A DNA stretch of 64,000 nt. Source: Acidobacteriaceae bacterium. Its GTDB lineage: Bacteria; Acidobacteriota; Terriglobia; Terriglobales; Acidobacteriaceae. The stretch covers positions 1 to 64,000 of the forward strand of contig JASHNS010000117.1 in NCBI GenBank assembly GCA_030041515.1. Direction: 5' to 3'. The notes under the pieces are model-generated. The model was not told the DNA's origin. It worked only from the letters and a program-made list of their open reading frames with translations, and did not search any database. Below, piece by piece: positions 1 to 64,000 of this stretch. A program made the translations under genes and the position numbers. Each line of letters begins with the position of its first letter. Position 1 is the first letter of the stretch.

Positions 1-1
1 G

Positions 2-2176
2 CCAGCGCAGGCTGGGCGCGATCGGCGGCATCACCTGCGCCCGAGTCTTGCCCATCAGGTCTGAGACCAGCACGAATTTGTAGCCGCGCGCGCGCAGGGT
101 GGTGATGAGCAAGGGCAGAGCAGCGACGGTCGCGGAGCGATTGCCGCCCCCGTCGTGCATGAGGATGATGCTGCCCCGCATCCACGGCAGGGTCTTCATT
201 TCCTGAATCTGCTCGAGAACGCTGTTGGTGATTTCCTGGGGGGTTTTACGAGGATGCTCGTTCCAGTCGTTGGTGTCGATTTTGTCCCCAATGATGGTGT
301 AGCCCATCTGCTGGATGCGGTAGGCGGGCGCGGCTTCCGCGTTGGTGTCGGGTTCCTGATCGATGGAATACGGAGGCCGGACAAAAAGGGTGTGAATGCC
401 CAGCTCAGCGGCAAAGAGGCGTTCGGTGCTGTTGAGCTCGAGCATGGCCTGGCGGGGCGTGATCTCCGCGATATTGGGGTGGGTGAAAGTGTGGTTGGCG
501 ATCTCGTCGCCCTCGGCCACTTCGCGCTTGACCAGGCCGATGTTGTTGACGGCCTCTTCGCCGATGATCATGAAGGTGCCGGGAGCGTGGTACTGCTGGA
601 GAACGTCGAGGATCTTCGGGGTCCAGGTGGGGTCCGGCCCGTCATCGAAGGTGAGCGCCAACTCGCCGGGATGATATCCGTACTGCTCGATGACGTAGGA
701 CTGGGGCAGACTGGTCATATCCTCGTCGATGAGGGTGTAGTTGTCCGAGGCCACCTGGATGGTGCGCTCGCCGGGCTGGGGCGCCGAAACAATGCGGAGG
801 ATGTCGCCCTCGCCCTCGGTGTCAACGTCCTCGCCGGGGGGCACGACACGGAGTTGATCGGGAGCATCCTTCGCCTGAGGATCATTCCAGACCTTCCACA
901 GGGACGGATCTTCTTCGCCGAGGCGCCACAGAGCAAAGGTGCGGATGCCCATCAGATTGCCGGCACGCATCTCGTTGAGGGCCGTGACCGCGTCGAGAAA
1001 CCAGACGCGATGACGCAGGTGGGTATCTTCGTCGACGTAAGCGAAGGAGGGATTCAGCTCGTCACCCTCGAGGTGCACGTCCGCGCCGGCGTCGGCTGCC
1101 ACCTGCCAGGCATCCTGGACGGTGAGATCGTCGACATTGACCACCTGGTCTGAGATTTTTTTGCCCTTTACGGGAGCGGGCATTGCCCAGTCATAGCCGT
1201 AATTGCCGATGGCGCAAATCAGCTTCTCGCGAGGCACGTATTTGAGAGCGCGCGTCAGATTGGCCTCGAACCATGGCTCGCTGGCCACCGGACCAGGGTC
1301 GCTGGTCTCCTCGTGCTCGTCGTAATTCATGAGGATGACGCCATCACTGTTGCGGGCCATGCCGGTGAGGACTGCGGGCGGGGCCTGGGACTGAACGTCG
1401 ACGTAGATCTTGAGGTGCTTTGCCTCAAAATCGTGGTGCAGCTCGCCGACCCATTCCGCGTAGAGCTTCTGGTCCTCCTCGGGCACCTGCTCGAAATCGA
1501 GGGCGATTCCGCGATAGGAGGGATTCGCGTAGAGGAACTTATCGAGCTCGATTTGCAGGCGATGGCGGGCCGCCGGACGGCGGAGCATGCGGCCGATCAC
1601 GTCGCCTTCCCACTGCTGGTTGAGGGCGTCGTAGTCGTTGAGCATGGGGTAGATTTCCGTATCCTCGTGAGCCGCGGCGATCACGTCTCGCACGCGGTCG
1701 CCGGGATCGACGGAATGAACGCCGCTCGCGTCCGCGACATCGAACAAATGCACGGGGAAAAGAGGGGTCGCGCCCACGAGATTGCCATCGGGCGAAACCA
1801 CGTGCAGCCAGTCGGGAAAGAGAATGTCGATCTGATGGATGTGGGCCTTCAGCGAGTCATAGTCGGCTTCGTCATTCTCATAGAAGGCAGCGCGCAGGGG
1901 CAGATCCTGGTTGGGCACGATCTCAGAGGCGCGCCGGTGAGGACGCCGGAAGGCGGAGTGCACGGCCGGAGCCTTCCGCACGATTTCCTGGCGTTCTTTG
2001 AGAGCCCGGTAATTGGGCTTTTGGGTGGGCAGGAGCAGCTCGGGCAGGTTCTGCCGGGAGATCACGCTGAAGGCGAAGACCGCCAGCACGAGCGTGAGCC
2101 CGACGACCAACACGTCGGTCAGCCGCCGGAAGACCTTGCGGCGCAATTGCCTGGGATCGTAGAAAACCTGCTTCAT
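2..2176 (-). CDS. GH18-like / polysaccharide deacetylase fusion protein (3' end outside window)
   Basis: A membrane-anchored multidomain carbohydrate enzyme, seen from its start to about residue 725; the C terminus lies beyond the window edge. Residues about 21-39 form one hydrophobic segment after a basic N terminus. Residues roughly 60-430 resemble GH18-type hydrolases, with an ALDFEQ stretch near 225 at the position of the family catalytic Glu. From about 500 comes a NodB-type deacetylase: TFDDGPD (metal-binding Asp pair), HTFTHPN (H-x3-H), RPPY and LMHDGG. Proteins of this architecture often continue into a GT2 glycosyltransferase; that part cannot be seen. The likely role is synthesis or remodelling of a beta-linked N-acetylated exopolysaccharide. 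The ATG at 2176 begins MKQVFYDPRQLRRK. The domain order is well supported; the substrate is inferred. Confidence 0.85.
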   Translation of the reverse strand, partial: MKQVFYDPRQLRRKVFRRLTDVLVVGLTLVLAVFAFSVISRQNLPELLLPTQKPNYRALKERQEIVRKAPAVHSAFRRPHRRASEIVPNQDLPLRAAFYENDEADYDSLKAHIHQIDILFPDWLHVVSPDGNLVGATPLFPVHLFDVADASGVHSVDPGDRVRDVIAAAHEDTEIYPMLNDYDALNQQWEGDVIGRMLRRPAARHRLQIELDKFLYANPSYRGIALDFEQVPEEDQKLYAEWVGELHHDFEAKHLKIYVDVQSQAPPAVLTGMARNSDGVILMNYDEHEETSDPGPVASEPWFEANLTRALKYVPREKLICAIGNYGYDWAMPAPVKGKKISDQVVNVDDLTVQDAWQVAADAGADVHLEGDELNPSFAYVDEDTHLRHRVWFLDAVTALNEMRAGNLMGIRTFALWRLGEEDPSLWKVWNDPQAKDAPDQLRVVPPGEDVDTEGEGDILRIVSAPQPGERTIQVASDNYTLIDEDMTSLPQSYVIEQYGYHPGELALTFDDGPDPTWTPKILDVLQQYHAPGTFMIIGEEAVNNIGLVKREVAEGDEIANHTFTHPNIAEITPRQAMLELNSTERLFAAELGIHTLFVRPPYSIDQEPDTNAEAAPAYRIQQMGYTIIGDKIDTNDWNEHPRKTPQEITNSVLEQIQEMKTLPWMRGSIILMHDGGGNRSATVAALPLLITTLRARGYKFVLVSDLMGKTRAQVMPPIAPSLRW

Positions 2177-2340
2177 CTTTGGCCGGTTATGCATTCAATC
2201 GTACGACACTCACGCGCGGAGGCCCTTTGTGGCCGTCGACGCCGAGGCCGCGGCTGTACAGTTCACGAGACGCGCGAAAATCCTGTGCCACCAATACTTT
2301 CCCATTCCGCCGTGAGGTGGCGGCTGGTCTAATAAACGCA

Positions 2341-3729
2341 ATGCACTCTCCGCGGCGGAAAACAATGGGTCTGGTACTCCTCGCTCTGCTGGCCGGTGCC
2401 GCGCTGCGCCTGTGGTTCGTTTGGGCCTACCCTGAAACGGGGGGCGACACGCTGATCTACGGCGGGATCGCCAAAAACTGGATCCTTCACGGCGTTTACG
2501 GGGTCTCGGCGCCCGGCGAGCCGCTTCACCCAACGCTGATTCGGCTGCCCGGCTATCCCTTATTCCTTCGACTTTGTTTTTGGCTCTTTGGCATCGAGCA
2601 CTACCTTCCGGTCATGCTCATCCAGGTGGCTGTCGATCTGGTCACCTGCCTGCTGATCGCCGGCTTCGCCGGCCGCATCTGGAACGAGCGCGCCGGCTTG
2701 TGGGCGCTCTGGCTGGCCGCGCTGTGCCCATTTACCGCGAACTACACCGCCGCGCCGCTGACGGAAACGCTGGAGCTTTTCTGTATCGCGCTCGCGTTTT
2801 ACGCCCTGCCCCGGTTTCTCGACGCACCGGGATGGAAATGGGCGCTGACGCTCGCTTTTGCCTGGAGCTATGCGGCCCTGCTTCGCCCGGATGGTCCGCT
2901 GCTGGCCGTAGTTTTGTGCCCGGCTATGGTTTTTTACGGCCGGCGCCGCTGGGGCGCGGGGCGCATGATGCGCTGGGCCATCCTCGGCGGCCTCCTCTCG
3001 ATTCTTCCCTTCCTGCCATGGACCAGGCGCAACTGGAAGACCTTTCACGTTTTCCAGCCGCTGGCTCCGCGCTATGCCGTCGATCCGGGGGAGAGCACGG
3101 ATCCAGGGTTCAATCGCTGGACCAAAACGGTCTGCGCGGATTTCGCCTGCACCTGGGATGTTTACTGGAATGCTAACAGCGATCCCATCGATCCGGCCAG
3201 CCTGCCCTCGCGCGCTTTCGATTCGGCCGAACAATATCGGCAGACGGTCCATTTGCTGGACGCGTACAACAATGACTGCTGCGAGATCACTCCGCAGATG
3301 GACGCGAGCTTCGCCGCGCTGGCTGCGGAGCGCATTCGCTCCCATCCCCTGCGCTATTCCGTGGAACTGCCGGTGGCGCGGCTGGCGGATATGTGGCTGC
3401 GTCCGCGGACGGAGATGCTGTGGATCGAGGTGCGCTGGTGGCAATTCGAGGAACACGAGGGGGAAACGGAGTTCGCCTGGGCGTACGCGGCGCTGAATCT
3501 CGCGTATCTGGTCGTCGCGCTGATCGGGTTTCTGAAGCGGCCGCGCTACCGCGGCGCGATTCTGGCGTTTGTGGTGCTGCGCTGCCTGCTGCTGCTCACG
3601 CTGGAAGCGCCTGAGCCGCGATACACGCTGGAGTGCTTTCCACCGCTGATCGCGCTGGCCGGCATGGCGTTGGCGGGCCGCGCTGGTTCGCTCGAGCCGG
3701 GGAGTGGGGGGACTCAGTCGTCTGCCTGA
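2341..3729 (+). CDS. ArnT/GT39-like membrane glycosyltransferase
   Basis: A 462-residue polytopic membrane protein of the lipid-linked-sugar glycosyltransferase (GT-C, ArnT/PMT-like) type. The first hydrophobic helix (MGLVLLALLAGAALRLWFVW) is followed by an extracytoplasmic loop with GGDTLIYGGIAKNWILHGVYG; an acidic residue at this place is the usual catalytic carboxylate of GT-C enzymes. About eight or more further hydrophobic segments follow, ending near residue 450. The reading frame stays open upstream, but ATG 2341 (alternative 2365) puts the start just before the first helix, and the upstream residues look non-coding. It probably transfers a sugar from a polyprenyl carrier in the periplasm. 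It is divergent from the deacetylase gene, and its last 16 bases overlap the convergent DUF4232 gene. Confidence 0.75.
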   Translation: MHSPRRKTMGLVLLALLAGAALRLWFVWAYPETGGDTLIYGGIAKNWILHGVYGVSAPGEPLHPTLIRLPGYPLFLRLCFWLFGIEHYLPVMLIQVAVDLVTCLLIAGFAGRIWNERAGLWALWLAALCPFTANYTAAPLTETLELFCIALAFYALPRFLDAPGWKWALTLAFAWSYAALLRPDGPLLAVVLCPAMVFYGRRRWGAGRMMRWAILGGLLSILPFLPWTRRNWKTFHVFQPLAPRYAVDPGESTDPGFNRWTKTVCADFACTWDVYWNANSDPIDPASLPSRAFDSAEQYRQTVHLLDAYNNDCCEITPQMDASFAALAAERIRSHPLRYSVELPVARLADMWLRPRTEMLWIEVRWWQFEEHEGETEFAWAYAALNLAYLVVALIGFLKRPRYRGAILAFVVLRCLLLLTLEAPEPRYTLECFPPLIALAGMALAGRAGSLEPGSGGTQSSA

Positions 3730-4433
3730 TCCAGCCGCAGTGGCGTCACCTGAACGCGGCCCGTGCACACGCTCATCGGCTGTGTCACGGGAAACGTGCG
3801 AGTGGTACCCGGAGCGGTGACCAGCAACCGCGCCACGCTGGAGCAGTTCTCTCCCGCGGACCACACGAGGTCGAAGGCGGCAACGGCCTTCGGCATCAGG
3901 ACGACCTCCGCCGGGGAATTCGCTGTGGCTGCTGACCGTGCGGGCTGCGTCGCGCTGGCTCGATTGAGTTTGGCCTGGGGCTTGCCGGAGGCGGCTGCAC
4001 CCTGCCCCAGCTCCGCTCTGACCTCGGCGGCGGTGGTTCTTTCCACCGCAACGCTGCCCAAACTGTGCCCCTGCGCATTGAAAAGGACAACGAGCGGATA
4101 TCCGCTCAACCTGCAGGCGACGCCCGTACCGTTGCGGAATCCCAGCTTGATGGAGTGGAAGGCGCCATGTACGTCGCCGGCGATCTCCTGCACACTGAGG
4201 GCGTCGGGCGAGCAGATGGAGGCACCCATGGCGGGGGGAGGCGCAACCGGGGCCGCGGCCGGCCGCGGCGGAGCCGGAATCACGTAGGGTGCATTGGGAT
4301 CAGGGCGCTGCGACTGGGTGGGAGCGACGGCTTGCGAAAGCACAGCATTCGCAGGCGGCCCGGCCGCGCAGCCGCTCCACAATACCAACAGGAGGCTTGC
4401 GGTAAGAGCGAGAACTGCGGAACGGGAGCGCAC
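3714..4433 (-). CDS. DUF4232-type lipoprotein
   Basis: A 239-aa exported protein. The N terminus (MRSRSAVLALTASLLLVLWSGCAAG) is a lipoprotein signal with Cys at about residue 22. A Pro/Ala-rich linker (about 25-70) leads to a single domain starting at SICSPDALSV. The pattern of NGTGVACRLSGYPLVVLFNAQGHSLG matches DUF4232, a secreted all-beta domain with paired cysteines whose function is unknown. An Ala/Ser-rich insertion splits the domain around 150-180. It is convergent with the upstream glycosyltransferase, overlapping it by 16 bases, and divergent from the SDR gene across 96 bases that must hold both promoters. Confidence 0.75.
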   Translation of the reverse strand: MRSRSAVLALTASLLLVLWSGCAAGPPANAVLSQAVAPTQSQRPDPNAPYVIPAPPRPAAAPVAPPPAMGASICSPDALSVQEIAGDVHGAFHSIKLGFRNGTGVACRLSGYPLVVLFNAQGHSLGSVAVERTTAAEVRAELGQGAAASGKPQAKLNRASATQPARSAATANSPAEVVLMPKAVAAFDLVWSAGENCSSVARLLVTAPGTTRTFPVTQPMSVCTGRVQVTPLRLDQADD

Positions 4434-4529
4434 GATCAGTTTCTTCTTTCGTCAGCTAAGATGTTGCGGTTTCGTCCTCCGTTGCAACCGGAAAGCCGAT
4501 GGTTGCCCGCGGGCCAGTAAAATCGCTGC

Positions 4530-5255
4530 ATGAAACCGTTGCAGGGACAGGCGGCACTGGTTACGGGAGGCGCAAAACGGATCGGGCGAGCGCTGGCGCT
4601 GGCGCTGGGAGCGGCCGGGGCACAGGTGGCGATCACGTACCGCGAATCTGAAGCTGACGCGCGGAAGACGCTCGCGGATCTGGAAGCCGCCGGGGTGCGG
4701 GCTTCGGCCTTTCGCGCTGACCTGCGGAGGCCTGAGCAGATACGGGCCGCGGTGGAAGCCACCGCCACGGGCATGGGCCGGCTCGACATCCTGGTGAACA
4801 ACGCGGGGCGATTTGAAACCGCGGCTCTGGAATCGATCACGGTAGAGCAGTGGGACGCAATGTTCGAAACGAATACGCGAGCGCCCTTCCTGACGGCGCA
4901 GGCGGCGTATCCCCATCTGAAGGCGGCGCGGGGACGGATCGTGAACATCGGGTCGCTGGGCGGCATGCATCCCTGGCCCACGCACGCGCACTACTGCACC
5001 TCGAAGGCGGCGCTGCACATGCTCACGCGGACCATGGCGAAGGCCTGGGCGCCGGAGATCAGCGTGAACTGCGTCGCCCCGGGGATGGTGGTCGCGGGCG
5101 AGGTGGCCGCAGAGTACGAGTCCTACGCGCGGCGCACACCCATGAAGCGCAACGGGACGGTGGATGACGTGGCGGCGGCAGTGATGTTCTTCCTCACCGG
5201 GCCGCACTTCATCACCGGGCAGGTGCTGAGCGTGGATGGGGGGCTGGGGCTGTAG
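4530..5255 (+). CDS. SDR-family NAD(P)-dependent oxidoreductase (pteridine reductase/FabG-like)
   Basis: A 241-aa classical short-chain dehydrogenase. The nucleotide-binding motif is TGGAKRIG (about residues 12-19), the structural NNAG sits near 90, and the catalytic YCTSK near 152 supplies Tyr and Lys; a Ser from NIGSLGG completes the triad. The Arg in TGGAKRIG and the following YRESE are typical of NADPH-preferring enzymes and are common in pteridine reductases (FolM/PTR1-like). The C terminus ITGQVLSVDGGLGL is the usual SDR end. The substrate cannot be deduced; a 3-oxoacyl-ACP reductase role is the main alternative. The gene is transcribed alone. Confidence 0.9.
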   Translation: MKPLQGQAALVTGGAKRIGRALALALGAAGAQVAITYRESEADARKTLADLEAAGVRASAFRADLRRPEQIRAAVEATATGMGRLDILVNNAGRFETAALESITVEQWDAMFETNTRAPFLTAQAAYPHLKAARGRIVNIGSLGGMHPWPTHAHYCTSKAALHMLTRTMAKAWAPEISVNCVAPGMVVAGEVAAEYESYARRTPMKRNGTVDDVAAAVMFFLTGPHFITGQVLSVDGGLGL

Positions 5256-5303
5256 GAGAGTCCGAAGGCGCCGGGAAGCTCCGCTTCAGCGCGCGTGTTC
5301 ACG

Positions 5304-6098
5304 CTACTTGCCGAAAATTCGCGAGAAGAATCCGCCGTGCGGCGCGGGCGTTTTTTCGTAGGTATAGACGCCCTCGGGCTCCGGCTGCGGCGCCAGCTTA
5401 CGATCTTCGAAGGCCGCGCGTGGGTTCTCGATGCAGAGCCGGTCTGCCGTCTCCTGGCCGCAGCGTTTGGCGATGGCTTCGTGCGCCGTGCTCATGCGGG
5501 GCGGACGCCCGGCGAGATTGTGCGCGTCGGTGGCGATGAAGTGAACCCAGTTTTTCTCGATCATCTCCCAGGCCAGCGCCTGCGCGCGCCGGCCGAAGCG
5601 GCCGCCGAGCGATGCGGCGGTGATCTGCACGAGGCAGCCGGTGCGCATCCACTCCGCCATGCGCTGGTGATCTTTCTGGAGCAGCGGATTCCGCTCAGGA
5701 TGCGTGACGATGGGACGGATGCCCTTGACGGTGAACTCGTAGAACGTGTCGCCAATGTTCTGGGGGATCATGAATTCCGCGAATTCCACCAGCAGATAGC
5801 TGCCCTGGTTGATGGTGAACTTATGCGGATGCTGGAGCGCGTCCTCGATGTTTTCGAAGGAGAGATGGAAGTCGCAGCCGAGGCCCAGAGTGAGTTTGTC
5901 GCCGAGGCGCTCGCGGATGGCGGCCAGCCGCGCCTGGTTCGTCTGTGGATTGAATTCGTAGACGTCATTGGCGTGGGGCGTGCAGACGATGTGCGTAATG
6001 CCATCCGTCGCGGCCGCTTCGGCCTGCGCCACAGAAAGATCCAGATCCTTCGGTCCGTCATCCACTCCGAACAGCAGATGATGATGGATATCGATCAT
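5304..6098 (-). CDS. CpsB/YwqE-type PHP-fold protein tyrosine phosphatase
   Basis: A 264-aa PHP-domain metal-dependent phosphatase. The N terminus [16 protein letters not shown] carries the metal-binding H-x-H and the DDGP of CpsB/CapC proteins, which dephosphorylate tyrosine kinases controlling capsule or exopolysaccharide export. Further metal ligands are visible in CTPHAND, THPERN and ATDAHN. A Pro-rich tail extends beyond the PHP core. Its ATG overlaps the TGA stop of purQ (ATGA, 6095-6098), so it is translationally coupled to purQ. The pairing is odd because the two pathways are unrelated. No BY-kinase gene is seen nearby, so its target lies elsewhere. Confidence 0.9.
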
Positions 6099-6793
6099 GA
6101 GCGGTGCGCGAGCGCCTCCACCAGGGACGCAAAAATCTTAAACCCATCGGAGGAGCCGAGGAGGGCTTCGCTGGAACGGTCGGGGTGGGGCATCATACCG
6201 AGCACGTTCCGGCTTTCGTTCAGAATGCCCGCGATATTGTCGAGGGAGCCGTTAGGATTGGCTTCCCGCGTGGCTTCGCCCTCGGCGGACACATAGCGGA
6301 AGGCGACCCGGTCGGCCTTCTTCAATTCTGCGAGGGTCGATTCGTCGCAGAAGTAGTTCCCTTCCATGTGGCCGATGGGCATCTTCAATACCTGGCCGCG
6401 GTCCAGATTGTGGGTGAACGGCGAATCCGTCGTCTCCGCGCGCAGATACACCTGCTTGCAGATGTACTGGAGGCCCGCATTGCGCAGCAGCGCGCCAGGC
6501 AGCAGGCCGGCTTCGCAGAGGATCTGAAATCCGTTGCAGATGCCGAGGACGAGGCCGCCATCCGCGGCAAACTTCTTCACCGACTGCATGACAGGCGAGA
6601 AGCGCGCGATGGCGCCCGTGCGGAGATAATCGCCATAGGCAAATCCTCCGGGGACGAGGATGGCGTCGCAGCCCTGGAGATCCGGCGAGTCATGCCAGAG
6701 AAAGACCGCGGGCTGCTGGGCGATTTCCGCCAGCACATGCTGGGTATCGTGATCGCAGTTCGATCCTGGAAAAACGAGGACGCCGAATTTCAT
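6095..6793 (-). CDS. purQ: Phosphoribosylformylglycinamidine synthase subunit PurQ
   Basis: A 232-aa class I glutamine amidotransferase subunit of FGAM synthase (purine biosynthesis, step 4). It supplies ammonia to PurL together with PurS. Recognisable parts are [11 protein letters not shown] at the N terminus, [17 protein letters not shown], the nucleophile Cys in [10 protein letters not shown] (about residue 87) and the His/Glu pair in [10 protein letters not shown] near the C terminus. The length matches the family. No purL or purS is next to it in the window. The gene is followed by the cpsB-like gene with a 4-base overlap. Confidence 0.96.
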
Positions 6794-6861
6794 GCCTGTG
6801 TTTAGGGTAGCAGGTTAACTGGATGCGGCATTCGGGATCAGGCGAGACGACTGGAGGGTGG

Positions 6862-7434
6862 CTATCTGATGAAAGGAAGATACGCGCGGACGCGGGAGCG
6901 ATAGTCGCGGAATGTGTTCTGGAAATGCGCTTCGAGGAGGCGGTCTTCGGCTCGAACCCGAATCTCCGTCCCGGCAATGAAAGCCAGCGCGCCGGCGATC
7001 CATAGCGGCCACCAGGTATAGGCCGCAGCTGTGGCCATCAGCATCCCGAACATCGACGTATAGATGGGGTGCCGCATCCAGCGGTAGGGGCCGGTCTGAA
7101 TGAGTTCGTGGTCCGTGCTCAGAGCGGCTTCAAACCGCCATTGCTTTCCCAATTCATGCGCGGCCGCCCAGACCAATATGACCGAGATGGGGCCGAGGAT
7201 CATGGAGGCGACCAAGGCCACCGCAGACTTCTGAAATCCCGCCGGCTTGACCCACATCCAGATCAACATGAAAGCGACGAAGACCAGCCCGATGCCCCAG
7301 CGCGACGACGTTGCGCGAACCGCTTTCTGCTTTCCCCTGGCCTGACGGCTCGGCTTGACGAAGGCCGCGCACCAGGCGATCCAGCAGACGAGAAGCTCGA
7401 CCCATGCGGCGATCAGCAGATTGGTCACGATCAT
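6862..7434 (-). CDS. Isoprenylcysteine carboxyl methyltransferase (ICMT)-family membrane protein
   Basis: A 190-aa integral membrane protein with about five hydrophobic segments. The C-terminal half has the ICMT/PEMT signature: ELIQTGPYRWMRHPIYTSM, then a hydrophobic helix, then RVRAEDRLLEAHFQNTFRDYRSRVRAYLPF. The RHP-Y element and the later E-x2-L...F-x2-Y-x2-Y pattern form the SAM-binding site in this superfamily. Bacterial members methylate varied small or lipid substrates, and this one cannot be assigned. It stands alone, 68 bases upstream of purQ on the same strand. Confidence 0.85.
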   Translation of the reverse strand: MIVTNLLIAAWVELLVCWIAWCAAFVKPSRQARGKQKAVRATSSRWGIGLVFVAFMLIWMWVKPAGFQKSAVALVASMILGPISVILVWAAAHELGKQWRFEAALSTDHELIQTGPYRWMRHPIYTSMFGMLMATAAAYTWWPLWIAGALAFIAGTEIRVRAEDRLLEAHFQNTFRDYRSRVRAYLPFIR

Positions 7435-7474
7435 GTCGGCTCCGATGGAAGACCCGAAGGCAGGTTGCCGTTCC

Positions 7475-8800
7475 CTAACTGTACCTTTTCGCCCACCCGT
7501 CCATCGACGCCAGGGCGCGCTCGCATTGCATGCGGTGCCGCTCGCGCTTGTCGCGGACGCGCTTGCGGGTGGCTTCGTCGAGCGGCTCGATGAGATCGAA
7601 GGTGATGTTCGCCGGCTGGAAGCGCTTTGGGTCGGCCTGGGTGATGTAGTGCACCAGCGAGCCCAGCGCCGTGGCGCGCGGAACCGGCTCCGGCCGGCCG
7701 CCCTGCGCGAGTTGCGCGGCGTAAATGCCCGCCAGCATGCCGGTGGCGATCGATTCCGTGTAGCCTTCGACGCCGGAGATTTGTCCCGCGAAGAAAAACG
7801 ACGGATGGCCCCGCATGTTCAGCAGCGGCGTGAGTACGCGCGGGGCGTTGATGTAGGTGTTGCGGTGGATCTGCCCGTAGCGCAGGAACTTTGCCTGCTC
7901 GAGGCCGGGAATCATGCGGAAGATGCGGGCCTGCTCGCCGAATTTCAGGTGGTTCTGGAAGCCGACCAGGTTATACGAGTCGGCGCGCAGATTCTCCTGG
8001 CGCAGTTGCACGACGGCCCAGGGCATTTTGCCGGTGCGCGGATCGCGCAGGCCGACGGGCTTCATGGGGCCAAAGCGCAGGGTGTCGCGTCCGCGACGCG
8101 CCAGCTCTTCGATCGGCAGGCAGCCTTCGAAGTATTCGAGCTTCTCCCACTCTTTCGCTTCCACGCTCTCGGCGGTCAACAGCGCATCGAGGAAGGCCTC
8201 GTATTCGGCCTGGTTCATGGGGCAATTGATGTAATCCGCGGATCCCTTGTCGTAGCGGGCTGCCAGGTAGACGCGGTCGCGATCGATCGAATCCGCCTCG
8301 ACGATGGGGCTGATGGAGTCGTAGAAGGCGAGGTGTTCGCTCCCGGTGAGGCGCGCGATTTCCGCTGAGAGCGCGTTCGAGGTGAGCGGGCCGGAGGCGA
8401 CGATGGTCAGGCCGGCGTCCGGATCGAGGTGCGTGACCTCCTCGCGATGCACGCGGATTCTCGACTCTGCCGCAATCTGCTCGCCGATCCGCCGGGAGAA
8501 CTGGACGCGATCGACGGCGAGCGCGTGGCCAGCCGGAACCGCGGTCGCGTCGGCGCAGGCGAGCAGCGGCGATCCGGCGCGCCGCATTTCCTGCTTCAGC
8601 AGCCAGGGCGCGGTGTTCTCGCTCTCGGATTTGAGCGAATTCGAGCACACCAGCTCAGCGAAATCCGCGGTCTGGTGCGCCGGGGTCTGCCGCACCGGAC
8701 GCATCTCGTAGAGGTCGACGTCGACGCCCATGCGCGCGGCGACCAGGGCCGCTTCCGGTCCGGCCAGTCCGCCGCCGATGATGCGAATGGCGGCGGTCAT
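7475..8800 (-). CDS. trmFO: Methylenetetrahydrofolate--tRNA-(uracil-5-)-methyltransferase TrmFO
   Basis: A 441-aa FAD- and folate-dependent enzyme that makes m5U54 in the tRNA T-loop. The N terminus IRIIGGGLAGPEAALVAARMGVDVDLYEMRP is the FAD Rossmann motif, and TADFAELVCSNSLKS is the TrmFO/GidA-family hallmark. FAGQISGVEGYTESIATGMLAGIYAA near the C terminus is the second FAD contact. The frame stays open upstream, but ATG 8800 gives the canonical N terminus and overlaps the stop of the GNAT gene by four bases (ATGA), implying co-translation. Confidence 0.95.
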   Translation of the reverse strand: MTAAIRIIGGGLAGPEAALVAARMGVDVDLYEMRPVRQTPAHQTADFAELVCSNSLKSESENTAPWLLKQEMRRAGSPLLACADATAVPAGHALAVDRVQFSRRIGEQIAAESRIRVHREEVTHLDPDAGLTIVASGPLTSNALSAEIARLTGSEHLAFYDSISPIVEADSIDRDRVYLAARYDKGSADYINCPMNQAEYEAFLDALLTAESVEAKEWEKLEYFEGCLPIEELARRGRDTLRFGPMKPVGLRDPRTGKMPWAVVQLRQENLRADSYNLVGFQNHLKFGEQARIFRMIPGLEQAKFLRYGQIHRNTYINAPRVLTPLLNMRGHPSFFFAGQISGVEGYTESIATGMLAGIYAAQLAQGGRPEPVPRATALGSLVHYITQADPKRFQPANITFDLIEPLDEATRKRVRDKRERHRMQCERALASMDGWAKRYS

Positions 8801-9282
8801 GCCTGCGCGGCCACGGCGGCCAGCGCGTCGTCGCCGAGCCGCATGCGTCGCCAGCTGTCCATCGTGACCGCGCCCAGCGAGCGATAGAACGCGATGGCGG
8901 GGTCGTTCCAGTCGAGCACGTGCCAGAAGAGCAGGCGGCAGCGGCGCTCGACGCTCAGCGCCGCAACGCGGGTCAGCAGCGCCTTGCCAATGCCTCGCCC
9001 GCGAAAGCGCGGCCGCACAAAGAGATCCTCGAGATGCATGGAGCGTCCGCGCCAGGTGGAATACACGGGGAAAAACAGGGCAAACCCCGCCGGCTCGCCG
9101 TCTTCCTCGGCGATCAGGCACTCGAAGTATGCGCCTTCGCCCGATGGGGGAAATCCGTCCCGCAGCAGCTCCGCTTCATCCACCCTGACAGCGTCGGGTT
9201 CGCGCTCGTACTCGGCCAGTTCCCGAACAAAAGCGAGAATTTGAGGCGCATCAGCGGGGGACGCAGGGCGAATCGTAGCCAT
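8797..9282 (-). CDS. GNAT-family N-acetyltransferase
   Basis: A 161-aa GNAT acyltransferase. The strand FVRPRFRGRGIGKALLTRVAAL (about residues 92-113) is motif A, with the R-x2-R-G-x-G acetyl-CoA pyrophosphate loop. The WHVLDWNDPAIAFYRSLGA segment is motif B and is typical of the diamine/thialysine acetyltransferase branch (COG0454/SAT-like). The N terminus IRPASPADAPQILAFVRELAEYE fits the same branch. It is the first gene of a two-gene unit with trmFO, whose start overlaps its stop. The substrate is unknown. Confidence 0.9.
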   Translation of the reverse strand: MATIRPASPADAPQILAFVRELAEYEREPDAVRVDEAELLRDGFPPSGEGAYFECLIAEEDGEPAGFALFFPVYSTWRGRSMHLEDLFVRPRFRGRGIGKALLTRVAALSVERRCRLLFWHVLDWNDPAIAFYRSLGAVTMDSWRRMRLGDDALAAVAAQA

Positions 9283-9464
9283 AGGCTCTCATTATAGGGA
9301 GCGTGCTCCTGCATATCGGCTGGGCGCGGGTTGGTGGCTGAGCCGCGACCTTCTTTTCCCGTGGCCCGGCCGTAACGCGACTGTCGTAATGCCCTAAAAG
9401 AGGTACGAACATTCATCCTAACGGCGGCATCCTAATCGGCGATTCAGGTTGAGAGGCAGCCGCT

Positions 9465-9632
9465 ATGGATACGCGAGAGGTGATGCAGATGCTGATCGAG
9501 GTGGAGCGAGCCCTGCTCCGGCACGACTGTGGTGCGGCCTACGTCGCCGTCCTCGACGCGGAAAGCCGACTGGTTCGGCTGGAACAGGAGTTCCTTACGC
9601 GCCAGGAGGGTTTGGTGCGCAAGGCGGCCTGA
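9465..9632 (+). CDS. Small hypothetical protein (55 aa)
   Basis: A 55-codon reading frame beginning MDTREVMQMLIEVERALLRH and ending LTRQEGLVRKAA. It is preceded by GAGAGG at a suitable distance. The sequence is strongly helical and rich in Glu, Leu and Arg, without a membrane segment, so it would be a small cytosolic coiled protein. I recognise no family. It lies between the GNAT promoter region and a terminator-like hairpin at 9695-9713, which supports a short independent transcript. Confidence 0.5.
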   Translation: MDTREVMQMLIEVERALLRHDCGAAYVAVLDAESRLVRLEQEFLTRQEGLVRKAA

Positions 9633-9694
9633 GCGCGGGTCTGGGGCCGGGGAACACAGGCAGGTGAGCGCGGCACGTGGGGCAATTCAGGCAA

Positions 9695-9713
9695 AAGCCT
9701 GAAAATCAGGCTT
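9695..9713 (+). terminator. Terminator-like hairpin after the 55-aa gene
   Basis: AAGCCTGA (9695-9702) and TCAGGCTT (9706-9713) form a perfect 8-bp stem with an AAA loop, followed by CCCTTTTCTTC. It fits a rho-independent terminator for the small gene upstream, although the T tract is interrupted. Confidence 0.55.
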
Positions 9714-9774
9714 CCCTTTTCTTCATTTCAGCGTCATCATGGGTGAATTCCGGTCCTCCGGCGCGGAGGCGCTC

Positions 9775-10551
9775 ATGATTCGCTGCCTCATGGAAGCAGC
9801 GCGGATTAGCTTAGTCGCGGCCATGGCTGCCCCGGCGTTGATTACTGCCCACGGTGCGGCTCCGCAGATGTCACCGGCCGCCCCTCCATCCACCGTCATC
9901 GCCCTCCCTCCTGAAACCCTGGGCGATCTGGCTCTGGCTCGCCAGGAATATATCCAGGCGATCGCGGATTACGAGCAGATCCCCCACAAATCTGCCGCCG
10001 TCTGGAACAAGATCGGGATTGCGTATCATCACCTCTTCGCTTACAAGATCGCCCGCATCGACTATGAGCACGCGCTGCGCATGCGCCCGGATTTTCCCCA
10101 GGCGCTCAACAATCTTGGCGCGGTGTACTACGCGAAAAAGAAGTACGGCAAAGCGGAAAAATACTACCGGAAATCACTGAGCCTCGACCCAAACGATGCG
10201 GCGGTCTACAGCAACCTGGCGGTCGCTTATTTTGCGCAGGCCAAGGTTCCGCAGGGCGTGGAAGCCATACGCGCGGCCTTCGACCTGGATCCGAACATTT
10301 TCTCCACGGATTCGCCGCAGCTGGTCAGCTCGGCGCTGCCGGCCCGCGAGCGCGCGGAGCAGGACTTCTGCGTGGCCCGGCTCTTTGCCCAGGCGGGTAA
10401 CTTCCGCGAGGCGATCAATTATCTGCGACGCGCCCTGAATGAAGGCTTTACCGACCAAAAAAAGATTCTCCAGGACCATACATTGGCGTCGCTGCGCGCC
10501 ACGCCGGAGTTCGCCGCTTTGATGAGCGAGCAAAAGCTGCAAAAGCGGTAA
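9775..10551 (+). CDS. Secreted TPR-repeat protein
   Basis: A 258-aa protein with a signal-peptide-like N terminus (MIRCLMEAARISLVAAMAAPALITAHGAA) followed by at least three tetratricopeptide repeats (about 50-165): AVWNKIGIAYHHLFAYKIARIDYEHALR, QALNNLGAVYYAKKKYGKAEKYYRKSL and AVYSNLAVAYFAQ. The remaining C-terminal third contains FREAINYLRRALNEGF. The start at 9775 has GGAGG five bases upstream; a longer in-frame start at 9739 lacks this. It is probably a periplasmic protein-interaction scaffold; no enzymatic motif is visible. Confidence 0.85.
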   Translation: MIRCLMEAARISLVAAMAAPALITAHGAAPQMSPAAPPSTVIALPPETLGDLALARQEYIQAIADYEQIPHKSAAVWNKIGIAYHHLFAYKIARIDYEHALRMRPDFPQALNNLGAVYYAKKKYGKAEKYYRKSLSLDPNDAAVYSNLAVAYFAQAKVPQGVEAIRAAFDLDPNIFSTDSPQLVSSALPARERAEQDFCVARLFAQAGNFREAINYLRRALNEGFTDQKKILQDHTLASLRATPEFAALMSEQKLQKR

Positions 10552-10825
10552 CAGTTTCCCTCAGGCCCCGGCTCAGAGCTGTGGCCCGCGCGGTTTGACG
10601 CCGCCCCCCAGACAACCCACGCTGCCAAACTCGCCACTAAAGCTGAGACAGGCATGACCGGCGGATACCACTGCCCGTGCTTTGTGAATTTTTGCTGAAC
10701 GGCGATTTGATCGATTGCGATGCTTCGCGCGCAGCGAATCTACGGATTTTCCTGGCAGGCGCCACAGAAGACCGCGCCCGAGCCACCCCGCACAGAAAAT
10801 AGGCCTCTCTGATCCAGCTTGCCCT

Positions 10826-13333
10826 ATGAGCTTCTCCGCACCTGAATCGCTCCTGGGTTCGACGAGCCGGCGCCGTTTGCCTGCTCTCGGTCTCTCGTTT
10901 GCTTCCGTCGTGATCGCGCTGGCAGCGGTGCTGACGGGGTGTTCGTCAAATTCCGGCACGATGGGCACGCAAAAGACTCTGCAGACGATTGCGGTGACGC
11001 CGGCAACGGCGAGTCTGTCCGTGGGGGGCACACAGCAGTTCACGGCCACAGGGACCTATTCCGACGGCTCGACGGCAAATATTTCTTCGACGGCTTCGTG
11101 GACATCGGCCAGTTCGACGATCGCTGGCATCAGTTCTTCCGGAATGGTCACGGCGGCCGGTGCGGGCTCCACGACGGTCACCGCTTCGCTCAGCGGCGTG
11201 AGCGGCACGGCCGCCGTCACGGTGACGGCGAGCACGCCGACGCTCAGCTCGATTGCCGTGACTCCGGCGAACCCCACGGTCGCTGTGGGCGCTACGCAGC
11301 AATTCACGGCGACGGGTACGTACTCGGATGGCTCGACGTCGAACATCACTTCACAGGTCACCTGGAGCTCATCGAGTACGGCGGATGCCACCATCAGTTC
11401 CAGCGGAGTGGCGACGGGAGTCGCTGCGGGATCGTCGACCATCACCGCGACGCTGAGCGGAGTGAGCGGGACGACGACGCTGACGGTTTCCGCGGGAACG
11501 GTGAGCAGCCTTGCGGTGACGCCCAACAATCCCAGCGTCGCTGAGGGATCGACGGTGCAGCTGACCGCGACCGCGACGTACAGCAATGGAACGACGGCGA
11601 ATGTGACGAACTCCGCCACCTGGAGTTCTTCCGACTCGGGTACGGCGAGCGTGAACTCGACCGGGCTGGTGACGGGGGTTCTTCCGGGAACGACCGCCAT
11701 CCAGGCCACGTACGAGGGCGAGGGAGGAGCGACGAACGTTACGGTGACCAATGCCGCAGGCGCGGGCACGGACATTCCCACATGGCATGTGGATACGAAC
11801 CGCAGCGGGCTGAACTCGAACGAAACGATTCTTACTCCGAGCAACGTCGACTCCTCAAAGTTCGGCAAGCTCTTCTCGATCCTTGTGAACGGATATGCAT
11901 ACGCAGAGCCGCTGATCCTGTCGAACCTGGAGATCAATGGGGCCGTGCACAATGTTCTGTACGTGGCGACGGAAGCCGACTGGGTGTACGCGTTCGACGC
12001 CAACACGGGCACGCAACTGTGGGGCGAAAGCCTGCTGAAGAGCGGCGGCGAAACGCCGCTGACCACCGGAGCGATCCAGCCGTATCAGGGGATCACCTCG
12101 ACGCCGGTGATCGATCGCAGCACCGGCACGATGTATGTGGTGTCGGCGCAGAAGACGAGTTCCGGGAATACCTTCCGCCTGCACGCTCTGGATGTGACCA
12201 ACGGGTCGGAGAAATTCGGAGGGCCCGCTACCATCACGGCATCGGTAACCGGCAGCGTTGCCAATAACGACACGCTCACAACGTCGTGTGTGCAGCGTGC
12301 CGCGCTGCTGGAAGCAAACAGCAATATCTACATCGGCTTCGGCGGCTGCCCGGCCGGGTGGCTGCTGGCTTACAGCGCGCTGAACCTGACGCAGGCGGGT
12401 GCGTGGAATGCCAGCCCCAACCAGACGGGAGTCGGTCCGTATGCCAGCGCCGGCGGCGTGTGGATGGGCAGCGGCGGCCCGGTGGCGGATTCGAGCGGCA
12501 ACGTGTACATCGTGACCGGTAACGGGCCGTGGGACGGGAATACGGCGTGGGGGGATTCAGTGATCAAGTTCAGCCCGACGCTAAAGATCGAAAGCTCGTT
12601 TACGCCCGATGCTTATGAGTACATGGACTGCAATGATGAAGACTTCGCCGCGGGCGGATTGATGATGATTCCCGGCACGTCGGATCTGGTGGCCGGAGGC
12701 AAGATCGGACGCGTGTATCTGCTGAACGGCAGCAATCTGGGCGGAGAGACGACAAATGATACGGGGGCGCTGGACCGCATCTGGTTCGAGTCAGACCTGT
12801 CCGCGCCTTATACGTCGCAACCGTGCCAATACATGACGCCAGAGCCGACTGGAGAGGTCAGTTCCTACGAGATCTTCGGGACGTCGGCGTATTACAACGG
12901 GTATGTCTATCTCGGTATCTCTCCCGATGGGTCGTCGAGTACGCCTGCGCCGGTGCGGCAGTTCGAGTTCAGCAGCAGTGCAGGAACGCTGACGCCGGGC
13001 GCGTACACCAGCCCCAGCCAGCCGCTGAATACGCGGGGCACCACGCCCTTCATCTCTGCCAACGGCACGCAGGATGGCATCGTGTGGATGATCGACCAGG
13101 GAGTGCCGCTGCAGCAGGGCACGCCAACGGCAGCCACGCTCTACGCTTTCGACGCGGCGAGCTTCCCGAACGAGCTTTACAGCAGCGCCACGAACTCCGC
13201 GGACACGGCCGGCTACGCGATCAAGTTCACGTCGCCGGTGGTTGCCGATGGCGAGGTCTTCATCTCCACCGGGCACGATCCGGTCACGGCGACCAACCCG
13301 CAGGGTGAGATCGATGTGTACGGCTTGAAGTAG
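10826..13333 (+). CDS. Lipoprotein with three Big_2 Ig-like domains and a PQQ-type beta-propeller
   Basis: An 835-aa surface or periplasmic lipoprotein. The signal ends at a lipobox (VLTGCSS, Cys about residue 36). Three consecutive bacterial Ig-like group 2 domains follow (about 48-135, 140-225 and 227-310), each opening with a variant of 'IAVTPANPTVAVGATQQFTATGTYSDGST' (key features: TP, VG-T-QF-A-GTYSDGS). The remainder is a PQQ-enzyme-like propeller, with YVATEADWVYAFDANTGTQLW and VYIVTGNGPWDGN as blades. Known PQQ dehydrogenase catalytic residues were not recognised, so a structural, binding or adhesive role is more likely than catalysis. ATG 10826 is chosen because it yields the lipoprotein signal. 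Confidence 0.85.
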   Translation: MSFSAPESLLGSTSRRRLPALGLSFASVVIALAAVLTGCSSNSGTMGTQKTLQTIAVTPATASLSVGGTQQFTATGTYSDGSTANISSTASWTSASSTIAGISSSGMVTAAGAGSTTVTASLSGVSGTAAVTVTASTPTLSSIAVTPANPTVAVGATQQFTATGTYSDGSTSNITSQVTWSSSSTADATISSSGVATGVAAGSSTITATLSGVSGTTTLTVSAGTVSSLAVTPNNPSVAEGSTVQLTATATYSNGTTANVTNSATWSSSDSGTASVNSTGLVTGVLPGTTAIQATYEGEGGATNVTVTNAAGAGTDIPTWHVDTNRSGLNSNETILTPSNVDSSKFGKLFSILVNGYAYAEPLILSNLEINGAVHNVLYVATEADWVYAFDANTGTQLWGESLLKSGGETPLTTGAIQPYQGITSTPVIDRSTGTMYVVSAQKTSSGNTFRLHALDVTNGSEKFGGPATITASVTGSVANNDTLTTSCVQRAALLEANSNIYIGFGGCPAGWLLAYSALNLTQAGAWNASPNQTGVGPYASAGGVWMGSGGPVADSSGNVYIVTGNGPWDGNTAWGDSVIKFSPTLKIESSFTPDAYEYMDCNDEDFAAGGLMMIPGTSDLVAGGKIGRVYLLNGSNLGGETTNDTGALDRIWFESDLSAPYTSQPCQYMTPEPTGEVSSYEIFGTSAYYNGYVYLGISPDGSSSTPAPVRQFEFSSSAGTLTPGAYTSPSQPLNTRGTTPFISANGTQDGIVWMIDQGVPLQQGTPTAATLYAFDAASFPNELYSSATNSADTAGYAIKFTSPVVADGEVFISTGHDPVTATNPQGEIDVYGLK

Positions 13334-13389
13334 CTGCTGGTCGCGCAGCGGGGCCGTCAGAACCTGGACCATCCCCGCTCCGCAGCTTT

Positions 13390-13839
13390 TCACCGACCCA
13401 CGGCAATCAGAAAGCAAACCCATGCCGCGCACAGCACGGCCACGCGCACGCGATGCAGGGCGTCCCATTTGCGATGCTCGCGCTGAGCGCCGGGCGAGAT
13501 GGCACCGGTGTCGAGGCGCGCCAGCCGATTGTTGATGGGAACAAGGAAAAAGACCGACAGCAGGATGGCGGCCGCCCACAGCCCGGCCGCCGCACCCAGC
13601 CAGGCCACGCCTGTCTGACGCCAGTGCGCCGCGATCTGGCCGACGAGAAGAACCAGAACCGCCGCATACCAAAAGGGCATGACCGCGCCCAGGCGGCGCG
13701 CGAAGAACGCCGTGGCCTGCGGCTGCGCGCGCTCGTCCAGTTTCCACAAGACCGGGTTGACGAAGGCCGAGACCGCGAATTCCACTCCGATCATGACTCC
13801 CGCACAAACCGTGGTGAGGGTGTTGAGAAGAAAAAGCAT
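13390..13839 (-). CDS. DUF1772 (anthrone oxygenase-like) membrane protein
   Basis: A 149-aa protein with four hydrophobic segments (about 1-22, 55-72, 80-100 and 130-148). The arrangement NTLTTVCAGVMIGVEFAVSAFVNPVLW, then a helix, then VPINNRLARLD...WDALHRVRV matches DUF1772, whose fungal members are anthrone oxygenases; bacterial members are uncharacterised. The start at 13839 has an excellent AGGAGGAGG six bases upstream. It is divergent from an HxlR regulator across about 110 bases containing a palindrome, so HxlR probably controls it. Confidence 0.8.
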   Translation of the reverse strand: MLFLLNTLTTVCAGVMIGVEFAVSAFVNPVLWKLDERAQPQATAFFARRLGAVMPFWYAAVLVLLVGQIAAHWRQTGVAWLGAAAGLWAAAILLSVFFLVPINNRLARLDTGAISPGAQREHRKWDALHRVRVAVLCAAWVCFLIAVGR

Positions 13840-13898
13840 GGCTGACCTCCTCCTGAAGCTCAGACGCGCCCACCCTGTAAACTGACTCAAAGAGATGT

Positions 13899-13916
13899 AC
13901 TGACAAATTCGTCAGT
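13899..13916. promoter_or_regulatory. Operator-like palindrome between DUF1772 and HxlR genes
   Basis: ACTGAC-AAATTC-GTCAGT is a perfect 6-bp inverted repeat around a 6-base core in the divergent intergenic region. A further ACTGACT half-site lies at 13881. MarR/HxlR-type winged-helix dimers bind such sites. The palindrome covers an upstream GTG (13915) in the regulator frame, arguing that translation starts at 13951. Confidence 0.6.
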
Positions 13917-13950
13917 GGATCGGCCACGTTGCGAAACCGCGAGGTCAGAA

Positions 13951-14331
13951 GTGCCCGTTTCAAAGAAGGAAATCTCCCCGTGTCCCATTGATGCGATGCT
14001 GTCGGTGATTGACGGCCGCTGGAAGGGCACCATCCTATGGCGACTTTCTGAGCGGCCTCTGCGCACGAGCGAACTCCGGCGCAGCATCCCCGGCATTACG
14101 GAGAGAATGCTGATCCGGCACCTGCAGGAGCTGGTGCGGGACGGCATCCTGGTCCGCCATCAGGAGCAGACCGTCCCGCCCTGCGTCCGTTATTCGATTT
14201 CGAAATACGGCCTCACGCTGGTTCCGGTACTGGAGGTGATCTGCGCCTGGGGACGCAATCACCTGAAACGCACGAGCGGCCACGGACGTGAGTGGTCTCA
14301 GGCCGCGCAGCCGCACCGCAACGTTCTATAG
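13951..14331 (+). CDS. HxlR-family winged-helix transcriptional regulator
   Basis: A 126-aa HxlR/DUF24 regulator. CPIDAMLSVIDGRWKGTILWRLSERPLRTSELRRSIPGITERMLIRHLQELVRDGILVR covers the family's conserved Cys, the DG-x-W-K helix and the winged HTH. YSISKYGLTLVPVLEVICAWG is the dimerisation helix. The conserved Cys just before the first helix (SPCPID) is the redox or electrophile sensor in characterised relatives (YodB, HypR). The GTG at 13951 has GAGGTCA upstream; the GTG at 13915 is less likely because it lies inside the operator. It probably represses the divergent DUF1772 gene and itself. Confidence 0.9.
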   Translation: MPVSKKEISPCPIDAMLSVIDGRWKGTILWRLSERPLRTSELRRSIPGITERMLIRHLQELVRDGILVRHQEQTVPPCVRYSISKYGLTLVPVLEVICAWGRNHLKRTSGHGREWSQAAQPHRNVL

Positions 14332-14362
14332 TTGACCTGACACTTTGAACAGGAGAGCGACC

Positions 14363-15934
14363 CTGGCCTGCGACGACCTGAGAGACTGGATCAAGACCCT
14401 CGACAAAGCCGGCGAGCTGCGCCGGATTCGCGCGGAAGTGGATCCCATCCTCGAGATGGCGGAGATTGCCGACCGCGCGGCAAAGGCGAAGACGCCCGCT
14501 CCCGGCGGACGGGCGCTGCTGTTTGAGAACGTCAGGGGCTATCCGGGCTCGAGCGTGCTGATGAACCAGTTCGGCAGCGAACGGCGGATGAAGCTCGCGC
14601 TCGGAGTGGATCCGGAGCATGGGTCGCTCGATGAGATCGCCGGCCGCATCCGCGCCTTGCTCGACGTCAAGTCTCCGGAAGGCTTCCTGGAAAAGCTGAA
14701 GATGCTGCCGATGCTGGCGGATATCGGCAAGTTTTTCCCAAAGACAGTTGCCGCGAAAGATGCGCCCTGCAAGGAGGTGATCCGGCGCGAAGGATTCAGC
14801 GTGCTGGACTTCCCTGTTCTGCAAACGTGGCCGCTGGACGCCGGCCGCTTCATCACGCTGCCCTGCGTGATCACGCGCTCGTCCGCCACCGGCAAGCGCA
14901 ACATGGGCATGTACCGCATGCAGGTGTACGACGGCCAGACCACCGGGATGCACTGGCAGCGGCAGAAGAACGCGGCCGAGCATCTGCGCGAGGCGCTACG
15001 CGCCGCGGCGGGCGGGGCTTCTTCGCGTGTAGCGGCCATGGCTGAAACGGCGGGCGGAATTGCCAACCTCGCGGTGACAAATCTGGATGCCGCGAACAAG
15101 CGGCTGGAAGTTGCTGTGGCCATCGGCACCGATCCGGCGACGACGTTTTCCGCCATTGTTCCGGCGCCGCCGGAGGTGGAGGAATTCCTGATTGCGGGCT
15201 TTTTGCGCCAGCAGCCGGTGGAGCTGGTGAAGTGCGAGACGGTCGATCTCGAAGTTCCGGCGCACGCGGAAATCATCCTGGAAGGCTACGTGAATCTCGA
15301 CGAGCTGCGTCCGGAGGGCCCGTTCGGCGACCACACCGGCTTCTACACGATGCAGGAGGACTACCCGGTCTTCCACATCACGTGCATCACGCATCGCCGC
15401 GAGCCTATCTGGGCAGCCACCATCGTGGGCAAGCCGCCGATGGAAGACGCGTGGATGGGAAAGGCCGTGGAGCGCATCTTCCTGCCGCTGTTCCGGCTCA
15501 CACTGCCGGAGATCGTGGACATCAACCTGCCGGTGGAGGCCGTCTTCCACAACCTGATGATCGTGTCCATCCGCAAAAGCTATGCGGGGCAGGCGCGCAA
15601 GGTGATGAACGGGATCTGGGCGATGGGCCAGGCCATGTTCACGAAATGCATCATCGTGGTCGATGAAGACTGCGACGTCCAGGATCTGCGCGAGGTCACG
15701 CTGCGCGTCGCCAACAACATCGATCCGGAGCGGGACATCCAGTTCACCCTCGGCCCGGTGGACTCGCTCGACCACGCCTCGCGCCTGCCGAATTACGGCA
15801 GCAAGATGGGAATCGACGCCACGCGCAAGTGGGCGGCGGAGGGCTTCGCGCGGCCGTGGCCGCCGCTGATCGAAATGGATGCGGCGACGAAGGCGCGGGT
15901 CGACAACCTGTGGAAGAAGCTGGGCATCGATTGA
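14363..15934 (+). CDS. UbiD-family prenyl-FMN-dependent decarboxylase
   Basis: A 523-aa UbiD-type (de)carboxylase, acting with prenylated FMN made by a UbiX partner (not in the window). Features are DLRDWIKTLDKAGELRRI at the N terminus, ALLFENVRGYPGSSVLMN, a YRMQVYDGQTTGMHWQ metal/cofactor segment, and the E-(x)n-E-D element in LDELRPEGPFGDHTGFY. It may act in menaquinone/ubiquinone biosynthesis or aromatic acid metabolism. No ATG precedes the conserved N terminus. AGGAGAG (14351-14357) lies five bases before CTG 14363, which gives the expected first residues; TTG 14345 is the alternative and has no ribosome site. Confidence 0.9.
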   Translation: MACDDLRDWIKTLDKAGELRRIRAEVDPILEMAEIADRAAKAKTPAPGGRALLFENVRGYPGSSVLMNQFGSERRMKLALGVDPEHGSLDEIAGRIRALLDVKSPEGFLEKLKMLPMLADIGKFFPKTVAAKDAPCKEVIRREGFSVLDFPVLQTWPLDAGRFITLPCVITRSSATGKRNMGMYRMQVYDGQTTGMHWQRQKNAAEHLREALRAAAGGASSRVAAMAETAGGIANLAVTNLDAANKRLEVAVAIGTDPATTFSAIVPAPPEVEEFLIAGFLRQQPVELVKCETVDLEVPAHAEIILEGYVNLDELRPEGPFGDHTGFYTMQEDYPVFHITCITHRREPIWAATIVGKPPMEDAWMGKAVERIFLPLFRLTLPEIVDINLPVEAVFHNLMIVSIRKSYAGQARKVMNGIWAMGQAMFTKCIIVVDEDCDVQDLREVTLRVANNIDPERDIQFTLGPVDSLDHASRLPNYGSKMGIDATRKWAAEGFARPWPPLIEMDAATKARVDNLWKKLGID

Positions 15935-15972
15935 ACCCTGGGCCCTGATCTTCGTACGGGAAAGACCACCGC

Positions 15973-16779
15973 TTGCTCGCTCGCCGCCGGTCAGTCCATT
16001 CGATTCTCGTGCTGGCCTTTCTCACTGCGCTTCCGGCGCTCCGGCTCCACGCCCAGACGGAAACGCCCTTCCGCGATTTTTCTCTGCGCCAGGGCTGGTC
16101 AGTTTTCACGGAGTACTCTCCGGATTCGACGCACCTCTTCCTCGGCATCTCTCAGGACCGCGAATTTTTCTCGTCAGGGATTTCGTATCACCATCGCCTT
16201 CTGCTGAATCGCGTGTGGCAGTTGTCCTGGACGCCGGAAGTGCGTCCGTTCATGGTGGAGAGCGATCCGGTGCGCACCGCCGAGAACTACAACGTGTGTG
16301 TCTTCCCCGACGGCAACGTGAACCAGCCCTGCACCCCGATGTCGGGCTACTCCAGATTTGTCCCACACGAGCCGGTGCTGGACGCAACACCCGCCACCTG
16401 GAGCGCCACCGGCTCGGTCGCGGGCCAGCCTTACTACGAGAACTACACGTACTACTACAGCCGGCGGTATACGTGGGTTCCCGGGCTGAGCCCCATCGGC
16501 TTTCAGGGCGATTTCTTTCCGCGATCGTCCGTCCAGCCGCTCGTCGAGGTCTCCGGAGGATTTGCGGCGTCGCTGCGCGATATCCCGCTGTTCGATACCT
16601 CGGCGTTCAATTTCACTTTTTCGTTCGGCGCGGGCGTGCGGATGTTCCGCACGCTCACCCACGCCATGGAGATCGAGTTCCGGGTGCAGCACTTCTCGAA
16701 CGGCTATCTGGGAACGGCGAACGACCCCGGCATTGACTCTCGCGTGCTGCGCATGAGTTATGTGTGGGGCTCGCGCTGA
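15973..16779 (+). CDS. Acyloxyacyl hydrolase / PagL-like outer-membrane lipase
   Basis: A 268-aa outer-membrane beta-barrel protein with signal peptide (SILVLAFLTALPALRLHAQ). The C-terminal part AMEIEFRVQHFSNGYLGTANDPGIDS holds the His-Ser pair (QHFSNG) of PagL-type lipid A 3-O-deacylases, and the last strand ends SRVLRMSYVWGSR. Amphipathic strands occur throughout (GWSVFTEYS, TFSFGAGVRMF). A central insertion (about 105-160) rich in Tyr, Pro and Asn is longer than in PagL. It may remodel lipid A or hydrolyse other acyl esters. It starts with TTG at 15973 after GGGAAAG; no ATG is available before the barrel. Confidence 0.75.
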   Translation: MLARRRSVHSILVLAFLTALPALRLHAQTETPFRDFSLRQGWSVFTEYSPDSTHLFLGISQDREFFSSGISYHHRLLLNRVWQLSWTPEVRPFMVESDPVRTAENYNVCVFPDGNVNQPCTPMSGYSRFVPHEPVLDATPATWSATGSVAGQPYYENYTYYYSRRYTWVPGLSPIGFQGDFFPRSSVQPLVEVSGGFAASLRDIPLFDTSAFNFTFSFGAGVRMFRTLTHAMEIEFRVQHFSNGYLGTANDPGIDSRVLRMSYVWGSR

Positions 16780-16783
16780 TTCC

Positions 16784-17332
16784 TCACTCCGCCGTCTTCA
16801 CCTCAATCTCGACCAGATTGCGTACGCTGCGCGCCATCTTTTTATCCTGGCTCACCACCAGGCGGAACGGGCCGGTCTTCGCGCCGAGGGGCTGGCCGTT
16901 GAGCTGGTCGGCAATGAGCACAACGCCGGGATGAAACTCCGGATCGACCTCGCCGAGGGAGAGCACGGTTTTGTAGCCGTCGGAGCCCGTCGCGACGATG
17001 TACGTGGCGAGCGCTTTACCCATCAGGGTCTTGCCGTGCGGAACGCCGAGATGCTCCAGGAGGTCCATCAGGGGCACGCCGGACCAGGTCTCCTTTTTAT
17101 GGATGTGATGGTTGAAGATTGTCACCGTAACGTGCGGATAATCCTTGAAGGTTGCGGGCGTGAAGACGCCACGCTGTTCGGGGCCGGCAATGACGGTCAG
17201 CACGTCGGCCCTGGCCGCAGATATCACCGTCCGCGCGGGACTCGCTTGCTGCGCCATCAAGCCTGGGGGCACCCCGATCGCCGCCAGAAGAACCAGGCGT
17301 AATGCACCAACACAGACACTATCGTTTCGCAT
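16784..17332 (-). CDS. Secreted molybdopterin-fold (SUOX-like) protein without the cofactor cysteine
   Basis: A 182-aa exported protein (signal about residues 1-28, ending LMAQQA). The rest resembles the oxidoreductase molybdopterin-binding fold of sulfite oxidases: ETWSGVPLMDLLEHLGVPHG, YIVATGSDGYKTVLSLGEVDPEF and GPFRLVVSQDKKMARSVRNLVEIEV. It is much shorter than catalytic sulfite oxidases. The only Cys lies in the signal peptide, so the cysteine that ligates Mo is missing. It is therefore probably a binding domain rather than an oxidase. Its stop lies four bases from the end of the convergent PagL-like gene. Confidence 0.75.
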   Translation of the reverse strand: MRNDSVCVGALRLVLLAAIGVPPGLMAQQASPARTVISAARADVLTVIAGPEQRGVFTPATFKDYPHVTVTIFNHHIHKKETWSGVPLMDLLEHLGVPHGKTLMGKALATYIVATGSDGYKTVLSLGEVDPEFHPGVVLIADQLNGQPLGAKTGPFRLVVSQDKKMARSVRNLVEIEVKTAE

Positions 17333-17417
17333 CTACGTCCCTCCGCGCTCACCATCGTAACCCCAACCACGCAAATCGCCCTCGCCAGCTGCCGGCTTCC
17401 ATCTAAACTGAAGATTC

Positions 17418-18077
17418 ATGCCGCATCTTCAGGACCAGCTGGACGAGATCACCACCCGCACCCGCACCCTCGTGCAGCCCGAACGCCTCGCCATCGGCGA
17501 ACGCTCTATCCAGGAACTCTTTGCTACAGGGATCGAGGAAAAAATCCTGCCCGTCGGCGCTACCGCGCCCGAGTTTGCCCTGCCCGACTTTTCCGGCAAG
17601 ACTGTGCGCTCGACGGACCTGCTCGCGCTCGGCCCGCTCATCGTGAATTTCTTCCGCGGCCGCTGGTGTCCATATTGCGTGACGGAACTTGAAGCGTGGC
17701 GAGATCTCTACCCGGCGCTGCGCGAGCGCGGCGCGCTGGTGGTGGCCATCTCGCCGCAGGCGCAGCGACAGTCCGACTTCACCGCCAGCCAGCACGGCAT
17801 TCCCTTCCCCATCCTCACCGACCAGGGCTGCGCGGTGGCTGAGCAGTTCGGGCTGGTCTGGAGCCTGCCGGACTATCTGCGCCGCTACTATCTCGGCATT
17901 CTCGTCAACGTTCCTTTCATCAATGGCGATCCGAGCTGGAAGCTGCCGCTGCCGGCGACGTACGTCCTCGGTTCCGGGGGCAAGGTTCTCTATGCCGAAG
18001 CGCATGCGGACTTTCGGGTTCGCCCCGAGCCGGAGGACGTGCTGCGGGTGCTGCCGGCGCTAGCGCGGTCGGAATAA
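17418..18077 (+). CDS. AhpC/TSA-family peroxiredoxin-like protein
   Basis: A 219-aa thioredoxin-fold protein. A helical N-terminal extension (about 1-45) precedes PVGATAPEFALPDFSGKTVRSTDLLALGPLIVNFFRGRWCPYCVTELEAW, where FFRG-WCPYC carries two cysteines. This form of the active site marks the peroxiredoxin-like redoxin subgroup (PRX_like2), not a typical 2-Cys peroxiredoxin. It should reduce peroxides or disulfides in the cytoplasm, as no signal peptide is seen. It is followed by an SRPBCC gene 65 bases downstream on the same strand. Confidence 0.88.
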   Translation: MPHLQDQLDEITTRTRTLVQPERLAIGERSIQELFATGIEEKILPVGATAPEFALPDFSGKTVRSTDLLALGPLIVNFFRGRWCPYCVTELEAWRDLYPALRERGALVVAISPQAQRQSDFTASQHGIPFPILTDQGCAVAEQFGLVWSLPDYLRRYYLGILVNVPFINGDPSWKLPLPATYVLGSGGKVLYAEAHADFRVRPEPEDVLRVLPALARSE

Positions 18078-18142
18078 TGCGGGAACCGCTGGCCCGCTCT
18101 CCTCGTATCTCCTGCTGAGTCCAACTCCGAGGAGGCATCCCC

Positions 18143-18586
18143 ATGCACAGCGTCGCCCGCGTCATCATCAACGCCACCCCCGCCACGATTTGGCAGGTTC
18201 TGGCCGACGTTGAGCGCTGGCCGCGGTGGACGCCCACTGTCCTCGACGTGCAGCCGCTCACCAACCACGGTTTCCACGTGGGATCGCGCTATCGCATCGT
18301 CCAGCCGAAGCTGCGCCCGGCTGTTTATGAGGTCACGGAGTGCGTGCCGCAGCGGGCGTTCGCCTGGGTGACCAGGGCCCCGGGCGCGACGATGATCGCC
18401 GACCACCGCATCAACGCCTGCGACGGCAACAGCGCGGAAGTGGAGCTGACATTTTCCACGGAAGGGCTGCTCGGCAGCCTGCTGGGCATGAAATACGCCA
18501 AGCTGATCACGGAGTATGTCCGGACCGAGGCGCGCAGTTTGAAGCTGCACTGCGAGTCCCCGCAGGCCGTCGCGGCTCCGGCGTAG
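18143..18586 (+). CDS. SRPBCC-family (polyketide cyclase/dehydrase-like) protein
   Basis: A 147-aa START/Bet v1-fold protein. VARVIINATPATIWQVLADVERWPRWTP is the canonical SRPBCC opening (I-x-ATP-x2-IW...W-x2-W), and HRINACDGNSAEVELTFSTEGLLGSLLG corresponds to the late strands before the long C-terminal helix. It binds an unidentified hydrophobic ligand. The start has CGAGGAGG upstream. It is convergent with the malic enzyme gene, three bases apart. Confidence 0.88.
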   Translation: MHSVARVIINATPATIWQVLADVERWPRWTPTVLDVQPLTNHGFHVGSRYRIVQPKLRPAVYEVTECVPQRAFAWVTRAPGATMIADHRINACDGNSAEVELTFSTEGLLGSLLGMKYAKLITEYVRTEARSLKLHCESPQAVAAPA

Positions 18587-18589
18587 GAA

Positions 18590-20293
18590 TTACTGTTCAC
18601 GCTCGTAGGGGACGTAGACCGGCTCCCACACATGCGCGGCGACCGTTGCGTCCACATCCTTCTCCTGCAGGGCGGACAGACCCTCGGCGATGGCCTGCCG
18701 CGCCACGGCTGCCGCAATCGTGCGGCTGATCTCCCGCGACTTCGCCATCGGCGGCAACAGATTCGCATTGGAGTCTTGTTCGACGGGCGACAGCTTCGCC
18801 AGGGCCCGGGCCGCGGTCATGATCATCGAGTCCGAGACTCGCCGCGCCTGCGCCGCGACAATGCCGAGGGCGAGCCCTGGGAAGACGTAGGAATTGTTCG
18901 TCTGATCGATACAAATTTCCCGGCCGCCCATTTTCACCGGCTCGAAGGGACTGCCCGTCCCGATGAGCGCCTTGCCGTTGGTCCACTTGAGAATGTCTTC
19001 CGGGACGGCCTCGCTCTTCGAGGTCGGGTTCGACAGCGGGAAGACGATCGGCCGTTCGCAATTCTTGGTCATCGCGCGCACAGCTTCTTCGGTGAACATC
19101 CCCGCTTTCGCGGCCACGCCGATCAGCACCGTGATTTTCCCGTTGCGGACCGTCTCTTCAAGGGTGATCTTCTTCGGGTCCTGGACCTGCCAGCCCTCGA
19201 CGTCGCTGCGCGGATGAACAAACTCCTTCTGTTCCGGGTGGATCCCCTCGGCGCCCTCGACCAGCAGTCCCGGACGGCCGATGGGATACACGCGGCCGCG
19301 CGCTTCCTGCTCGCTCATACCCTCATCCGCGAGCGCTCTCACGAAGAGGTTGGCGATGCCGATGCCCGCCGATCCAAAGCCGACGACGGCCACGCGCTGG
19401 TCGCGCAGCTTTGTTCCTGCCGCTTTCACCGCTGCCAGCAGGGTCGCCAGCACGACGGCGGCTGTCCCCTGAATGTCGTCATTGAAGGTGCAGAGGCGGT
19501 CGCGATAGCGCGCCAGCAGCCGCGCCGCGTTCGATCCGGCAAAGTCTTCCCACTGGAGGAGCACGTGCGGCCAGCGCTTTTGGACTGCAGAGACGAACCT
19601 CTCAATGAACGCGTCGTAGTCCGCGCCGCGGACGCGTTTGTGGCGCCAGCCGATGTAGAGCGGATTCTGGAGGCGCTCCTCGTTATCGGTGCCGACGTCG
19701 AGCAGGACCGGAAGGCAGTTCGCGTGATGGAGGCCGCCGAGGGCGGTGTAGAGAGCCATCTTGCCGATGGGGATGCCCATGCCACCAGCGCCCTGATCGC
19801 CGAGGCCCAGGATGCGCTCGCCGTCGCTGACGACAATGGCCTTCACCTCGTCGTAGCGCTTGTGCGCGAGCATCTGCTCCATCCGGTCTTTGTTGGGATA
19901 GCTGAGGAAGAGCCCGCGCGGCTTGCGCCAGATTTCGCTGAAGCGCTGACAACCCTCGCCCACGGTCGGCGTATAGACGATGGGCAGCATCTCGCGGACG
20001 TAGCGCGTGACCAGCGCGTAGAAGAGCGTCTCGTTGATGTCCTGGAGATCGCGGAGGAAGCTGTACTTCTCGAAGGGGGTTTCGAACTGATCGAAGACCT
20101 TCTTGCGGCGGACGATCTGCTCTTCCAGCGTGCCCACATGCGGCGGCAGCAGCCCATGCAGGCCGAAGAGGTCGCGCTCTTCTTCAGTGAAGGCAGTGCC
20201 CTTGTTCAGGCGCGGATTGTTGAGCAGAGCGTAGCCAGTGAGTTTGGTGCGGATCGTGGTATCGGGCATCGTGCAAGTCGCGGAATCCGGCAT
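18590..20293 (-). CDS. NAD-dependent malic enzyme
   Basis: A 567-aa large-form malic enzyme (malate to pyruvate and CO2). LPIVYTPTVGEGCQRFSEIWRKPRG holds the catalytic Tyr region, GLGDQGAGGMGIPIGKMALYTALGG and LLQWEDFAGSNAARLL the metal and malate contacts, and FNDDIQGTAAVVLA the metal-binding Asp pair. VVGFGSAGIGIANL is the NAD-binding Rossmann loop. Length and motifs fit the MaeA/eukaryotic-type enzyme, not the shorter MaeB form. ATG 20293 is chosen because GGAGG lies just upstream; the frame is open further. It links the TCA cycle to pyruvate. Confidence 0.95.
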   Translation of the reverse strand: MPDSATCTMPDTTIRTKLTGYALLNNPRLNKGTAFTEEERDLFGLHGLLPPHVGTLEEQIVRRKKVFDQFETPFEKYSFLRDLQDINETLFYALVTRYVREMLPIVYTPTVGEGCQRFSEIWRKPRGLFLSYPNKDRMEQMLAHKRYDEVKAIVVSDGERILGLGDQGAGGMGIPIGKMALYTALGGLHHANCLPVLLDVGTDNEERLQNPLYIGWRHKRVRGADYDAFIERFVSAVQKRWPHVLLQWEDFAGSNAARLLARYRDRLCTFNDDIQGTAAVVLATLLAAVKAAGTKLRDQRVAVVGFGSAGIGIANLFVRALADEGMSEQEARGRVYPIGRPGLLVEGAEGIHPEQKEFVHPRSDVEGWQVQDPKKITLEETVRNGKITVLIGVAAKAGMFTEEAVRAMTKNCERPIVFPLSNPTSKSEAVPEDILKWTNGKALIGTGSPFEPVKMGGREICIDQTNNSYVFPGLALGIVAAQARRVSDSMIMTAARALAKLSPVEQDSNANLLPPMAKSREISRTIAAAVARQAIAEGLSALQEKDVDATVAAHVWEPVYVPYEREQ

Positions 20294-20364
20294 AGAGACC
20301 TCCTCAGCAAGACTGTGCCGACCTCCACACGGGTCCGTGGGCACACTCCGGCAAACCTTCGAGC

Positions 20365-21117
20365 CTAGTCCTTGTCCACAGGGATGTCTGTGAGCATTGA
20401 CACATCCTCGGAGACCCCGGAAATGCCCCGCTTCGCCGCCAGCAGGTAACGCTCCGTCCGCAAGTTGCGGATGCGATCCTTCCCCACCCGTTGCAGCACG
20501 CCCTGCTGGGTGTGATGGCGGTTGAAGGCCTCGGCTTTGCGCTCGGCCAGCTCGCCCAGTTCCAGAGTCAGCGACCACGGCGTGGTGGGCGAATCCGTCA
20601 GGTCCGGACGATCGCGCACAGAGACAAACGGGGTGCTGGAAAAGTAGAGTTTCGAGGGCGACCAGGGCGGAAGGTCGCCAGGAAAAAGCTCCGTGCGGGC
20701 GGCCCAGTGGAAGGCCGCTGTCGCGACCGCGGAAATCATCGTGTGATCGCGGTGCAGGTTCACGCCGCCATCTGCGCCAAAGGTGAGCACGACATGTGGC
20801 CGCCAGCGCCGCATGCGGTCGACCACGATGGCCACCATCTCCTGAAAGCTCTGCTGGTAGAGCGCGCCGTCGGGAAAATGCAGAACCTCATGTTGGGTTA
20901 CGCCGAGAATCTCGCAGGCTGCGGCCATTTCCTTGCGCCGCACCTTGCCGAGGTTCTCACCCGCTGCGACGTCGCCGCGAAAGTGCGCCGCCTGGCCGTC
21001 AGTGAAGCACAACACGCGGGTTTGCGCTCCCGCCTGGTGCGCCAGCAGCAGCGCACCGCCAAAGGCACCGCTTTCGTCATCGGGGTGCGCCGTTACACAG
21101 AGGAGTCGATGGGGCAA
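20365..21117 (-). CDS. PIG-L family deacetylase
   Basis: A 250-aa LmbE/PIG-L zinc deacetylase. The motif AHPDDE (residues 10-15) and the later NLHRDHT supply zinc ligands and the catalytic Asp. VVLTFGADGGVN is the conserved central strand. The family includes N-acetylglucosaminyl-PI, mycothiol (MshB) and bacillithiol (BshB) deacetylases; which substrate applies here is unknown. The start overlaps the 3' end of rnhB by 25 bases on the same strand, suggesting a joint transcript rnhB to PIG-L. Confidence 0.9.
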   Translation of the reverse strand: MPHRLLCVTAHPDDESGAFGGALLLAHQAGAQTRVLCFTDGQAAHFRGDVAAGENLGKVRRKEMAAACEILGVTQHEVLHFPDGALYQQSFQEMVAIVVDRMRRWRPHVVLTFGADGGVNLHRDHTMISAVATAAFHWAARTELFPGDLPPWSPSKLYFSSTPFVSVRDRPDLTDSPTTPWSLTLELGELAERKAEAFNRHHTQQGVLQRVGKDRIRNLRTERYLLAAKRGISGVSEDVSMLTDIPVDKD

Positions 21118-21869
21118 ATGGCTTCATCCTCGACAGGAAATTCCTCCCAGGGCAGCTCGGTCTGCGCCACAGGGGTGAAGCTTTTTCGATGCAGGGGGCA
21201 GGGCCCAAGATTCTTCAGCGCCGCGCGGTGCTCCGGCGTGGCGTAGCCCTTATGCGAGGCGAGACCGTAGCCGGGATACTCGCGATCCAACTCGCACATG
21301 CGCCGGTCGCGGTAAACCTTGGCCACCACGGAGGCCGCGGCGATGGAGATGCTGAGCGAATCGCCGTAGATGATGCTGGTCTGCGCATGCGACAGGTCAA
21401 GGCGCATCGCATCGATGAGGAGATGATCGGGTTGCGGGACCAGGCGCAGCACCGCGGCGGTCATGGCCATGCGCGACGCCTGATAGATGTTGACGCGATC
21501 GATGGTCTCGGCGTCGACTTCCTCGATCGCCAGGCAGATCGCGCGCGCTTCGACGATCATTGCCAGACGCTCGCGGTCTTCCTGCAGCAGTTGCTTGGAG
21601 TCGCGCAGGCCGCGAATGCGCGTCTCCGGGGGCAGAATCACGGCGGCGGCGACGACGGGGCCGAAGAGCGCGCCGCGACCGACCTCATCGACGCCTGCGA
21701 TCAGGGCCGCTCCCTGAGCGCGCGCCAGCTTTTCGTATTTGTTGCCGCAGGTGAGCGAGCGCAGCATGCGCATTTTGCGCGTCGCGGCGGAAACATCGTC
21801 GTCCCCGGCGCGCTTTCGGCCCGACTTCAACGCCTGTTTGCCGGCGCCCGGCTGCGCACCACGCTCCAT
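21093..21869 (-). CDS. rnhB: Ribonuclease HII
   Basis: A 258-aa RNase HII, removing RNA from RNA-DNA hybrids and misincorporated ribonucleotides. AGVDEVGRGALFGPVVAAAVIL carries the first catalytic Asp and Glu; LLIDAMRLD and VVAKVYRDRRM carry the other two acidic residues; GYGLASHKGYATPEH is a family signature. An N-terminal extension of about 50 residues rich in Lys and Arg precedes the core. ATG 21869 is preferred over an open upstream stretch; a start nearer the core (MRMLRSL) is possible. Confidence 0.93.
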   Translation of the reverse strand: MERGAQPGAGKQALKSGRKRAGDDDVSAATRKMRMLRSLTCGNKYEKLARAQGAALIAGVDEVGRGALFGPVVAAAVILPPETRIRGLRDSKQLLQEDRERLAMIVEARAICLAIEEVDAETIDRVNIYQASRMAMTAAVLRLVPQPDHLLIDAMRLDLSHAQTSIIYGDSLSISIAAASVVAKVYRDRRMCELDREYPGYGLASHKGYATPEHRAALKNLGPCPLHRKSFTPVAQTELPWEEFPVEDEAICPIDSSV

Positions 21870-22003
21870 GCCCCGAGTGTACCGCCGCAAGTTGTGAGGA
21901 TGGCCGTGGAAAACGGGACGCCCCACCGGAAACACACGCTCCCGAGCGCCAGTGACCGCGCTGTCCCATGTAATCGCGAGGCCGGAAGCGGGCCGGCAGG
22001 ACG

Positions 22004-22546
22004 TTATTGCCAGCCTCGCGGCAGCTCGATGTTGTAGTGATGGATGTAATCGGAAAACTCCAGGCCGCGGATCCGCGCCAGCCGCTGATTCACGAACTCC
22101 GTCAGCTTGTCGTGGGTTTCCAGATCGTCGAGGTCGAGATCGTAGTGCATGGGATCTTCAGAGATGTCGAATTCCTCGACCGCCGCGCTGTGCGCGGGAA
22201 CAGTTGTGTCCTGATCCCACAGCACCGAATCCACTTCTTTCAGCTGTCCGCTGGGCGTCTTTCGCATCAGCTCGGAGGAGCCGGGCGGGGGCAGACGGTA
22301 CTTGTCGCCGGTGTTGTTCGTCAGCCGGTAGGTCAGGATCAGGTGCACGCTTCTCTGGCCCTTTTTCACGGTCAGGTTCAAAAACTGGGCGGTGACGGCG
22401 TTGTCATTCCAGGGCTTGTCGCTCGAGTGGCGCACCGCGGCCCAGGTGACAGCGGCCACGATAACGATCGCCGCTCCCAGCAGCGCGCTCGTTGGCACGC
22501 CTGTCCGTATCTTCGCCGGGCTTCCGGGATGCAGTTCCTCGGGCAT
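22004..22546 (-). CDS. Hypothetical single-pass membrane protein
   Basis: A 180-aa protein with one transmembrane helix near the N terminus (about 21-38, ALLGAAIVIVAAVTWAAV), so it is anchored with a periplasmic domain. That domain contains VHLILTYRLTNNTGDKYRLP, a beta-sandwich-like stretch, and ends with an acidic then Tyr-rich segment (YDLDLDDLETHDKL, DYIHHYNIELPRGWQ). GAGGG lies upstream of the ATG. I do not recognise the family; the composition fits a conserved acidobacterial protein of unknown function. Confidence 0.75.
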   Translation of the reverse strand: MPEELHPGSPAKIRTGVPTSALLGAAIVIVAAVTWAAVRHSSDKPWNDNAVTAQFLNLTVKKGQRSVHLILTYRLTNNTGDKYRLPPPGSSELMRKTPSGQLKEVDSVLWDQDTTVPAHSAAVEEFDISEDPMHYDLDLDDLETHDKLTEFVNQRLARIRGLEFSDYIHHYNIELPRGWQ

Positions 22547-22636
22547 GGTCCCTCACTTCCTTCTGATGCCGTTACGGCTTCGAATCAGGATATGAGATGG
22601 TAACCCGAAATCCAGCGACAAGACGCGCCAACGCCC

Positions 22637-22656
22637 CGGCCCATACACAAGGGCCG
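22637..22656 (-). terminator. Weak hairpin downstream of rplS
   Basis: CGGCCC and GGGCCG (6-bp stem, 8-base loop) stand about 60 bases past the rplS stop. No T run follows on the minus strand, so this is at best a weak or factor-dependent terminator. Confidence 0.25.
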
Positions 22657-22717
22657 AGACGCCGCGATTCAACATTCACCGAATGATTTCCCAAAGGACG
22701 GCCTGGGCGGCCAGCCT

Positions 22718-23071
22718 CTAGGCCCGCTCGATTTCCTTCAGGCGTGCCGCCTTGCCGCGCAGGCCGCGCAGGTAGAACAGCCGAGCCCGACGCACCTTCG
22801 AGGAGCGGACCGTCTCCACTTTGTCGAGGACTTTGCTGTTGAAGGGAAAGATGCGCTCGACACCCTGGCCGAAACTCATCTTGCGCACGGTAAAGCTGCC
22901 CTGAGGGCCGTTCTTGCGGGCGATCACGACGCCCTCAAACGCCTGGAGACGTTCTTTATCGCCTTCCTTGATCTTTACCTGGACGCGCACCGTGTCGCCC
23001 GGCCCAAAGGGGGGCAGGTCGGTGCGGTTCAGCTTATCGGCAAGGCGCTGCATGACGGGGTGTATCGACAT
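22718..23071 (-). CDS. rplS: 50S ribosomal protein L19
   Basis: A 117-aa L19, a component of the 30S-50S interface. The sequence matches the family end to end: [27 protein letters not shown], then [38 protein letters not shown] and [26 protein letters not shown] precedes the ATG. In many bacteria rplS follows rpsP-rimM-trmD; those genes are not in this window, and the upstream neighbour here is rnhB-free intergenic DNA bordering the permease cluster. Confidence 0.97.
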
Positions 23072-23168
23072 AGCGTTTTTCCTGATGGAGATTGCGAATC
23101 TTCAGTTTACAGGAAAATCCACGATTCCTGGGATCCGCGCCCGAAATCCCGCTGGAGCGCGGCCCTCC

Positions 23169-25607
23169 TCACTCATCCCGCAGCAAAATCATCGGGTCAA
23201 CGACCAGCGCGCGCCGGGCCGGAATCCATGAAGCGATCAGACCCAGCGCCAGCATCGTCACGATCACGCCGCCCAGGACGACAGGATCTTTTGGCGTCGC
23301 CTGGTACACGATGTAGCCCAGCACCCTGGCGAACAGAACGCCGCCGATGAGCCCCAGGGCTGACCCAATCGCCAGCAATCGGAAGGCTCGTCCCAACGCG
23401 GCGCGCAGAACTTCCTGCTGCCCCGCGCCCAGTGCCACGCGAATTCCCAGCTCTCGCAGGCGCTTGCTCACCACGTACGAGGCCATGCCGAAGAGTCCCG
23501 TCACCGCCAGCATGGCGCCCAGCAGACCCAGCACGCCGAGCGCCACGGTGGCCACGCGCGCCGGGAACAACGCCGAATCCATCTGGTTGTTCCAGGTCTG
23601 GATGGTCAGCGGCAAAGCGGGGTCGATTCCATGCAGGGTCCGCTCCAGAGCTCCCGCAACCTCCTGCGGATCGCGTTCGGAGCGCACCATCAGGTAAAAC
23701 TGGCGGTCCGTTTGCTGCAGGATGGGGAAGAAGATTGCGGCCTGGCGGCTCTCGGTGAGCGATTCGTACTCTCCGTCCTCGACTACCCCGACCACCTGCA
23801 TCCGGGTTCCGTTCCAAACCTTGAAGTCGCTCCCGATTGCTTTCTGAACGGAGCCAAACACTCTGCGCGCGAACTCCTCGTTGACGATGGCCACGGTGGG
23901 CGCCTTCGGATCGTCGTGCCAGGTAAAGCTGCGGCCAGCGATCAGCACCGTACCGGCGGTCCGGAAGAATCCAGGGGAGACATTGTAGGTGTAGGCGTCG
24001 GTCGCCGAATTCGAAGGCCGAAAATCGGTGACGCTCTCACGGAATGCATCGGTTTCGCTGCCGCCGCCCAGCTCGAGAGGCAGGTCATTCGCATAAGCCG
24101 CGGAAGAGACCCCGGGAATGCCAGCTGCCGCATCGCGCATGTGGCGCTCCATCTGGACGGCCTGATCGCCGTGGTACCCCGCCATGTGCAGATCGACGGT
24201 CACCAGCATCACGTGATTGGGATCGAATCCGAAACTGGTATGCAGCGAGCGCACCAGCCCGCGCACGGCGACCAGCGACGAAGTGACGAGCACTGCGCAA
24301 ATCGCAATCTGGCCGGCCAGCAGCAGATCGCGCACCGTGAACCGGCGCGATGTGGCGAGTCCGATTCCCCCGGCGCGAATAATCTGATACGGATCGGAGC
24401 GCAGGATCTGCCGCACCGGCACCAGCCCGAACAGGAATCCGCTGGCCAGCGCCAACCCCAGCGCGACGGCATAGGTGGTCAGATCCGGATTCACCGGCAC
24501 ATTGATAGGCAGATTCGGAATGGGCCGCCACGCGCTCAGCCAGCGCAGGATCGTTATGCCGCCCAACAACCCGAGCGCGCCACCGATGAGCGCCACCAGC
24601 ACCGCCTCGGTCAGCAGTTGCCGCACCACCAGCCTGCGCCGGGAGCCGAGCGCCATGCGCACGGCAATCTCTTTCGCGCGGTCGGCTGCCCGCGCCGCAA
24701 ACAGGCTGCCCAGGTTGGCGCAGGCCGCCAGCAGGATCAGCCCCGCGAGCAGCATCATGCCCGCCATGAACATGCGCGCCGGCTGCCCAAAGTAGTCGCC
24801 GACCAGCCCCGGCTTCGCCAGCACGAGCGAAAGCTTCTCGTCGCTGCTCGGATACGCCTTCGCCAGCGACGCCGCGATCGTATTCAGGTCCGCCGTCGCC
24901 CGCGCCGGCGTCACGCCCGGTTTCAGGTGACCGATGATCCACATAAAGTGGTCGCCGCGATCATCGAGGCCGTTCCACCCCGCGATCTCCTGTTGATCGA
25001 CGAGGGGCGCCCACAAGTCCGGAACAAAGAACATCTCGGTGCCGCGAAAATCGGGCGGCGCCACCCCGATCACCGTGAACGGGTGGGTGTTTAATTGCAG
25101 CGACTTCCCAATAATTCCACGGTCACCGTTGAAATGGCTGTGCCAGTAAGCGTAGCTGAGCACGACATCCGGAACGCTGTTGTTTCCCTTTTCTTCGGCG
25201 GCATGGAAGAAGCGTCCGAGATACGGCTGAATGCCCAGCGCGTCGAAGTAGTTTCCGGTGACCAGGTACGGCCACACCACGGAGGGATTCCCACGTCCGG
25301 TATCCAGCCCGGCTGAGCCCATAATGTCGTAGCCAATCAGGCTCCGGAAGCTGCGGTTGCGGTCCCGCAGGTCGAGGTAGTCCTTGTAGGACTGCGAAGG
25401 AGTGCGGTCCCCATTGGTTTCGCGGATCTCGAGCATGTACAGGCTCCGCGCCTGCGGAATCTTCAGCGGATGCAGCACCAGCGCGTTGAGCACGCTGAAG
25501 ACGATCGCATTGGCGCCGATGCCGAGCGCCAAGGTCACGATCGCCGTCAGCGCAAATCCCGGGGACTTGCGCAGTTGTCGCGCCGCATATCGAAAATCCG
25601 CCATCAT
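23169..25607 (-). CDS. ADOP-type orphan ABC permease 1 (MacB/FtsX-like)
   Basis: An 812-aa MacB-like permease carrying two permease units in one chain. It opens with DFRYAARQLRKSPGFALTAIVTLALGIGANAIVFSVLNALVLHPL (first TM helix plus MacB periplasmic-core start), followed by a large extracytoplasmic domain, a cluster of TM helices around 290-430 and a second periplasmic domain. The last TM set ends SWIPARRALVVDPMILLRDE. No Walker A motif or separate ATPase gene is nearby. Acidobacterial 'duplicated orphan permeases' have this build; their substrates are unknown. GGAGGGAGAGC precedes the ATG. It is closest to permease 4 (same length, near-identical blocks such as LGSLFAARAADRAKEIA). Confidence 0.9.
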   Translation of the reverse strand: MMADFRYAARQLRKSPGFALTAIVTLALGIGANAIVFSVLNALVLHPLKIPQARSLYMLEIRETNGDRTPSQSYKDYLDLRDRNRSFRSLIGYDIMGSAGLDTGRGNPSVVWPYLVTGNYFDALGIQPYLGRFFHAAEEKGNNSVPDVVLSYAYWHSHFNGDRGIIGKSLQLNTHPFTVIGVAPPDFRGTEMFFVPDLWAPLVDQQEIAGWNGLDDRGDHFMWIIGHLKPGVTPARATADLNTIAASLAKAYPSSDEKLSLVLAKPGLVGDYFGQPARMFMAGMMLLAGLILLAACANLGSLFAARAADRAKEIAVRMALGSRRRLVVRQLLTEAVLVALIGGALGLLGGITILRWLSAWRPIPNLPINVPVNPDLTTYAVALGLALASGFLFGLVPVRQILRSDPYQIIRAGGIGLATSRRFTVRDLLLAGQIAICAVLVTSSLVAVRGLVRSLHTSFGFDPNHVMLVTVDLHMAGYHGDQAVQMERHMRDAAAGIPGVSSAAYANDLPLELGGGSETDAFRESVTDFRPSNSATDAYTYNVSPGFFRTAGTVLIAGRSFTWHDDPKAPTVAIVNEEFARRVFGSVQKAIGSDFKVWNGTRMQVVGVVEDGEYESLTESRQAAIFFPILQQTDRQFYLMVRSERDPQEVAGALERTLHGIDPALPLTIQTWNNQMDSALFPARVATVALGVLGLLGAMLAVTGLFGMASYVVSKRLRELGIRVALGAGQQEVLRAALGRAFRLLAIGSALGLIGGVLFARVLGYIVYQATPKDPVVLGGVIVTMLALGLIASWIPARRALVVDPMILLRDE

Positions 25608-25684
25608 GCTCTCCCTCCAACTTTCCGATCACTGGCCCATTCGCCGCCCGATGTTCAGCAGACCGCTTCTTCGTGGACCACCCC

Positions 25685-28072
25685 TTACTCGCTTCTCAGC
25701 ACCTCCAGCGGTTCGGCGTGCATGGCGCGGCGCGCGGGCACAATCGTTGCCAGCGCGGCCACCGCGCTCAGCATCACCGCGGCGACGGCGACTGCCGCGG
25801 CATGGCTGCCGCCCGGTCCCATCCACGACTTCAGCGCAACCAGCGTGGCCCACGCCATCGCTGCGCCCAGCAGGACACCGGCGAGGACTGGCCGCGAGGC
25901 GCTCGAGAACAGCAGCCGCACGATGCTGCCGCGGTTCGCGCCCAGGGCGATGCGAATCCCGAACTCCCGCTCCCGCCGGCTGACGGAATACGCCATGACT
26001 CCATAAACGCCAATGCTGGCCAGCAGCAGCGCCAGGCATCCCAGCAGCGCCGTCACCAGCATGGATGTCCGCTGACCGGCGAGCGCCTCATCGGAAAGAG
26101 TCTCCAGCGTGGTGACATTCGACACGGGCTGCTCCGGATCGATCGAAGCGACCGCATGACGCACCTCGCCGGACAAGGCCAGGGGATTCGCCGCCGCAAA
26201 GCGGGTGCGCACCACAAAGCTCAGTGCGGAGGGCGTGACCTGCGCAGCGCTCTGGTAGATCTGGAAGCCCACGGGCTCGGCCGGCCCGCTGAACCGGATG
26301 TCGCCCACCACGCCCACGACGGTCTCAGGGGCGTCTCCCATTTTCACGTATTTGCCGATCGGATTTTGCCCCGGCCACAGCTTTTTGGCCATCGCCTGAT
26401 TGATGATGACGACCTTCTGCGAGTCCGGCTGATCCTGCCCGGTGAAACTGCGTCCCTCAAGAATGGGCGCTTCCACGGCGCGGAAATATCCCGGCGTCAC
26501 GAAATGCATCTCAGCAAACGGGTTGTGCTCCGTCGTACTGGCGGGCTGACCTTCGTATTGGAAATCGCCGGACTGAGTGGCTCCCGAGAAGGGAGTATCA
26601 GAGCCTCCACCAACGGCACTCACTCCGGGAAGTGCGGACAGTTTGGTTTCGATGGCGTCGAAGAATCTCCGCTGATCCGCGGCTGTGGGATATCTCTGCG
26701 GGGAGAGCTGCACCGTCATCACGAGGGCATTGCGCGGATTCACTCCGGCATTCACCTGCAACAGCGTTACAAAATACAGCGCCATGCTGGTGGCCCCCGC
26801 CACCAGCAGCATCGACAAAGCGATTTCCGCCACGACCAAGGCAGCGCGCGTCCTGCCGTGCTCGCGCGACTCCGTCACGGTCCGTCCGGGCTGCAGCGCC
26901 GAGCGCTCGTCGCCGCGCACCACGCGCAGGCCGGGAATCAACCCAAAGAGCACGCCGGTAAGCACGCCCAGCAGCGTGGTGAACGCGAGCACGGCGCCGT
27001 CGAGCGGGACGCTGGAGGGCTGCACAAAATTCTTTGGCCACGCAGCAATCGGAATGTGCGTGAGTCCCAGCGCCACGGCCAGTCCGGCGGCCGCGCCGCC
27101 CAGCGAGAGCAGCAGGCTTTCCGCGAGGGTTTGGCGCAGGATGCGCCACGCTGTCGCGCCCAGCACGCGCCGCACGGCCAGTTCCCGGGCGCGGCTCGTC
27201 GCCCGCGCCAGCTGCATGTTCGCCAGGTTCACGCAGACGATCAGGAGGATGAAGCCCACCGCCCCGAGCAAGATCAGCATCACGGAGCGCAACTGGCCGA
27301 AATACACCTGGGCCAGCGGCTGCAGCGCCACGCCATGCTTGTTGTCGGGGAATTGGCGATCGATCTGCTTCTGAATACCCTGCAACTCGGCCAGCGCCTG
27401 ACCCAGGGTCACGCCGGGCCGCAGCAATCCCGTCACAAACAGATAATTCGTTCCGTGAACAACCCAGGGAGGACTGGGCTCGAGCGGCCTCCATACCTCG
27501 ACAGGATGATTGCCGCCCGGCTTCATCACCGGAACCACACCCACAATGGTGCAGGGCTTCCCATTCAGGTTCATGCCCTCGCCAAGGACGCCGGGATTGC
27601 CGCCCAGGTCCTTGCGCCAGAAGCCTTCCGCGAGGACGCAGACGGCCGCTGCTCCCTTCTCGTGCTCCGCCGGCAGAAACTGGCGCCCGAGGATGGGCGT
27701 CATCCCGAACATGCGCAGGTAGCCCTGGCTGGCCAGGCCGACGTTCACCATCTGCGGCTCACGGCTCTCCGCCGCGGACGGCGTCCAGACCATCGGGCTG
27801 GTCATTTCCGCGACCAGCTGCGAATAGCTCTTCGCCTGCGCCCGCCAGGCGATGAAATCCGGCCAGGAGACGGAAAACCACTTCCCCTCCGGATATAGGT
27901 TCTGGACGGCCACCATGCGGCTGGCATTTGGCCAGGACAGCCGCAGTGCTCCGCGAATGATGCTGAAGATCGCCGTATTCGCGCCAATGCCCAGCGCCAG
28001 CGTCACGATGGCCGTGATCGCAAACCCCGGGGACTTGCGCAATTGCCGCAGCGCATATCGAAAATCCGCCAC
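25685..28072 (-). CDS. ADOP-type orphan ABC permease 2
   Basis: A 795-aa MacB/FtsX-type protein, 77 bases upstream of permease 1 on the same strand. The N terminus MADFRYALRQLRKSPGFAITAIVTLALGIGANTAIFSIIRGAL places the first TM helix at about 18-40. The central TM block contains ILLGAVGFILLIVCVNLANMQLARATSRARELAVRRVLGA, the FtsX coupling-helix region normally contacting an ATPase. The protein ends with VVPARRAMHAEPLEVLRSE-like residues (ATIVPARRAMHAEPLEVLRS). It is diverged from its neighbours in the periplasmic domains. GTG start at 28072 with a GGAGGGAAG site upstream. Confidence 0.9.
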   Translation of the reverse strand: MADFRYALRQLRKSPGFAITAIVTLALGIGANTAIFSIIRGALRLSWPNASRMVAVQNLYPEGKWFSVSWPDFIAWRAQAKSYSQLVAEMTSPMVWTPSAAESREPQMVNVGLASQGYLRMFGMTPILGRQFLPAEHEKGAAAVCVLAEGFWRKDLGGNPGVLGEGMNLNGKPCTIVGVVPVMKPGGNHPVEVWRPLEPSPPWVVHGTNYLFVTGLLRPGVTLGQALAELQGIQKQIDRQFPDNKHGVALQPLAQVYFGQLRSVMLILLGAVGFILLIVCVNLANMQLARATSRARELAVRRVLGATAWRILRQTLAESLLLSLGGAAAGLAVALGLTHIPIAAWPKNFVQPSSVPLDGAVLAFTTLLGVLTGVLFGLIPGLRVVRGDERSALQPGRTVTESREHGRTRAALVVAEIALSMLLVAGATSMALYFVTLLQVNAGVNPRNALVMTVQLSPQRYPTAADQRRFFDAIETKLSALPGVSAVGGGSDTPFSGATQSGDFQYEGQPASTTEHNPFAEMHFVTPGYFRAVEAPILEGRSFTGQDQPDSQKVVIINQAMAKKLWPGQNPIGKYVKMGDAPETVVGVVGDIRFSGPAEPVGFQIYQSAAQVTPSALSFVVRTRFAAANPLALSGEVRHAVASIDPEQPVSNVTTLETLSDEALAGQRTSMLVTALLGCLALLLASIGVYGVMAYSVSRREREFGIRIALGANRGSIVRLLFSSASRPVLAGVLLGAAMAWATLVALKSWMGPGGSHAAAVAVAAVMLSAVAALATIVPARRAMHAEPLEVLRSE

Positions 28073-28167
28073 TGTCCGCTTCCCTCCGCTTCCTGCTGAC
28101 TTGCCAACTCGCCGACCGGCTGGCCGCTGTGTGGCCGGCTGAACTTCAGCCGACCCGACTTCAACTG

Positions 28168-30681
28168 CTACTCACTGCGCAACGCCTCCATGGGATCGAC
28201 GCCCGCCGCGCGGCGCGCGGGCAGCGCCGCCGCCACGACTGCGACCACCAGCACCACCAGCGTCACCGGGACGTACACCATCGGGCTCATCGTCGACACG
28301 CCGAAGAGCTGGCTCTTCAGGGCGCGTGTCGCCAGCAGCGCCACCGGCAGTGCAACCAGCACGCTGATGCCGGCCAGCTTCAGCACGTCGCGCAGGACCA
28401 GGCCCATCACCGTCGCGCGGTCCGCACCCAGCGCCATGCGCACGCCAATCTCCCGCGTCCGCTGCGCCGTCGCGTACGCGAGGACTCCGTACAGGCCCAC
28501 CGCCGCCAGCAGCATGGCCAGCGCGCCAAAGCACACCGCCAGCATCGCCACCATGCGCTCGTCGCTGATGTTCTGGCTGATCTGTTCCTTCATGGTCGAC
28601 AGGTCATCCAGGGCCAGCTTCGCATCCACGCCGCGCACCGCCTGCCGGATCAGCCCCATCGCCGCTGCCGGCGCGCCCCACGTCCGCACGTAGTAATACA
28701 TCTCCGGCAGTTCGTCGCTCTGCGCCGCCGGCCAGTACATCCCCATCTGCACCTGTCCGCGCACCTTGCGATGAATGTAGTTCGCCGCCACGCCCACAAT
28801 CCGGATGTCGTATTTCGCGTGATCTCCCGTTCCGTCCGCGATCATGTGCCCGATCGCCTTCTCCGGGCTTCCGAAAAAGTGATCTGCGAACATCGCGTTC
28901 ACAATTGCCACCTTCCCGCTGCTCGTATCGTCCTGCTCCGTGAAGTTCCGCCCCGCCAGCAGCGGAACCTTCAGCGTCGCGAAATAATCCGGCGTAATCT
29001 GCGCCAGCTCCACGTGCATGCTCTCGCCCGGAGCCGGTATGTACCCCTCCACACTGATGCCGTTGTGGCTGCCGTTGTCCGCCAGCTCCGGATCGCTCGT
29101 TGCCCCCGCGTTCACCACGCCTGGCAGCGTCCGCAGTCGCTCCACAATCTCATGGTCCAGCAGTTCCGAGGCCTGCGCACTGTACCCCGCCAGCGCCGGA
29201 TCGACGCCGAAGGTGATCAGGTGATCCGTTGCGAATCCCACATTCACGTCGCGCAGATTTCGCAGCGTCTGGACGAAGAGCCCCGCACAGACCAGCAGCA
29301 GCAAACTCAGGCCCACCTGCACGCCGACGATGGCTCGCCGGAATCCCAGCCGCCCGCCGACGCTGCCCGCGCCCTGCTGCTTGAGCTCACCCACCAGGTT
29401 GGGCTTCCATAGTTGCACCGCCGGCGCGATGGTGAACAGCAGGCTCACCGCCAGCGCAACCGCAAACCCAAACGCCAGCAGCGTTCCGTCCAGATGCGTC
29501 GAGTACGGAGTCTCTCCCTGCCCACTGGACATCCAGCCCACCAGCAGCCGAATGGCCGCCGGTGCCACGGCCAGTCCCGCCGCTCCGCCCAGAATTCCCA
29601 GCAGCAATCCCTCCGCCAGCAGTTGCCGCGCCACCCGCTCCCGCCGCGCTCCCAGCGCATAGCGCATCGCGATTTCGCGCACCCGCCCTGCCGCCCGCAC
29701 CAGCACCAGGCTGGCCACGTTCACCGCGGCCATCAGCAGCACCAGAAACGCCATGGCCATCGTCACCAGCAGCGAATCACGCAGGTCATTCCTCGAATAG
29801 GAGAATCCTCGCGCGCCATCCAGCACGTGCAGCCGGCTATTTGTCACGAATCCCGTGAATGTCTGCGGCGAAGCCTTGCCCCATCCCATCAGCGGCACTT
29901 CCGCCAGCCGCAACGCGTGCCACAGCGGTCCCAGTCCCGCCTGCGCTTCCGCCCGCGTCTCTCCCGGCTTCAACCGGCCCAGAATGTTCAGCCACCGGGA
30001 ATTGTGCTCATCCAGCTCGTCCCACTCCGGCGTCAGCACCGGCTTCATCGTGATCGGCACCCACAGGTCCGCGGGCGAGCCCCAGATGGCGCTCTGGAAA
30101 TCCGGCGCCGCAACGCCCAGGATCTGGAATGGGTGACCGTTGATGTCCAGGGTTTTCCCCACTACGTGCGGATCCTCGCCGAGATGCGTCCGCCAGTAGT
30201 TGAAGCTGAGCACGGCCACCGGATCGCCGTTCTCCACGCGGTCGTCGGCCTGGGTCAGGAGGCCGCCGACGGCCGGCTTCACGCCCAGCACGTCGAAGTA
30301 ATTGCCGCTCACCAGTTCCGCGTTGACCAGGGAGGACTGATTGTTCCACGTCACACCCGCCTGGGTTTGGAACATCGCGATCAGGCCGCTGAAGACCTGG
30401 TTTTTGTCGCGCAGCCACTGGTACATCGGATACGAGAAATACGCTTCCTGGTCGCCGCCGTTGGTGGACGTGTGCCCGTTCCAAACGCTGTACGGCGTCG
30501 CCTCCAGCAGCACCAGTTGCTGCGGATCGCGGACGGGCAGCGAGCGCAGCAGCGCCTGATCCATCAGCGAGAAGATGGCCGTGGTCGCGCCGATGCCCAG
30601 GGCCAGCGTCACCACCGCGGTCACTGCAAATCCCGGCGACTTCCTCAGTTGCCGCACCGCGTATCGAAGGTCATTCAGCAT
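28168..30681 (-). CDS. ADOP-type orphan ABC permease 3
   Basis: An 837-aa permease, the longest of the five. It opens MLNDLRYAVRQLRKSPGFAVTAVVTLALGIGATTAIFSLMDQALLRSL. The first periplasmic domain contains NGHPFQILGVAAPDFQSAIWG, a MacB_PCD hallmark. The central TM block contains FLVLLMAAVNVASLVLVRAAGRVREIAMRYALGARRERV, and the end is LPARRAAGVDPMEALRSE. The GGAGG upstream of ATG 30681 supports the start. Its N-terminal coding stretch shares a 69-base identical tract with permease 4 although the proteins differ elsewhere. Confidence 0.9.
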   Translation of the reverse strand: MLNDLRYAVRQLRKSPGFAVTAVVTLALGIGATTAIFSLMDQALLRSLPVRDPQQLVLLEATPYSVWNGHTSTNGGDQEAYFSYPMYQWLRDKNQVFSGLIAMFQTQAGVTWNNQSSLVNAELVSGNYFDVLGVKPAVGGLLTQADDRVENGDPVAVLSFNYWRTHLGEDPHVVGKTLDINGHPFQILGVAAPDFQSAIWGSPADLWVPITMKPVLTPEWDELDEHNSRWLNILGRLKPGETRAEAQAGLGPLWHALRLAEVPLMGWGKASPQTFTGFVTNSRLHVLDGARGFSYSRNDLRDSLLVTMAMAFLVLLMAAVNVASLVLVRAAGRVREIAMRYALGARRERVARQLLAEGLLLGILGGAAGLAVAPAAIRLLVGWMSSGQGETPYSTHLDGTLLAFGFAVALAVSLLFTIAPAVQLWKPNLVGELKQQGAGSVGGRLGFRRAIVGVQVGLSLLLLVCAGLFVQTLRNLRDVNVGFATDHLITFGVDPALAGYSAQASELLDHEIVERLRTLPGVVNAGATSDPELADNGSHNGISVEGYIPAPGESMHVELAQITPDYFATLKVPLLAGRNFTEQDDTSSGKVAIVNAMFADHFFGSPEKAIGHMIADGTGDHAKYDIRIVGVAANYIHRKVRGQVQMGMYWPAAQSDELPEMYYYVRTWGAPAAAMGLIRQAVRGVDAKLALDDLSTMKEQISQNISDERMVAMLAVCFGALAMLLAAVGLYGVLAYATAQRTREIGVRMALGADRATVMGLVLRDVLKLAGISVLVALPVALLATRALKSQLFGVSTMSPMVYVPVTLVVLVVAVVAAALPARRAAGVDPMEALRSE
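30587..30655 (-). repeat. 69-base identical tract, copy A (permease 3)
   Basis: Every base of 30587-30655 equals 33083-33151, in the region coding for the first TM helix of permeases 3 and 4. The surrounding sequence is only loosely similar, so the perfect tract suggests recent recombination or strong selection. Confidence 0.85.
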
Positions 30682-30738
30682 CTCAGTTCCTCCGCCATCC
30701 TGCTATCCGGGTAACCTCTCACTCGCTCGTGAGCTGCT

Positions 30739-33177
30739 CTATTCGTCGCGCAACAAAATCATTGGGTCGACATCCAGGGCGCGGCGTGCCGGAATCCACG
30801 ACGCCAGCAGCCCCAGCAGCAGCATCGTCAACACCACGCCGCCGAGCACGACAGGGTCCTTCGGCGTCGCCTGGTAGACAATGGCTGCCAGAACTTTGGT
30901 CGCGAGGACTCCCAGCACCATTCCCGCCGCCGAGCCCAGTGCAAGGAGCCGAAATGCTCGCCCGAGCGCGGCGCGCAGCACCTCGTGCTGCCCGGCGCCC
31001 AGGGCGACGCGAATCCCGAGCTCCCGCATCCGTTTGCTCACCACGTACGAGGCCATGCCGAAGATGCCGGTGATGGCCAGCATCGCGCCCAGCAGCCCCA
31101 GCACGCCCAGCGCCACCGTGGCCACGCGGGACGGGAAGAGCGCCCAGCTCAGCTGCTGGTCCCAGGTTTCAATCCCGATCGGCAGTCCAGCATCCACTCC
31201 CCGCAGCGTGTCTCGCAGTGCCGTTGCGGTCTCCTGCTGGTCGCGCCTGGACCGCACGATCAGGTAGACGTTGCCCGCAGGCTGCTGGAGAAACGAAAAG
31301 AACATCGCGGGCTGCTGCTCTTCGTTGAGCGAACGGTATTTGCCGTTCTCCACCACGCCCACGACCTGGACACGCGTGCCACCACCCCACACTTTGAAAT
31401 ACCTGCCGATGGCCTTGTCGACCGACCCAAACATTTTTCGCGCGAAGTCTTCGTTGACGACCGCGACCATCGGCGCGCCCTTGTCGTCGTTGAGCGTGAA
31501 CGTGCGGCCAGCCAGCATCGTCGTCTCCGCCGCCCGGAAATAATCAGGCGATACGTCGAACTGCTGGGCGTCCGCGCGGCAATTCGTCGGGCGAAAATCG
31601 CTGTCCCGGTCGTAATACACACACGAATCATTCCCGGCCGCGTTCAGCGGCAGCCGGTCCGTATAACCCACGGCTGTCACTCCGGGAATGTTCGCAGCCG
31701 CCGTCAGCATCTTCTTTTCGATCGCCGGCTGCTGATCCCCGGTGATCCCCGCCATCGGCAGCTCCGCATTGGCCAGCAGCGCTCGCTGCGGCTGGAAACC
31801 GAAATCGCTGTGCAGCGACCGCACCAGTCCCCGCACCGCCACCAGCGACGACGTCACCAGCACCGCGCAAATCGCAATTTGCCCCACCAGCAGCAGATCC
31901 CGCAGCGTGAACCGGCGCATGCCCCCGCCGAGCGACCCGCTCCGGATAATCCGCCAGGGATCGGCACGCAGCACCTGACGCACGGGCACCATCCCGAAGA
32001 GGAACCCGCTGGCGAGGGCCAGCCCGAGCGCGACGGCATACGTATTCAGGCCGGGGTTCACGGGCACATTGACCGGGGCATTCGGGATCGGATTCCACAC
32101 GCTCAGCCAGCGCAGGATGGCCACCCCTCCGAACATACCCAGCATCCCGCCCGCCAGCGCCACCAGCACGGCCTCGGTGAGCAGTTGCCGCACCACCAGC
32201 CTTCGCCGCGATCCCAGCGCCATGCGCAGGGCGATCTCCTTCGCGCGGTCCGCTGCTCGGGCAGCGAACAGGCTGCCCAGGTTCGCGCACGCGGCCAGCA
32301 GAATCAGGCCCGCCAGCAGCATGAGGCCGCCCATGAAGGCGCGCGCCGGCCGGCCGAAATAGTCGCCCAGCAGACCCGGGCGCGCGACCCCGAACTCCAG
32401 CCCCGCGTCCGCCTTCGGATACGCCTTCTGGAGCGACACCGCAATTGTGTTCAGATCCGCCGCCGCCTGTTCCGCGGTCACGCCCGGCTTCACGTGCCCC
32501 ACCACAAACGCAAAGGCTCCTCCACGCTGGTGCAGCGGATTCCAGCCCGGCATGAACTGGGGAAAATCGACAAGAGGCGCATAAAAGGCGGGCGCGAAAA
32601 ACAACTCCGTCCCGCGAAACGAGGCCGGCGCCACTCCGACCACCGTGTAGGGATGGTCGTTCACCTGCACCACGCGTCCCACTGTCTGCGGATCGCTGTT
32701 GAACTGGGTCTTCCAGTAGGCGTAGCTCAGAACGATGTCGGGAACGCTGTTGTCGCCGCGCTCGTCGGCCTGACTGAAGAATCGCCCCAGACAGGGCTCC
32801 ACCCCCAGCGTCCGAAAGTAATTCCCGCTGATGAGATACGGCCACGCCGTTGAGGGCATCCCGCCGCCGGTCTTCACTCCAACGGGGCCAATGATCGTGT
32901 ACATCGCCAGGGCGGAGAACGAGCGGTTGCGGTCGCGCAGATCAAGGTAGTCGGGATAGGCAACATCCGGGGAGAGCGTAGTGCCCTGGAAGACCCGCTG
33001 CACCTGGTAGAGGCTCGCCGCATCCGGCACGTTCAGCGGATGCAGCACCACCGCATTCAGCACGCCGAAGACGATGGCGTTTGCGCCGATGCCCAGGGCC
33101 AGCGTCACCACCGCGGTCACTGCAAATCCCGGCGACTTCCTCAGTTGCCGCCACGCATATCGCAAATCCGCCACCAT
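30739..33177 (-). CDS. ADOP-type orphan ABC permease 4
   Basis: An 812-aa permease, equal in length to permease 1 and clearly its closest relative here. The two share blocks such as LASGFLFG-VPVRQ, FAICAVLVTSSLVAVRGLVRSLH-like text and the C-terminal YQATPKDPVVLGG. It opens MVADLRYAWRQLRKSPGFAVTAVVTLALGIGANAIVFGVLNAVVLHPLN and ends SWIPARRALDVDPMILLRDE. Permeases 2 and 3 lie between the two relatives, so the pair did not arise by a simple adjacent duplication. No ATPase domain is present. GGAGGGAAGCGT precedes ATG 33177. Confidence 0.9.
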   Translation of the reverse strand: MVADLRYAWRQLRKSPGFAVTAVVTLALGIGANAIVFGVLNAVVLHPLNVPDAASLYQVQRVFQGTTLSPDVAYPDYLDLRDRNRSFSALAMYTIIGPVGVKTGGGMPSTAWPYLISGNYFRTLGVEPCLGRFFSQADERGDNSVPDIVLSYAYWKTQFNSDPQTVGRVVQVNDHPYTVVGVAPASFRGTELFFAPAFYAPLVDFPQFMPGWNPLHQRGGAFAFVVGHVKPGVTAEQAAADLNTIAVSLQKAYPKADAGLEFGVARPGLLGDYFGRPARAFMGGLMLLAGLILLAACANLGSLFAARAADRAKEIALRMALGSRRRLVVRQLLTEAVLVALAGGMLGMFGGVAILRWLSVWNPIPNAPVNVPVNPGLNTYAVALGLALASGFLFGMVPVRQVLRADPWRIIRSGSLGGGMRRFTLRDLLLVGQIAICAVLVTSSLVAVRGLVRSLHSDFGFQPQRALLANAELPMAGITGDQQPAIEKKMLTAAANIPGVTAVGYTDRLPLNAAGNDSCVYYDRDSDFRPTNCRADAQQFDVSPDYFRAAETTMLAGRTFTLNDDKGAPMVAVVNEDFARKMFGSVDKAIGRYFKVWGGGTRVQVVGVVENGKYRSLNEEQQPAMFFSFLQQPAGNVYLIVRSRRDQQETATALRDTLRGVDAGLPIGIETWDQQLSWALFPSRVATVALGVLGLLGAMLAITGIFGMASYVVSKRMRELGIRVALGAGQHEVLRAALGRAFRLLALGSAAGMVLGVLATKVLAAIVYQATPKDPVVLGGVVLTMLLLGLLASWIPARRALDVDPMILLRDE
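33083..33151 (-). repeat. 69-base identical tract, copy B (permease 4)
   Basis: This is the second copy of the tract at 30587-30655, 2496 bases away and in the same orientation and frame. Confidence 0.85.
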
Positions 33178-33246
33178 ACGCTTCCCTCCGGCTCAACGCT
33201 GTCCTGCAAACTCGTCTTTTACCGATCCCTGAGTCCTGAGCACTTC

Positions 33247-35667
33247 CTACTCTTCCCGCAGCGCATCCATGGGATCCATCCGCGACGCCCGCCGCGCCGG
33301 CGACCAACTGGCGACCAGCGAAACGACGCCAATGGTCGCGATCACGCCCGCAAACACCGCCGGATCCCAAGGCCGCACGCCGTAGAGCAGGCTCGCCAGC
33401 AGGCGCGCGAGCGCCGCCGCGAATACCACCCCTGCTGCTATACCCACGCCTGTCAGCACACCCGCTCGCCCCAGGATCATCCGCAGCACGTCGGGTCTCT
33501 GCGCGCCCATCGCCAGCCGCACCCCAATCTCCCGCCGCCGCTCCGCCACCAGGTTGGCCATCACGGCAAACACCCCAATCGCCGCCAGCAGCAGCGCGAC
33601 GCCGGCATCGCTGCCCAGCATCGACGCCGCGTACTTCAGCCCGATGGTCGTGTCGTTCAGGAACTGCGCATAGGTCTGCACCATGTTCAGCGGCAGCGTG
33701 TTGTCGATCGCGGCCAGCCGCTGGCGAATCTCCGGCGCCAGCGCCAGCGGATCCCCATCACTCACCACCACATACGTCGCGCTCACCGTCGGCGCCTGCG
33801 CCACGTCGAGATACATCGCCGGCTGCGCCGTCTGGTCCACCCACTGGTACGCCGCGTTGTCGCCGACCCCGACAATCCTCAACCACGGCTCATGGCTGTC
33901 CCGCGCCGCGCTCAGCTGGATCCGGTGCCCCAGCGGATTCTCATTCGGGAAGTACATCTCGACGAATTTCCGGTTCACGATCGCCACCGGCTGGGTGTTG
34001 ACGGCATCGCCCGCGTTGAACCCGCGCCCCGACAGCATCCCCACGCCCATCGCCTGGAAATAGCTGTCGCTCATGTAGAGCCGCATCGCGCTGGAGAACT
34101 TCCCCGGCTCCGTCGGGCGCCCCTCGATGCGGAAATCGTCCACCCACCCGCCGGAGCCGTAGGGCAGCATCGTCGTCACCGCGGCGCTGCGCACGCCCGG
34201 CAGCGTGCGGATCGCATCCAGACTGTCCCGGTACCACGCCGCCTGCTTCGTCGCGTCCGGATACCGCTTTTCCGGCAGCGACACGGTGAACACCAGCACG
34301 TGGTTCGGGCGGTAGATATCGCCAAACCGCAGCGTGGCCACGATGCCCTTCGACATCAGGGCCGCGCCGATGGCGAGCGCCACGGCCAGCGCAATCTGGA
34401 CCATGGCAAAGCCGTTGCGCAGCTTGTGCGACTGCCCGCCGGTTCCTGTCCGCGATCCGGCCTTCAACTGATCCGCCAGATTCACGCGCAGCGCCTGCAG
34501 CGCCGGCGCAATGCCGGCCACAACTCCCGCGCCCACCGCCAACACCAGCGAATACGCCAGCGCGCGCCCGCTCAGCCGGATCGAATCCCATCCCGCCAGC
34601 CAGCGCGCAATGTGCGGCGGCATCGACACCACGATGTAATGCAGATCCACCTGCGCCAGCAGGATTCCGGCCGCCGCCCCGATGAGGGCCAGCACAATGT
34701 TCTCCGCCAGCAACTGTCGCAACAGCCGTTGGCGCGGCGCGCCCAGGGCCGAGCGCATCGCGATCTCCGGACGCCGCGCCAGGCCCCGCGCCAGTTGCAG
34801 ATTCGCCACGTTCGCGCACACAATCAGCAGCACGAACAGCGTTCCGCCCAGGATCAGCCGCAGGTACTGCGGGGTCTGCGCTCCGTTGATCTGCTCCACC
34901 AGCGGCGCTACCTGCACCGACCACCCCAGGTTCGTCGCCGGATACAGCTTCTGGAGCCGCGCTGCAATGGCCTTCATCTCTGCCTGCGCCTGCGCCACGC
35001 TCACGCCCGCCCGCAGCCGCCCCACTCCCTGATACTCGTGCGCGGCCCGGTCCTCCAGTTGCGCCGGCGTGAGCGCCAGCGGCAGATACACATCCGTGCC
35101 CTGCGGAAACCCGAGGCCCCGCGGCATGATGCCGATCACCTGGTACTGGCGCTCGTTCAGCTCCAGAGTGCGCCCCACCACCCCGCCCTGGCTGCCGAAG
35201 TGCTGTTGCCAGAACGCCCACGACAGTACCGCCTCGCCATCGCGTCCCGGCTGGCCTTCGTCCTGGCGGAAGACGCGCCCTGCGAACGGCGCAATCCGCA
35301 TCACGTCAAAGAACCCCGGCGATACCGTCGACACCGTCACGCTCTCGGCGTCGCCGGCGCCGGTCAGGCTCATCCCGTCTTCTTTGTAGAGCGCCATGCT
35401 CCGGAAGCTCTGGCTCTGCCGCTGCCAGTCACGAAAATTGGGCGCGGTCACCCATTCGTATCGATACTTGCCTCGCCCGCGGTCTTCATCCACCGTGACC
35501 ACACGGTGCAGATCGGGCACGGCCATCGGCCGCAGCACCATCGCATCCATCACGCTGAACGCGGCAGTGTTCATGCCAATGCCGATGGCGAGGGTGGCAA
35601 TCGCAGTCAGAGCAAATCCCGGCGACTTCCGCAACTGCCGCAGCGCATATTCGAGATCGCTGAGCAT
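33247..35667 (-). CDS. ADOP-type orphan ABC permease 5
   Basis: An 806-aa permease, first in the direction of transcription. It opens MLSDLEYALRQLRKSPGFALTAIATLAIGIGMNTAAFSVMDAMVLRPM. The first periplasmic domain contains VTVSTVSPGFFDVMRIAPFAGRVF, the central block ILGGTLFVLLIVCANVANLQLARGLARRPEIAMRSALGA, and the end is WSPARRASRMDPMDALREE. It is the most divergent of the five in the permease helices. About 670 bases without a recognisable gene separate it from the next gene upstream, so the promoter for the array probably lies there. Confidence 0.9.
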   Translation of the reverse strand: MLSDLEYALRQLRKSPGFALTAIATLAIGIGMNTAAFSVMDAMVLRPMAVPDLHRVVTVDEDRGRGKYRYEWVTAPNFRDWQRQSQSFRSMALYKEDGMSLTGAGDAESVTVSTVSPGFFDVMRIAPFAGRVFRQDEGQPGRDGEAVLSWAFWQQHFGSQGGVVGRTLELNERQYQVIGIMPRGLGFPQGTDVYLPLALTPAQLEDRAAHEYQGVGRLRAGVSVAQAQAEMKAIAARLQKLYPATNLGWSVQVAPLVEQINGAQTPQYLRLILGGTLFVLLIVCANVANLQLARGLARRPEIAMRSALGAPRQRLLRQLLAENIVLALIGAAAGILLAQVDLHYIVVSMPPHIARWLAGWDSIRLSGRALAYSLVLAVGAGVVAGIAPALQALRVNLADQLKAGSRTGTGGQSHKLRNGFAMVQIALAVALAIGAALMSKGIVATLRFGDIYRPNHVLVFTVSLPEKRYPDATKQAAWYRDSLDAIRTLPGVRSAAVTTMLPYGSGGWVDDFRIEGRPTEPGKFSSAMRLYMSDSYFQAMGVGMLSGRGFNAGDAVNTQPVAIVNRKFVEMYFPNENPLGHRIQLSAARDSHEPWLRIVGVGDNAAYQWVDQTAQPAMYLDVAQAPTVSATYVVVSDGDPLALAPEIRQRLAAIDNTLPLNMVQTYAQFLNDTTIGLKYAASMLGSDAGVALLLAAIGVFAVMANLVAERRREIGVRLAMGAQRPDVLRMILGRAGVLTGVGIAAGVVFAAALARLLASLLYGVRPWDPAVFAGVIATIGVVSLVASWSPARRASRMDPMDALREE

Positions 35668-36338
35668 GGAGGCTCCCGGACCGAAGATTCAAGAGGAGAA
35701 GAAAAGTCCTGGCAGGGATACGAGCAATCCTCGCGCCACATGCGTCGTGGGACAGCGGATTGAGGAGAAGGGGCTTACGGGGCGCCCGCGCCGCCGGCCC
35801 TGTCCGAAATCACGAAGCGATGTCCGAAAGCGAACAGAGGGCGGCTCCTGATTGATCGCCGGCCGGCTGGTTCACTTCTTGTCCGGTCCCCATTCCTGCG
35901 TCGGCTTGCTTTGGGCATCCAGGAACTCGATGGCCGGCTGCCGTCGGCGGTCACCTGGAGGAGGATGCGCCAGCACGCCGGATTGATGGAGTAACTGATG
36001 AGTATACTTAGCTGCATTTGCGTGGATTAGGAGCGTGCGGCAGGGGGTAGCGAAGGATAACTTTTGCAGATGAGGGTTCCTGCCGAGCTACGGTATGAAA
36101 CTGCGGGCGAGGGGGACTTCCGGGGTGGCTGGCGGCCAGCATTGACGGCCCGACCGGCAGATGCACAACGCCGCCCGAAGGGCATGGCTCTGTGGTAATG
36201 CCACCCCTGCGGCATTGTCATTCGAGGACATATCCGCGATGCTATGCAGGTGAGTTGTGCTGGTTACTCCGGGTGCAGCTCGCGGGGCCGGGTGGTCGTA
36301 CCTCACCCCATCCTACGATCCAGAGATCGACTCCCCCT
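35668..36338. other. Gene-poor region upstream of the permease array
   Basis: No convincing gene fills these 671 bases. On the minus strand, 35872-35985 reads GVLAHPPPGDRRRQPAIEFLDAQ...EWGPDKK then stop. It resembles the C-terminal tail of a longer protein (possibly an M48-like peptidase, with the 'HPPP-DR' pattern), but a stop lies just upstream, so it would be a remnant. The palindrome AGTATACT at 36001-36008 contains a TATACT -10-like box in both directions and could serve the leftward array. PadR regulators, often found beside such permeases, were not seen. Confidence 0.35.
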
Positions 36339-36548
36339 ATGGTTCAGGTTTGGTGGACTGGGTTTTGTAAGCAGGAAGGGTGCCGGCAGCGGCTCCCGGT
36401 GCGGCCGTTGCTGGCCGGAGATGTGGTCCGCAACCCGAAGCGGATCGCGCACGTGCCGTGCCCGCATTGCCTCCACGAGAATGAGTTCTGCGACACGGAG
36501 CTGGAACAGGCTCCGGTAACGGCGTTTTTGCCGGTGGGCGCGTATTAA
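36339..36548 (+). CDS. Small cysteine-rich (zinc-ribbon-like) protein
   Basis: A 69-aa protein beginning MVQVWWTGFCKQEGCRQRL. Cysteines occur as C-x4-C in FCKQEGC and as C-x2-C in VPCPHCLHENEFC, enough to form a treble-clef or zinc-ribbon site. The rest is short and basic to acidic without a membrane segment. No strong ribosome site is visible before ATG 36339, which tempers confidence. The family is not recognised. It stands alone between gene-poor stretches. Confidence 0.5.
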   Translation: MVQVWWTGFCKQEGCRQRLPVRPLLAGDVVRNPKRIAHVPCPHCLHENEFCDTELEQAPVTAFLPVGAY

Positions 36549-36879
36549 GGAGCTGCCAGCGGCCGGCTGCGCGTGGCGCGATCGGTGATCTGTCAAAAAT
36601 GCAGGTTCCTGTGGTGGGCTTGCGCGGCTGACTCCTGCCTCGTGACTCCGGCCTCCTGATCGCGTGGTTTGGTCTCCCTGATCGCTGTTTTCGAATCGCC
36701 GGCCTCTGGAAAATGGAACAGCCCCGCCGCTGGGACGGGGCCGATCCGGGGAACGAGGCCGAACGCGCCGGCCTGCCGCGAACCGTTCGATACGCGCTGG
36801 GCGCAAGCGAGACGCGGCAACCGTATTATCTCGTGCGCTGAAACGTTTTCTGAACCGTCAAATCGCGCCGCATGCTGTG

Positions 36880-36917
36880 AAAAAAAGGAACCCGCCAGCT
36901 CTGGGGGAGGTGGCGGG
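36880..36917 (-). terminator. Rho-independent terminator of the tig-clpP-clpX unit
   Basis: On the minus strand the stem CCCGCCA (36917-36911) / TGGCGGG (36897-36891) is extended by an inner CTC/GAG pair after one mismatch. After GGGTTCC it runs into seven T (36886-36880). This is about 320 bases past the clpX stop and would end the leftward transcript. Confidence 0.7.
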
Positions 36918-37015
36918 ACCAGGAGATACCACAAGGATCTTGGTAATGAAGCGAGTATGTCAGAGGCGGTAACGGAGGGCAAGATAACGGAGGTAGTCAC
37001 ACGGTGACGCCTGTA

Positions 37016-37033
37016 GTCCCACGAAGGTGGGAC
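37016..37033. repeat. Short GTCCCAC/GTGGGAC hairpin
   Basis: GTCCCAC and GTGGGAC are perfect 7-bp arms with a GAAG loop, in the clpX 3' flank. The motif TCCCAC/GTGGGA recurs in the hairpins at 37149 and 42996. Confidence 0.5.
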
Positions 37034-37148
37034 GGGGGTCGGCGATACAGGGCGACGCTGGGCCCAAAAGACGGACGACCACGGCGGGACATCCGGAAAG
37101 AGTGCGCTGGTTGAGGACGAAGCCCTCGGCGCGGGGAGGAATGTGCCT

Positions 37149-37183
37149 TCCCACCCTGTCGCAACAGCGCGAGAAGGGTGGGA
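37149..37183. repeat. REP-like hairpin (TCCCACCCT/AGGGTGGGA)
   Basis: Arms TCCCACCCT (37149-37157) and AGGGTGGGA (37175-37183) enclose 17 bases that include a small CGC/GCG inner stem. It is an intergenic palindrome that could be a REP-type repeat or a transcript-stabilising element. Confidence 0.5.
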
Positions 37184-37237
37184 CAGCCGATTTCAGGATT
37201 TCGGTCGAGATTCTGTTGCGAACTTCGGACGAGGAGA

Positions 37238-38515
37238 CTAACCGGCCTTGTCGAGGAGCATGTCGAGATTGCGGTTGTGGACCATGTCCGCCTGGATCTC
37301 CATCTCCTTGATCTTCTTGTTGCTGGGCAGGTGGTACATGAGGTCGAGCATGAGCTCTTCGAGGATCATGCGCAGGCCGCGGGCGCCGACCTTGCGGAGC
37401 AGCGCTTCCTGGGCGACGGCGCGGGTAGCGTCGTCGGTGAAGGTGAGCTTGACGCCCTCATAGTCAAAGAGCTTCTGGTACTGCTTGAGGATGGCGTTGC
37501 GGGGCCGGGTGAGGATCTCGACGAGGGCGGCTTCGTCCAGCTCGTCGAGAATGCCGATGACGGGCAGGCGGCCGACGAACTCGGGGATGAGGCCGAACTT
37601 GATGAGGTCCTGGGGCTCGGACTGGCGGAGCAGCTCGGCGTCGCGCTGAGCGCGGATGAGGCCGCCGCCGGGCTCCAGTTCCTTCTCAGAAAGCGCCTTG
37701 AAGCCGAGGGCTTTTTTGCCGACGCGGCGAGCGATAACCTTTTCCAGGCCGACAAAGGCGCCGCCGCAGATGAAGAGGATGTTGGTGGTGTCGACGGGGG
37801 TGAATTCCTGATGGGGATGCTTGCGGCCGCCCTGGGGCGGGACGTTGGCGACAGTGCCTTCGAGGATCTTGAGGAGGGCCTGCTGGACGCCCTCGCCGGA
37901 GACGTCGCGGGTGATGGAGGGGTTCTCGTCCTTGCGTCCGATCTTATCGATCTCGTCGATGTAGATGATGCCGGTCTGGGCGCGGGCGACGTCGCCGTCG
38001 GCGGCCTGGAGGAGCTTGAGGATGATGTTCTCAACGTCTTCGCCGACGTAGCCGGCCTCCGTGAGGGTGGTGGCGTCGACGATGGCGAAGGGAACGTCGA
38101 GCATCTTGGCGAGGGTGTGGGCGAGGAGGGTTTTACCGCTGCCGGTGGGGCCGACGAGGAGGATGTTGGACTTGGCCAGCTCGACATCGGTGCCGCGGGT
38201 GCGGTTCATCTGGACGCGCTTGTAGTGGTTGTAGACGGCGACGGCGAGTTTCTTCTTGGTCTGATCCTGGCCGATGACATATTCATCGAGGAAGGCTTTG
38301 ACTTCCTGGGGCTTGGGCAGATGGGTGGGAGCGGCGCCGGTAGCGGCTTCGGTGCGATCATCCTCGAGGATGGAATTGCAGACGGCGACGCACTCATCGC
38401 AGATATAAGCGCGCGGATAGTCGCTGGGCGAAGAGATGAGCTTGGCGACCGCGTCCTGAGACTTGTGGCAGAACGAACAGCGAAGTGCTTCTTCCGATCC
38501 CGTGCGCGTCTTCAT
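37238..38515 (-). CDS. clpX: ATP-dependent Clp protease ATP-binding subunit ClpX
   Basis: A 425-aa AAA+ unfoldase. The N-terminal zinc domain has C13, C16, C39 and C42 (CSFC, CDEC). Walker A is GPTGSGKT at 122-129, Walker [11 protein letters not shown], and sensor/arginine elements occur in [20 protein letters not shown]. Pore-loop and ClpP-contact regions are of normal length. It recognises tagged substrates and feeds them to ClpP, whose gene lies 26 bases upstream on the same strand. Length is typical. Confidence 0.97.
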
Positions 38516-38541
38516 GTCCCCGGCTACTCCTTGAGCTCAAC

Positions 38542-39141
38542 TCAGCCTTTGATCGTGCGCGGCCGATCGATAATTTCGTCGATAATTCCGTACTCTTTGG
38601 ACTGGGGAGCGTTCATGATGAAGTCGCGCTCCACGTCTCTTTCAATTTTCTCGAGCGTTTGTCCGGTGTGTTTCGCCATGAGCTTGTTGGTGATTTCGCG
38701 GATGCGGATGATTTCCCGGGCGTGAATGTCGATATCTGTGGCCTGGCCAGCCAGTCCGCCCATGGAGGGCTGGTGGATGAGGATGCGCGAATTAGGAAGA
38801 GCGAAACGCTTGCCTTTGGTTCCGGCCATGAGGAGAAAGGCTCCCATGCTGGCGGCTTGCCCGATGCAGTACGTGACCACATCGTTACGAATGAACTGCA
38901 TCGTATCGTAAATCGCGAGGCCGGCGGTGATCGATCCCCCAGGAGAGTTAATGTATAGCTGGATATCCTTCTCCGGATCTTCGCCGGAGAGGAAGAGGAG
39001 CTGGGCGATGACGAGGTTGGCAATCTGGTCGTCGATCGGAGTTCCGAGAAAGATAATATTGTCGCGGAGCAGCCGGGAATAGATGTCATAAGCCCGCTCG
39101 CCGCGGCTCGTCTGCTCGACAACCATGGGTACTAACGCCAT
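38542..39141 (-). CDS. clpP: ATP-dependent Clp protease proteolytic subunit ClpP
   Basis: A 199-aa serine peptidase forming the tetradecameric chamber. The nucleophile is Ser98 in [14 protein letters not shown], the base His123 in RILIHQP, and the acid is probably Asp173 (ERDF). The segment [19 protein letters not shown] is the oxyanion-loop region. It lies between tig and clpX, the common bacterial order. Confidence 0.97.
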
Positions 39142-39223
39142 ATCTCTTCCCTACTCTCTTTTCTGAGGCCTGGGGAGCCTCGCCGTCTGTGACTGTTGTC
39201 ACCCCTGGTTCATTTGTTAACGG

Positions 39224-40618
39224 TTAGGGCAGCCGCTCGACCAGCGAGTTGCCGGTCTTTTCCCTTCTCAATTGTTCCCGAATTCTAGCCAACGTGCCTT
39301 CACGGGTCAAACGTTCACGCAGGGTTTCCAGGGGCTCGCGTGTTTGCAGGGAGATTACCTGGAGCTCCTGTTCCAGTTCTTCATCGCTGATCTGGATATT
39401 TTCGACATCGGCGATGCGGTCGAGGACCATGGTGCCCCTGACTTCGCCGACAGCAGCTTCGCGCTGGGCCCCGCGGAGGCGATCGAAGTCGAGCTTGCGC
39501 ATGTCTTCTGTGCGCATGCCCTGGGCAGCGAGAGCGCGGAGACCGCGCTCGAGGCGGGTGTCGATCTGGTTCTGAATGAGGGACTCGGGCACCGGGAACT
39601 GGAACTTCTCCACAAGGGCGTCGACGAGGCGGTTGCGCGTATCGACGGTGAGGCGGTGCTTCTTGTCGGCTGCCATGTGCTCGCGGAGCTTCTGCCTGAG
39701 GTCGTCGAGGTTTTCGTAATCACCCATGGCTTTGGCGAAGTCGTCGTTGAGTTCGGGCTGCACTTTTTTTCGGATGCCGCGAACCTCGACGGCGTACGCC
39801 ACGGTCTTGCCGGCCATGCGCTTCTGGCCGAAATCGGGTGGATAACTGACTTCGAATTTGAGCTCCTGGCCGGGTTTGGAGCCGCGGAGCGCATCGGAGA
39901 AGGCCTCTACGGTGTCTTTGCCGCCGACTTCGACAGAGACATCCTTGCCTTCGATGGGCTGGGGCTTCGATTCCTCGCCCTGAGCGTTCTCGTTCTCGTC
40001 GTGGAGCTCGCCGGTAAAGCTGATCTGCGCCCAGTCGCCGTCCTGGAGGCCGCGGTCTTCGGTGACGGGCTCCATGGTGGCATGGGCGTCGCGGAGGCGG
40101 TCGAGCTCGGCGTCGAATTCTGCGTCGGTGAGGTCGGTGGAGGGCTTCTCGACCTTCACGTCCTGGTATCCGTCGACAGAAAACTCAGGCAGGACTTCGA
40201 AAACCGCTTTGAAGCGGAGTGGCTGGCCTTCCTCAAGCTGGAGGTTATTCACCTGCGGCTGGGAGACAGGGCGGAGGCCTTTTTCTTCGATGGCGGCGCG
40301 GAAATGCGCGGGCAGGACGGCCTCGACGACTTCATCGCGAATGGATTTGCCGAAGCGATTGCGCAGGACGCTCTCGGGGACTTTGCCGGGGCGGAATCCG
40401 GGGATGCGGGCCAGCTTTTGATAGCGCTTGAGGACGGTGCGAAAGCTTTTCGTCACTTCGTCGGCGGGGACTTCGACCTCGACCTCACGCGTACATTCCG
40501 GATTGAGCGTGGGCTGGGCATGGGTGTGCTCGTGGCCCTCGTGGGTGTGGCCGGCGGGCTCGCTGGATTGGTTTTCCGCCGTAGTGGCGGGCGTCTCAGT
40601 GGTCTCTGCTGATGTCAA
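39224..40618 (-). CDS. tig: Trigger factor
   Basis: A ribosome-associated chaperone and peptidyl-prolyl isomerase of about 464 aa. The ribosome-binding signature region is KLARIPGFRPGKVPESVLRNRFGKSI (GFR-x-GK-x-P). A PPIase domain begins near GLQDGDWAQISFTGEL, and a long helical C-terminal cradle follows. Odd is a low-complexity N-terminal extension with a His cluster (GHTHEGHEHTH) before the ribosome-binding domain. TTG 40618 is chosen because GGAAGG lies eight bases upstream; ATG 40660, in frame, has no ribosome site. It is first in the leftward tig-clpP-clpX group, coupling folding to degradation. Confidence 0.94.
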   Translation of the reverse strand: MTSAETTETPATTAENQSSEPAGHTHEGHEHTHAQPTLNPECTREVEVEVPADEVTKSFRTVLKRYQKLARIPGFRPGKVPESVLRNRFGKSIRDEVVEAVLPAHFRAAIEEKGLRPVSQPQVNNLQLEEGQPLRFKAVFEVLPEFSVDGYQDVKVEKPSTDLTDAEFDAELDRLRDAHATMEPVTEDRGLQDGDWAQISFTGELHDENENAQGEESKPQPIEGKDVSVEVGGKDTVEAFSDALRGSKPGQELKFEVSYPPDFGQKRMAGKTVAYAVEVRGIRKKVQPELNDDFAKAMGDYENLDDLRQKLREHMAADKKHRLTVDTRNRLVDALVEKFQFPVPESLIQNQIDTRLERGLRALAAQGMRTEDMRKLDFDRLRGAQREAAVGEVRGTMVLDRIADVENIQISDEELEQELQVISLQTREPLETLRERLTREGTLARIREQLRREKTGNSLVERLP

Positions 40619-40930
40619 GGTATTTGCCTTCCGAAGCCGCAATTCCCGGGGTTCTGGCATAGCCGTGTGGGAGCGGCGAAGATTTCCGATGCCCCTGCGT
40701 TCCCCATTTCCGCGCGCGGGGAAAAACGCTTGAGCTCTTCATCCCTATGGTACGGACCCGGAGAAGATCAGGCAAACCGGTGGAAAAGTCGGGCCTGCTG
40801 GGTTTCAGGGCTGAGTTCTTTTGCGCCGGCACAGGGGCTGAGGCTCAGTGACTTTGGGGGGCCATCGTTCGGCGCTGGATCGACTCGCTGCCTGTCGTTG
40901 AAAGTTCCGTATGGGCGGTTTACCGCTCGA
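40619..40930. other. Divergent intergenic region between tig and the 156-aa gene
   Basis: These 312 bases must hold the promoters of tig (leftward) and the unrecognised gene (rightward). I see no gene and no clear -35/-10 pair. Confidence 0.5.
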
Positions 40931-41401
40931 ATGGTAGCAAACTTGTATTCTCTGCCGGTGATGGACGCATACAGCCTGGACACTCGTGACCGCCCCGGTT
41001 TGCTGTTCGCCATGATGCGGATGTTTGCAGCGGATCAGAGCCGAATTGCATTTGAAGGCAATCTCGCCACCACACGGTTGTATCGGCTTGAAGGAGCTGC
41101 ATACGAAGAGACACCGACCCTCAAACGAGCAACGACCGCTCCTCGCCTCGACTTCGTAGTTCTGCCGCTCATCCCAGCCCGCGTCACTGACATCGAGGAA
41201 GCCATACGTTCCAGGGTCGCATTTGATGGGTATAGAGGCATCATTCACGTTCAGATCGAAGCAAACGGCGAGCTTGCCTTCCGTGCGTACGACAACTTTC
41301 ACCCAGAGACCGTGATGATCTATGGCCCGATCGAAAGGGCTACCCTTGATGATCTCGTCGCAAACAAAACGTTGAGGAGCTACGCCCAACGGCGGGCCTG
41401 A
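40931..41401 (+). CDS. Hypothetical protein (156 aa)
   Basis: An open frame beginning MVANLYSLPVMDAYSLDTRDRPGLLFAMMRMFAADQSRIAFEGNL. The element DRPGLLFAMMRMF-x-I-x-FEGN is faintly ACT-like (DRPGLL then helix then strand), but the rest (DFVVLPLIPARVTDIEEAIRSRV, RAYDNFHPETVMIYGPI) gives no family. Base composition appears less GC-rich than the neighbours, hinting at acquisition. No strong ribosome site precedes ATG 40931, and ATG 40961 is an alternative. No signal peptide or TM helix. It is flanked by the divergent tig and the convergent hutH. Confidence 0.6.
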   Translation: MVANLYSLPVMDAYSLDTRDRPGLLFAMMRMFAADQSRIAFEGNLATTRLYRLEGAAYEETPTLKRATTAPRLDFVVLPLIPARVTDIEEAIRSRVAFDGYRGIIHVQIEANGELAFRAYDNFHPETVMIYGPIERATLDDLVANKTLRSYAQRRA

Positions 41402-41424
41402 GTGGGTCCGGGAGCGAAAAGCCG

Positions 41425-42936
41425 TCAGCGCCAGGGGTCGAAGGTTCCCTGGCGGAGGGCGGCGGCGAGGGATTCGATATCGCCGGCGGGGACGCGGTCC
41501 TGGTCGAGGGTGCGGACGTACTGGCGGAGGTGGGTGACGGCTTCGCCGACGCGTGCTGCAGGCCTGAGGGGCTTGCGGAATTCCAGGCCCTGAGCGGCGC
41601 AGATGAGCTCGATGGCGAGAACTTTTTCGGAGTTGGCGACGACCTGGTCGAACTTGAGCGCCGCGGTCATGCCCATGGAGACGTGATCCTCTTTACCACC
41701 GGAGGTGGGGACGCTGTCGACGCTGGCGGGATGGGCGAGGACCTTCGCCTCGTTGAGGAGCGCGGCCGAGGTGACGTGGGCGATCATGAGGCCGGAGGAG
41801 ACGCCGGGCGTGTGGGAGAGGAATGGCGGGAGGCCTTCGTTGATGTCGGGGTTGACGAGGCGGTCGATGCGGCGCTCGGCGATGGACATCATGGTGGTGA
41901 TGGCGATGGCCGCGGAGTCGAGCACGAGGGCGAGGGGCGCGCCGTGGAAATTGCCGCCGGAGAGAATGTCGCCCTCGGGAAAGACGAGAGGATTGTCGGT
42001 GGCTGCGCCGGTTTCGATCTCGAGGGTAGCGCGGGTGCGGGCGAGCGCGTCGCGGGCGGCGCCGTGGACCTGCGGCATGCAGCGCAGGCAATAGGCGTCC
42101 TGGACGCGGGGATCGTTGCTGCGGTGGGACTCGCGGATTTCGCTGTCGGCGAGCAGGGCGCGGAGATGGGCGGCGGCGAGGATTTGGCCGGGGTGCGGGC
42201 GCGCCTTGTGGATGCGCTCGTCGAAGGGGGTGGGCGTGCCTTTGAGGGCTTCGAGGGTCATGGCTCCGGCGAGGTCGGATAACTCGACGACGCGCAGGGC
42301 GCGGGCCAGCGCGAGCGCGCCGACCGCCGTGATGGCCTGGGTTCCGTTGAGGAGCGCGAGGCCTTCCTTGGCCTGGAGGGTGAGGGGCTGGAGTGCGCAT
42401 TGCAGCAGGGCCATGGCGGCGGGGATGTGGCGATCGTCGAAGACGACCATGCCTTCGCCGATGACAGCAAGGGCGAGATGCGCGAGAGGAGCGAGGTCGC
42501 CGCTGGCGCCGACGGATCCGCGGGAAGGAATGACAGGATGGATGCGGCGGTTGAGCAGCGCGACGAGGCGCTCGACGAGCTCGACGCGGACGCCGCTGAA
42601 TCCTTTGCTGAGGACATTGGCGCGGAGGAGGAGCATGGCGCGGACGGCGGATTCGGGGAGCGGGTCGCCAACGCCGCAGGCATGGCTGCGGACGAGGTTG
42701 CGCTGCAGGGCCTGGACCTGATCGGGCTCAATGCGAACGTCAGAGAGCTTGCCGAAGCCGGTGTTGATGCCGTAAGCGGTGCCTCCGCCGGCGAGGAGCG
42801 CGTCGACGACGGCGCGGGAGGCGCGGATGCGTGGGAGGGCCTGGGGCGCGAGGGAGACTTCGCGGGCGCGGAGGGCGACTTCGGCGATTTCTTCGAGGGT
42901 GAGGGGTTGGCCGTTGAGGACGAGCGGGGTTGGCAT
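41425..42936 (-). CDS. hutH: Histidine ammonia-lyase
   Basis: A 503-aa MIO-dependent lyase converting histidine to urocanate. The MIO-forming Ala144-Ser145-Gly146 lies in GSVGASGDLAPLAH. YGINTGFGKLSDVRI near 55-70 is the conserved Tyr loop, and QDAYCLRCMPQVHGA plus STSGGKEDHVSMG-like text (VPTSGGKEDHVSMG) are family signatures that favour HutH over PAL/TAL. No other hut genes (hutU, hutI) are next to it, so the pathway is dispersed or incomplete in this window. Confidence 0.93.
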   Translation of the reverse strand: MPTPLVLNGQPLTLEEIAEVALRAREVSLAPQALPRIRASRAVVDALLAGGGTAYGINTGFGKLSDVRIEPDQVQALQRNLVRSHACGVGDPLPESAVRAMLLLRANVLSKGFSGVRVELVERLVALLNRRIHPVIPSRGSVGASGDLAPLAHLALAVIGEGMVVFDDRHIPAAMALLQCALQPLTLQAKEGLALLNGTQAITAVGALALARALRVVELSDLAGAMTLEALKGTPTPFDERIHKARPHPGQILAAAHLRALLADSEIRESHRSNDPRVQDAYCLRCMPQVHGAARDALARTRATLEIETGAATDNPLVFPEGDILSGGNFHGAPLALVLDSAAIAITTMMSIAERRIDRLVNPDINEGLPPFLSHTPGVSSGLMIAHVTSAALLNEAKVLAHPASVDSVPTSGGKEDHVSMGMTAALKFDQVVANSEKVLAIELICAAQGLEFRKPLRPAARVGEAVTHLRQYVRTLDQDRVPAGDIESLAAALRQGTFDPWR

Positions 42937-42995
42937 AACGGATGATGGTAACGCGGGAGAGGGGTGAAGCGGAGGGGGCAGCGCAAAGTTGGAAT

Positions 42996-43026
42996 CCCAC
43001 TTCTGCCAACATCAGGCAGAAGTGGG
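42996..43026 (-). terminator. Perfect 12-bp hairpin 3' of the sugar transporter
   Basis: CCCACTTCTGCC (42996-43007) and GGCAGAAGTGGG (43015-43026) form a perfect stem with loop AACATCA. It begins nine bases past the transporter stop in the direction of transcription. The following minus-strand sequence (ATTCCAACTTTG) has only a weak T tract. It may terminate or protect the transporter transcript and insulates hutH. Confidence 0.55.
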
Positions 43027-43034
43027 GCACCCGG

Positions 43035-44417
43035 CTAATTCGTTTTGGGCTGGATGATGCGGTAGCCCCTCAGTCCGTAGTAGGTGATGTACAGGTAACA
43101 GAGCACGGGAATGATGAAGGCATGGTGGATGCCGATGTGGTCAGCGAGGACACCCTGAATCTCAGGAATGATGGCGCCGCCGACAATCGCGATCACCAGC
43201 AGGCCGGAGGCTTCGCCGGTGAGCGGACCCATCTCGGCGATGCCGAGCGTGAAGATGCTCGGGAACATGATGGAGTTGAAGAGGCCGACGGCGAGAATGC
43301 TCCACACGGGCCAGGAATGCGGAAGCAGCAAGGTCCCGTGGAATTGGAAGATATGCAGGGGCAGCGCCGTGGTTACCCGGGACGTGAAGGACGTGCTCAT
43401 ACTGACGAGAGTCAGCACCATGGCCACGACGGCGCAAATGGCCACCAGCAAGTGCGTCTTCATCTTTTGCAGCAGCCCCGAGCCAACAAATCGGCCCACC
43501 ATCGCGCCTCCCCAGTAGAAGGGCACGAGATTGGCTGCCGCCAGGGCCGTGATGCCCGCGATGTAGGACTGACCGAAGTAGTTGATGAGGAAACTGCCGA
43601 TGGAGACTTCAGCACCCACATAGACAAAGATCCCCACCGCGCCGAGCACCACATGCGGATACCGCCAGATGCTGGCATGCCCATGATCGTCCTTCATGGG
43701 GCGAAAGTCCTTCGTCGCATCGATGCGCGGGAACTTGTACATGGCAATGGCCAACCCCACCAGGACGAGGACCAGGGTGAACACCAGATAGGGCATCTTG
43801 ACGGTCGCCGCCTGGTGCAGCCGATAAGCATGCAGCGCCGCGGGAGGCATGGTGTTGACGTTCTCCACCAGTTTTTCCGCGCCCTTGAGGATCAGGAATC
43901 CGCCCAGCGGAGGGCCGACGGTGGTACCCAGCGAATTGAAGGCCTGCGCGAGATTCAGGCGGCTGGATGCGGTCTGCGGCGGCCCGAGCACGGTGACGTA
44001 CGGGTTCGCGGAAACCTGCAGAGCGGTCATGCCGGCGGCGAGAACAATCAGCGCTCCGAGAAACAACGGGTAGGAGGGCAGGTCGGCCGCGGGGATAAAC
44101 AGGATCGCGCCGAGGGCCATCGTAAAGAGTCCCACAACCATCGTGCGCTTGTAGCCGATCCACTCCACGACTTTCCCGGAGGGATAACCGAAGATGGCGT
44201 AAGAAGTGAAGAAGGCAAACTGCACCAGCATCACCTCGGCGTAGTTCAGATCGAAGATGGCTTTGAGATGGGGGATGAGGATGTCGTTGAGAGAGGTGAG
44301 GAAGCCCCAAATGAAGAAGAGGGTGGTAACCATCGCCAGGGCGCTGCCATAACTGGCCTGGTTTCCACCAGGCGCGACCCTGACGGAATCGGAAGAACCG
44401 CCGCCGGAAATTGCCAT
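43035..44417 (-). CDS. FucP-type sugar:H+ symporter (MFS)
   Basis: A 460-aa MFS transporter with 12 predicted helices. FFIWGFLTSLNDILIPHLKAIFDLNYAEVMLVQFAFFTSYAIFGYPSGKVVEWIGYKRTMV is characteristic of the FucP/glucose-galactose porter family (helix 1 N-D and the G-x3-D/E-x-R/K loop 2-3). LNLAQAFNSLGTTVGPPLGG (N-x2-G-x4-P) is the second hallmark. It imports fucose, glucose, galactose or a similar sugar with protons; the exact sugar cannot be read. Transcribed alone; the DUF5666 gene starts divergently about 215 bases upstream. Confidence 0.92.
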   Translation of the reverse strand: MAISGGGSSDSVRVAPGGNQASYGSALAMVTTLFFIWGFLTSLNDILIPHLKAIFDLNYAEVMLVQFAFFTSYAIFGYPSGKVVEWIGYKRTMVVGLFTMALGAILFIPAADLPSYPLFLGALIVLAAGMTALQVSANPYVTVLGPPQTASSRLNLAQAFNSLGTTVGPPLGGFLILKGAEKLVENVNTMPPAALHAYRLHQAATVKMPYLVFTLVLVLVGLAIAMYKFPRIDATKDFRPMKDDHGHASIWRYPHVVLGAVGIFVYVGAEVSIGSFLINYFGQSYIAGITALAAANLVPFYWGGAMVGRFVGSGLLQKMKTHLLVAICAVVAMVLTLVSMSTSFTSRVTTALPLHIFQFHGTLLLPHSWPVWSILAVGLFNSIMFPSIFTLGIAEMGPLTGEASGLLVIAIVGGAIIPEIQGVLADHIGIHHAFIIPVLCYLYITYYGLRGYRIIQPKTN

Positions 44418-44631
44418 TGGTTTTTGCGAGCCTCATGGTGTCCAGTTGCGGACACGGAGTCGGTACGGCGGCGCAGTATCGACCGCCCTTGCCGATCATA
44501 TCCTGTCGGCCACGGGGACGCGCAGGGGGATGTTGCAGAGTGGTGCGGGAAGTGGCGGAGTTCATGAAACTTTATGGGATACATCGCGTCAGATGAACAG
44601 GGCTTCTCCGCGAGAGATGAAGGGGAGGTGT

Positions 44632-45825
44632 ATGTCGCGGATTCTGGGAAAGGTTTTCGCAGTCACCAGCCTGGCATCACTGGCGGCCTGCTGTGTCTGG
44701 GCCGGGGCGCAGGCGGCGCCTTCGAGCCGCATTCTGGGAACCGTTACGTCGGTCAGCGGAAACACACTCGCGGTGAAAACGGACAGCGACGGCGCGGTGA
44801 ACGTGACGGTTCCGGGCAACGCAAAAATTCTGAAGACGGCGCCGGGGCAGAAAACGCTGGCCGGGGCAACAACGCTTGCGTTGACCGACATCCAGCCGGG
44901 CGACCGCGTCCTGATGCTGGCGCACGGCGAGCCGCCCACGGCAGCGGTGATCATCGTCAACACGAAGGCGGATCTGGAGGCGCTGCAGCAGAAGCAGCGG
45001 GAAGAGTGGCAGCGGAACGGGGTCGGAGGGATCGTGAAGTCGGTCGACGCGACAGGCGGAACGGTGACCATACTTTCTGGCGCGAAGCCCGTGGTCATCC
45101 ACGCCACGCCATCGACGATCATCCGCCGCTATGCGCCGAATTCGGTAAAGTTCAGCGATGCGCAGGCTTCGACACTGGCCGCGATTCAGCCCGGCGATCA
45201 GCTGCAGGCGCGCGGGCAGAAGAATGCCGCGGGCACAGAGATCACGGCCGATGAGATTGTTTCCGGCTCGTTCCGCAATATCGCGGGCCTGATCACGGCG
45301 ACGAATGCGTCGGCGGGGACGTTCACGGTGAAGGACTGGATGACGAAGAAGACGGTGACGATCCATGTAACGCCGGACTCCGATATGCGGCAGATGGATG
45401 CAAAGATGGCGGAGATGATCGCAGCGCGGTTGAAAGCGGGGGCAGGCGCGCAGGGCGAGGAAAGCGGGAATGATGCGGGCGGCCACGGGGAAGCTGAGAG
45501 CCGGAGTGGAAGCGGGTCCGCGTGGCAACAGCCTGGGGGGGGCGGAGCGGAGAAGAATGGAGCGGGCAGCGGCGGCCTGGCGCGGATTCTGGCAGAGTCG
45601 CCCGAGATCCATGTGAGCGATTTGAAAAAGGGCGATGCGGTGGTGATTGTGGCTACCTCAGGGAGCCCGGATTCGGCGACGGCGATTCGCGTAGTGAGCG
45701 GAGTGCGGCCGATGCTGGAGGCTTCGGCCAAGGGCAGCCAAAATATGTTCTCGTCCGCGTGGAGCCTGGGCGGGGGTTCAGGCGGGGGCGGGGGAGATAT
45801 GGGCGACGACACGGGAACTCCGTAG
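44632..45825 (+). CDS. Secreted DUF5666-type repeat protein
   Basis: A 397-aa exported protein. The signal peptide (about 1-29) ends VWAGAQA. Three or more units of the form ILGTVTSVSGNTLAVKTDSDG, GGIVKSVDATGGTVTILSG and IAGLITATNASAGTFTVKDW match DUF5666-like small beta-barrels. Each is followed by a stretch of the 'IQPGDQLQARGQ' type. The region 270-320 is Gly/Ser/Asn-rich, and the C terminus is Gly-rich. Function unknown; relatives are presumed periplasmic or surface scaffolds. GGGGAGG precedes ATG 44632 closely; ATG 44593 is an alternative. It probably precedes the receptor gene in one transcript. Confidence 0.8.
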   Translation: MSRILGKVFAVTSLASLAACCVWAGAQAAPSSRILGTVTSVSGNTLAVKTDSDGAVNVTVPGNAKILKTAPGQKTLAGATTLALTDIQPGDRVLMLAHGEPPTAAVIIVNTKADLEALQQKQREEWQRNGVGGIVKSVDATGGTVTILSGAKPVVIHATPSTIIRRYAPNSVKFSDAQASTLAAIQPGDQLQARGQKNAAGTEITADEIVSGSFRNIAGLITATNASAGTFTVKDWMTKKTVTIHVTPDSDMRQMDAKMAEMIAARLKAGAGAQGEESGNDAGGHGEAESRSGSGSAWQQPGGGGAEKNGAGSGGLARILAESPEIHVSDLKKGDAVVIVATSGSPDSATAIRVVSGVRPMLEASAKGSQNMFSSAWSLGGGSGGGGGDMGDDTGTP

Positions 45826-45848
45826 CGTCCGCGTCGAACAGGATTTCG

Positions 45849-45895
45849 CTGCTGCGGGTTGAGGCAAGCCGGCCACGGCTCCGCGCTCGCAGCAG
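45849..45895 (+). repeat. Inverted repeat between DUF5666 and receptor genes
   Basis: CTGCTGCG (45849-45856) and CGCAGCAG (45888-45895) are perfect 8-bp arms separated by 31 bases. The element may attenuate transcription into the receptor gene; no T tract follows. Confidence 0.35.
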
Positions 45896-45937
45896 ATAAT
45901 ACCAAGAGAGCAACCCACGATTTCGATACGGAGTACT

Positions 45938-48900
45938 GTGAAGCTGAGATTGTTGAACTGCTGGAAGTGTGCGGGCACCGCGGGGCGGCTGGCTCGTTTG
46001 TCTGTCTTTTGCATGGCGGTGCTTGGTGCGCTGTCGCTGGCGTCAGCATCGCCGGCGTGGGCTCAGGGTGCAACCGGGGCGATTCGCGGGCAGGTGGCCG
46101 ACCCGTCCGGCGCTGTGATTCCGGGCGCGACCGTGGTGCTGCGGAATGGCGCGGGGAAGGTGGTGGGGAACACTACGTCCGATTCCGCCGGGAATTACTC
46201 GGTTTCGGGGCTGCCAGCGGGGCGGTACAGCGTCTGGGTAACGGCCGAGGGATTCGCGGCTTACACCGCGCCGCAAGTGATCCTGACGGCCGGGCAGGTA
46301 CGCACCATCAATCCCACGCTGCAGATTCAGATCCAGCAGCAGCAGGTGCATGTGCATGCGGACACGACGCATATCAGCACGAATCCCGGGAACAACGCCA
46401 GCGCCATGATCATCCAGGGGAATGATCTGAACTCGCTCTCCGACGATCCCGACGAACTACAGAATGAATTGCAGGCGCTGGCTGGGCCGTCGGCCGGGCC
46501 GAACGGCGGTGAAATCTATATCGACGGGTTTACCGGGGGCGAGCTGCCGCCGAAGTCGGCGATCCAGAGAATCGTGATCAACCGGAATCCTTTCTCGGCG
46601 GAATACGACCGGCTGGGCTATGGACGGATTGAGATCTTCACGAAGCCAGGCACCGGCCATCTGCATGGGGAGCTGCACACCGCGGGGACATATTCGGCAT
46701 TCAACAGCGAGAACTCCCTGCTGACCAATCAGGCCGAGCCGCCGTATTACACCTGGTTTATGCACGGCTCGCTGAGCGGGCCCATTGCCAAGTCATTCAC
46801 GTATTTCCTGGGCGGGTTTGGGATGCGCCAGCAGAACGAAAACGTGCTGCTGGCCAGCAATCCGGCCGCATTGACGCTCGTCCCCGGGACCACGAACCAG
46901 TACACGGCGCCGCCTCTGAACGGAGCCTATGGCTATCCGGTGAGCCGGTTCGATATCAGCCCGCGCTTCGACTTCCAGCTCGGCAAGAACAACACCTTCA
47001 CAGTGCGCTGGGATTATTTCCGCGAAGTGGCGAACAACTCGCTGGGCGCGAACGGGTACGAGCTGCCGTTGCAGGCCACCAACAGCAACGACCACGACAA
47101 CACCATCCAGATTTCCGACAGCATGGTCTTGTCGAAAACGCTTGTCGACGAGATCCGCTTTCAATACCGGCGGGACAGCAGCACGGAAGCCGCTGTCTCT
47201 TCCCTGCCCTCGTTCAGCGTACCGGAGCAGTTCGACGATGGGGGCAGCGGGGATCAGAGCGTGGTCGACCGCCAGAACGATTTCGAGCTGCAGAATTATT
47301 TCTCGCAGGTGCTGGGCGCACATTCGCTGAGCTATGGGGGGTGGGCGCGGGTGCACGATGACTGGAACTCGACGACGAGCGGCAGCAACGGCTCTTATCT
47401 GTTCAGCAGCCTGAATGATTTTGCGACGTGCTACTCGAGCACGCCGACGACGTCGCCTGCGCCGTCCACCTGCAGTCCGTCGCAATACAGTTACACGAAC
47501 ATCGTGAACCCGGTTGCGTCGGCCACGCTTTTTGACGCGGCGCTCTTCTATCAGGACGACTGGACGGTGAATCCGCAGATGACCTTAAGCTACGGGCTGC
47601 GGTGGGAGACACAGAACTTTATCAGCGACAAGGATGACTGGGCACCGCGCCTGATGCTGGCCTATGCGCTGGGCCGGGGACACAGCAGCAAGCCGGCAAA
47701 GACGGTGATCCGCGCGGGCTACGGCTGGTTCTACGACCGCTTCACGGTGCCGAACGGTTTCGGCAGCCAGGTTCCCTACGTGATCCAGACGATCCACGAG
47801 AACGGAACGAACCAGCAGCAGTTCCTGCAAACCTACGATCCAACCAACCCGAGCAGCACGCCGATTCCCTTCTACCAATACACGACGTACAGGATCAGCA
47901 GCGGCACGGGCACGGGGCAGAATGCGCCCACGCACTACACGATCGATCCGCACTTCCATGCGGCGCTGGACATGGAGGCGGCGGGCGGCGTGGATCAGCA
48001 GCTGTCGAAGCGGATGACCGGCAACGTGACGTATATCTTCTCGCAGGGCATCCACCAGTTCTTTACGGACAACCTGAGCGCCGCTCTTTACAATCAGTTT
48101 CCGCTGGCCGATGCGCAGCAGGACATCTACCCCGCGACGACGCCGAGCGAACCGCCAGCGAATAACCTGCAATACCAGTCGGGCGGATTCTACAAAGAGA
48201 ACCAGGTGATGGTGACAGTGCGCGCCATGTATCCGAAGATGAGCTTCTCGGCGAACTACACCTACAGCAACGCGAAAGGCGATACGAGCGGCGTGGGCTC
48301 GGTGCCGTCGGTGTCGAGCGATCCAGGCCTGGACTACGGGCGCACGAGCTTCGACATCGCCAACCGCTTCATGCTTTTCGGGAACTTCATGATGCCGTGG
48401 AAGGTCTCAGCTTCGCCGATGCTGGTGGCGTATTCGGGAACGCCGTACAACGTGACGATCGGCAGCGACCTGACGGGCAACAATCAGTTCAACGCGCGTC
48501 CCACGTATGCGGCGAGTTGCAGCGAAGCGGGCGCGTTCGATACGGCGCAATTCGGGTGCCTTGACACCAACCCGATCGGCACGAACGAGAAGATCATTCC
48601 CTACGGCGTGGGGACGGGTCCGGATAACATCGCGGTGAACATGCGACTGGCCAAGGTGATCGGGATCGGGCCGAAGATCAAGGGCGAGCAGGGCGGAGGA
48701 GGCGGAGGGTTCCACCACGGGCCGGGCGGCCTGAACGGCGGGGGCCTGAGCGGGAGCCGGGGCGGACCGGGGCGGCTGGACCAGAGCGTGGCGCGCAAGT
48801 ACAGCCTGACGCTCGGGGCGTGGGCGTCGAACATCTTCAACCATGAGAACCTGGGCACGCCCAACGGAAATATGGGCGTCGGCCCAGGCTCGACGATCCT

Positions 48901-49003
48901 CAGCCCGCGGTTCGGCACGTCGCAGACGCTGGCTGGCGGCTTCTTCAGCCATTCGACGGCGGGCAACCGGAATATCTATCTGGAGGCGATGTTCAGCTTC
49001 TAG
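45938..49003 (+). CDS. TonB-dependent receptor with carboxypeptidase-regulatory N-terminal domain
   Basis: A 1021-aa outer-membrane receptor. The signal peptide (about 1-42) ends SPAWAQ. GAIRGQVADPSGAVIPGATVVLRN...SDSAGNYSVSGLPAGRYSVWVTAEGF (about 48-107) is a CarboxypepD_reg domain. The plug follows, then a barrel with many Tyr/Phe-rich strands, ending YLEAMFSF with the terminal Phe typical of outer-membrane proteins. A Gly/His-rich loop (GGGGGFHHGPGG, around 920) may bind metal. This Oar-like architecture is abundant in Acidobacteria and is often linked to polysaccharide or peptide uptake. GTG start at 45938, 112 bases after the DUF5666 gene. The ligand is unknown. Confidence 0.92.
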   Translation: MKLRLLNCWKCAGTAGRLARLSVFCMAVLGALSLASASPAWAQGATGAIRGQVADPSGAVIPGATVVLRNGAGKVVGNTTSDSAGNYSVSGLPAGRYSVWVTAEGFAAYTAPQVILTAGQVRTINPTLQIQIQQQQVHVHADTTHISTNPGNNASAMIIQGNDLNSLSDDPDELQNELQALAGPSAGPNGGEIYIDGFTGGELPPKSAIQRIVINRNPFSAEYDRLGYGRIEIFTKPGTGHLHGELHTAGTYSAFNSENSLLTNQAEPPYYTWFMHGSLSGPIAKSFTYFLGGFGMRQQNENVLLASNPAALTLVPGTTNQYTAPPLNGAYGYPVSRFDISPRFDFQLGKNNTFTVRWDYFREVANNSLGANGYELPLQATNSNDHDNTIQISDSMVLSKTLVDEIRFQYRRDSSTEAAVSSLPSFSVPEQFDDGGSGDQSVVDRQNDFELQNYFSQVLGAHSLSYGGWARVHDDWNSTTSGSNGSYLFSSLNDFATCYSSTPTTSPAPSTCSPSQYSYTNIVNPVASATLFDAALFYQDDWTVNPQMTLSYGLRWETQNFISDKDDWAPRLMLAYALGRGHSSKPAKTVIRAGYGWFYDRFTVPNGFGSQVPYVIQTIHENGTNQQQFLQTYDPTNPSSTPIPFYQYTTYRISSGTGTGQNAPTHYTIDPHFHAALDMEAAGGVDQQLSKRMTGNVTYIFSQGIHQFFTDNLSAALYNQFPLADAQQDIYPATTPSEPPANNLQYQSGGFYKENQVMVTVRAMYPKMSFSANYTYSNAKGDTSGVGSVPSVSSDPGLDYGRTSFDIANRFMLFGNFMMPWKVSASPMLVAYSGTPYNVTIGSDLTGNNQFNARPTYAASCSEAGAFDTAQFGCLDTNPIGTNEKIIPYGVGTGPDNIAVNMRLAKVIGIGPKIKGEQGGGGGGFHHGPGGLNGGGLSGSRGGPGRLDQSVARKYSLTLGAWASNIFNHENLGTPNGNMGVGPGSTILSPRFGTSQTLAGGFFSHSTAGNRNIYLEAMFSF

Positions 49004-49012
49004 GGTGAAGAT

Positions 49013-49588
49013 TCAGCGTGGACCGGGTGACCCCGCTGCGGCGGGGTCAGCTTTTTGGCGATCTTTCCAAAGACGGTAGAGGCCCCATGCGGCGAGGGTG
49101 CAGCCGTCCTGGATGCTTCCGTCGAGGAGCATCTGCTCGAAGTCCGCTACTGGTATGCGATGCACGATCAGATCGTGCTCCTCCGGATCGGGGTCCGGAT
49201 TTTCCATGCGGAGTCCTGTGGCCAGATACACGTGCTGCTTCTGCCGCGCGAAGCCGTAGGCGATCCACATGGCCCCGAGGTATGTCATGCGTTCGGCAAC
49301 CAGGCCGGTTTCCTCGCGCAGCTCGCCGCGGGCCAGTTCTTCGGGATCGACATCCGCGGTTTCCCATCCTCCCTGCGGAAGCTCGAGCGCGCGCTGCTGG
49401 ATGGTGTAGCGGAACTGCTCGACGAGATAGATGGTGTCGCCCTCGAGGGGCAGAATGACCGCGCAATCGTCCTTCTCGACCACGCCGTAGATGCCGCGCC
49501 TGCCGCCGGTGCGCTCGATCTGGTCCTCGCGCAGCCGGAGCCAGGGGTTGCGATACACCTCGCGCGAGCTCACAGTGCGAATGCTCAT
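49013..49588 (-). CDS. NUDIX hydrolase (ADP-ribose pyrophosphatase-like)
   Basis: A 191-aa NUDIX enzyme. The NUDIX box is in LPQGGWETADVDPEELARGELREETGLVAE (key residues G, R-E-L-x-E-E-T-G). The N terminus YRNPWLRLREDQIERTGGRRGIYGVVEKDDCAVILPLEGD and QFRYTIQQRALELP fit the ADP-ribose/GDP-mannose pyrophosphatase group. It hydrolyses nucleoside diphosphate derivatives. It is convergent with the receptor gene, nine bases apart. Confidence 0.92.
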   Translation of the reverse strand: MSIRTVSSREVYRNPWLRLREDQIERTGGRRGIYGVVEKDDCAVILPLEGDTIYLVEQFRYTIQQRALELPQGGWETADVDPEELARGELREETGLVAERMTYLGAMWIAYGFARQKQHVYLATGLRMENPDPDPEEHDLIVHRIPVADFEQMLLDGSIQDGCTLAAWGLYRLWKDRQKADPAAAGSPGPR

Positions 49589-49800
49589 CTGCTGTCTCCG
49601 TGATCGTTTGAGTTTGCGGAAAGGCCGAATCCTGTTCGAACCACTTGCGTCAGCGGCCGAAGCCGTTCCGATTCAGCGCGAGTCTCGGCACGACTGACGT
49701 CGTGCCCCGATACGAAGCCCCACCCCAAAAAGTTTTTCCGCAAGCTGTAAGCCCCTGCCCTGATACAAAACCCCGTTTTCGAAGCGCAAGCCGCAACCTG

Positions 49801-50349
49801 TTAATACTCGATTCCGCGCTGTGCGAGGACGCCGTGCTCGTACGCGTGCTTCACCTGGCGCATCTCGGTCACGGTGTCGGCAATTTCGATGAGTGAGGGA
49901 TGCGCGTTACGGCCGGTGAGGATGACGTGCACCATCTCGGGGCGGGCCCTGAGCGTCTCGACCACCTGTGCCGGATTCAGCATGCCATAGCTGATGGCGT
50001 AGTTGATTTCGTCGAGGACGACAAGATCCCATTCGCCGGAGAGAATTGCCTGGCGGGCCTCGTCCCAGGCAGCTTCGACCATGCGCACGTCTTCGGGATC
50101 GGTTTCCGCGCCGCCGATCTTGACGAAGCCGCGGCCCATCTGGCGCATGATGAAGTTGTTGCCGAAGGCCTTTACGGCGTCGAGCTCGCCGTAGTGCCAC
50201 GAGCCCTTGAGAAACTGGAGCATGAGGACACGCATGCCGTTGCCGACGGCGCGAAGAGCAGTGCCCATAGCAGCGGTGGTCTTGCCCTTGCCCGGTCCCG
50301 TGTTGATGAGGATCAGTCCCCTGCGTGTTTCGTTTTCTGTGTGGGCCAC
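49801..50349 (-). CDS. cobO: Cob(I)yrinic acid a,c-diamide adenosyltransferase
   Basis: A 182-aa CobA/CobO-type adenosyltransferase (ATP:corrinoid). The P-loop is GPGKGKTTAAMG near the N terminus. WDLVVLDEINYAISYGML is the Walker B-like DE segment, and VHVILTGRNAHPSLIEIADTVTEM is the conserved C-terminal strand/helix. It attaches the upper adenosyl ligand to corrinoids. No other corrin gene or B12 riboswitch is seen, so it may serve salvage. GTG 50349 has GGAGGGAAA immediately upstream. It follows rlmH, 10 bases away on the same strand. Confidence 0.94.
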   Translation of the reverse strand: MAHTENETRRGLILINTGPGKGKTTAAMGTALRAVGNGMRVLMLQFLKGSWHYGELDAVKAFGNNFIMRQMGRGFVKIGGAETDPEDVRMVEAAWDEARQAILSGEWDLVVLDEINYAISYGMLNPAQVVETLRARPEMVHVILTGRNAHPSLIEIADTVTEMRQVKHAYEHGVLAQRGIEY

Positions 50350-50359
50350 TTTCCCTCCG

Positions 50360-50839
50360 CTATTGCCTGTTGCCGGCTCCTTCTCTATGGTACGGGTGGC
50401 CCCTGAGGATGGTGAGAGCGCGATAGAGCTGCTCGCAGACGACGACGCGCGCCAGCTCATGCGCGAGGGTCATGGGACCGAGGGAGAGGGTGGCGACGCC
50501 AGCGGGAATCTTCGACCAGCCGTCTGCAGGACCGATGGCGAAGACGACGAGCTGGCGGCCGGCATCGAAGGCGCGGCCCAGCCAGGCGGCGAAGGCCTGG
50601 GAATCCATCGGGCTTCCACGCTCATGGAGCAAAACGACCAGCGGAGGGGTGCGGGCGCGCTCGCGCTCAAGAGCCTGCCAGAAGGCATCTTCGCTGCGGA
50701 AGAGGGGAGATTCCACGGCTTTCGCGGCGGACTTCGCGCCGCCGGGCAACAGCGGGGCCATGCGGTCGAGATACATGTGCGCGATCTGATTGAAAGCGTC
50801 GCGGGGACGGGCGCCGATGGCGGCAATCCAAATGCGCAT
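50360..50839 (-). CDS. rlmH: 23S rRNA (pseudouridine1915-N3)-methyltransferase RlmH
   Basis: A 159-aa SPOUT methyltransferase modifying helix 69 of 23S r[41 protein letters not shown] (SAM-binding knot loop) and [36 protein letters not shown] (C-terminal signature with HPYH) are all present. The loop reads IGPADG where many homologues have IGG-x-G. It is upstream of and probably co-transcribed with cobO. Confidence 0.94.
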
Positions 50840-50940
50840 GGGAACAGTCTACGAGGGGGTGCTTTGGGCAGGGATGGAAGGGGCGGGGCTGGAGCGGGTA
50901 TCGGCCAGGAGCGAAGAGGCGATTCATCCGGGAGTACTGG

Positions 50941-50946
50941 TATATT
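50941..50946 (+). promoter_or_regulatory. Possible extended -10 box for tRNA-Glu
   Basis: TGG-TATATT ends at 50946, about 65 bases before the mature tRNA. No good -35 is seen, but the TGn extension can compensate. A GAGCCC-TG-GGGCTC-like palindrome lies in the leader (about 50983-50996). Confidence 0.35.
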
Positions 50947-51010
50947 GAGAATTGCCGCTCCCAGCGGAGACAATGTGAGCCGGAGCCCTGGGCTCTGCAT
51001 GCAAACAAAC

Positions 51011-51087
<77 letters not shown>

Positions 51088-51140
51088 CCTTAAAATCAGC
51101 TATTTAGAGTCGAAATGCAGAGCCGCATTTTCGACCGTTC

Positions 51141-51160
51141 TGTGACTTATTTGTGACTAC
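51141..51160 (+). promoter_or_regulatory. Putative integrase arm-type sites, left
   Basis: TGTGACTTA (51141) and TGTGACTAC (51152) are spaced 11 bp, about one helical turn, between attL and the integrase stop. A matching pair with the same spacing and orientation lies at 59259-59278. Confidence 0.5.
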
Positions 51161-51177
51161 GAATCGCGATTTTGCCC

Positions 51178-52320
51178 TTAGGACAGTTGCTTCGGTTCTG
51201 CGAAGACCGCATCAAGCCTGTTCATCGCAGCACTCAGATAGTCGGGACCGAGCCGCTGGTAGATTCTCGCAACACGCATGTCCCGGTGGCCCAGCACTTC
51301 GGCCACAGTGTGAGCATCGACGCCCTGCATACGCATCCATGATGCGGCCGTTCTGCGCAAATCGTGGAAGTGGATGTCAGCGATCTTGAGACGACGGGCC
51401 ACGGTAGCGAAGCCTTTGCTCACATTGTCAGGGCTGAAACCGGCAACCTGTGGGAAGACCAGATCGCCCGGCACCGCCTTCTCGGTCCACTGTGACTTGA
51501 GCACTTCTAGTGCCAGCGAGTTGAGATAGACGACGCGACTCTCGCCGTTTTTCGTCTGAGTGAGAAACAGGCGTTTCCCCGGCAGATCAATGTTGATCCA
51601 GCGCAGACCCAGAATCTCGCCACGTCTCATCCCGGTAAAGACGGCCAGACCGACAATGCCGCGCAGCCATGCAGGACACTCGTTTAGCACGGCCCGCACT
51701 TCGGTAGGCTGCAACACCCGCATTCGCCCATCGGCAGGTTTGCGTGGAGGCTTGACCCGCGATGCCGGGTTGAATGGCAGCAGGTTCCATTCGGTGACCA
51801 TCAGGTTGAGCATGTGCCGCAGGCAATTCAGTTCCTTGGCCACCGTCGCCGCGGACGCTTTCTCAGCCCGCTGGCTGGCGTATTGGCTGACGAGATCGCG
51901 GGTGATGTCCTTGATAGAGACCGCACCGAAGTACGGTTCAATGTGCAGATCGAGGATGTTGGTCATGCGGGCATAGCTCTCAGGACTGAGGCGAACCTTC
52001 TGGTGCTGGCGATAGCGGGCGAACACCGTCGAGAGCGCGTCCTTGGAGGCGTCTGCCTTGCCCGTGGCGCGGAGGGTCTTTGCACGTCGCCTGCGATACA
52101 TGACTTCCTCGACGGCGGCTGCGTAGTTCTCAGTCTGAAGATTCTGCCGTACCCGCTTCGACTTGCCACCCACCATCTCGGTCCACGATCCCCACCATTC
52201 CTTCGAGCCGGGGCGCTTGTACACGCCGTCCCGACGCCGCCGTTTTCGCTCTGGTTCAACAGGCCGTGCTCGCTGGATTGCTCGCTCGGGTGGAAGAATC
52301 TGCGGTTGCTTTTTCGTCAC
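51178..52320 (-). CDS. Tyrosine-type site-specific integrase
   Basis: A 380-aa phage-type integrase, transcribed toward the tRNA. A basic N terminus (arm-binding region, ERKRRRRDGVYKRP) precedes a SAM-like core-binding domain (about 95-190). The catalytic domain has Arg232 in FTGMRRGEILGLRW, Lys257 in TQTKNGESR, His319 and Arg322 in HDLRRTAASW, His345 in LGHRD and nucleophile Tyr354 in ARIYQRLG; the set is complete, so the enzyme should be active. GTG 52320 is chosen for its GGAGG seven bases upstream; ATG starts at 52347 and 52359 are in frame but lack such a site. It should act at the att repeats. Confidence 0.93.
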   Translation of the reverse strand: MTKKQPQILPPERAIQRARPVEPERKRRRRDGVYKRPGSKEWWGSWTEMVGGKSKRVRQNLQTENYAAAVEEVMYRRRRAKTLRATGKADASKDALSTVFARYRQHQKVRLSPESYARMTNILDLHIEPYFGAVSIKDITRDLVSQYASQRAEKASAATVAKELNCLRHMLNLMVTEWNLLPFNPASRVKPPRKPADGRMRVLQPTEVRAVLNECPAWLRGIVGLAVFTGMRRGEILGLRWINIDLPGKRLFLTQTKNGESRVVYLNSLALEVLKSQWTEKAVPGDLVFPQVAGFSPDNVSKGFATVARRLKIADIHFHDLRRTAASWMRMQGVDAHTVAEVLGHRDMRVARIYQRLGPDYLSAAMNRLDAVFAEPKQLS

Positions 52321-52691
52321 AGCCTCGCCTCCATTCTCATGTAACATGCTTAAATACAACTACTTACATTATAAACCAAAGCTGCAATAACGAGCCGATG
52401 TGCAACCTATTGTAAACGCTAGGCTTGCGGCTTTCGTTTGCCACGCCTTGCGTGTGCTATGATCGGAGCTACCTCTAGGATACGGGCGAGGCCCCGGTCA
52501 GGAATTCGTGATCGGAATACCACCCGAAGTCGGGGATAAAGGGCAGCGCGAAGCCGAAGCGGGTGAGGACTCGCAGCAATTTCGGCCCCTGAATGTATCT
52601 AGCGCCGCCTCGCCATCGGGATACTCAAGGGTCTCGACGGTTGAACCCGCGCCGCTACTTCAAAGGCGGACACCATCCTTGAGGTGCCGCC
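52321..52691. other. Divergent control region between int and the element's rightward genes
   Basis: These 371 bases lie between two divergent transcripts. An extended -10 (TGC-TATGAT, 52455-52463) can drive the rightward genes, leaving a leader of over 200 bases. AT-rich DNA at about 52340-52400 probably holds the integrase promoter. A 71-codon GTG frame from 52508 overlaps the next gene's start and looks like chance. Confidence 0.5.
52455..52463 (+). promoter_or_regulatory. Extended -10 promoter element (rightward)
   Basis: TGC followed by TATGAT matches the extended -10 consensus (TGn-TATAAT) at five of six box positions. The -35 region is weak (TTTGCC at suboptimal spacing). It would start the transcript of the AlpA-like and primase genes. 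Confidence 0.4.
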
Positions 52692-53081
52692 TTGAGCGTG
52701 CAATCAGTTCCCTCTCCTGCTGACATTCGAATTGCCACCGCTGCCGACGCCGTTCGCGGCCAGCACACCCGCCTGCTCTATCCCGTGCAGGAAGCCGCGC
52801 AATTGCTCGGCGTGAGCGCATGGACGCTGCGGCAGATGTATTACGACTGCCGAATCATGGGCCACAAGTTCGCTAACCGGCTGCTGATTCCCGCCGCCGA
52901 GATCGACCGCATCATCAAGACTTCGGAAACCCCATACGCCCCATCCTCAGTCGGCATCGGCGCAATCGCTGGTCGGCTCTCCCGTCTGCGTGCCGCCGCA
53001 CGCCGAAAGCAGGGGGCCGCGTCACGCAAACCCGCCGCTTCCACATCCGGCAAGAGAGTGAGAACAGCGCGGGCCTCATGA
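52692..53081 (+). CDS. AlpA/excisionase-like helix-turn-helix protein
   Basis: A 129-aa DNA-binding protein. RLLYPVQEAAQLLGVSAWTLRQMYYDCRIMGHKFANRLLIPAAEIDRII (about 27-76) is a MerR-type winged HTH as in excisionases and AlpA. The tail (about 92-129) is very basic (RLSRLRAAARRKQGAASRKP). Its position between int and the primase is where P4-type and PICI-type elements carry AlpA/Xis. It may regulate int or excision. TTG start at 52692 after GAGGTG. Its stop overlaps an ATG at 53078 (ATGA). Confidence 0.75.
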   Translation: MSVQSVPSPADIRIATAADAVRGQHTRLLYPVQEAAQLLGVSAWTLRQMYYDCRIMGHKFANRLLIPAAEIDRIIKTSETPYAPSSVGIGAIAGRLSRLRAAARRKQGAASRKPAASTSGKRVRTARAS

Positions 53082-53120
53082 CAATCCTTTCAGCACCCGA
53101 CAACGCAGACCAAATGAAAA

Positions 53121-53143
53121 GGCCGCGTCTCGCGGACGCGGCC
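53121..53143 (+). promoter_or_regulatory. Leader hairpin before the primase gene
   Basis: GGCCGCGTC (53121-53129) and GACGCGGCC (53135-53143) form a perfect 9-bp GC stem with a 5-base loop, preceded by AAAA. It stands between the HTH gene stop and the AGGGGA site of the primase. It may attenuate, stabilise or process the transcript. Confidence 0.55.
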
Positions 53144-53170
53144 CTCAGCCAAGCTGAAAAGGGGAACGGT

Positions 53171-55285
53171 ATGAGTAATGATAACGCGAAGCCAGATGCA
53201 CGGGCGCAGAGAAAAAAGACGTTGCCGGTAAAGGCCAGATCATCCGGCCCCCGGCTCGTCACCGAGGAGCCGCGCCCATGGTACGAAAAATTCCGCATTC
53301 CGGCAGAGTTGATCTTCGAAGCCCAGGTGCTGCACATCGATGACAGGCGGGCGCGCAGGGAATATGAACTGAAGGCTCCGAAGCTGTGGAATCTCAGCGG
53401 CACGGTGTTTTCTTACTTTCATCGCGAGACTGGAACTCGTGTCTATAATCGCGTGCGCCGCGATCACTTCACGGGCGAAGGTGAAGACAGGAAGTACATC
53501 GGCAACAGCGCGAAGCAAAAGCAGTTCGAACGCATTCTCTACAGTGCTCCCGGCGCTTCGGAGCGTCTGAAACGAAAGCGCACCACACGCATTCTGGTGG
53601 AGGCCGAGAAGTCTGTGCTGGCTATCGAGGCGTGGGCGCGCCGAGCCGAGCGCACGGACATCGTGCCGCTGGGCATGGGCGGCTGCAACGGCTGGCGTGA
53701 CAGGCAGCACGGAGTTCTGCCCGACCTGAACTGCTGTAACGGGTCGCCCGTTGTCATAATGCTGGATGCCAACGTGCGCACCAATAAGGACGTGCATGAG
53801 GCTGAGCTTGCACTGATCGCTGAGTTGCGTTCACGCGGCTGCACGGTCACAGTAGCCCGGCTTCCGCAGGAAAAAGGCGTCAACGGTCCCGACGATCTGC
53901 TGGCGCAGCCGGACGGCGATACCCTCTTCGCCGAAGTGCTCAGGGCGGCGAAGGGCACGGCGGTCGCACCCTACAGCGAGCACGCGCTGGCCGAGCGCTT
54001 TGCCACCGAGCACAAGGCCGACGCAATCTATGTTCCCAACATCGGCTGGCATGTGTGGGATGGTGAGCGCTGGCGGCCGGACGATCAGGGAAAAGTCGAA
54101 CTGCTATGCCAGCAGCTTTGCGGCACTGCTGCCAGCGAGCGCGCCAAGCTCACCGAGCAACAGAGACTCCGAAGCCGTCGCACCCGCGAAGCGATCATGC
54201 GAGAGGCGCAGGGACAACTGGTTGTCACAAATGACCTGCTGGACAAAGATGTGATGCTACTCAACACTTCGGGCGGTACGGTGAACCTGCACACGGGCGA
54301 CCTGCGTCCAGCCCGCCGCGAAGACTACTGCACCAAGCTCGCCGGGGCCACCCCGGACAAAGAGAACAAGCCCGAGCGCTGGCTGCAATTCATCGACGAG
54401 ATCACGGCGGGCGATAAGGCTCTGGGAACCTACCTTCAGCGGATCGCGGGCCTTTGCCTGACAGGCGACGTGAGCATGCAGGAGGTGTACTTTCTCCACG
54501 GCACCGGGGCCAATGGCAAGAGCGTCTTTGTATCGACGTTGCTCAGCATTCTCGGCGACTACGGCAGAACGACACCGGCTGAAACGCTCATGGTGACGTA
54601 CCACCCGCAGCACGCAACTTCCATCGCAGCTTTGCGTGGTGCGCGGCTTGTCGCGATCTCCGAGGTAGAAGACGGAAGCCGCTGGGCCGAGTCGAAGCTG
54701 AAAGAGCTTACAGGCGGCACACCAATCACCGCGAGATTCATGCGCATGGATGAGTTCACCTTCATGCCGCAGTTCAAGCTGGTGATCACCGGCAACCACA
54801 AGCCACGGCTTCGCAACGTTGACCAGGCAGCGGAACGTCGCCTGAGACTGGTGCCATTCACTGTGCAGATACCGAAGGCCAAGAGAGATCGTGATCTGAG
54901 AAAGAAGCTGGAGCCTGAATACGGCGGAATTCTTCAGTGGGCAATCGAGGGTTGTCTCGACTGGCAGCGCCAAGGGCTGGGTACCCCGGACTCGGTGCTC
55001 AGCGCTTCGGCTGAGTATCTGGCAGCGCAGGACGTTCTGGGCACATGGCTCAACGAGCAGACGACCAAGAAACGGTCGCTCAGGGAGCAGTCTTCCGTCC
55101 TGTATCAGAAGTACAACAGGTGGTGCGAAGACGCTGGCGAGTACGTCATAACGCAGCGCGAGTTCACCGACAAAATGAAAACCGAGAAAGGCTTTAAGAC
55201 CAGAAAAATCCATGGCACGATGTCGTTCCTCGGGATCGGGCTGAAGGCGCAACCCAAGTTCGCGCGCAGGAGTGAAACAGCGTGA
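53171..55285 (+). CDS. P4-type primase-helicase (D5-like, SF3)
   Basis: A 704-aa replication protein. Residues about 110-270 contain a TOPRIM-like primase region (TRILVEAEKSVLAIEAW, PVVIMLDANVRTNKDV, EKGVNGPDDLLAQ). A D5-N-like linker follows, then a superfamily 3 helicase with Walker A GTGANGKS (444-451), VAISEVEDGSRWAESKLKELTGG (Walker B region) and FKLVITGNHKPRL (motif C). Such fusions replicate phage satellites and plasmids autonomously. ATG 53171 is preferred because AAGGGGA lies upstream and a GC hairpin precedes it; ATG 53078, overlapping the HTH stop, is in frame and would add 31 residues through the hairpin. Confidence 0.92.
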   Translation: MSNDNAKPDARAQRKKTLPVKARSSGPRLVTEEPRPWYEKFRIPAELIFEAQVLHIDDRRARREYELKAPKLWNLSGTVFSYFHRETGTRVYNRVRRDHFTGEGEDRKYIGNSAKQKQFERILYSAPGASERLKRKRTTRILVEAEKSVLAIEAWARRAERTDIVPLGMGGCNGWRDRQHGVLPDLNCCNGSPVVIMLDANVRTNKDVHEAELALIAELRSRGCTVTVARLPQEKGVNGPDDLLAQPDGDTLFAEVLRAAKGTAVAPYSEHALAERFATEHKADAIYVPNIGWHVWDGERWRPDDQGKVELLCQQLCGTAASERAKLTEQQRLRSRRTREAIMREAQGQLVVTNDLLDKDVMLLNTSGGTVNLHTGDLRPARREDYCTKLAGATPDKENKPERWLQFIDEITAGDKALGTYLQRIAGLCLTGDVSMQEVYFLHGTGANGKSVFVSTLLSILGDYGRTTPAETLMVTYHPQHATSIAALRGARLVAISEVEDGSRWAESKLKELTGGTPITARFMRMDEFTFMPQFKLVITGNHKPRLRNVDQAAERRLRLVPFTVQIPKAKRDRDLRKKLEPEYGGILQWAIEGCLDWQRQGLGTPDSVLSASAEYLAAQDVLGTWLNEQTTKKRSLREQSSVLYQKYNRWCEDAGEYVITQREFTDKMKTEKGFKTRKIHGTMSFLGIGLKAQPKFARRSETA

Positions 55286-55366
55286 TCATCCTCCCCACAA
55301 ATGTTAGGGCCACAAGTGCGCCGCACCCGCATGAACACTGGCTGCTTTCGCCTCTCGGGTGGGAAA

Positions 55367-55477
55367 TTGGGGGAGGATGGGGAGGATGCCCCATAAAAGC
55401 GCTAAGCGTTGGTTTTCCTCGGCGAGGAAAGTCGTTTCTTAGGGTAGTTACGGAACACCCTCCCCATCCTCCCCCAA
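55367..55477. other. Large nested palindrome, candidate replication origin
   Basis: Three perfect inverted repeats share one centre (55422): outer 19-bp arms TTGGGGGAGGATGGGGAGG (55367-55385) and its complement (55459-55477), middle CTAAG/CTTAG (55402-55406, 55438-55442) and inner TTTCCTCG/CGAGGAAA (55414-55421, 55423-55430). Each outer arm contains two tandem 9-mers related to GGGAGGATG, so four iteron-like copies point in opposite directions. It lies about 80 bases after the primase gene, where a cognate origin is often found. A large RNA hairpin or protein-binding site is the alternative. Confidence 0.6.
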
Positions 55478-55544
55478 AACACACCAAATCGGGCACGATT
55501 CGTGAAGTGAAGCCGCTGGTTGTCAGCGGCAAATGAGGAAAGCA

Positions 55545-56243
55545 ATGGCGACAAAGAAGAAGAAGAGCGACGCACCAGAAAAGAAGAAACGCAAACCGAA
55601 TAGCGGAAGTTTCTCTAAAGACCGCCCCAATCCGACTGCCTTTCAGCCGGGTGCGCCCAGCCCGAATCCGGGCGGCAAGCCCCGCGAGTACCTTGCTTTG
55701 GCGCGTGCTCTTCGCGCTGGTGGCGCAGGTCGCGCACCCGATAGGGAATGCGAGGCGATGGGCCTGCCACGTGGCAGCAGCAAGCTGGAAGTCGCTGCCG
55801 AGAGAATTCTGATCTCAATGCGGCGAGGCGTGTACCCCGAGCACTTAGAGGCTGCGGAATTGTTTTCCAAACTGACGGGCGAATACGCCCACAAGCTGGA
55901 ACTCGGCCTCGATCTGGAAGCAATGGAGGAAGGCGGTGGTCTCGGCCCGCGGTTGATCGTCCAGTTCACCGAGAGCGAGCACGACAAATTGAAACGCGAA
56001 GCGGAGGAGCATGCTTCAGGCAGGTTGATCGATCATGCATCGCCGCCGCGTGCTTCTGATCCCAGCGCCGAGGCTGCACGGCAGGAAGCTGTCAGCGCTG
56101 CATCGCCCGGTGGGGCAGAGGTACTGCCGCCTCCGACTGCAACGAAGGTGTGGCCACGGCTGGCAGCACCAGCGCCCGAGCCTCGCCCCGAATCCGCCCA
56201 GCAAACGCGAGAGCGCATTTACCAGAAGCTCTACCGCAGCTAG
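55545..56243 (+). CDS. DUF5681 domain protein, possible packaging factor
   Basis: A 232-aa protein. After a Lys-rich start (ATKKKKSDAPEKKKRKP), TAFQPGAPSPNPGGKPREY (about 34-52) is the DUF5681 signature (FQPG-x3-NPGG-P). A helical region LEVAAERILISMRRGVYPEHLEAAELFSKLTGEYAHKLELGLDLE follows. The last 80 residues are Pro/Ala/Glu-rich. DUF5681 proteins occur in phages and islands, often near terminases, and a small-terminase-like DNA-recognition role is a guess from that context. AGGAAA supports ATG 55545; 55533 is an in-frame alternative. Confidence 0.75.
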   Translation: MATKKKKSDAPEKKKRKPNSGSFSKDRPNPTAFQPGAPSPNPGGKPREYLALARALRAGGAGRAPDRECEAMGLPRGSSKLEVAAERILISMRRGVYPEHLEAAELFSKLTGEYAHKLELGLDLEAMEEGGGLGPRLIVQFTESEHDKLKREAEEHASGRLIDHASPPRASDPSAEAARQEAVSAASPGGAEVLPPPTATKVWPRLAAPAPEPRPESAQQTRERIYQKLYRS

Positions 56244-56371
56244 GCGACAAACTGTCATTCGCCCAGCCTTCGGGGCGCTGAGACGGGGCGCAGGGCCACC
56301 AAACGCCCAAAGATGTGACCACGGGGCGCTGGGCGCGATTGTCAGGCAGGGTGTAGCCCAGCCGTACAGCG

Positions 56372-56399
56372 CCAGCCTGACAGAAAAACGTCAGGCTGG
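56372..56399 (+). terminator. Hairpin after the DUF5681 gene
   Basis: CCAGCCTGAC (56372-56381) and GTCAGGCTGG (56390-56399) form a perfect 10-bp stem with loop AGAAAAAC. GGTTTGGTCTTTCTT follows at a short distance. It probably ends the primase/DUF5681 transcript before the resolvase promoter. Confidence 0.6.
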
Positions 56400-56417
56400 G
56401 CTAGGGTTTGGTCTTTC

Positions 56418-56458
56418 TTGACACTCCGCCTGTCAGGGTCATAGACTTAAATCTGACA
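56418..56458 (+). promoter_or_regulatory. Resolvase promoter with overlapping dyad
   Basis: TTGACA (56418-56423) and TAGACT (56442-56447) are spaced 18 bp. TGTCAG (56431-56436) and CTGACA (56453-56458) form an inverted repeat centred on the -10 box. Serine resolvases commonly bind such dyads in their own promoter, so this may be a res subsite and autoregulatory operator. Confidence 0.6.
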
Positions 56459-56478
56459 CTCTGAAAGGCGGTTTGGCT

Positions 56479-57069
56479 ATGACACCAGCAAGGCGAGACG
56501 GCAAGCGGGTTGGCTACGTTCGCGTCTCCACCATCGACCAGAACACCGAGCGACAGTTGGAAGGCATCAAGCTCGATAAAAAATTCACCGACCATGCTTC
56601 GGGGAAAGACACGAAGCGCCCACAGCTACAGGCAGCATTCGAATATCTCCGCGAAGGCGACGTGCTCGTCGTGCATTCGATGGATCGACTAGCGCGCAAC
56701 CTTGATGATCTGCGAAAGATCGTTCGCGATCTGACAGCCAGAGGAGCCGTGGTGGAGTTCGTGAAAGAGCACCTGACCTTCACCAGCGCCGAATCACCGA
56801 TGAACAAGCTGCTCCTCAGCGTCATGGGCGCATTCGCAGAGTTCGAACGTGCACTGGTCCGTGAACGGCAGCGCGAGGGAATTGCCATCGCGAAGAAAAA
56901 AGGCATGTACCGGGGACGTAAACGTTCGCTCTCCCCCGACAAGGCCGCCGAATTGCGCCGACGCGCAACGGCTGGTGAGAAGAAGGCCGCGTTGGCTCGC
57001 GAGTTCGGCATCTCCCGCGAGACGTTGTACCAGTACTTGAAAACGAAACATGCGGTTTCGCCGCGATGA
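56479..57069 (+). CDS. Serine recombinase (resolvase/invertase family)
   Basis: A 196-aa small serine recombinase. Ser17 in GYVRVSTIDQN is the nucleophile; VHSMDRLARNLDDL carries the conserved Arg residues; FAEFERALVRERQREGIAIAKKKG is the long E helix; KAALAREFGISRETLYQYLK is the C-terminal HTH. Length matches Tn3-type resolvases and DNA invertases. In a replicating element it could resolve multimers. ATG 56479 follows AAGGCGG; TTG 56473 is an alternative. It has its own promoter. Confidence 0.92.
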   Translation: MTPARRDGKRVGYVRVSTIDQNTERQLEGIKLDKKFTDHASGKDTKRPQLQAAFEYLREGDVLVVHSMDRLARNLDDLRKIVRDLTARGAVVEFVKEHLTFTSAESPMNKLLLSVMGAFAEFERALVRERQREGIAIAKKKGMYRGRKRSLSPDKAAELRRRATAGEKKAALAREFGISRETLYQYLKTKHAVSPR

Positions 57070-57139
57070 AGCTACCCCCGGTACGGTGCAGAAAATAATT
57101 TCGCGTCCCGCCTAACATCCAAGTGCCTGCGTGACCGGG

Positions 57140-57161
57140 ACTTACGCACTCAAACGTAAGT
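57140..57161. repeat. Inverted repeat 3' of the resolvase gene
   Basis: ACTTACG (57140-57146) and CGTAAGT (57155-57161) are perfect 7-bp arms around CACTCAAA. It may be a second protein-binding site in the control region of the next gene. Confidence 0.45.
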
Positions 57162-57187
57162 GCGTCTGCGTGGGCGCTAACTTCCGC

Positions 57188-57206
57188 TTGACACGTCGCA
57201 CGTGTC
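57188..57206 (+). promoter_or_regulatory. Palindromic operator on a -35 box
   Basis: GACACGT-CGC-ACGTGTC (57190-57206) is a perfect palindrome overlapping a consensus TTGACA (57188-57193). It precedes the small DNA-binding protein gene, making autoregulation likely. A -10 is not evident in the GC-rich sequence downstream. Confidence 0.5.
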
Positions 57207-57225
57207 GGGTGATCCTGGCCTCAGT

Positions 57226-57471
57226 ATGAGGAAGTCGAACAGCACCGCGTCCGCGTCAAGCGATCTCTCGGTAAAGCAGCATGTGCCGTACCTGATCCGC
57301 TCAGGACGTGCATCGCGCATCGCGGAACTGAGCACGCAGCACCTGCACCGCCTTGCCAGCAGCGGAAAGCTCAGTTTCATCCAGATCGATGGTGTCAGAT
57401 TTTTCCATCGTGAAGAGATCGAGCAGTTAGCCCGCACGCGCCGGGAGAGGAGCGTGTCTCATGCGCATTAA
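57226..57471 (+). CDS. Small excisionase/MerR-like DNA-binding protein
   Basis: An 81-aa protein. VPYLIRSGRASRIAELSTQHLHRLASSGKLSFIQIDGVRFFHREEIEQLARTRRE resembles an excisionase-type winged HTH: a recognition helix (STQHLHRLASSGKL) and a wing with R-F-F-H-REEIE. The C terminus is basic. A palindrome overlaps its promoter. It is the first of a chain of overlapping small genes. ATG 57226 is the simplest start; GTG 57202 lies inside the palindrome's edge. Confidence 0.65.
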   Translation: MRKSNSTASASSDLSVKQHVPYLIRSGRASRIAELSTQHLHRLASSGKLSFIQIDGVRFFHREEIEQLARTRRERSVSHAH

Positions 57472-57670
57472 TACAGCAGCAGCCTTGAACGTTCTCCATC
57501 GTCAGCACTATGCCGCACTGCGGGCGCTGGAGCTACGACGGCTGGGCCTCGACGATGGCCCCTCCGTTCGCACTGCCGACGCCACGCCCGAGTTCTATGC
57601 GGGCACCTTCCGTATCAGCGGCCCACACATCACCAGACTTCCCGACAGCGAGGCAACACACCATGGCTGA
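57461..57670 (+). CDS. Hypothetical protein (69 aa) of the mobile element
   Basis: Begins MRINTAAALNVLHRQHYAALRALELRRLGLDDG, an amphipathic helical start, followed by a shorter beta-like tail (FYAGTFRISGPHITRLP). No known domain. Its ATG overlaps the preceding gene by 11 bases, and its own stop overlaps the next ATG, so it is probably translationally coupled. Confidence 0.55.
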   Translation: MRINTAAALNVLHRQHYAALRALELRRLGLDDGPSVRTADATPEFYAGTFRISGPHITRLPDSEATHHG

Positions 57671-57854
57671 TCCCGCAGGTTACAACCGCAGCACCGATCC
57701 GTCGCAGGTGCCCGTCAACACGGCGAGCACGAAGCTGCCCGAGCACATCGCTCCGGGCCGTTCGACGGGCGTGGCCGTCATGGGCAGCGAAGTTCCAGCG
57801 CCTGCGTACCCGGCGAGCTATCCAGAGAGTGCAACAAGAGGAGATGCCGAATGA
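57663..57854 (+). CDS. Hypothetical protein (63 aa) of the mobile element
   Basis: Begins MADPAGYNRSTDPSQVPVNTASTKLPEH; rich in Pro, Ser, Thr and Ala and probably disordered. It overlaps both neighbours by a few bases (ATG inside the previous gene; stop inside the next start at 57851). No family recognised. Confidence 0.5.
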   Translation: MADPAGYNRSTDPSQVPVNTASTKLPEHIAPGRSTGVAVMGSEVPAPAYPASYPESATRGDAE

Positions 57855-58375
57855 ACGCCGCAACCGAAGTACAGCGTGCACAGGACGCTCTCGCTGCCGC
57901 GCAGAGGCGCCAGAAGGACGAGCGCCACGCCGCTCTTGTCGCCCAACTTCAGGACACCACGACCCGATTGGAGGAGCAGCGGGCCGAGTATGCGGGACTA
58001 CGCGAACGGGTTTTGCAGCTACGTGCCCGCCGCAGGAAACTACAGGACGCTTTGACCGTGCTGCTCGGCGAAGAAGCGGAGCACTCGGCAAGCAAACCGC
58101 GAATCGCAGATCACGTGCCAAGTGCTCCGTCCGTAATCGCGTGGAACAAGGCAGGCGAGCGGCTGGCGTCCCAGCGCGCCGCAATCTCACAACAGCTTGC
58201 GGAGACGCAGATCGTCCATCAAATGGACGTGGACCTTGCTAGGCTGACCGTTGAGATCGAGCGGCTGCAACATGCGGAGGCGAATCTGCTGAACGCGCTT
58301 GAGTCGATGAAGCCGCAGCCTTTTTTGGCTGCGATTTCCGAGCCACCAATGGGCGGCATTGGAGTTCCGCGATGA
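57851..58375 (+). CDS. Coiled-coil hypothetical protein (174 aa)
   Basis: Begins MNAATEVQRAQDALAAAQRRQKDERH. Residues about 5-75 and 95-160 form long heptad-rich helices (QLQDTTTRLEEQRAEYAGLRERVLQLRARRRKL; ISQQLAETQIVHQMDVDLARLTVEIERLQHAEANLLNALE), so an elongated coiled coil is expected. No enzymatic motif or TM segment. It starts with a 4-base overlap (ATGA) on the 63-aa gene, and its stop also overlaps an ATG. A scaffold or phage-interference role is possible but unsupported. Confidence 0.7.
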   Translation: MNAATEVQRAQDALAAAQRRQKDERHAALVAQLQDTTTRLEEQRAEYAGLRERVLQLRARRRKLQDALTVLLGEEAEHSASKPRIADHVPSAPSVIAWNKAGERLASQRAAISQQLAETQIVHQMDVDLARLTVEIERLQHAEANLLNALESMKPQPFLAAISEPPMGGIGVPR

Positions 58376-58382
58376 TCGAGGG

Positions 58383-58838
58383 ATGGGCGGTGATCGAGCA
58401 TCGCCCCACGCGGGACCGAGCGGTTCCGCTTCGCACGGCCAGCGTTCTGTTCCTTCGCGCTGGCCGCGCCGGTTCAAAAGGATGGCGGTGCCGGTTGTCA
58501 CCGCCCCAGCCCGGGTGATGCCGGGTTTCGCGCGGCCAGCGCAGGACGGTCTCACGCTGGCCGCGCCGGTTTCTGAAAGATCGAGGCAGCCCCATGCGGG
58601 CCGCTTCGATGGCGCGGGCCTCGCCTACGTCCCGCGTGCGGTAAACGCGGCCCCGGAAGCCGTCGCGGGCACGCCGGGGCCGTGGCAAGTTTCCAAAGAT
58701 GGTGCGGGATGCGCCCCGCACCGGGCGCAGGCAGCGGTTTTGAGACCTCCTCTCGGCTGCACCTGCAACCCACCGCCAGCGTCCGGGGTGTTCGGCAGTT
58801 CATCCCGGCGCTGGTCTCGGTCACACAGGAGCCAGTGA
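58383..58838 (+). CDS. Uncertain reading frame (about 151 aa)
   Basis: A frame from ATG 58383 (or TTG 58359) to a TGA whose last base is the A of the next gene's ATG (TGATG at 58836-58840), a sign of coupling. The protein is Pro/Arg/Ala-rich (MAVPVVTAPARVMPGFARPAQDGLTL) and resembles nothing known. A competing 48-codon frame starts at ATG 58372, overlapping the previous stop, and ends at 58518. Only one of them can be the main product; repeats in this DNA further reduce confidence. Confidence 0.3.
   Translation: MGGDRASPHAGPSGSASHGQRSVPSRWPRRFKRMAVPVVTAPARVMPGFARPAQDGLTLAAPVSERSRQPHAGRFDGAGLAYVPRAVNAAPEAVAGTPGPWQVSKDGAGCAPHRAQAAVLRPPLGCTCNPPPASGVFGSSSRRWSRSHRSQ
58437..58571. repeat. Repeated inverted-repeat unit (GGCCAGCG/CGCTGGCC)
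   Basis: Two hairpin-forming units: GGCCAGCG (58437-58444) with CGCTGGCC (58458-58465), and CGCGGCCAGCG (58531-58541) with CGCTGGCCGCG (58555-58565). The right arms belong to a 17-bp direct repeat, CGCTGGCCGCGCCGGTT at 58458 and 58555. It lies in DNA with poor coding signal, so a structural or binding function is plausible. Confidence 0.6.
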
Positions 58839-59158
58839 TGAAGACCAGACCATCGAAGGAGCAGCGCGAACGGCACGCGGCGCTGATCGATTTTGGCAAC
58901 TCAATCGAAACCCCGTTCACGGACCTGCGCATCTACCCCGGCCAGTCACCGGAGATGGTGCGGTTTCTGACGGTCACGGCGATTCGCCGTCGCCTGCGTA
59001 TGTTTGCGCGCGCTGGCCTGCTCCCCAAATGGGGTACCCCGGAGCGGCGGGTTTACGCGAAGCTGGAAGAAGCCCTCAGAGACGAGAGCATCAGCCTGCA
59101 TCCGGTTGTGCGCGATGAACGCAACGCTAGGCGCATGATGGATGTAGGGATGGTCTGA
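58838..59158 (+). CDS. Hypothetical protein (106 aa) at the right end of the mobile element
   Basis: Begins MKTRPSKEQRERHAALIDFGNSIETPFTDLRIYPGQSPEMVRFLTVTAIRRRLRMFARAGLLPKWGTPERRVYAKLEEALRDE. It is mostly helical and basic, with no known domain; a small nucleic-acid- or protein-binding factor is likely. AGGA lies eight bases upstream, and a TGATG overlap joins it to the preceding uncertain frame. It is the last gene before attR. Confidence 0.65.
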   Translation: MKTRPSKEQRERHAALIDFGNSIETPFTDLRIYPGQSPEMVRFLTVTAIRRRLRMFARAGLLPKWGTPERRVYAKLEEALRDESISLHPVVRDERNARRMMDVGMV

Positions 59159-59258
59159 TTCTGAAGCCGCCTGGCAGGCTGGCCACTTCGCGAACTGGAT
59201 CACGTCCGAGAACTTGTCAGCCGCGGTCTTCAGGCCTTCGCGTACCAGATTGGCGTAC

Positions 59259-59278
59259 TGTGCCTAAATTGTGACTAA
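59259..59278 (+). promoter_or_regulatory. Putative integrase arm-type sites, right
   Basis: TGTGCCTAA (59259) and TGTGACTAA (59270) are 11 bp apart, mirroring the pair at 51141/51152 in motif, spacing and orientation. They lie about 130 bases inside attR. Confidence 0.5.
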
Positions 59279-59409
59279 GAACCCTCTGAACCCACCCAAA
59301 CCGCCCCAAAGGCACAACAGAGCGAATCGCCACGGAAGCCGCGCCATTGCTGCTGAAAACCAACTTTTCAACAGGTCAGCCAAGGGCACCACAGATGCCC
59401 CATTTGGCA

Positions 59410-59454
59410 CTCTCAAGGCGGAGAGTTCGGGTTCGATCCCCGATGGCGCTACCA
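59410..59454 (+). repeat. attR: 45-bp copy of the tRNA-Glu 3' end
   Basis: Identical to 51043-51087 and ends with the CCA. The 5' half of a tRNA is absent here, so it is an attachment-site remnant, not a gene. Confidence 0.95.
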
Positions 59455-59904
59455 AGCCCCTTCCGAGCCTGTCCGAGACTGGCCGGCGATTTCGCTAAAT
59501 CGCGTTGAACCAGAAGCATGGGACGGCCACCCTGTTTTCGGCCAGCATGCTGCTGCCCGGCGCCGCCGCCCCGACCCGGATCGCATTCACCAGCCTCCCG
59601 GACCTGTTCTGACCGCCCGACGGTAGCGACCCTTGTCGCTCAATGAGTGATTTGCCCTGAAGGCGTGAAGCGAGGCCACTTGGGGCGGTAGCCTCACCGC
59701 AAGCCGACATATCGGTATGTATTGGCTTTCGTTGGGCCGATCCTCTACGCAGCGATTCGCACGCGCTTGTCGCGTGCTGGTGGTGTTATGCCACAGAGTC
59801 GGACCAGGATACAACGCGACGTCTTCGAAAACGATACGTTGTGGCCGCGCCCCTCAGATGTCCATCTGCCGGTCACGTGTGCTCCGCGAGCTGTGAACTC
59901 GCGC
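59455..59904. other. Gene-poor right flank of the element
   Basis: No intact gene. Apart from a transposase-like remnant at 59499-59612, I see only short chance frames on both strands. The stretch probably is the original downstream flank of the tRNA plus decayed insertions. Confidence 0.5.
59499..59612 (+). pseudogene. Transposase C-terminal remnant (IS630-like?)
   Basis: In one frame the sequence reads IALNQKHGTATLFSASMLLPGA then APTRIAFTSLPDLF and stop. KHGTATLF-A resembles the conserved 'HGT-TLFAAL' strand of IS630-family transposases, but only about 37 codons are open and the rest of the gene is missing. Treated as a decayed fragment. Confidence 0.35.
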
Positions 59905-60915
59905 TCAGTGGCGTGGCGCCGGGTTAGGGGTCTCTTCTGCATCCGTGGAGTGGGCGGCAACGAGAGCAGCACAACGTGCGAACTCGGCTTTCGCCTGCGC
60001 CCTCAGGCCCTCCTTCTGATAAATCCTGCCCATCTCAAAATGCAGCGCAGGGATATTCGGGGCGAGCATCACAGCTGCATGCATTTCCTTGTCGGCTTCG
60101 GCATAGTTGTGCAATTGCTCCCAGGTTCGGCCCAGCTGTTCGCGGGCGCGGGGATTCTGCGGGTCAAAAGCGGCGGCTCTCTGCAAATCCGGCAATGCCT
60201 TGCCGGGATCTCCCTGCTGGAGCAGTAAGATTCCCAAATCGAGATAAGGCTGCGGGTCGCGGCCGGCTGTCTTCTGCTCCCACGCAATGGCGGTACGATA
60301 GTCGGCGGCCGCGGCATCGTATTGACCAAGGCCGGCATAAGCCAGGCCCATGTTGTACTCAACTCGAATGTCGTGCGGCATGAGTGTGAGACATCTCTGA
60401 AACACGGCGATCGCCGACTGAAAGCGGTTCTCGGCGTACCTGGTGCGCCCCAAGTAATAGCAGTACAGCTCGTCCTGCGGGCTCCAGCTCGTGGCGAGGG
60501 TCAGCCACTTGTCGGCGTCTACATAGTCGCGCAGCAGAACGTAATCCATGGCCACGACCGCCAGGTCATTCGCGTCAGGCTTGTGAAAGTGCGCGCCCGT
60601 TGTGTATTCGGCGAGCGATTCGCGCGGCTTGTCCTGGCGGTAAAGAATGTATCCCAGAAGAAAATGCCCTTCGGCAGATTCGGAGTGCGCGGCAAGATAT
60701 GCGTGAGCCGCCTGCGACGCTCCAGCGTAATCGCGCCGCTCGATCAGCTCGAGACAATGATGGAGCTCGGCATTGGCGGAGGTCGGAGCACGGAGATCGG
60801 CTTCCGATTGAACGGGCGCCGCCGGCTTAGGCGCTTGCTGGGCGCAGGCCACGCATGCGATTCCCGCCGCGCACATCGCTGCCCGAAAGGCACGGCTTGC
60901 GGATTTCCACCTCAT
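59905..60915 (-). CDS. Secreted TPR-repeat protein
   Basis: A 336-aa protein with an N-terminal signal (about 1-25, ending ACVACAQQ; the Cys residues allow a lipoprotein). At least six tetratricopeptide units follow from about 50 to 320, e.g. AEGHFLLGYILYRQDKPRESLAEYTTG, IRVEYNMGLAYAGLGQYDAAAADYRTAI, PYLDLGILLLQQGDPGKALPDLQRAAAFD and ALHFEMGRIYQKEGLRAQAKAEFARC. No catalytic domain is seen. It is 164 bases downstream of the GH66 gene on the same strand and may act with it as a periplasmic scaffold. Confidence 0.85.
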   Translation of the reverse strand: MRWKSASRAFRAAMCAAGIACVACAQQAPKPAAPVQSEADLRAPTSANAELHHCLELIERRDYAGASQAAHAYLAAHSESAEGHFLLGYILYRQDKPRESLAEYTTGAHFHKPDANDLAVVAMDYVLLRDYVDADKWLTLATSWSPQDELYCYYLGRTRYAENRFQSAIAVFQRCLTLMPHDIRVEYNMGLAYAGLGQYDAAAADYRTAIAWEQKTAGRDPQPYLDLGILLLQQGDPGKALPDLQRAAAFDPQNPRAREQLGRTWEQLHNYAEADKEMHAAVMLAPNIPALHFEMGRIYQKEGLRAQAKAEFARCAALVAAHSTDAEETPNPAPRH

Positions 60916-61079
60916 GGTTCATATCCCGGCAGGTACTTCCTGCGGCGAGCGGGGTCGATCGCCAGGTGACGCTGAACAGCCGGTCTCTTCTGGCAAAACA
61001 ACCGCAACTCCTGACCGGTCGGAGAGTATCCTACGCCCCGCGACCGGCGAGACGTCGATTGTACCGAAGCGATGATGCG

Positions 61080-62918
61080 TCAGCGTGCGGTCGCATTCTG
61101 ATCCAGCACCACCATGTCCCAGTATTGGAGCGACGGCAGGACAAACTCCACGTACCGCTGGCCGTGGTCGTCTCCTCGTGTCAGTGCCAGCGCATGGTAC
61201 CGGCCTCCGTCCGCGTCGGGCGAAGCCCAGCCGGCTCCCGTCACATTTCCATCCAGCGCAATGCGCACCCTGAGGTTCGTGAGCGTCGAAGCAGCAGGGC
61301 GGTCCGCGTGCACATCCCGCCAGTAGGGATCGTCGGAGCCCTTCAAATTAATGAAGTGCACAATGGTTTTGCCGCCCTTCCGGCGCGCCATCGTCCAGAT
61401 GGTGTTCGGCACGCCGTAGGGGCTGGACGGCTGGCCGCCGATTGTGACTGCCGCGTCGGCCGGAAAAACGTTGTAGCGAAGGACGTTCTCGTATGCGGTT
61501 AGAAAATCGTAGTAGTGGCGCAGCGCAGCGGACAGTTCCGGAGTAACTGCGAACGTGGTGTCAGCAGGAAAGTATTCGCCTGACAGCATCCGCGAACCAT
61601 CGCCCAATTCGATGTGAGAGGCTCCCGAGGCAAAAATGACGGCGTCTGCCAGCAGGACGCCGGGAGCGTTGAAAACCTTCGTCGCCAGCGGAGGGTCACC
61701 TTTCTTCTGGCGCTGCAGATAGGCGGCGAAGACCAGCCCCGCGGCAGGATTGGCCGCGTGGACCTGTTCCGCGGCGTCCTGAATGCTGGCGTAGGTTTCG
61801 TGGTCTTCCCAAAGCTCGGAATAGACAAAGTCGGCGTCAGAACGGGCGGTTTGATCCTGTCCCCAGGTGTTGACCGTGTTCAGGACAATGCGCTTGTTGA
61901 GAGCTTGTTTGGCGTTGTCGATAAACGTCTGGAATCCGGCGATAAAGTTTACGCAGGCGCCATCGTAGGCGTAGGCGCCGCGCGTTCCAAATGTATCGAT
62001 GTGCCAGCCGTCGAAGGGATAGACGCGAAAGAGATTCGCCATCTGCCCGAAGAGATAGTGTTGCCACGCCGGGCTGTTCTGATTCATGTAAATCAGCCGG
62101 GGCGTAGCCCAGTGGCCGTCGGTGGGCAGATCGAGACCCTTCGCGGTCTGCAGCGTACGCGGCCCATCGGGGGTGTCCCAGGTGGCCCACTGCAGCCGGA
62201 CGCCGGAGCCGTCGGTGAACGCGTCGGCGTAGGCGCTGTAGCTGCTGTTGTAGGCCATGCTCATCATGTTGCGGGCGCGCGCGGCGGCGAGAAACTGCTC
62301 CAGCACAGCGCGGCTTACGGTTCTGCCGGCAATATCGTGCCATTCCGGCGCCGGGTGCTCCACGGTTCCGGCCAGGGGCTGGCTGTGCTGGTACTGGAAG
62401 TCGTAATACTCCAGGCCGTTGATGTGGAACTTATTCAGATCGGCGATCCAGGCATCCGGTTTGGCGCCCTCCTGCTTTGAGTAGTGGGCGAGATAGCCGT
62501 AGCGGGGAAAACGATTCCACTCGGACGAAACGTCAATCGCTGTCTGCGAGCGCCCAAGTACCTGTCCGCCAGGACCAAGCAGGCGAACATCGGCCAGATA
62601 GCCCCGATAATCCTGGTGCGGGGGCGTCCACCGCATCTCCACGTGGACCGGATTGGTTCCCGAGAGGGTGACCGGCTGCGCGATCTCCGCAACCTGTGCG
62701 TCGAGATGCCAAAACGCGGCTTTCAGGGTTGCGCGCAATGGAGCTCCGGCCGCCGGGGGCTCGAGGGACACCAGCAAATCGACATCTTCGCCCACGCCGT
62801 AGCGCGCCTTGTCCGGATAGACATCCCGGATCGCAGGTCCGCCGATATGTTGCGCTGGCGCCCATGGGCAGCAGATCGGCAGCAGGAACACCAGCACGGC
62901 ACAGCGCCAGAGTCTCAT
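61080..62918 (-). CDS. Glycoside hydrolase family 66 (dextranase-like)
   Basis: A 612-aa secreted enzyme. Signal peptide about 1-22 (LVFLLPICCPWAPAQ). An N-terminal Ig-like domain (IRDVYPDKARYGVGEDVDLLVSL) precedes a TIM barrel. FDGWHIDTFGTRG (about 300-312) carries the nucleophile Asp and DADFVYSELWEDHETY (about 360-375) the acid/base Glu of GH66. A C-terminal beta domain includes GKTIVHFINLKG and ends with KYVEFVLP-like residues (QRYVEFVLPSLQYWDMVVLD). GH66 enzymes cleave alpha-1,6-glucans (dextran) or make cycloisomaltooligosaccharides; the CITase-specific CBM35 insertion was not recognised, so dextranase is favoured. Confidence 0.85.
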   Translation of the reverse strand: MRLWRCAVLVFLLPICCPWAPAQHIGGPAIRDVYPDKARYGVGEDVDLLVSLEPPAAGAPLRATLKAAFWHLDAQVAEIAQPVTLSGTNPVHVEMRWTPPHQDYRGYLADVRLLGPGGQVLGRSQTAIDVSSEWNRFPRYGYLAHYSKQEGAKPDAWIADLNKFHINGLEYYDFQYQHSQPLAGTVEHPAPEWHDIAGRTVSRAVLEQFLAAARARNMMSMAYNSSYSAYADAFTDGSGVRLQWATWDTPDGPRTLQTAKGLDLPTDGHWATPRLIYMNQNSPAWQHYLFGQMANLFRVYPFDGWHIDTFGTRGAYAYDGACVNFIAGFQTFIDNAKQALNKRIVLNTVNTWGQDQTARSDADFVYSELWEDHETYASIQDAAEQVHAANPAAGLVFAAYLQRQKKGDPPLATKVFNAPGVLLADAVIFASGASHIELGDGSRMLSGEYFPADTTFAVTPELSAALRHYYDFLTAYENVLRYNVFPADAAVTIGGQPSSPYGVPNTIWTMARRKGGKTIVHFINLKGSDDPYWRDVHADRPAASTLTNLRVRIALDGNVTGAGWASPDADGGRYHALALTRGDDHGQRYVEFVLPSLQYWDMVVLDQNATAR

Positions 62919-62988
62919 GGACAGACTCTAGTTCGGCTACGGTGAAGAAAGGCTGCGGTTTCTCTGAGGTTTTGTTTAAGTTCTTTGT

Positions 62989-63999
62989 TTAGCGGAAGTT
63001 TTCAACGAGCGAGATGTTGCTGCCGGCCTCTGCCATGTCGGCGTAGATGAGCCAGCGCCCGTCAGGGGACACGCTGAGCCCGGACAAGAGCGTTGGCTCG
63101 TGGTCGAGAACGTGCACGCGAACGCTGCGGTCCGGTCTGGCATAGCTGGCAAAATCGATGGAGCTTTGCGAGCCGCTGGAATCGAGATAATAGATACCGT
63201 CCTTCGTGAGCGTCCAGTAGCCCTGAAAGCCGTCCGCGGGGCTTTTCAGGACCTGCACTTCGGCTCCGCCGCCGACGGGAACGCGCCACAGGCCGGACAC
63301 CTGCGCGCGGGTATAGTAGACCCACTTTCCGTCGGGTGAGGCCAGAGCAATCATGCCGCCATTGCGGGTGAGCTGCTGGGGGACGCCACCCGTGGCCGCG
63401 ATTTTCCAGATCTGATAGCTGCCGCTGCGATTGGAGCCGAAATAGATGGTCTTTCCGTCTGGCGACCAGCTGGGAACGATGTCGTTATTGTTGCCGCTGG
63501 TGAGAGCGTACGGGAGTCCTCCGTCGGGGCTGGCGAGGAAGATGTGTGCGCGGCCATCCGGGCGGGAATCGAAGGCGATCTGGTGGCCATTGGGTGACCA
63601 GTGCGGACTTCCAGTGAGCGCGCCGCCGAAGGAGGTTATCTGCACAGGGTCAGAGCCATCGGCCTGGCAGATCCAGATCTCCTGGGAGCCGGAGCGCCAG
63701 GACTGAAAGGCGATGCGCTTGCCGTCCGGAGAAAACTGCGGCGCCGAATCCTGCTCGTTGGAGCTCAGCAGCTGATCAGTAAGCACTTTGCGCGCCGAGG
63801 ATCTCAGATCCACGCGGACGATATCCCACCGGCCCGTGCCGTGCGAGTACGCCAGGAGATTGCCTTTCCGCGAGATGGCGGGACTGTAGCTGTTTTCATC
63901 GCCGACGGCCACGCGCTCAATGGGACCGCCGGCAGCAGGAACCTTCCACAGCGCGAACTCTCCCTCGCGATTCGAAGAAAAGACCACGTACTGGCTGTC
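62989..63999 (-). CDS. PD40/TolB-like beta-propeller protein (5' end outside window)
   Basis: The C-terminal 336 residues of a longer protein; the frame is open to the window edge. Repeated PD40 blades are clear: SAPQFSPDGKRIAFQSWRSGSQEIW, GSPHWSPNGHQIAFDSRPDGRAHIF, IVPSWSPDGKTIYFGSNRSGSYQIW and LSVSPDGRWLIYADMAEAGSN. In Acidobacteria such propellers are often the C-terminal part of CadC-like winged-helix regulators or of protein kinases; the missing N terminus would decide. It lies 70 bases upstream of the GH66 gene on the same strand and may form a transcript with it. Confidence 0.85.
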   Translation of the reverse strand, partial: DSQYVVFSSNREGEFALWKVPAAGGPIERVAVGDENSYSPAISRKGNLLAYSHGTGRWDIVRVDLRSSARKVLTDQLLSSNEQDSAPQFSPDGKRIAFQSWRSGSQEIWICQADGSDPVQITSFGGALTGSPHWSPNGHQIAFDSRPDGRAHIFLASPDGGLPYALTSGNNNDIVPSWSPDGKTIYFGSNRSGSYQIWKIAATGGVPQQLTRNGGMIALASPDGKWVYYTRAQVSGLWRVPVGGGAEVQVLKSPADGFQGYWTLTKDGIYYLDSSGSQSSIDFASYARPDRSVRVHVLDHEPTLLSGLSVSPDGRWLIYADMAEAGSNISLVENFR

Positions 64000-64000
64000 G

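Follow-up and report, generated by a model that had tools for sequence, protein, structure and literature searches.

The segment at 55367-55477 is a 111-bp imperfect palindrome that carries two opposed sets of short repeats (iterons) just after the gene of a P4-family primase-helicase. We read it as a cis-acting replication site, most likely the initiator-binding origin of an 8.4-kb element of the P4/SaPI/PICI kind, and put the probability of this reading at about 0.83. An origin of replication was also what the first-pass annotation had suggested for this place, and it is the best-supported of the readings considered here because related primase genes carry the same architecture, with different sequences, at the same place, because the crr site of phage P4 has a similar anatomy and the published PICI/SaPI and pRN1 sites occupy the same place, and because a winged helix of the P4 origin-binding type is predicted at the C-terminus of the primase. 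The window, below, is the whole 64-kb stretch of DNA that was analysed.

The palindrome and its iterons within the element

The element is delimited by a perfect 45-bp direct repeat at tRNA-Glu (gene 51011-51087): attL (51043-51087, + strand) is the 3' end of the tRNA gene and attR (59410-59454, + strand) is a copy of that end. Between them lie an integrase, two small HTH/excisionase-like ORFs, the P4-family primase-helicase, a resolvase and further ORFs to which no function could be assigned. Judging by the proteins that flank the element, the host genome looks acidobacterial. The tyrosine integrase (51178-52359, - strand) matches Pfam Phage_integrase (E 9.9e-30) and the PHROG integrase family (E 6.6e-70), and a small HTH_17/excisionase-like protein (52692-53081, + strand) matches the PHROG family excisionase and regulator (E 2.5e-5) and, below the curated cut-off, NCBIfam excise (E 3.6e-5). 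The primase-helicase, the proposed initiator (53078-55285, + strand), is 735 residues long, scores 293.7 bits with TIGR01613 (cut-off 108.7), matches D5_N (E 4.5e-29) and also carries DUF5906. The order integrase, HTH_17/excisionase-like ORF, primase and array, together with the att-like repeats at tRNA-Glu, fits the PICI-type layout int-xis/AlpA-like-pri-rep-ori, and this integrative element is possibly a phage satellite. Part of its resolvase gene (window positions 56701-57029) has a 73% identical counterpart in a genome of the same genus (L191, G232:C128).

The palindrome starts 82 nt past the primase stop, in keeping with the earlier placement just after this gene. Its two 55-nt arms (55367-55421 and 55423-55477) are separated by 1 nt, and 41 of the 55 positions pair (75%). 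The first-pass annotation had described three nested inverted repeats of 19, 5 and 8 bp sharing one centre at 55422, and both the sequence and a repeat finder confirm this arrangement: the outer 19 bp are perfect (55367-55385 / 55459-55477), and the middle 5 bp (CTAAG) and the inner 8 bp (TTTCCTCG / CGAGGAAA) are centred identically, the latter forming a central 17-nt palindrome, TTTCCTCG-g-CGAGGAAA, at 55414-55430. That such symmetry is improbable by chance was borne out as well, the palindrome scoring 27, as against 18 for the next best in the 64-kb window; when the whole window was shuffled 20 times with dinucleotides preserved, the highest score was 17.

As had also been claimed, each outer arm holds two 9-mers. 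The iteron GGGGAGGATG stands on the + strand at 55370 and 55379 (the tandem pair spanning 55370-55388) and on the - strand at 55465, next to the near-copy GGGGAGGGTG at 55456 (- strand, one mismatch; the pair spanning 55456-55474), so that two + and two - copies form opposed sets with a spacing of 9 bp within each. These four arm copies stand, and a fifth had been overlooked: an outlying GGGGAGGATG on the - strand at 55287-55296, immediately 3' of the primase stop and outside 55367-55477, which could serve in autoregulation or as an extra site. As a 10-mer, GGGGAGGATG has four exact copies in the 64-kb window, all within 188 bp (55287-55474), and apart from the five copies there is no iteron match of at least 8/9 within 51043-59454. 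The inner segment between the iteron pairs (55389-55455), the proposed unwinding region, is only mildly A+T-rich (G+C 0.49 vs 0.60 for the whole element).

A repeat or transposon family was rejected: no second copy of the segment was found in its own genome (no match below E 0.26 except its own reverse complement), no DNA match to the segment was found in phages, and none to the whole element in plasmids.

One alternative for this symmetry is an RNA structure of the primase transcript, either a large hairpin, as the first-pass annotation had suggested, or a terminator. The predicted RNA fold of 55340-55500 is indeed very stable (-80.6 kcal/mol, z -6.4, equalled by 0 of 200 shuffles). At the segment, however, all Rfam matches fall below their gathering scores (E 0.86-2.5), and in the arrays found after related primases (see below) mismatches between the arms show no preference for G-T over A-C (68 vs 71, p 0.87, in 46 arrays; 89 vs 116 in 63 viral arrays). 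RNA pairing is not apparently selected, since G-T mismatches, which would be G-U in RNA, do not exceed A-C mismatches. The RNA reading was rejected on the mismatch test and the lack of any Rfam family above its gathering score, and we hold it to be extremely improbable.

The primase-helicase and its predicted winged helix

AlphaFold modelled residues 296-735 with high confidence (pLDDT 94.4). In a fold search with this whole helicase model, large viral primase-helicases dominate and rank ahead of the SaPI5 primase-helicase 7ola, which appears at rank 48 with a TM of 0.68 by query length; SaPI5 Rep (7ola) was found by sequence as well as by fold. Modelled alone, the C-terminal 120 residues (pLDDT 89.9) match the fold of the RFX DNA-binding domain (Z 10.7) and that of 1ka8, the origin-binding domain of P4 (Z 8.6, with 77 residues superposed at rmsd 2.8), and a sequence profile of 44 relatives also matches RFX (E 0.0024). 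The P4 and RFX domains are treated as one winged-helix family in the relevant passage of PMC10516667. On the modelled structure, the C-terminus of the primase is predicted to be a P4-type origin-binding winged helix.

Across loci, primases with more similar winged helices share more of their iterons. Once the AAA part is controlled for, the partial correlation is small, at 0.09, a value reached by 12 of 500 permutations and lower than that of the AAA part itself (0.22); this version of the comparison is confounded by relatedness. Simple covariation of iteron and winged helix was tried twice and was unsupported, and the winged helices of two other primases with the same iteron rank only 66 and 89 of 149 in closeness to that of the window.

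Arrays downstream of related primase genes

We compared the surroundings of primase stops in two sets of related genes. The first holds 74 distinct primase genes with a complete stop, the window's own included: 65 from genomes that share the host's family, order or phylum, 1 from an IMG/VR contig, 4 from plasmids and 4 from phages. They remained from 95 after stop-less ORFs, ORFs short of profile position 380, two copies of the window (L001 and L002) and duplicates by the last 120 residues had been dropped. The second, viral set was drawn from IMG/VR as the best 80 of at least 563 relatives, found among the first 600 stretches listed, and came to 74 once three loci with less than 300 nt downstream and three duplicates were removed. 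A homologue search for P0001 gave none in genome contigs and one in viral contigs. The scored region spanned 80 nt ahead of the primase stop and 320 nt beyond it, 400 nt in all, with a palindrome threshold of at least 14; controls were other windows of the same loci (624 in the first set, 904 in the viral set). Since palindromes occur more often downstream of genes, other-ORF stops served as a stricter control (271 and 713).

A palindrome of at least 14 was present at the primase stop in 46 of the 74 first-set loci, as against 15/624 control windows and 20/271 stops of other ORFs, and one of at least 20 in 25/74 (controls 1/624). The viral set (best 80 of at least 563 relatives, filtered to 74) gave 63/74 at the same threshold (control windows 18/904, other-ORF stops 20/713) and 43/74 at a score of at least 18 (0/904). 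That set comes mostly from one primase lineage (the largest of 62 clusters over both sets has 76 of 148 members) and therefore represents far fewer independent cases. When loci are clustered at 70% AAA identity, half or more of the members carry the signal in 42 of 62 clusters, and in 38 of 56 when only the host's phylum is counted.

The signal is not universal. No palindrome of at least 14 was found at the stop in 28/74 first-set loci and in 11/74 of the viral set (best 80 of at least 563, filtered), and 23/74 first-set loci have neither a palindrome nor opposed repeats. Among the 31 signal-less loci of both sets with a measurable gap, the next ORF starts at or before the primase stop in 16, whose origins, if any, would therefore lie elsewhere; the median gap from primase to next ORF is 0 without and 47 with signal. 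A Thermaerobacter plasmid (L103) has no array after its P4-family primase and a score-27 palindrome elsewhere in the stretch, which is perhaps its origin.

The spacing of repeats also sets the primase stops apart. Among 6-mer repeats a lag of 9 dominates, with 3.55 pairs per window vs 0.32 in the first set and 2.81 vs 0.38 in the viral set (best 80 of at least 563 relatives, filtered to 74), and at least one such repeat occurs in 42/74 first-set windows vs 109/624 controls. A lone lag-9 repeat is common and not diagnostic, being found at 56/271 and 167/713 stops of other ORFs vs 42/74 and 55/74 primase stops in the two sets, and plain counts of direct and inverted 7-mers separate arrays from controls poorly. 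The clearer measure was opposed tandem 5-mers, a test that makes no demand of symmetry: at a lag of 8-10 they occur in 34/74 first-set loci vs 4/624 controls and 7/271 other-ORF stops, at other lags in 1/74 (5-7) and 4/74 (11-13), and at a lag of 8-10 in the viral set (best 80 of at least 563 relatives, filtered to 74) in 36/74 vs 3/904.

The repeat sequences themselves vary from element to element. Conservation of the arms in related elements had been named in the first-pass annotation as a test of the origin reading, and the outcome was divided: arm sequence is not conserved, and the arrangement is, at the same place after the primase. This is what would be expected if each initiator read its own iteron. 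An exact search of IMG/VR for the window's iteron pair returned four contigs, one of which (L194) has a large opposed array with the same pair starting 35 nt after a D5_N primase stop; the stretches of the other three hold no D5_N primase. The exact iteron search of genome contigs returned at least 117 stretches; among the 117 matches listed, one has a D5_N primase (L263, Myxococcales), with the same iterons inside a 3' extension of the primase ORF. Tandem repeats of GGGGAGGAT recur in filamentous cyanobacteria (L196-L275, for example Laspinema, Okeania and Oscillatoria), which make up many of the 80 titles listed, and no D5_N primase was found in those stretches among the matches listed.

The arrays also bear on whether the site belongs to the gene that follows it. 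The next ORF after the window's array (55533-56243) matches DUF5681 weakly (E 0.04, below cut-off), and a packaging site (pac/cos) or another site of this downstream gene could account for the segment. In the viral set, where 61 arrays precede just 6 ORF families, a link of array to primase and one of array to next ORF are inseparable. In the first set, however, 45 arrays precede 41 different next-ORF families, and the arrays go with the primase. Packaging, which had been listed beside the origin as an alternative, is disfavoured by this diversity, and we consider it very improbable.

Within the arrays, we compared positions that vary within an arm, using only loci with equal spacing in both arms (30 and 34). 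Matches in mirror register exceed those in cross register, at 85 vs 51 of 160 cells in the 30 first-set loci and 121 vs 67 of 210 cells in the 34 viral loci. This excess counts against a pure iteron model, because independent iterons alone do not predict it; it may reflect conservation of spacers, the flank of the outer copy differing in kind from the spacer of the inner one, and a DNA stem or a complex with two-fold symmetry may play a part. Mean G+C falls from 0.55 to 0.39 at the centre over 46 first-set arrays, and the viral set shows no dip at the exact centre (0.675). An alternating purine-pyrimidine (Z-DNA-prone) run of at least 10 nt lies at the centre of 60/63 viral-set arrays (controls 236/3499), within L110-L189, and of 14/46 first-set arrays (controls 92/1710), for example L023, L047, L050, L053, L055, L074, L096, L105 and L106; the window's own array lacks such a run, its longest alternating run being 4.

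Known replication sites, a proposed mechanism and the shared layout

The deposited sequence of phage P4 places the start of crr 46 nt beyond the alpha stop and annotates the type-1 repeats of crr (GGTGAACA) as two opposed sets, one spaced at 9 bp and the other at 18. It resembles the segment studied here in having short opposed repeats just after the primase-helicase gene, which encodes an initiator with what the model predicts to be the same winged-helix fold. It differs in that P4 carries a pair of 120-bp repeats along with an origin at another site, whose own repeats are spaced at 10-11 bp, not 9, in the iteron (GGTGAACA vs GGGGAGGATG here) and in the palindrome, which scores 14 by the measure that gives 27 here. 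The P4 example raises the alternative that the segment is an accessory site of the crr type, needed in cis without being the start point, or else an operator for copy number or autoregulation: the P4 array beside alpha is annotated as crr, and the origin is a different site carrying the same repeats. Against this, the present element has a single array, with the iteron absent elsewhere between the att repeats as described above, and, in the experiments reported in PMC6092414, deleting the ori 3' of rep from a PICI reduced plasmid maintenance. We regard an accessory or operator role as quite unlikely.

The same paper places the SaPI/PICI origin in the region immediately 3' of pri-rep, with two iteron sets (PMC6092414). 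The initiators of SaPI5 and SCCmec (Cch2) are assigned to the Primase_Cterm/D5_N class in PMC7581432, which also describes how the C-terminal domain of Cch2 binds direct repeats that lie past the end of its operon. The window's site is like those of SaPIs and PICIs in its two iteron sets 3' of the primase gene, in the D5_N class of the initiator and in the presence of 7ola among the matches. It is unlike them in that its middle is only mildly A+T-rich, in that no helper phage is known, and in its gene content, since the PICI genes rpr/stl, terS and capsid were not identified among the 10 proteins scanned, which gave one weak DUF5681 match.

The third comparison is with the archaeal (Sulfolobus) plasmids pRN1 and pRN2, which have an inverted repeat of about 100 bp 54 nt after a gene annotated as 'phage/plasmid primase, P4 family'. 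According to PMC4234260, the pRN1 site, a stem-loop of about 100 bp located 54 bp after the rep gene, is both necessary in cis and sufficient, beside the replication operon; there, with one change in the stem, replication was seen only once symmetry had been restored. The authors describe the site as without iteron structure (PMC4234260). By our inspection, the pRN1 stem holds TGTCCA twice and the pRN2 stem GGAC twice, each at 9 bp, so that the likeness to the window extends to 9-bp tandem repeats in the stem; the differences are the archaeal host, a perfect 21-bp stem with a 58-nt loop and the iterons, which the authors say are lacking.

From these plasmids comes the alternative of a pRN1-type stem-loop origin, whose initiator would recognise an extruded DNA cruciform or hairpin and not duplex iterons; for pRN1, a rolling-circle variant has been argued. 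The pRN1 cis requirement and symmetry restoration (PMC4234260), the mirror-register excess of our survey, the nested inner palindromes of the window, and the size and place of its site all fit this idea. A stem does not, however, predict the 9-bp tandem repeats within each arm, which favour duplex sites and which the pRN1 and pRN2 stems themselves contain. Further, four loci (L032, L037, L094 and L104) combine opposed tandem iterons with a palindrome score of less than 14, and for SCCmec deletion of the direct repeats abolished Cch2 binding whereas deletion of the inverted repeats did not (PMC7581432). We consider recognition of an extruded stem unlikely. Bordetella phages BPP-1 and BIP-1, named in PMC4234260 as having the stem-loop, show in our scoring a weak palindrome (13) only, no clear tandem repeats and no such array, which counts against a general rule.

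Taking the segment as an initiator-binding origin, we infer its binding, loading and initiation by analogy with P4, SaPI and pRN1. Once the element is excised, primase-helicase subunits would bind the iterons through the C-terminal winged helix, and the two opposed iteron sets would load two hexamers facing each other. The hexamers would then open the A+T-richer inner segment, the primase domain would prime, and the host polymerase would copy the circle both ways. By our own reckoning, a 9-bp step amounts to about 309 degrees of helix turn, that is about -51 degrees, which would be near the 60-degree step of a hexamer, and successive iterons may be met by successive hexamer subunits.

This kind of site is already known. 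What may be new is that P4-family primases share a 9-bp opposed layout, and that this layout connects iteron origins with stem-loop origins; we found neither point stated in the open-access literature searched. We propose tentatively, at somewhat less than even odds, that many P4-family primase-helicases share one origin grammar, in which opposed iterons about 9 bp apart follow the initiator's own gene, are mirror-symmetric beyond their cores and often enclose a central alternating purine-pyrimidine tract, and that the iteron origins of P4, SaPIs and PICIs and the stem-loop origins of pRN plasmids are the same, the 9-bp step matching the hexamer subunit step. The comparison of about 150 related genes points to a common layout joining two models that had been described separately, with a similar arrangement downstream of primases at many chromosomal loci and in some plasmids and phages. 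Annotating the origins of integrated elements and satellites is difficult, since their sequences differ between elements; with a rule such as opposed 9-bp repeats just behind a P4-family primase, many of these origins could be found and each initiator would gain testable sites. The shared layout also allows the iteron and stem-loop models to be tested directly against each other.

Two further observations concern individual loci. The window's own genome carries a second P4-family primase (L101, G000:C36:11103-12299), which is followed by a different array of opposed iterons (TGTGTAG-type repeats, score 17). In two distant genomes of the phylum (L061 and L062), perfect inverted arms of 38 and 49 nt follow the P4-family primase stops.
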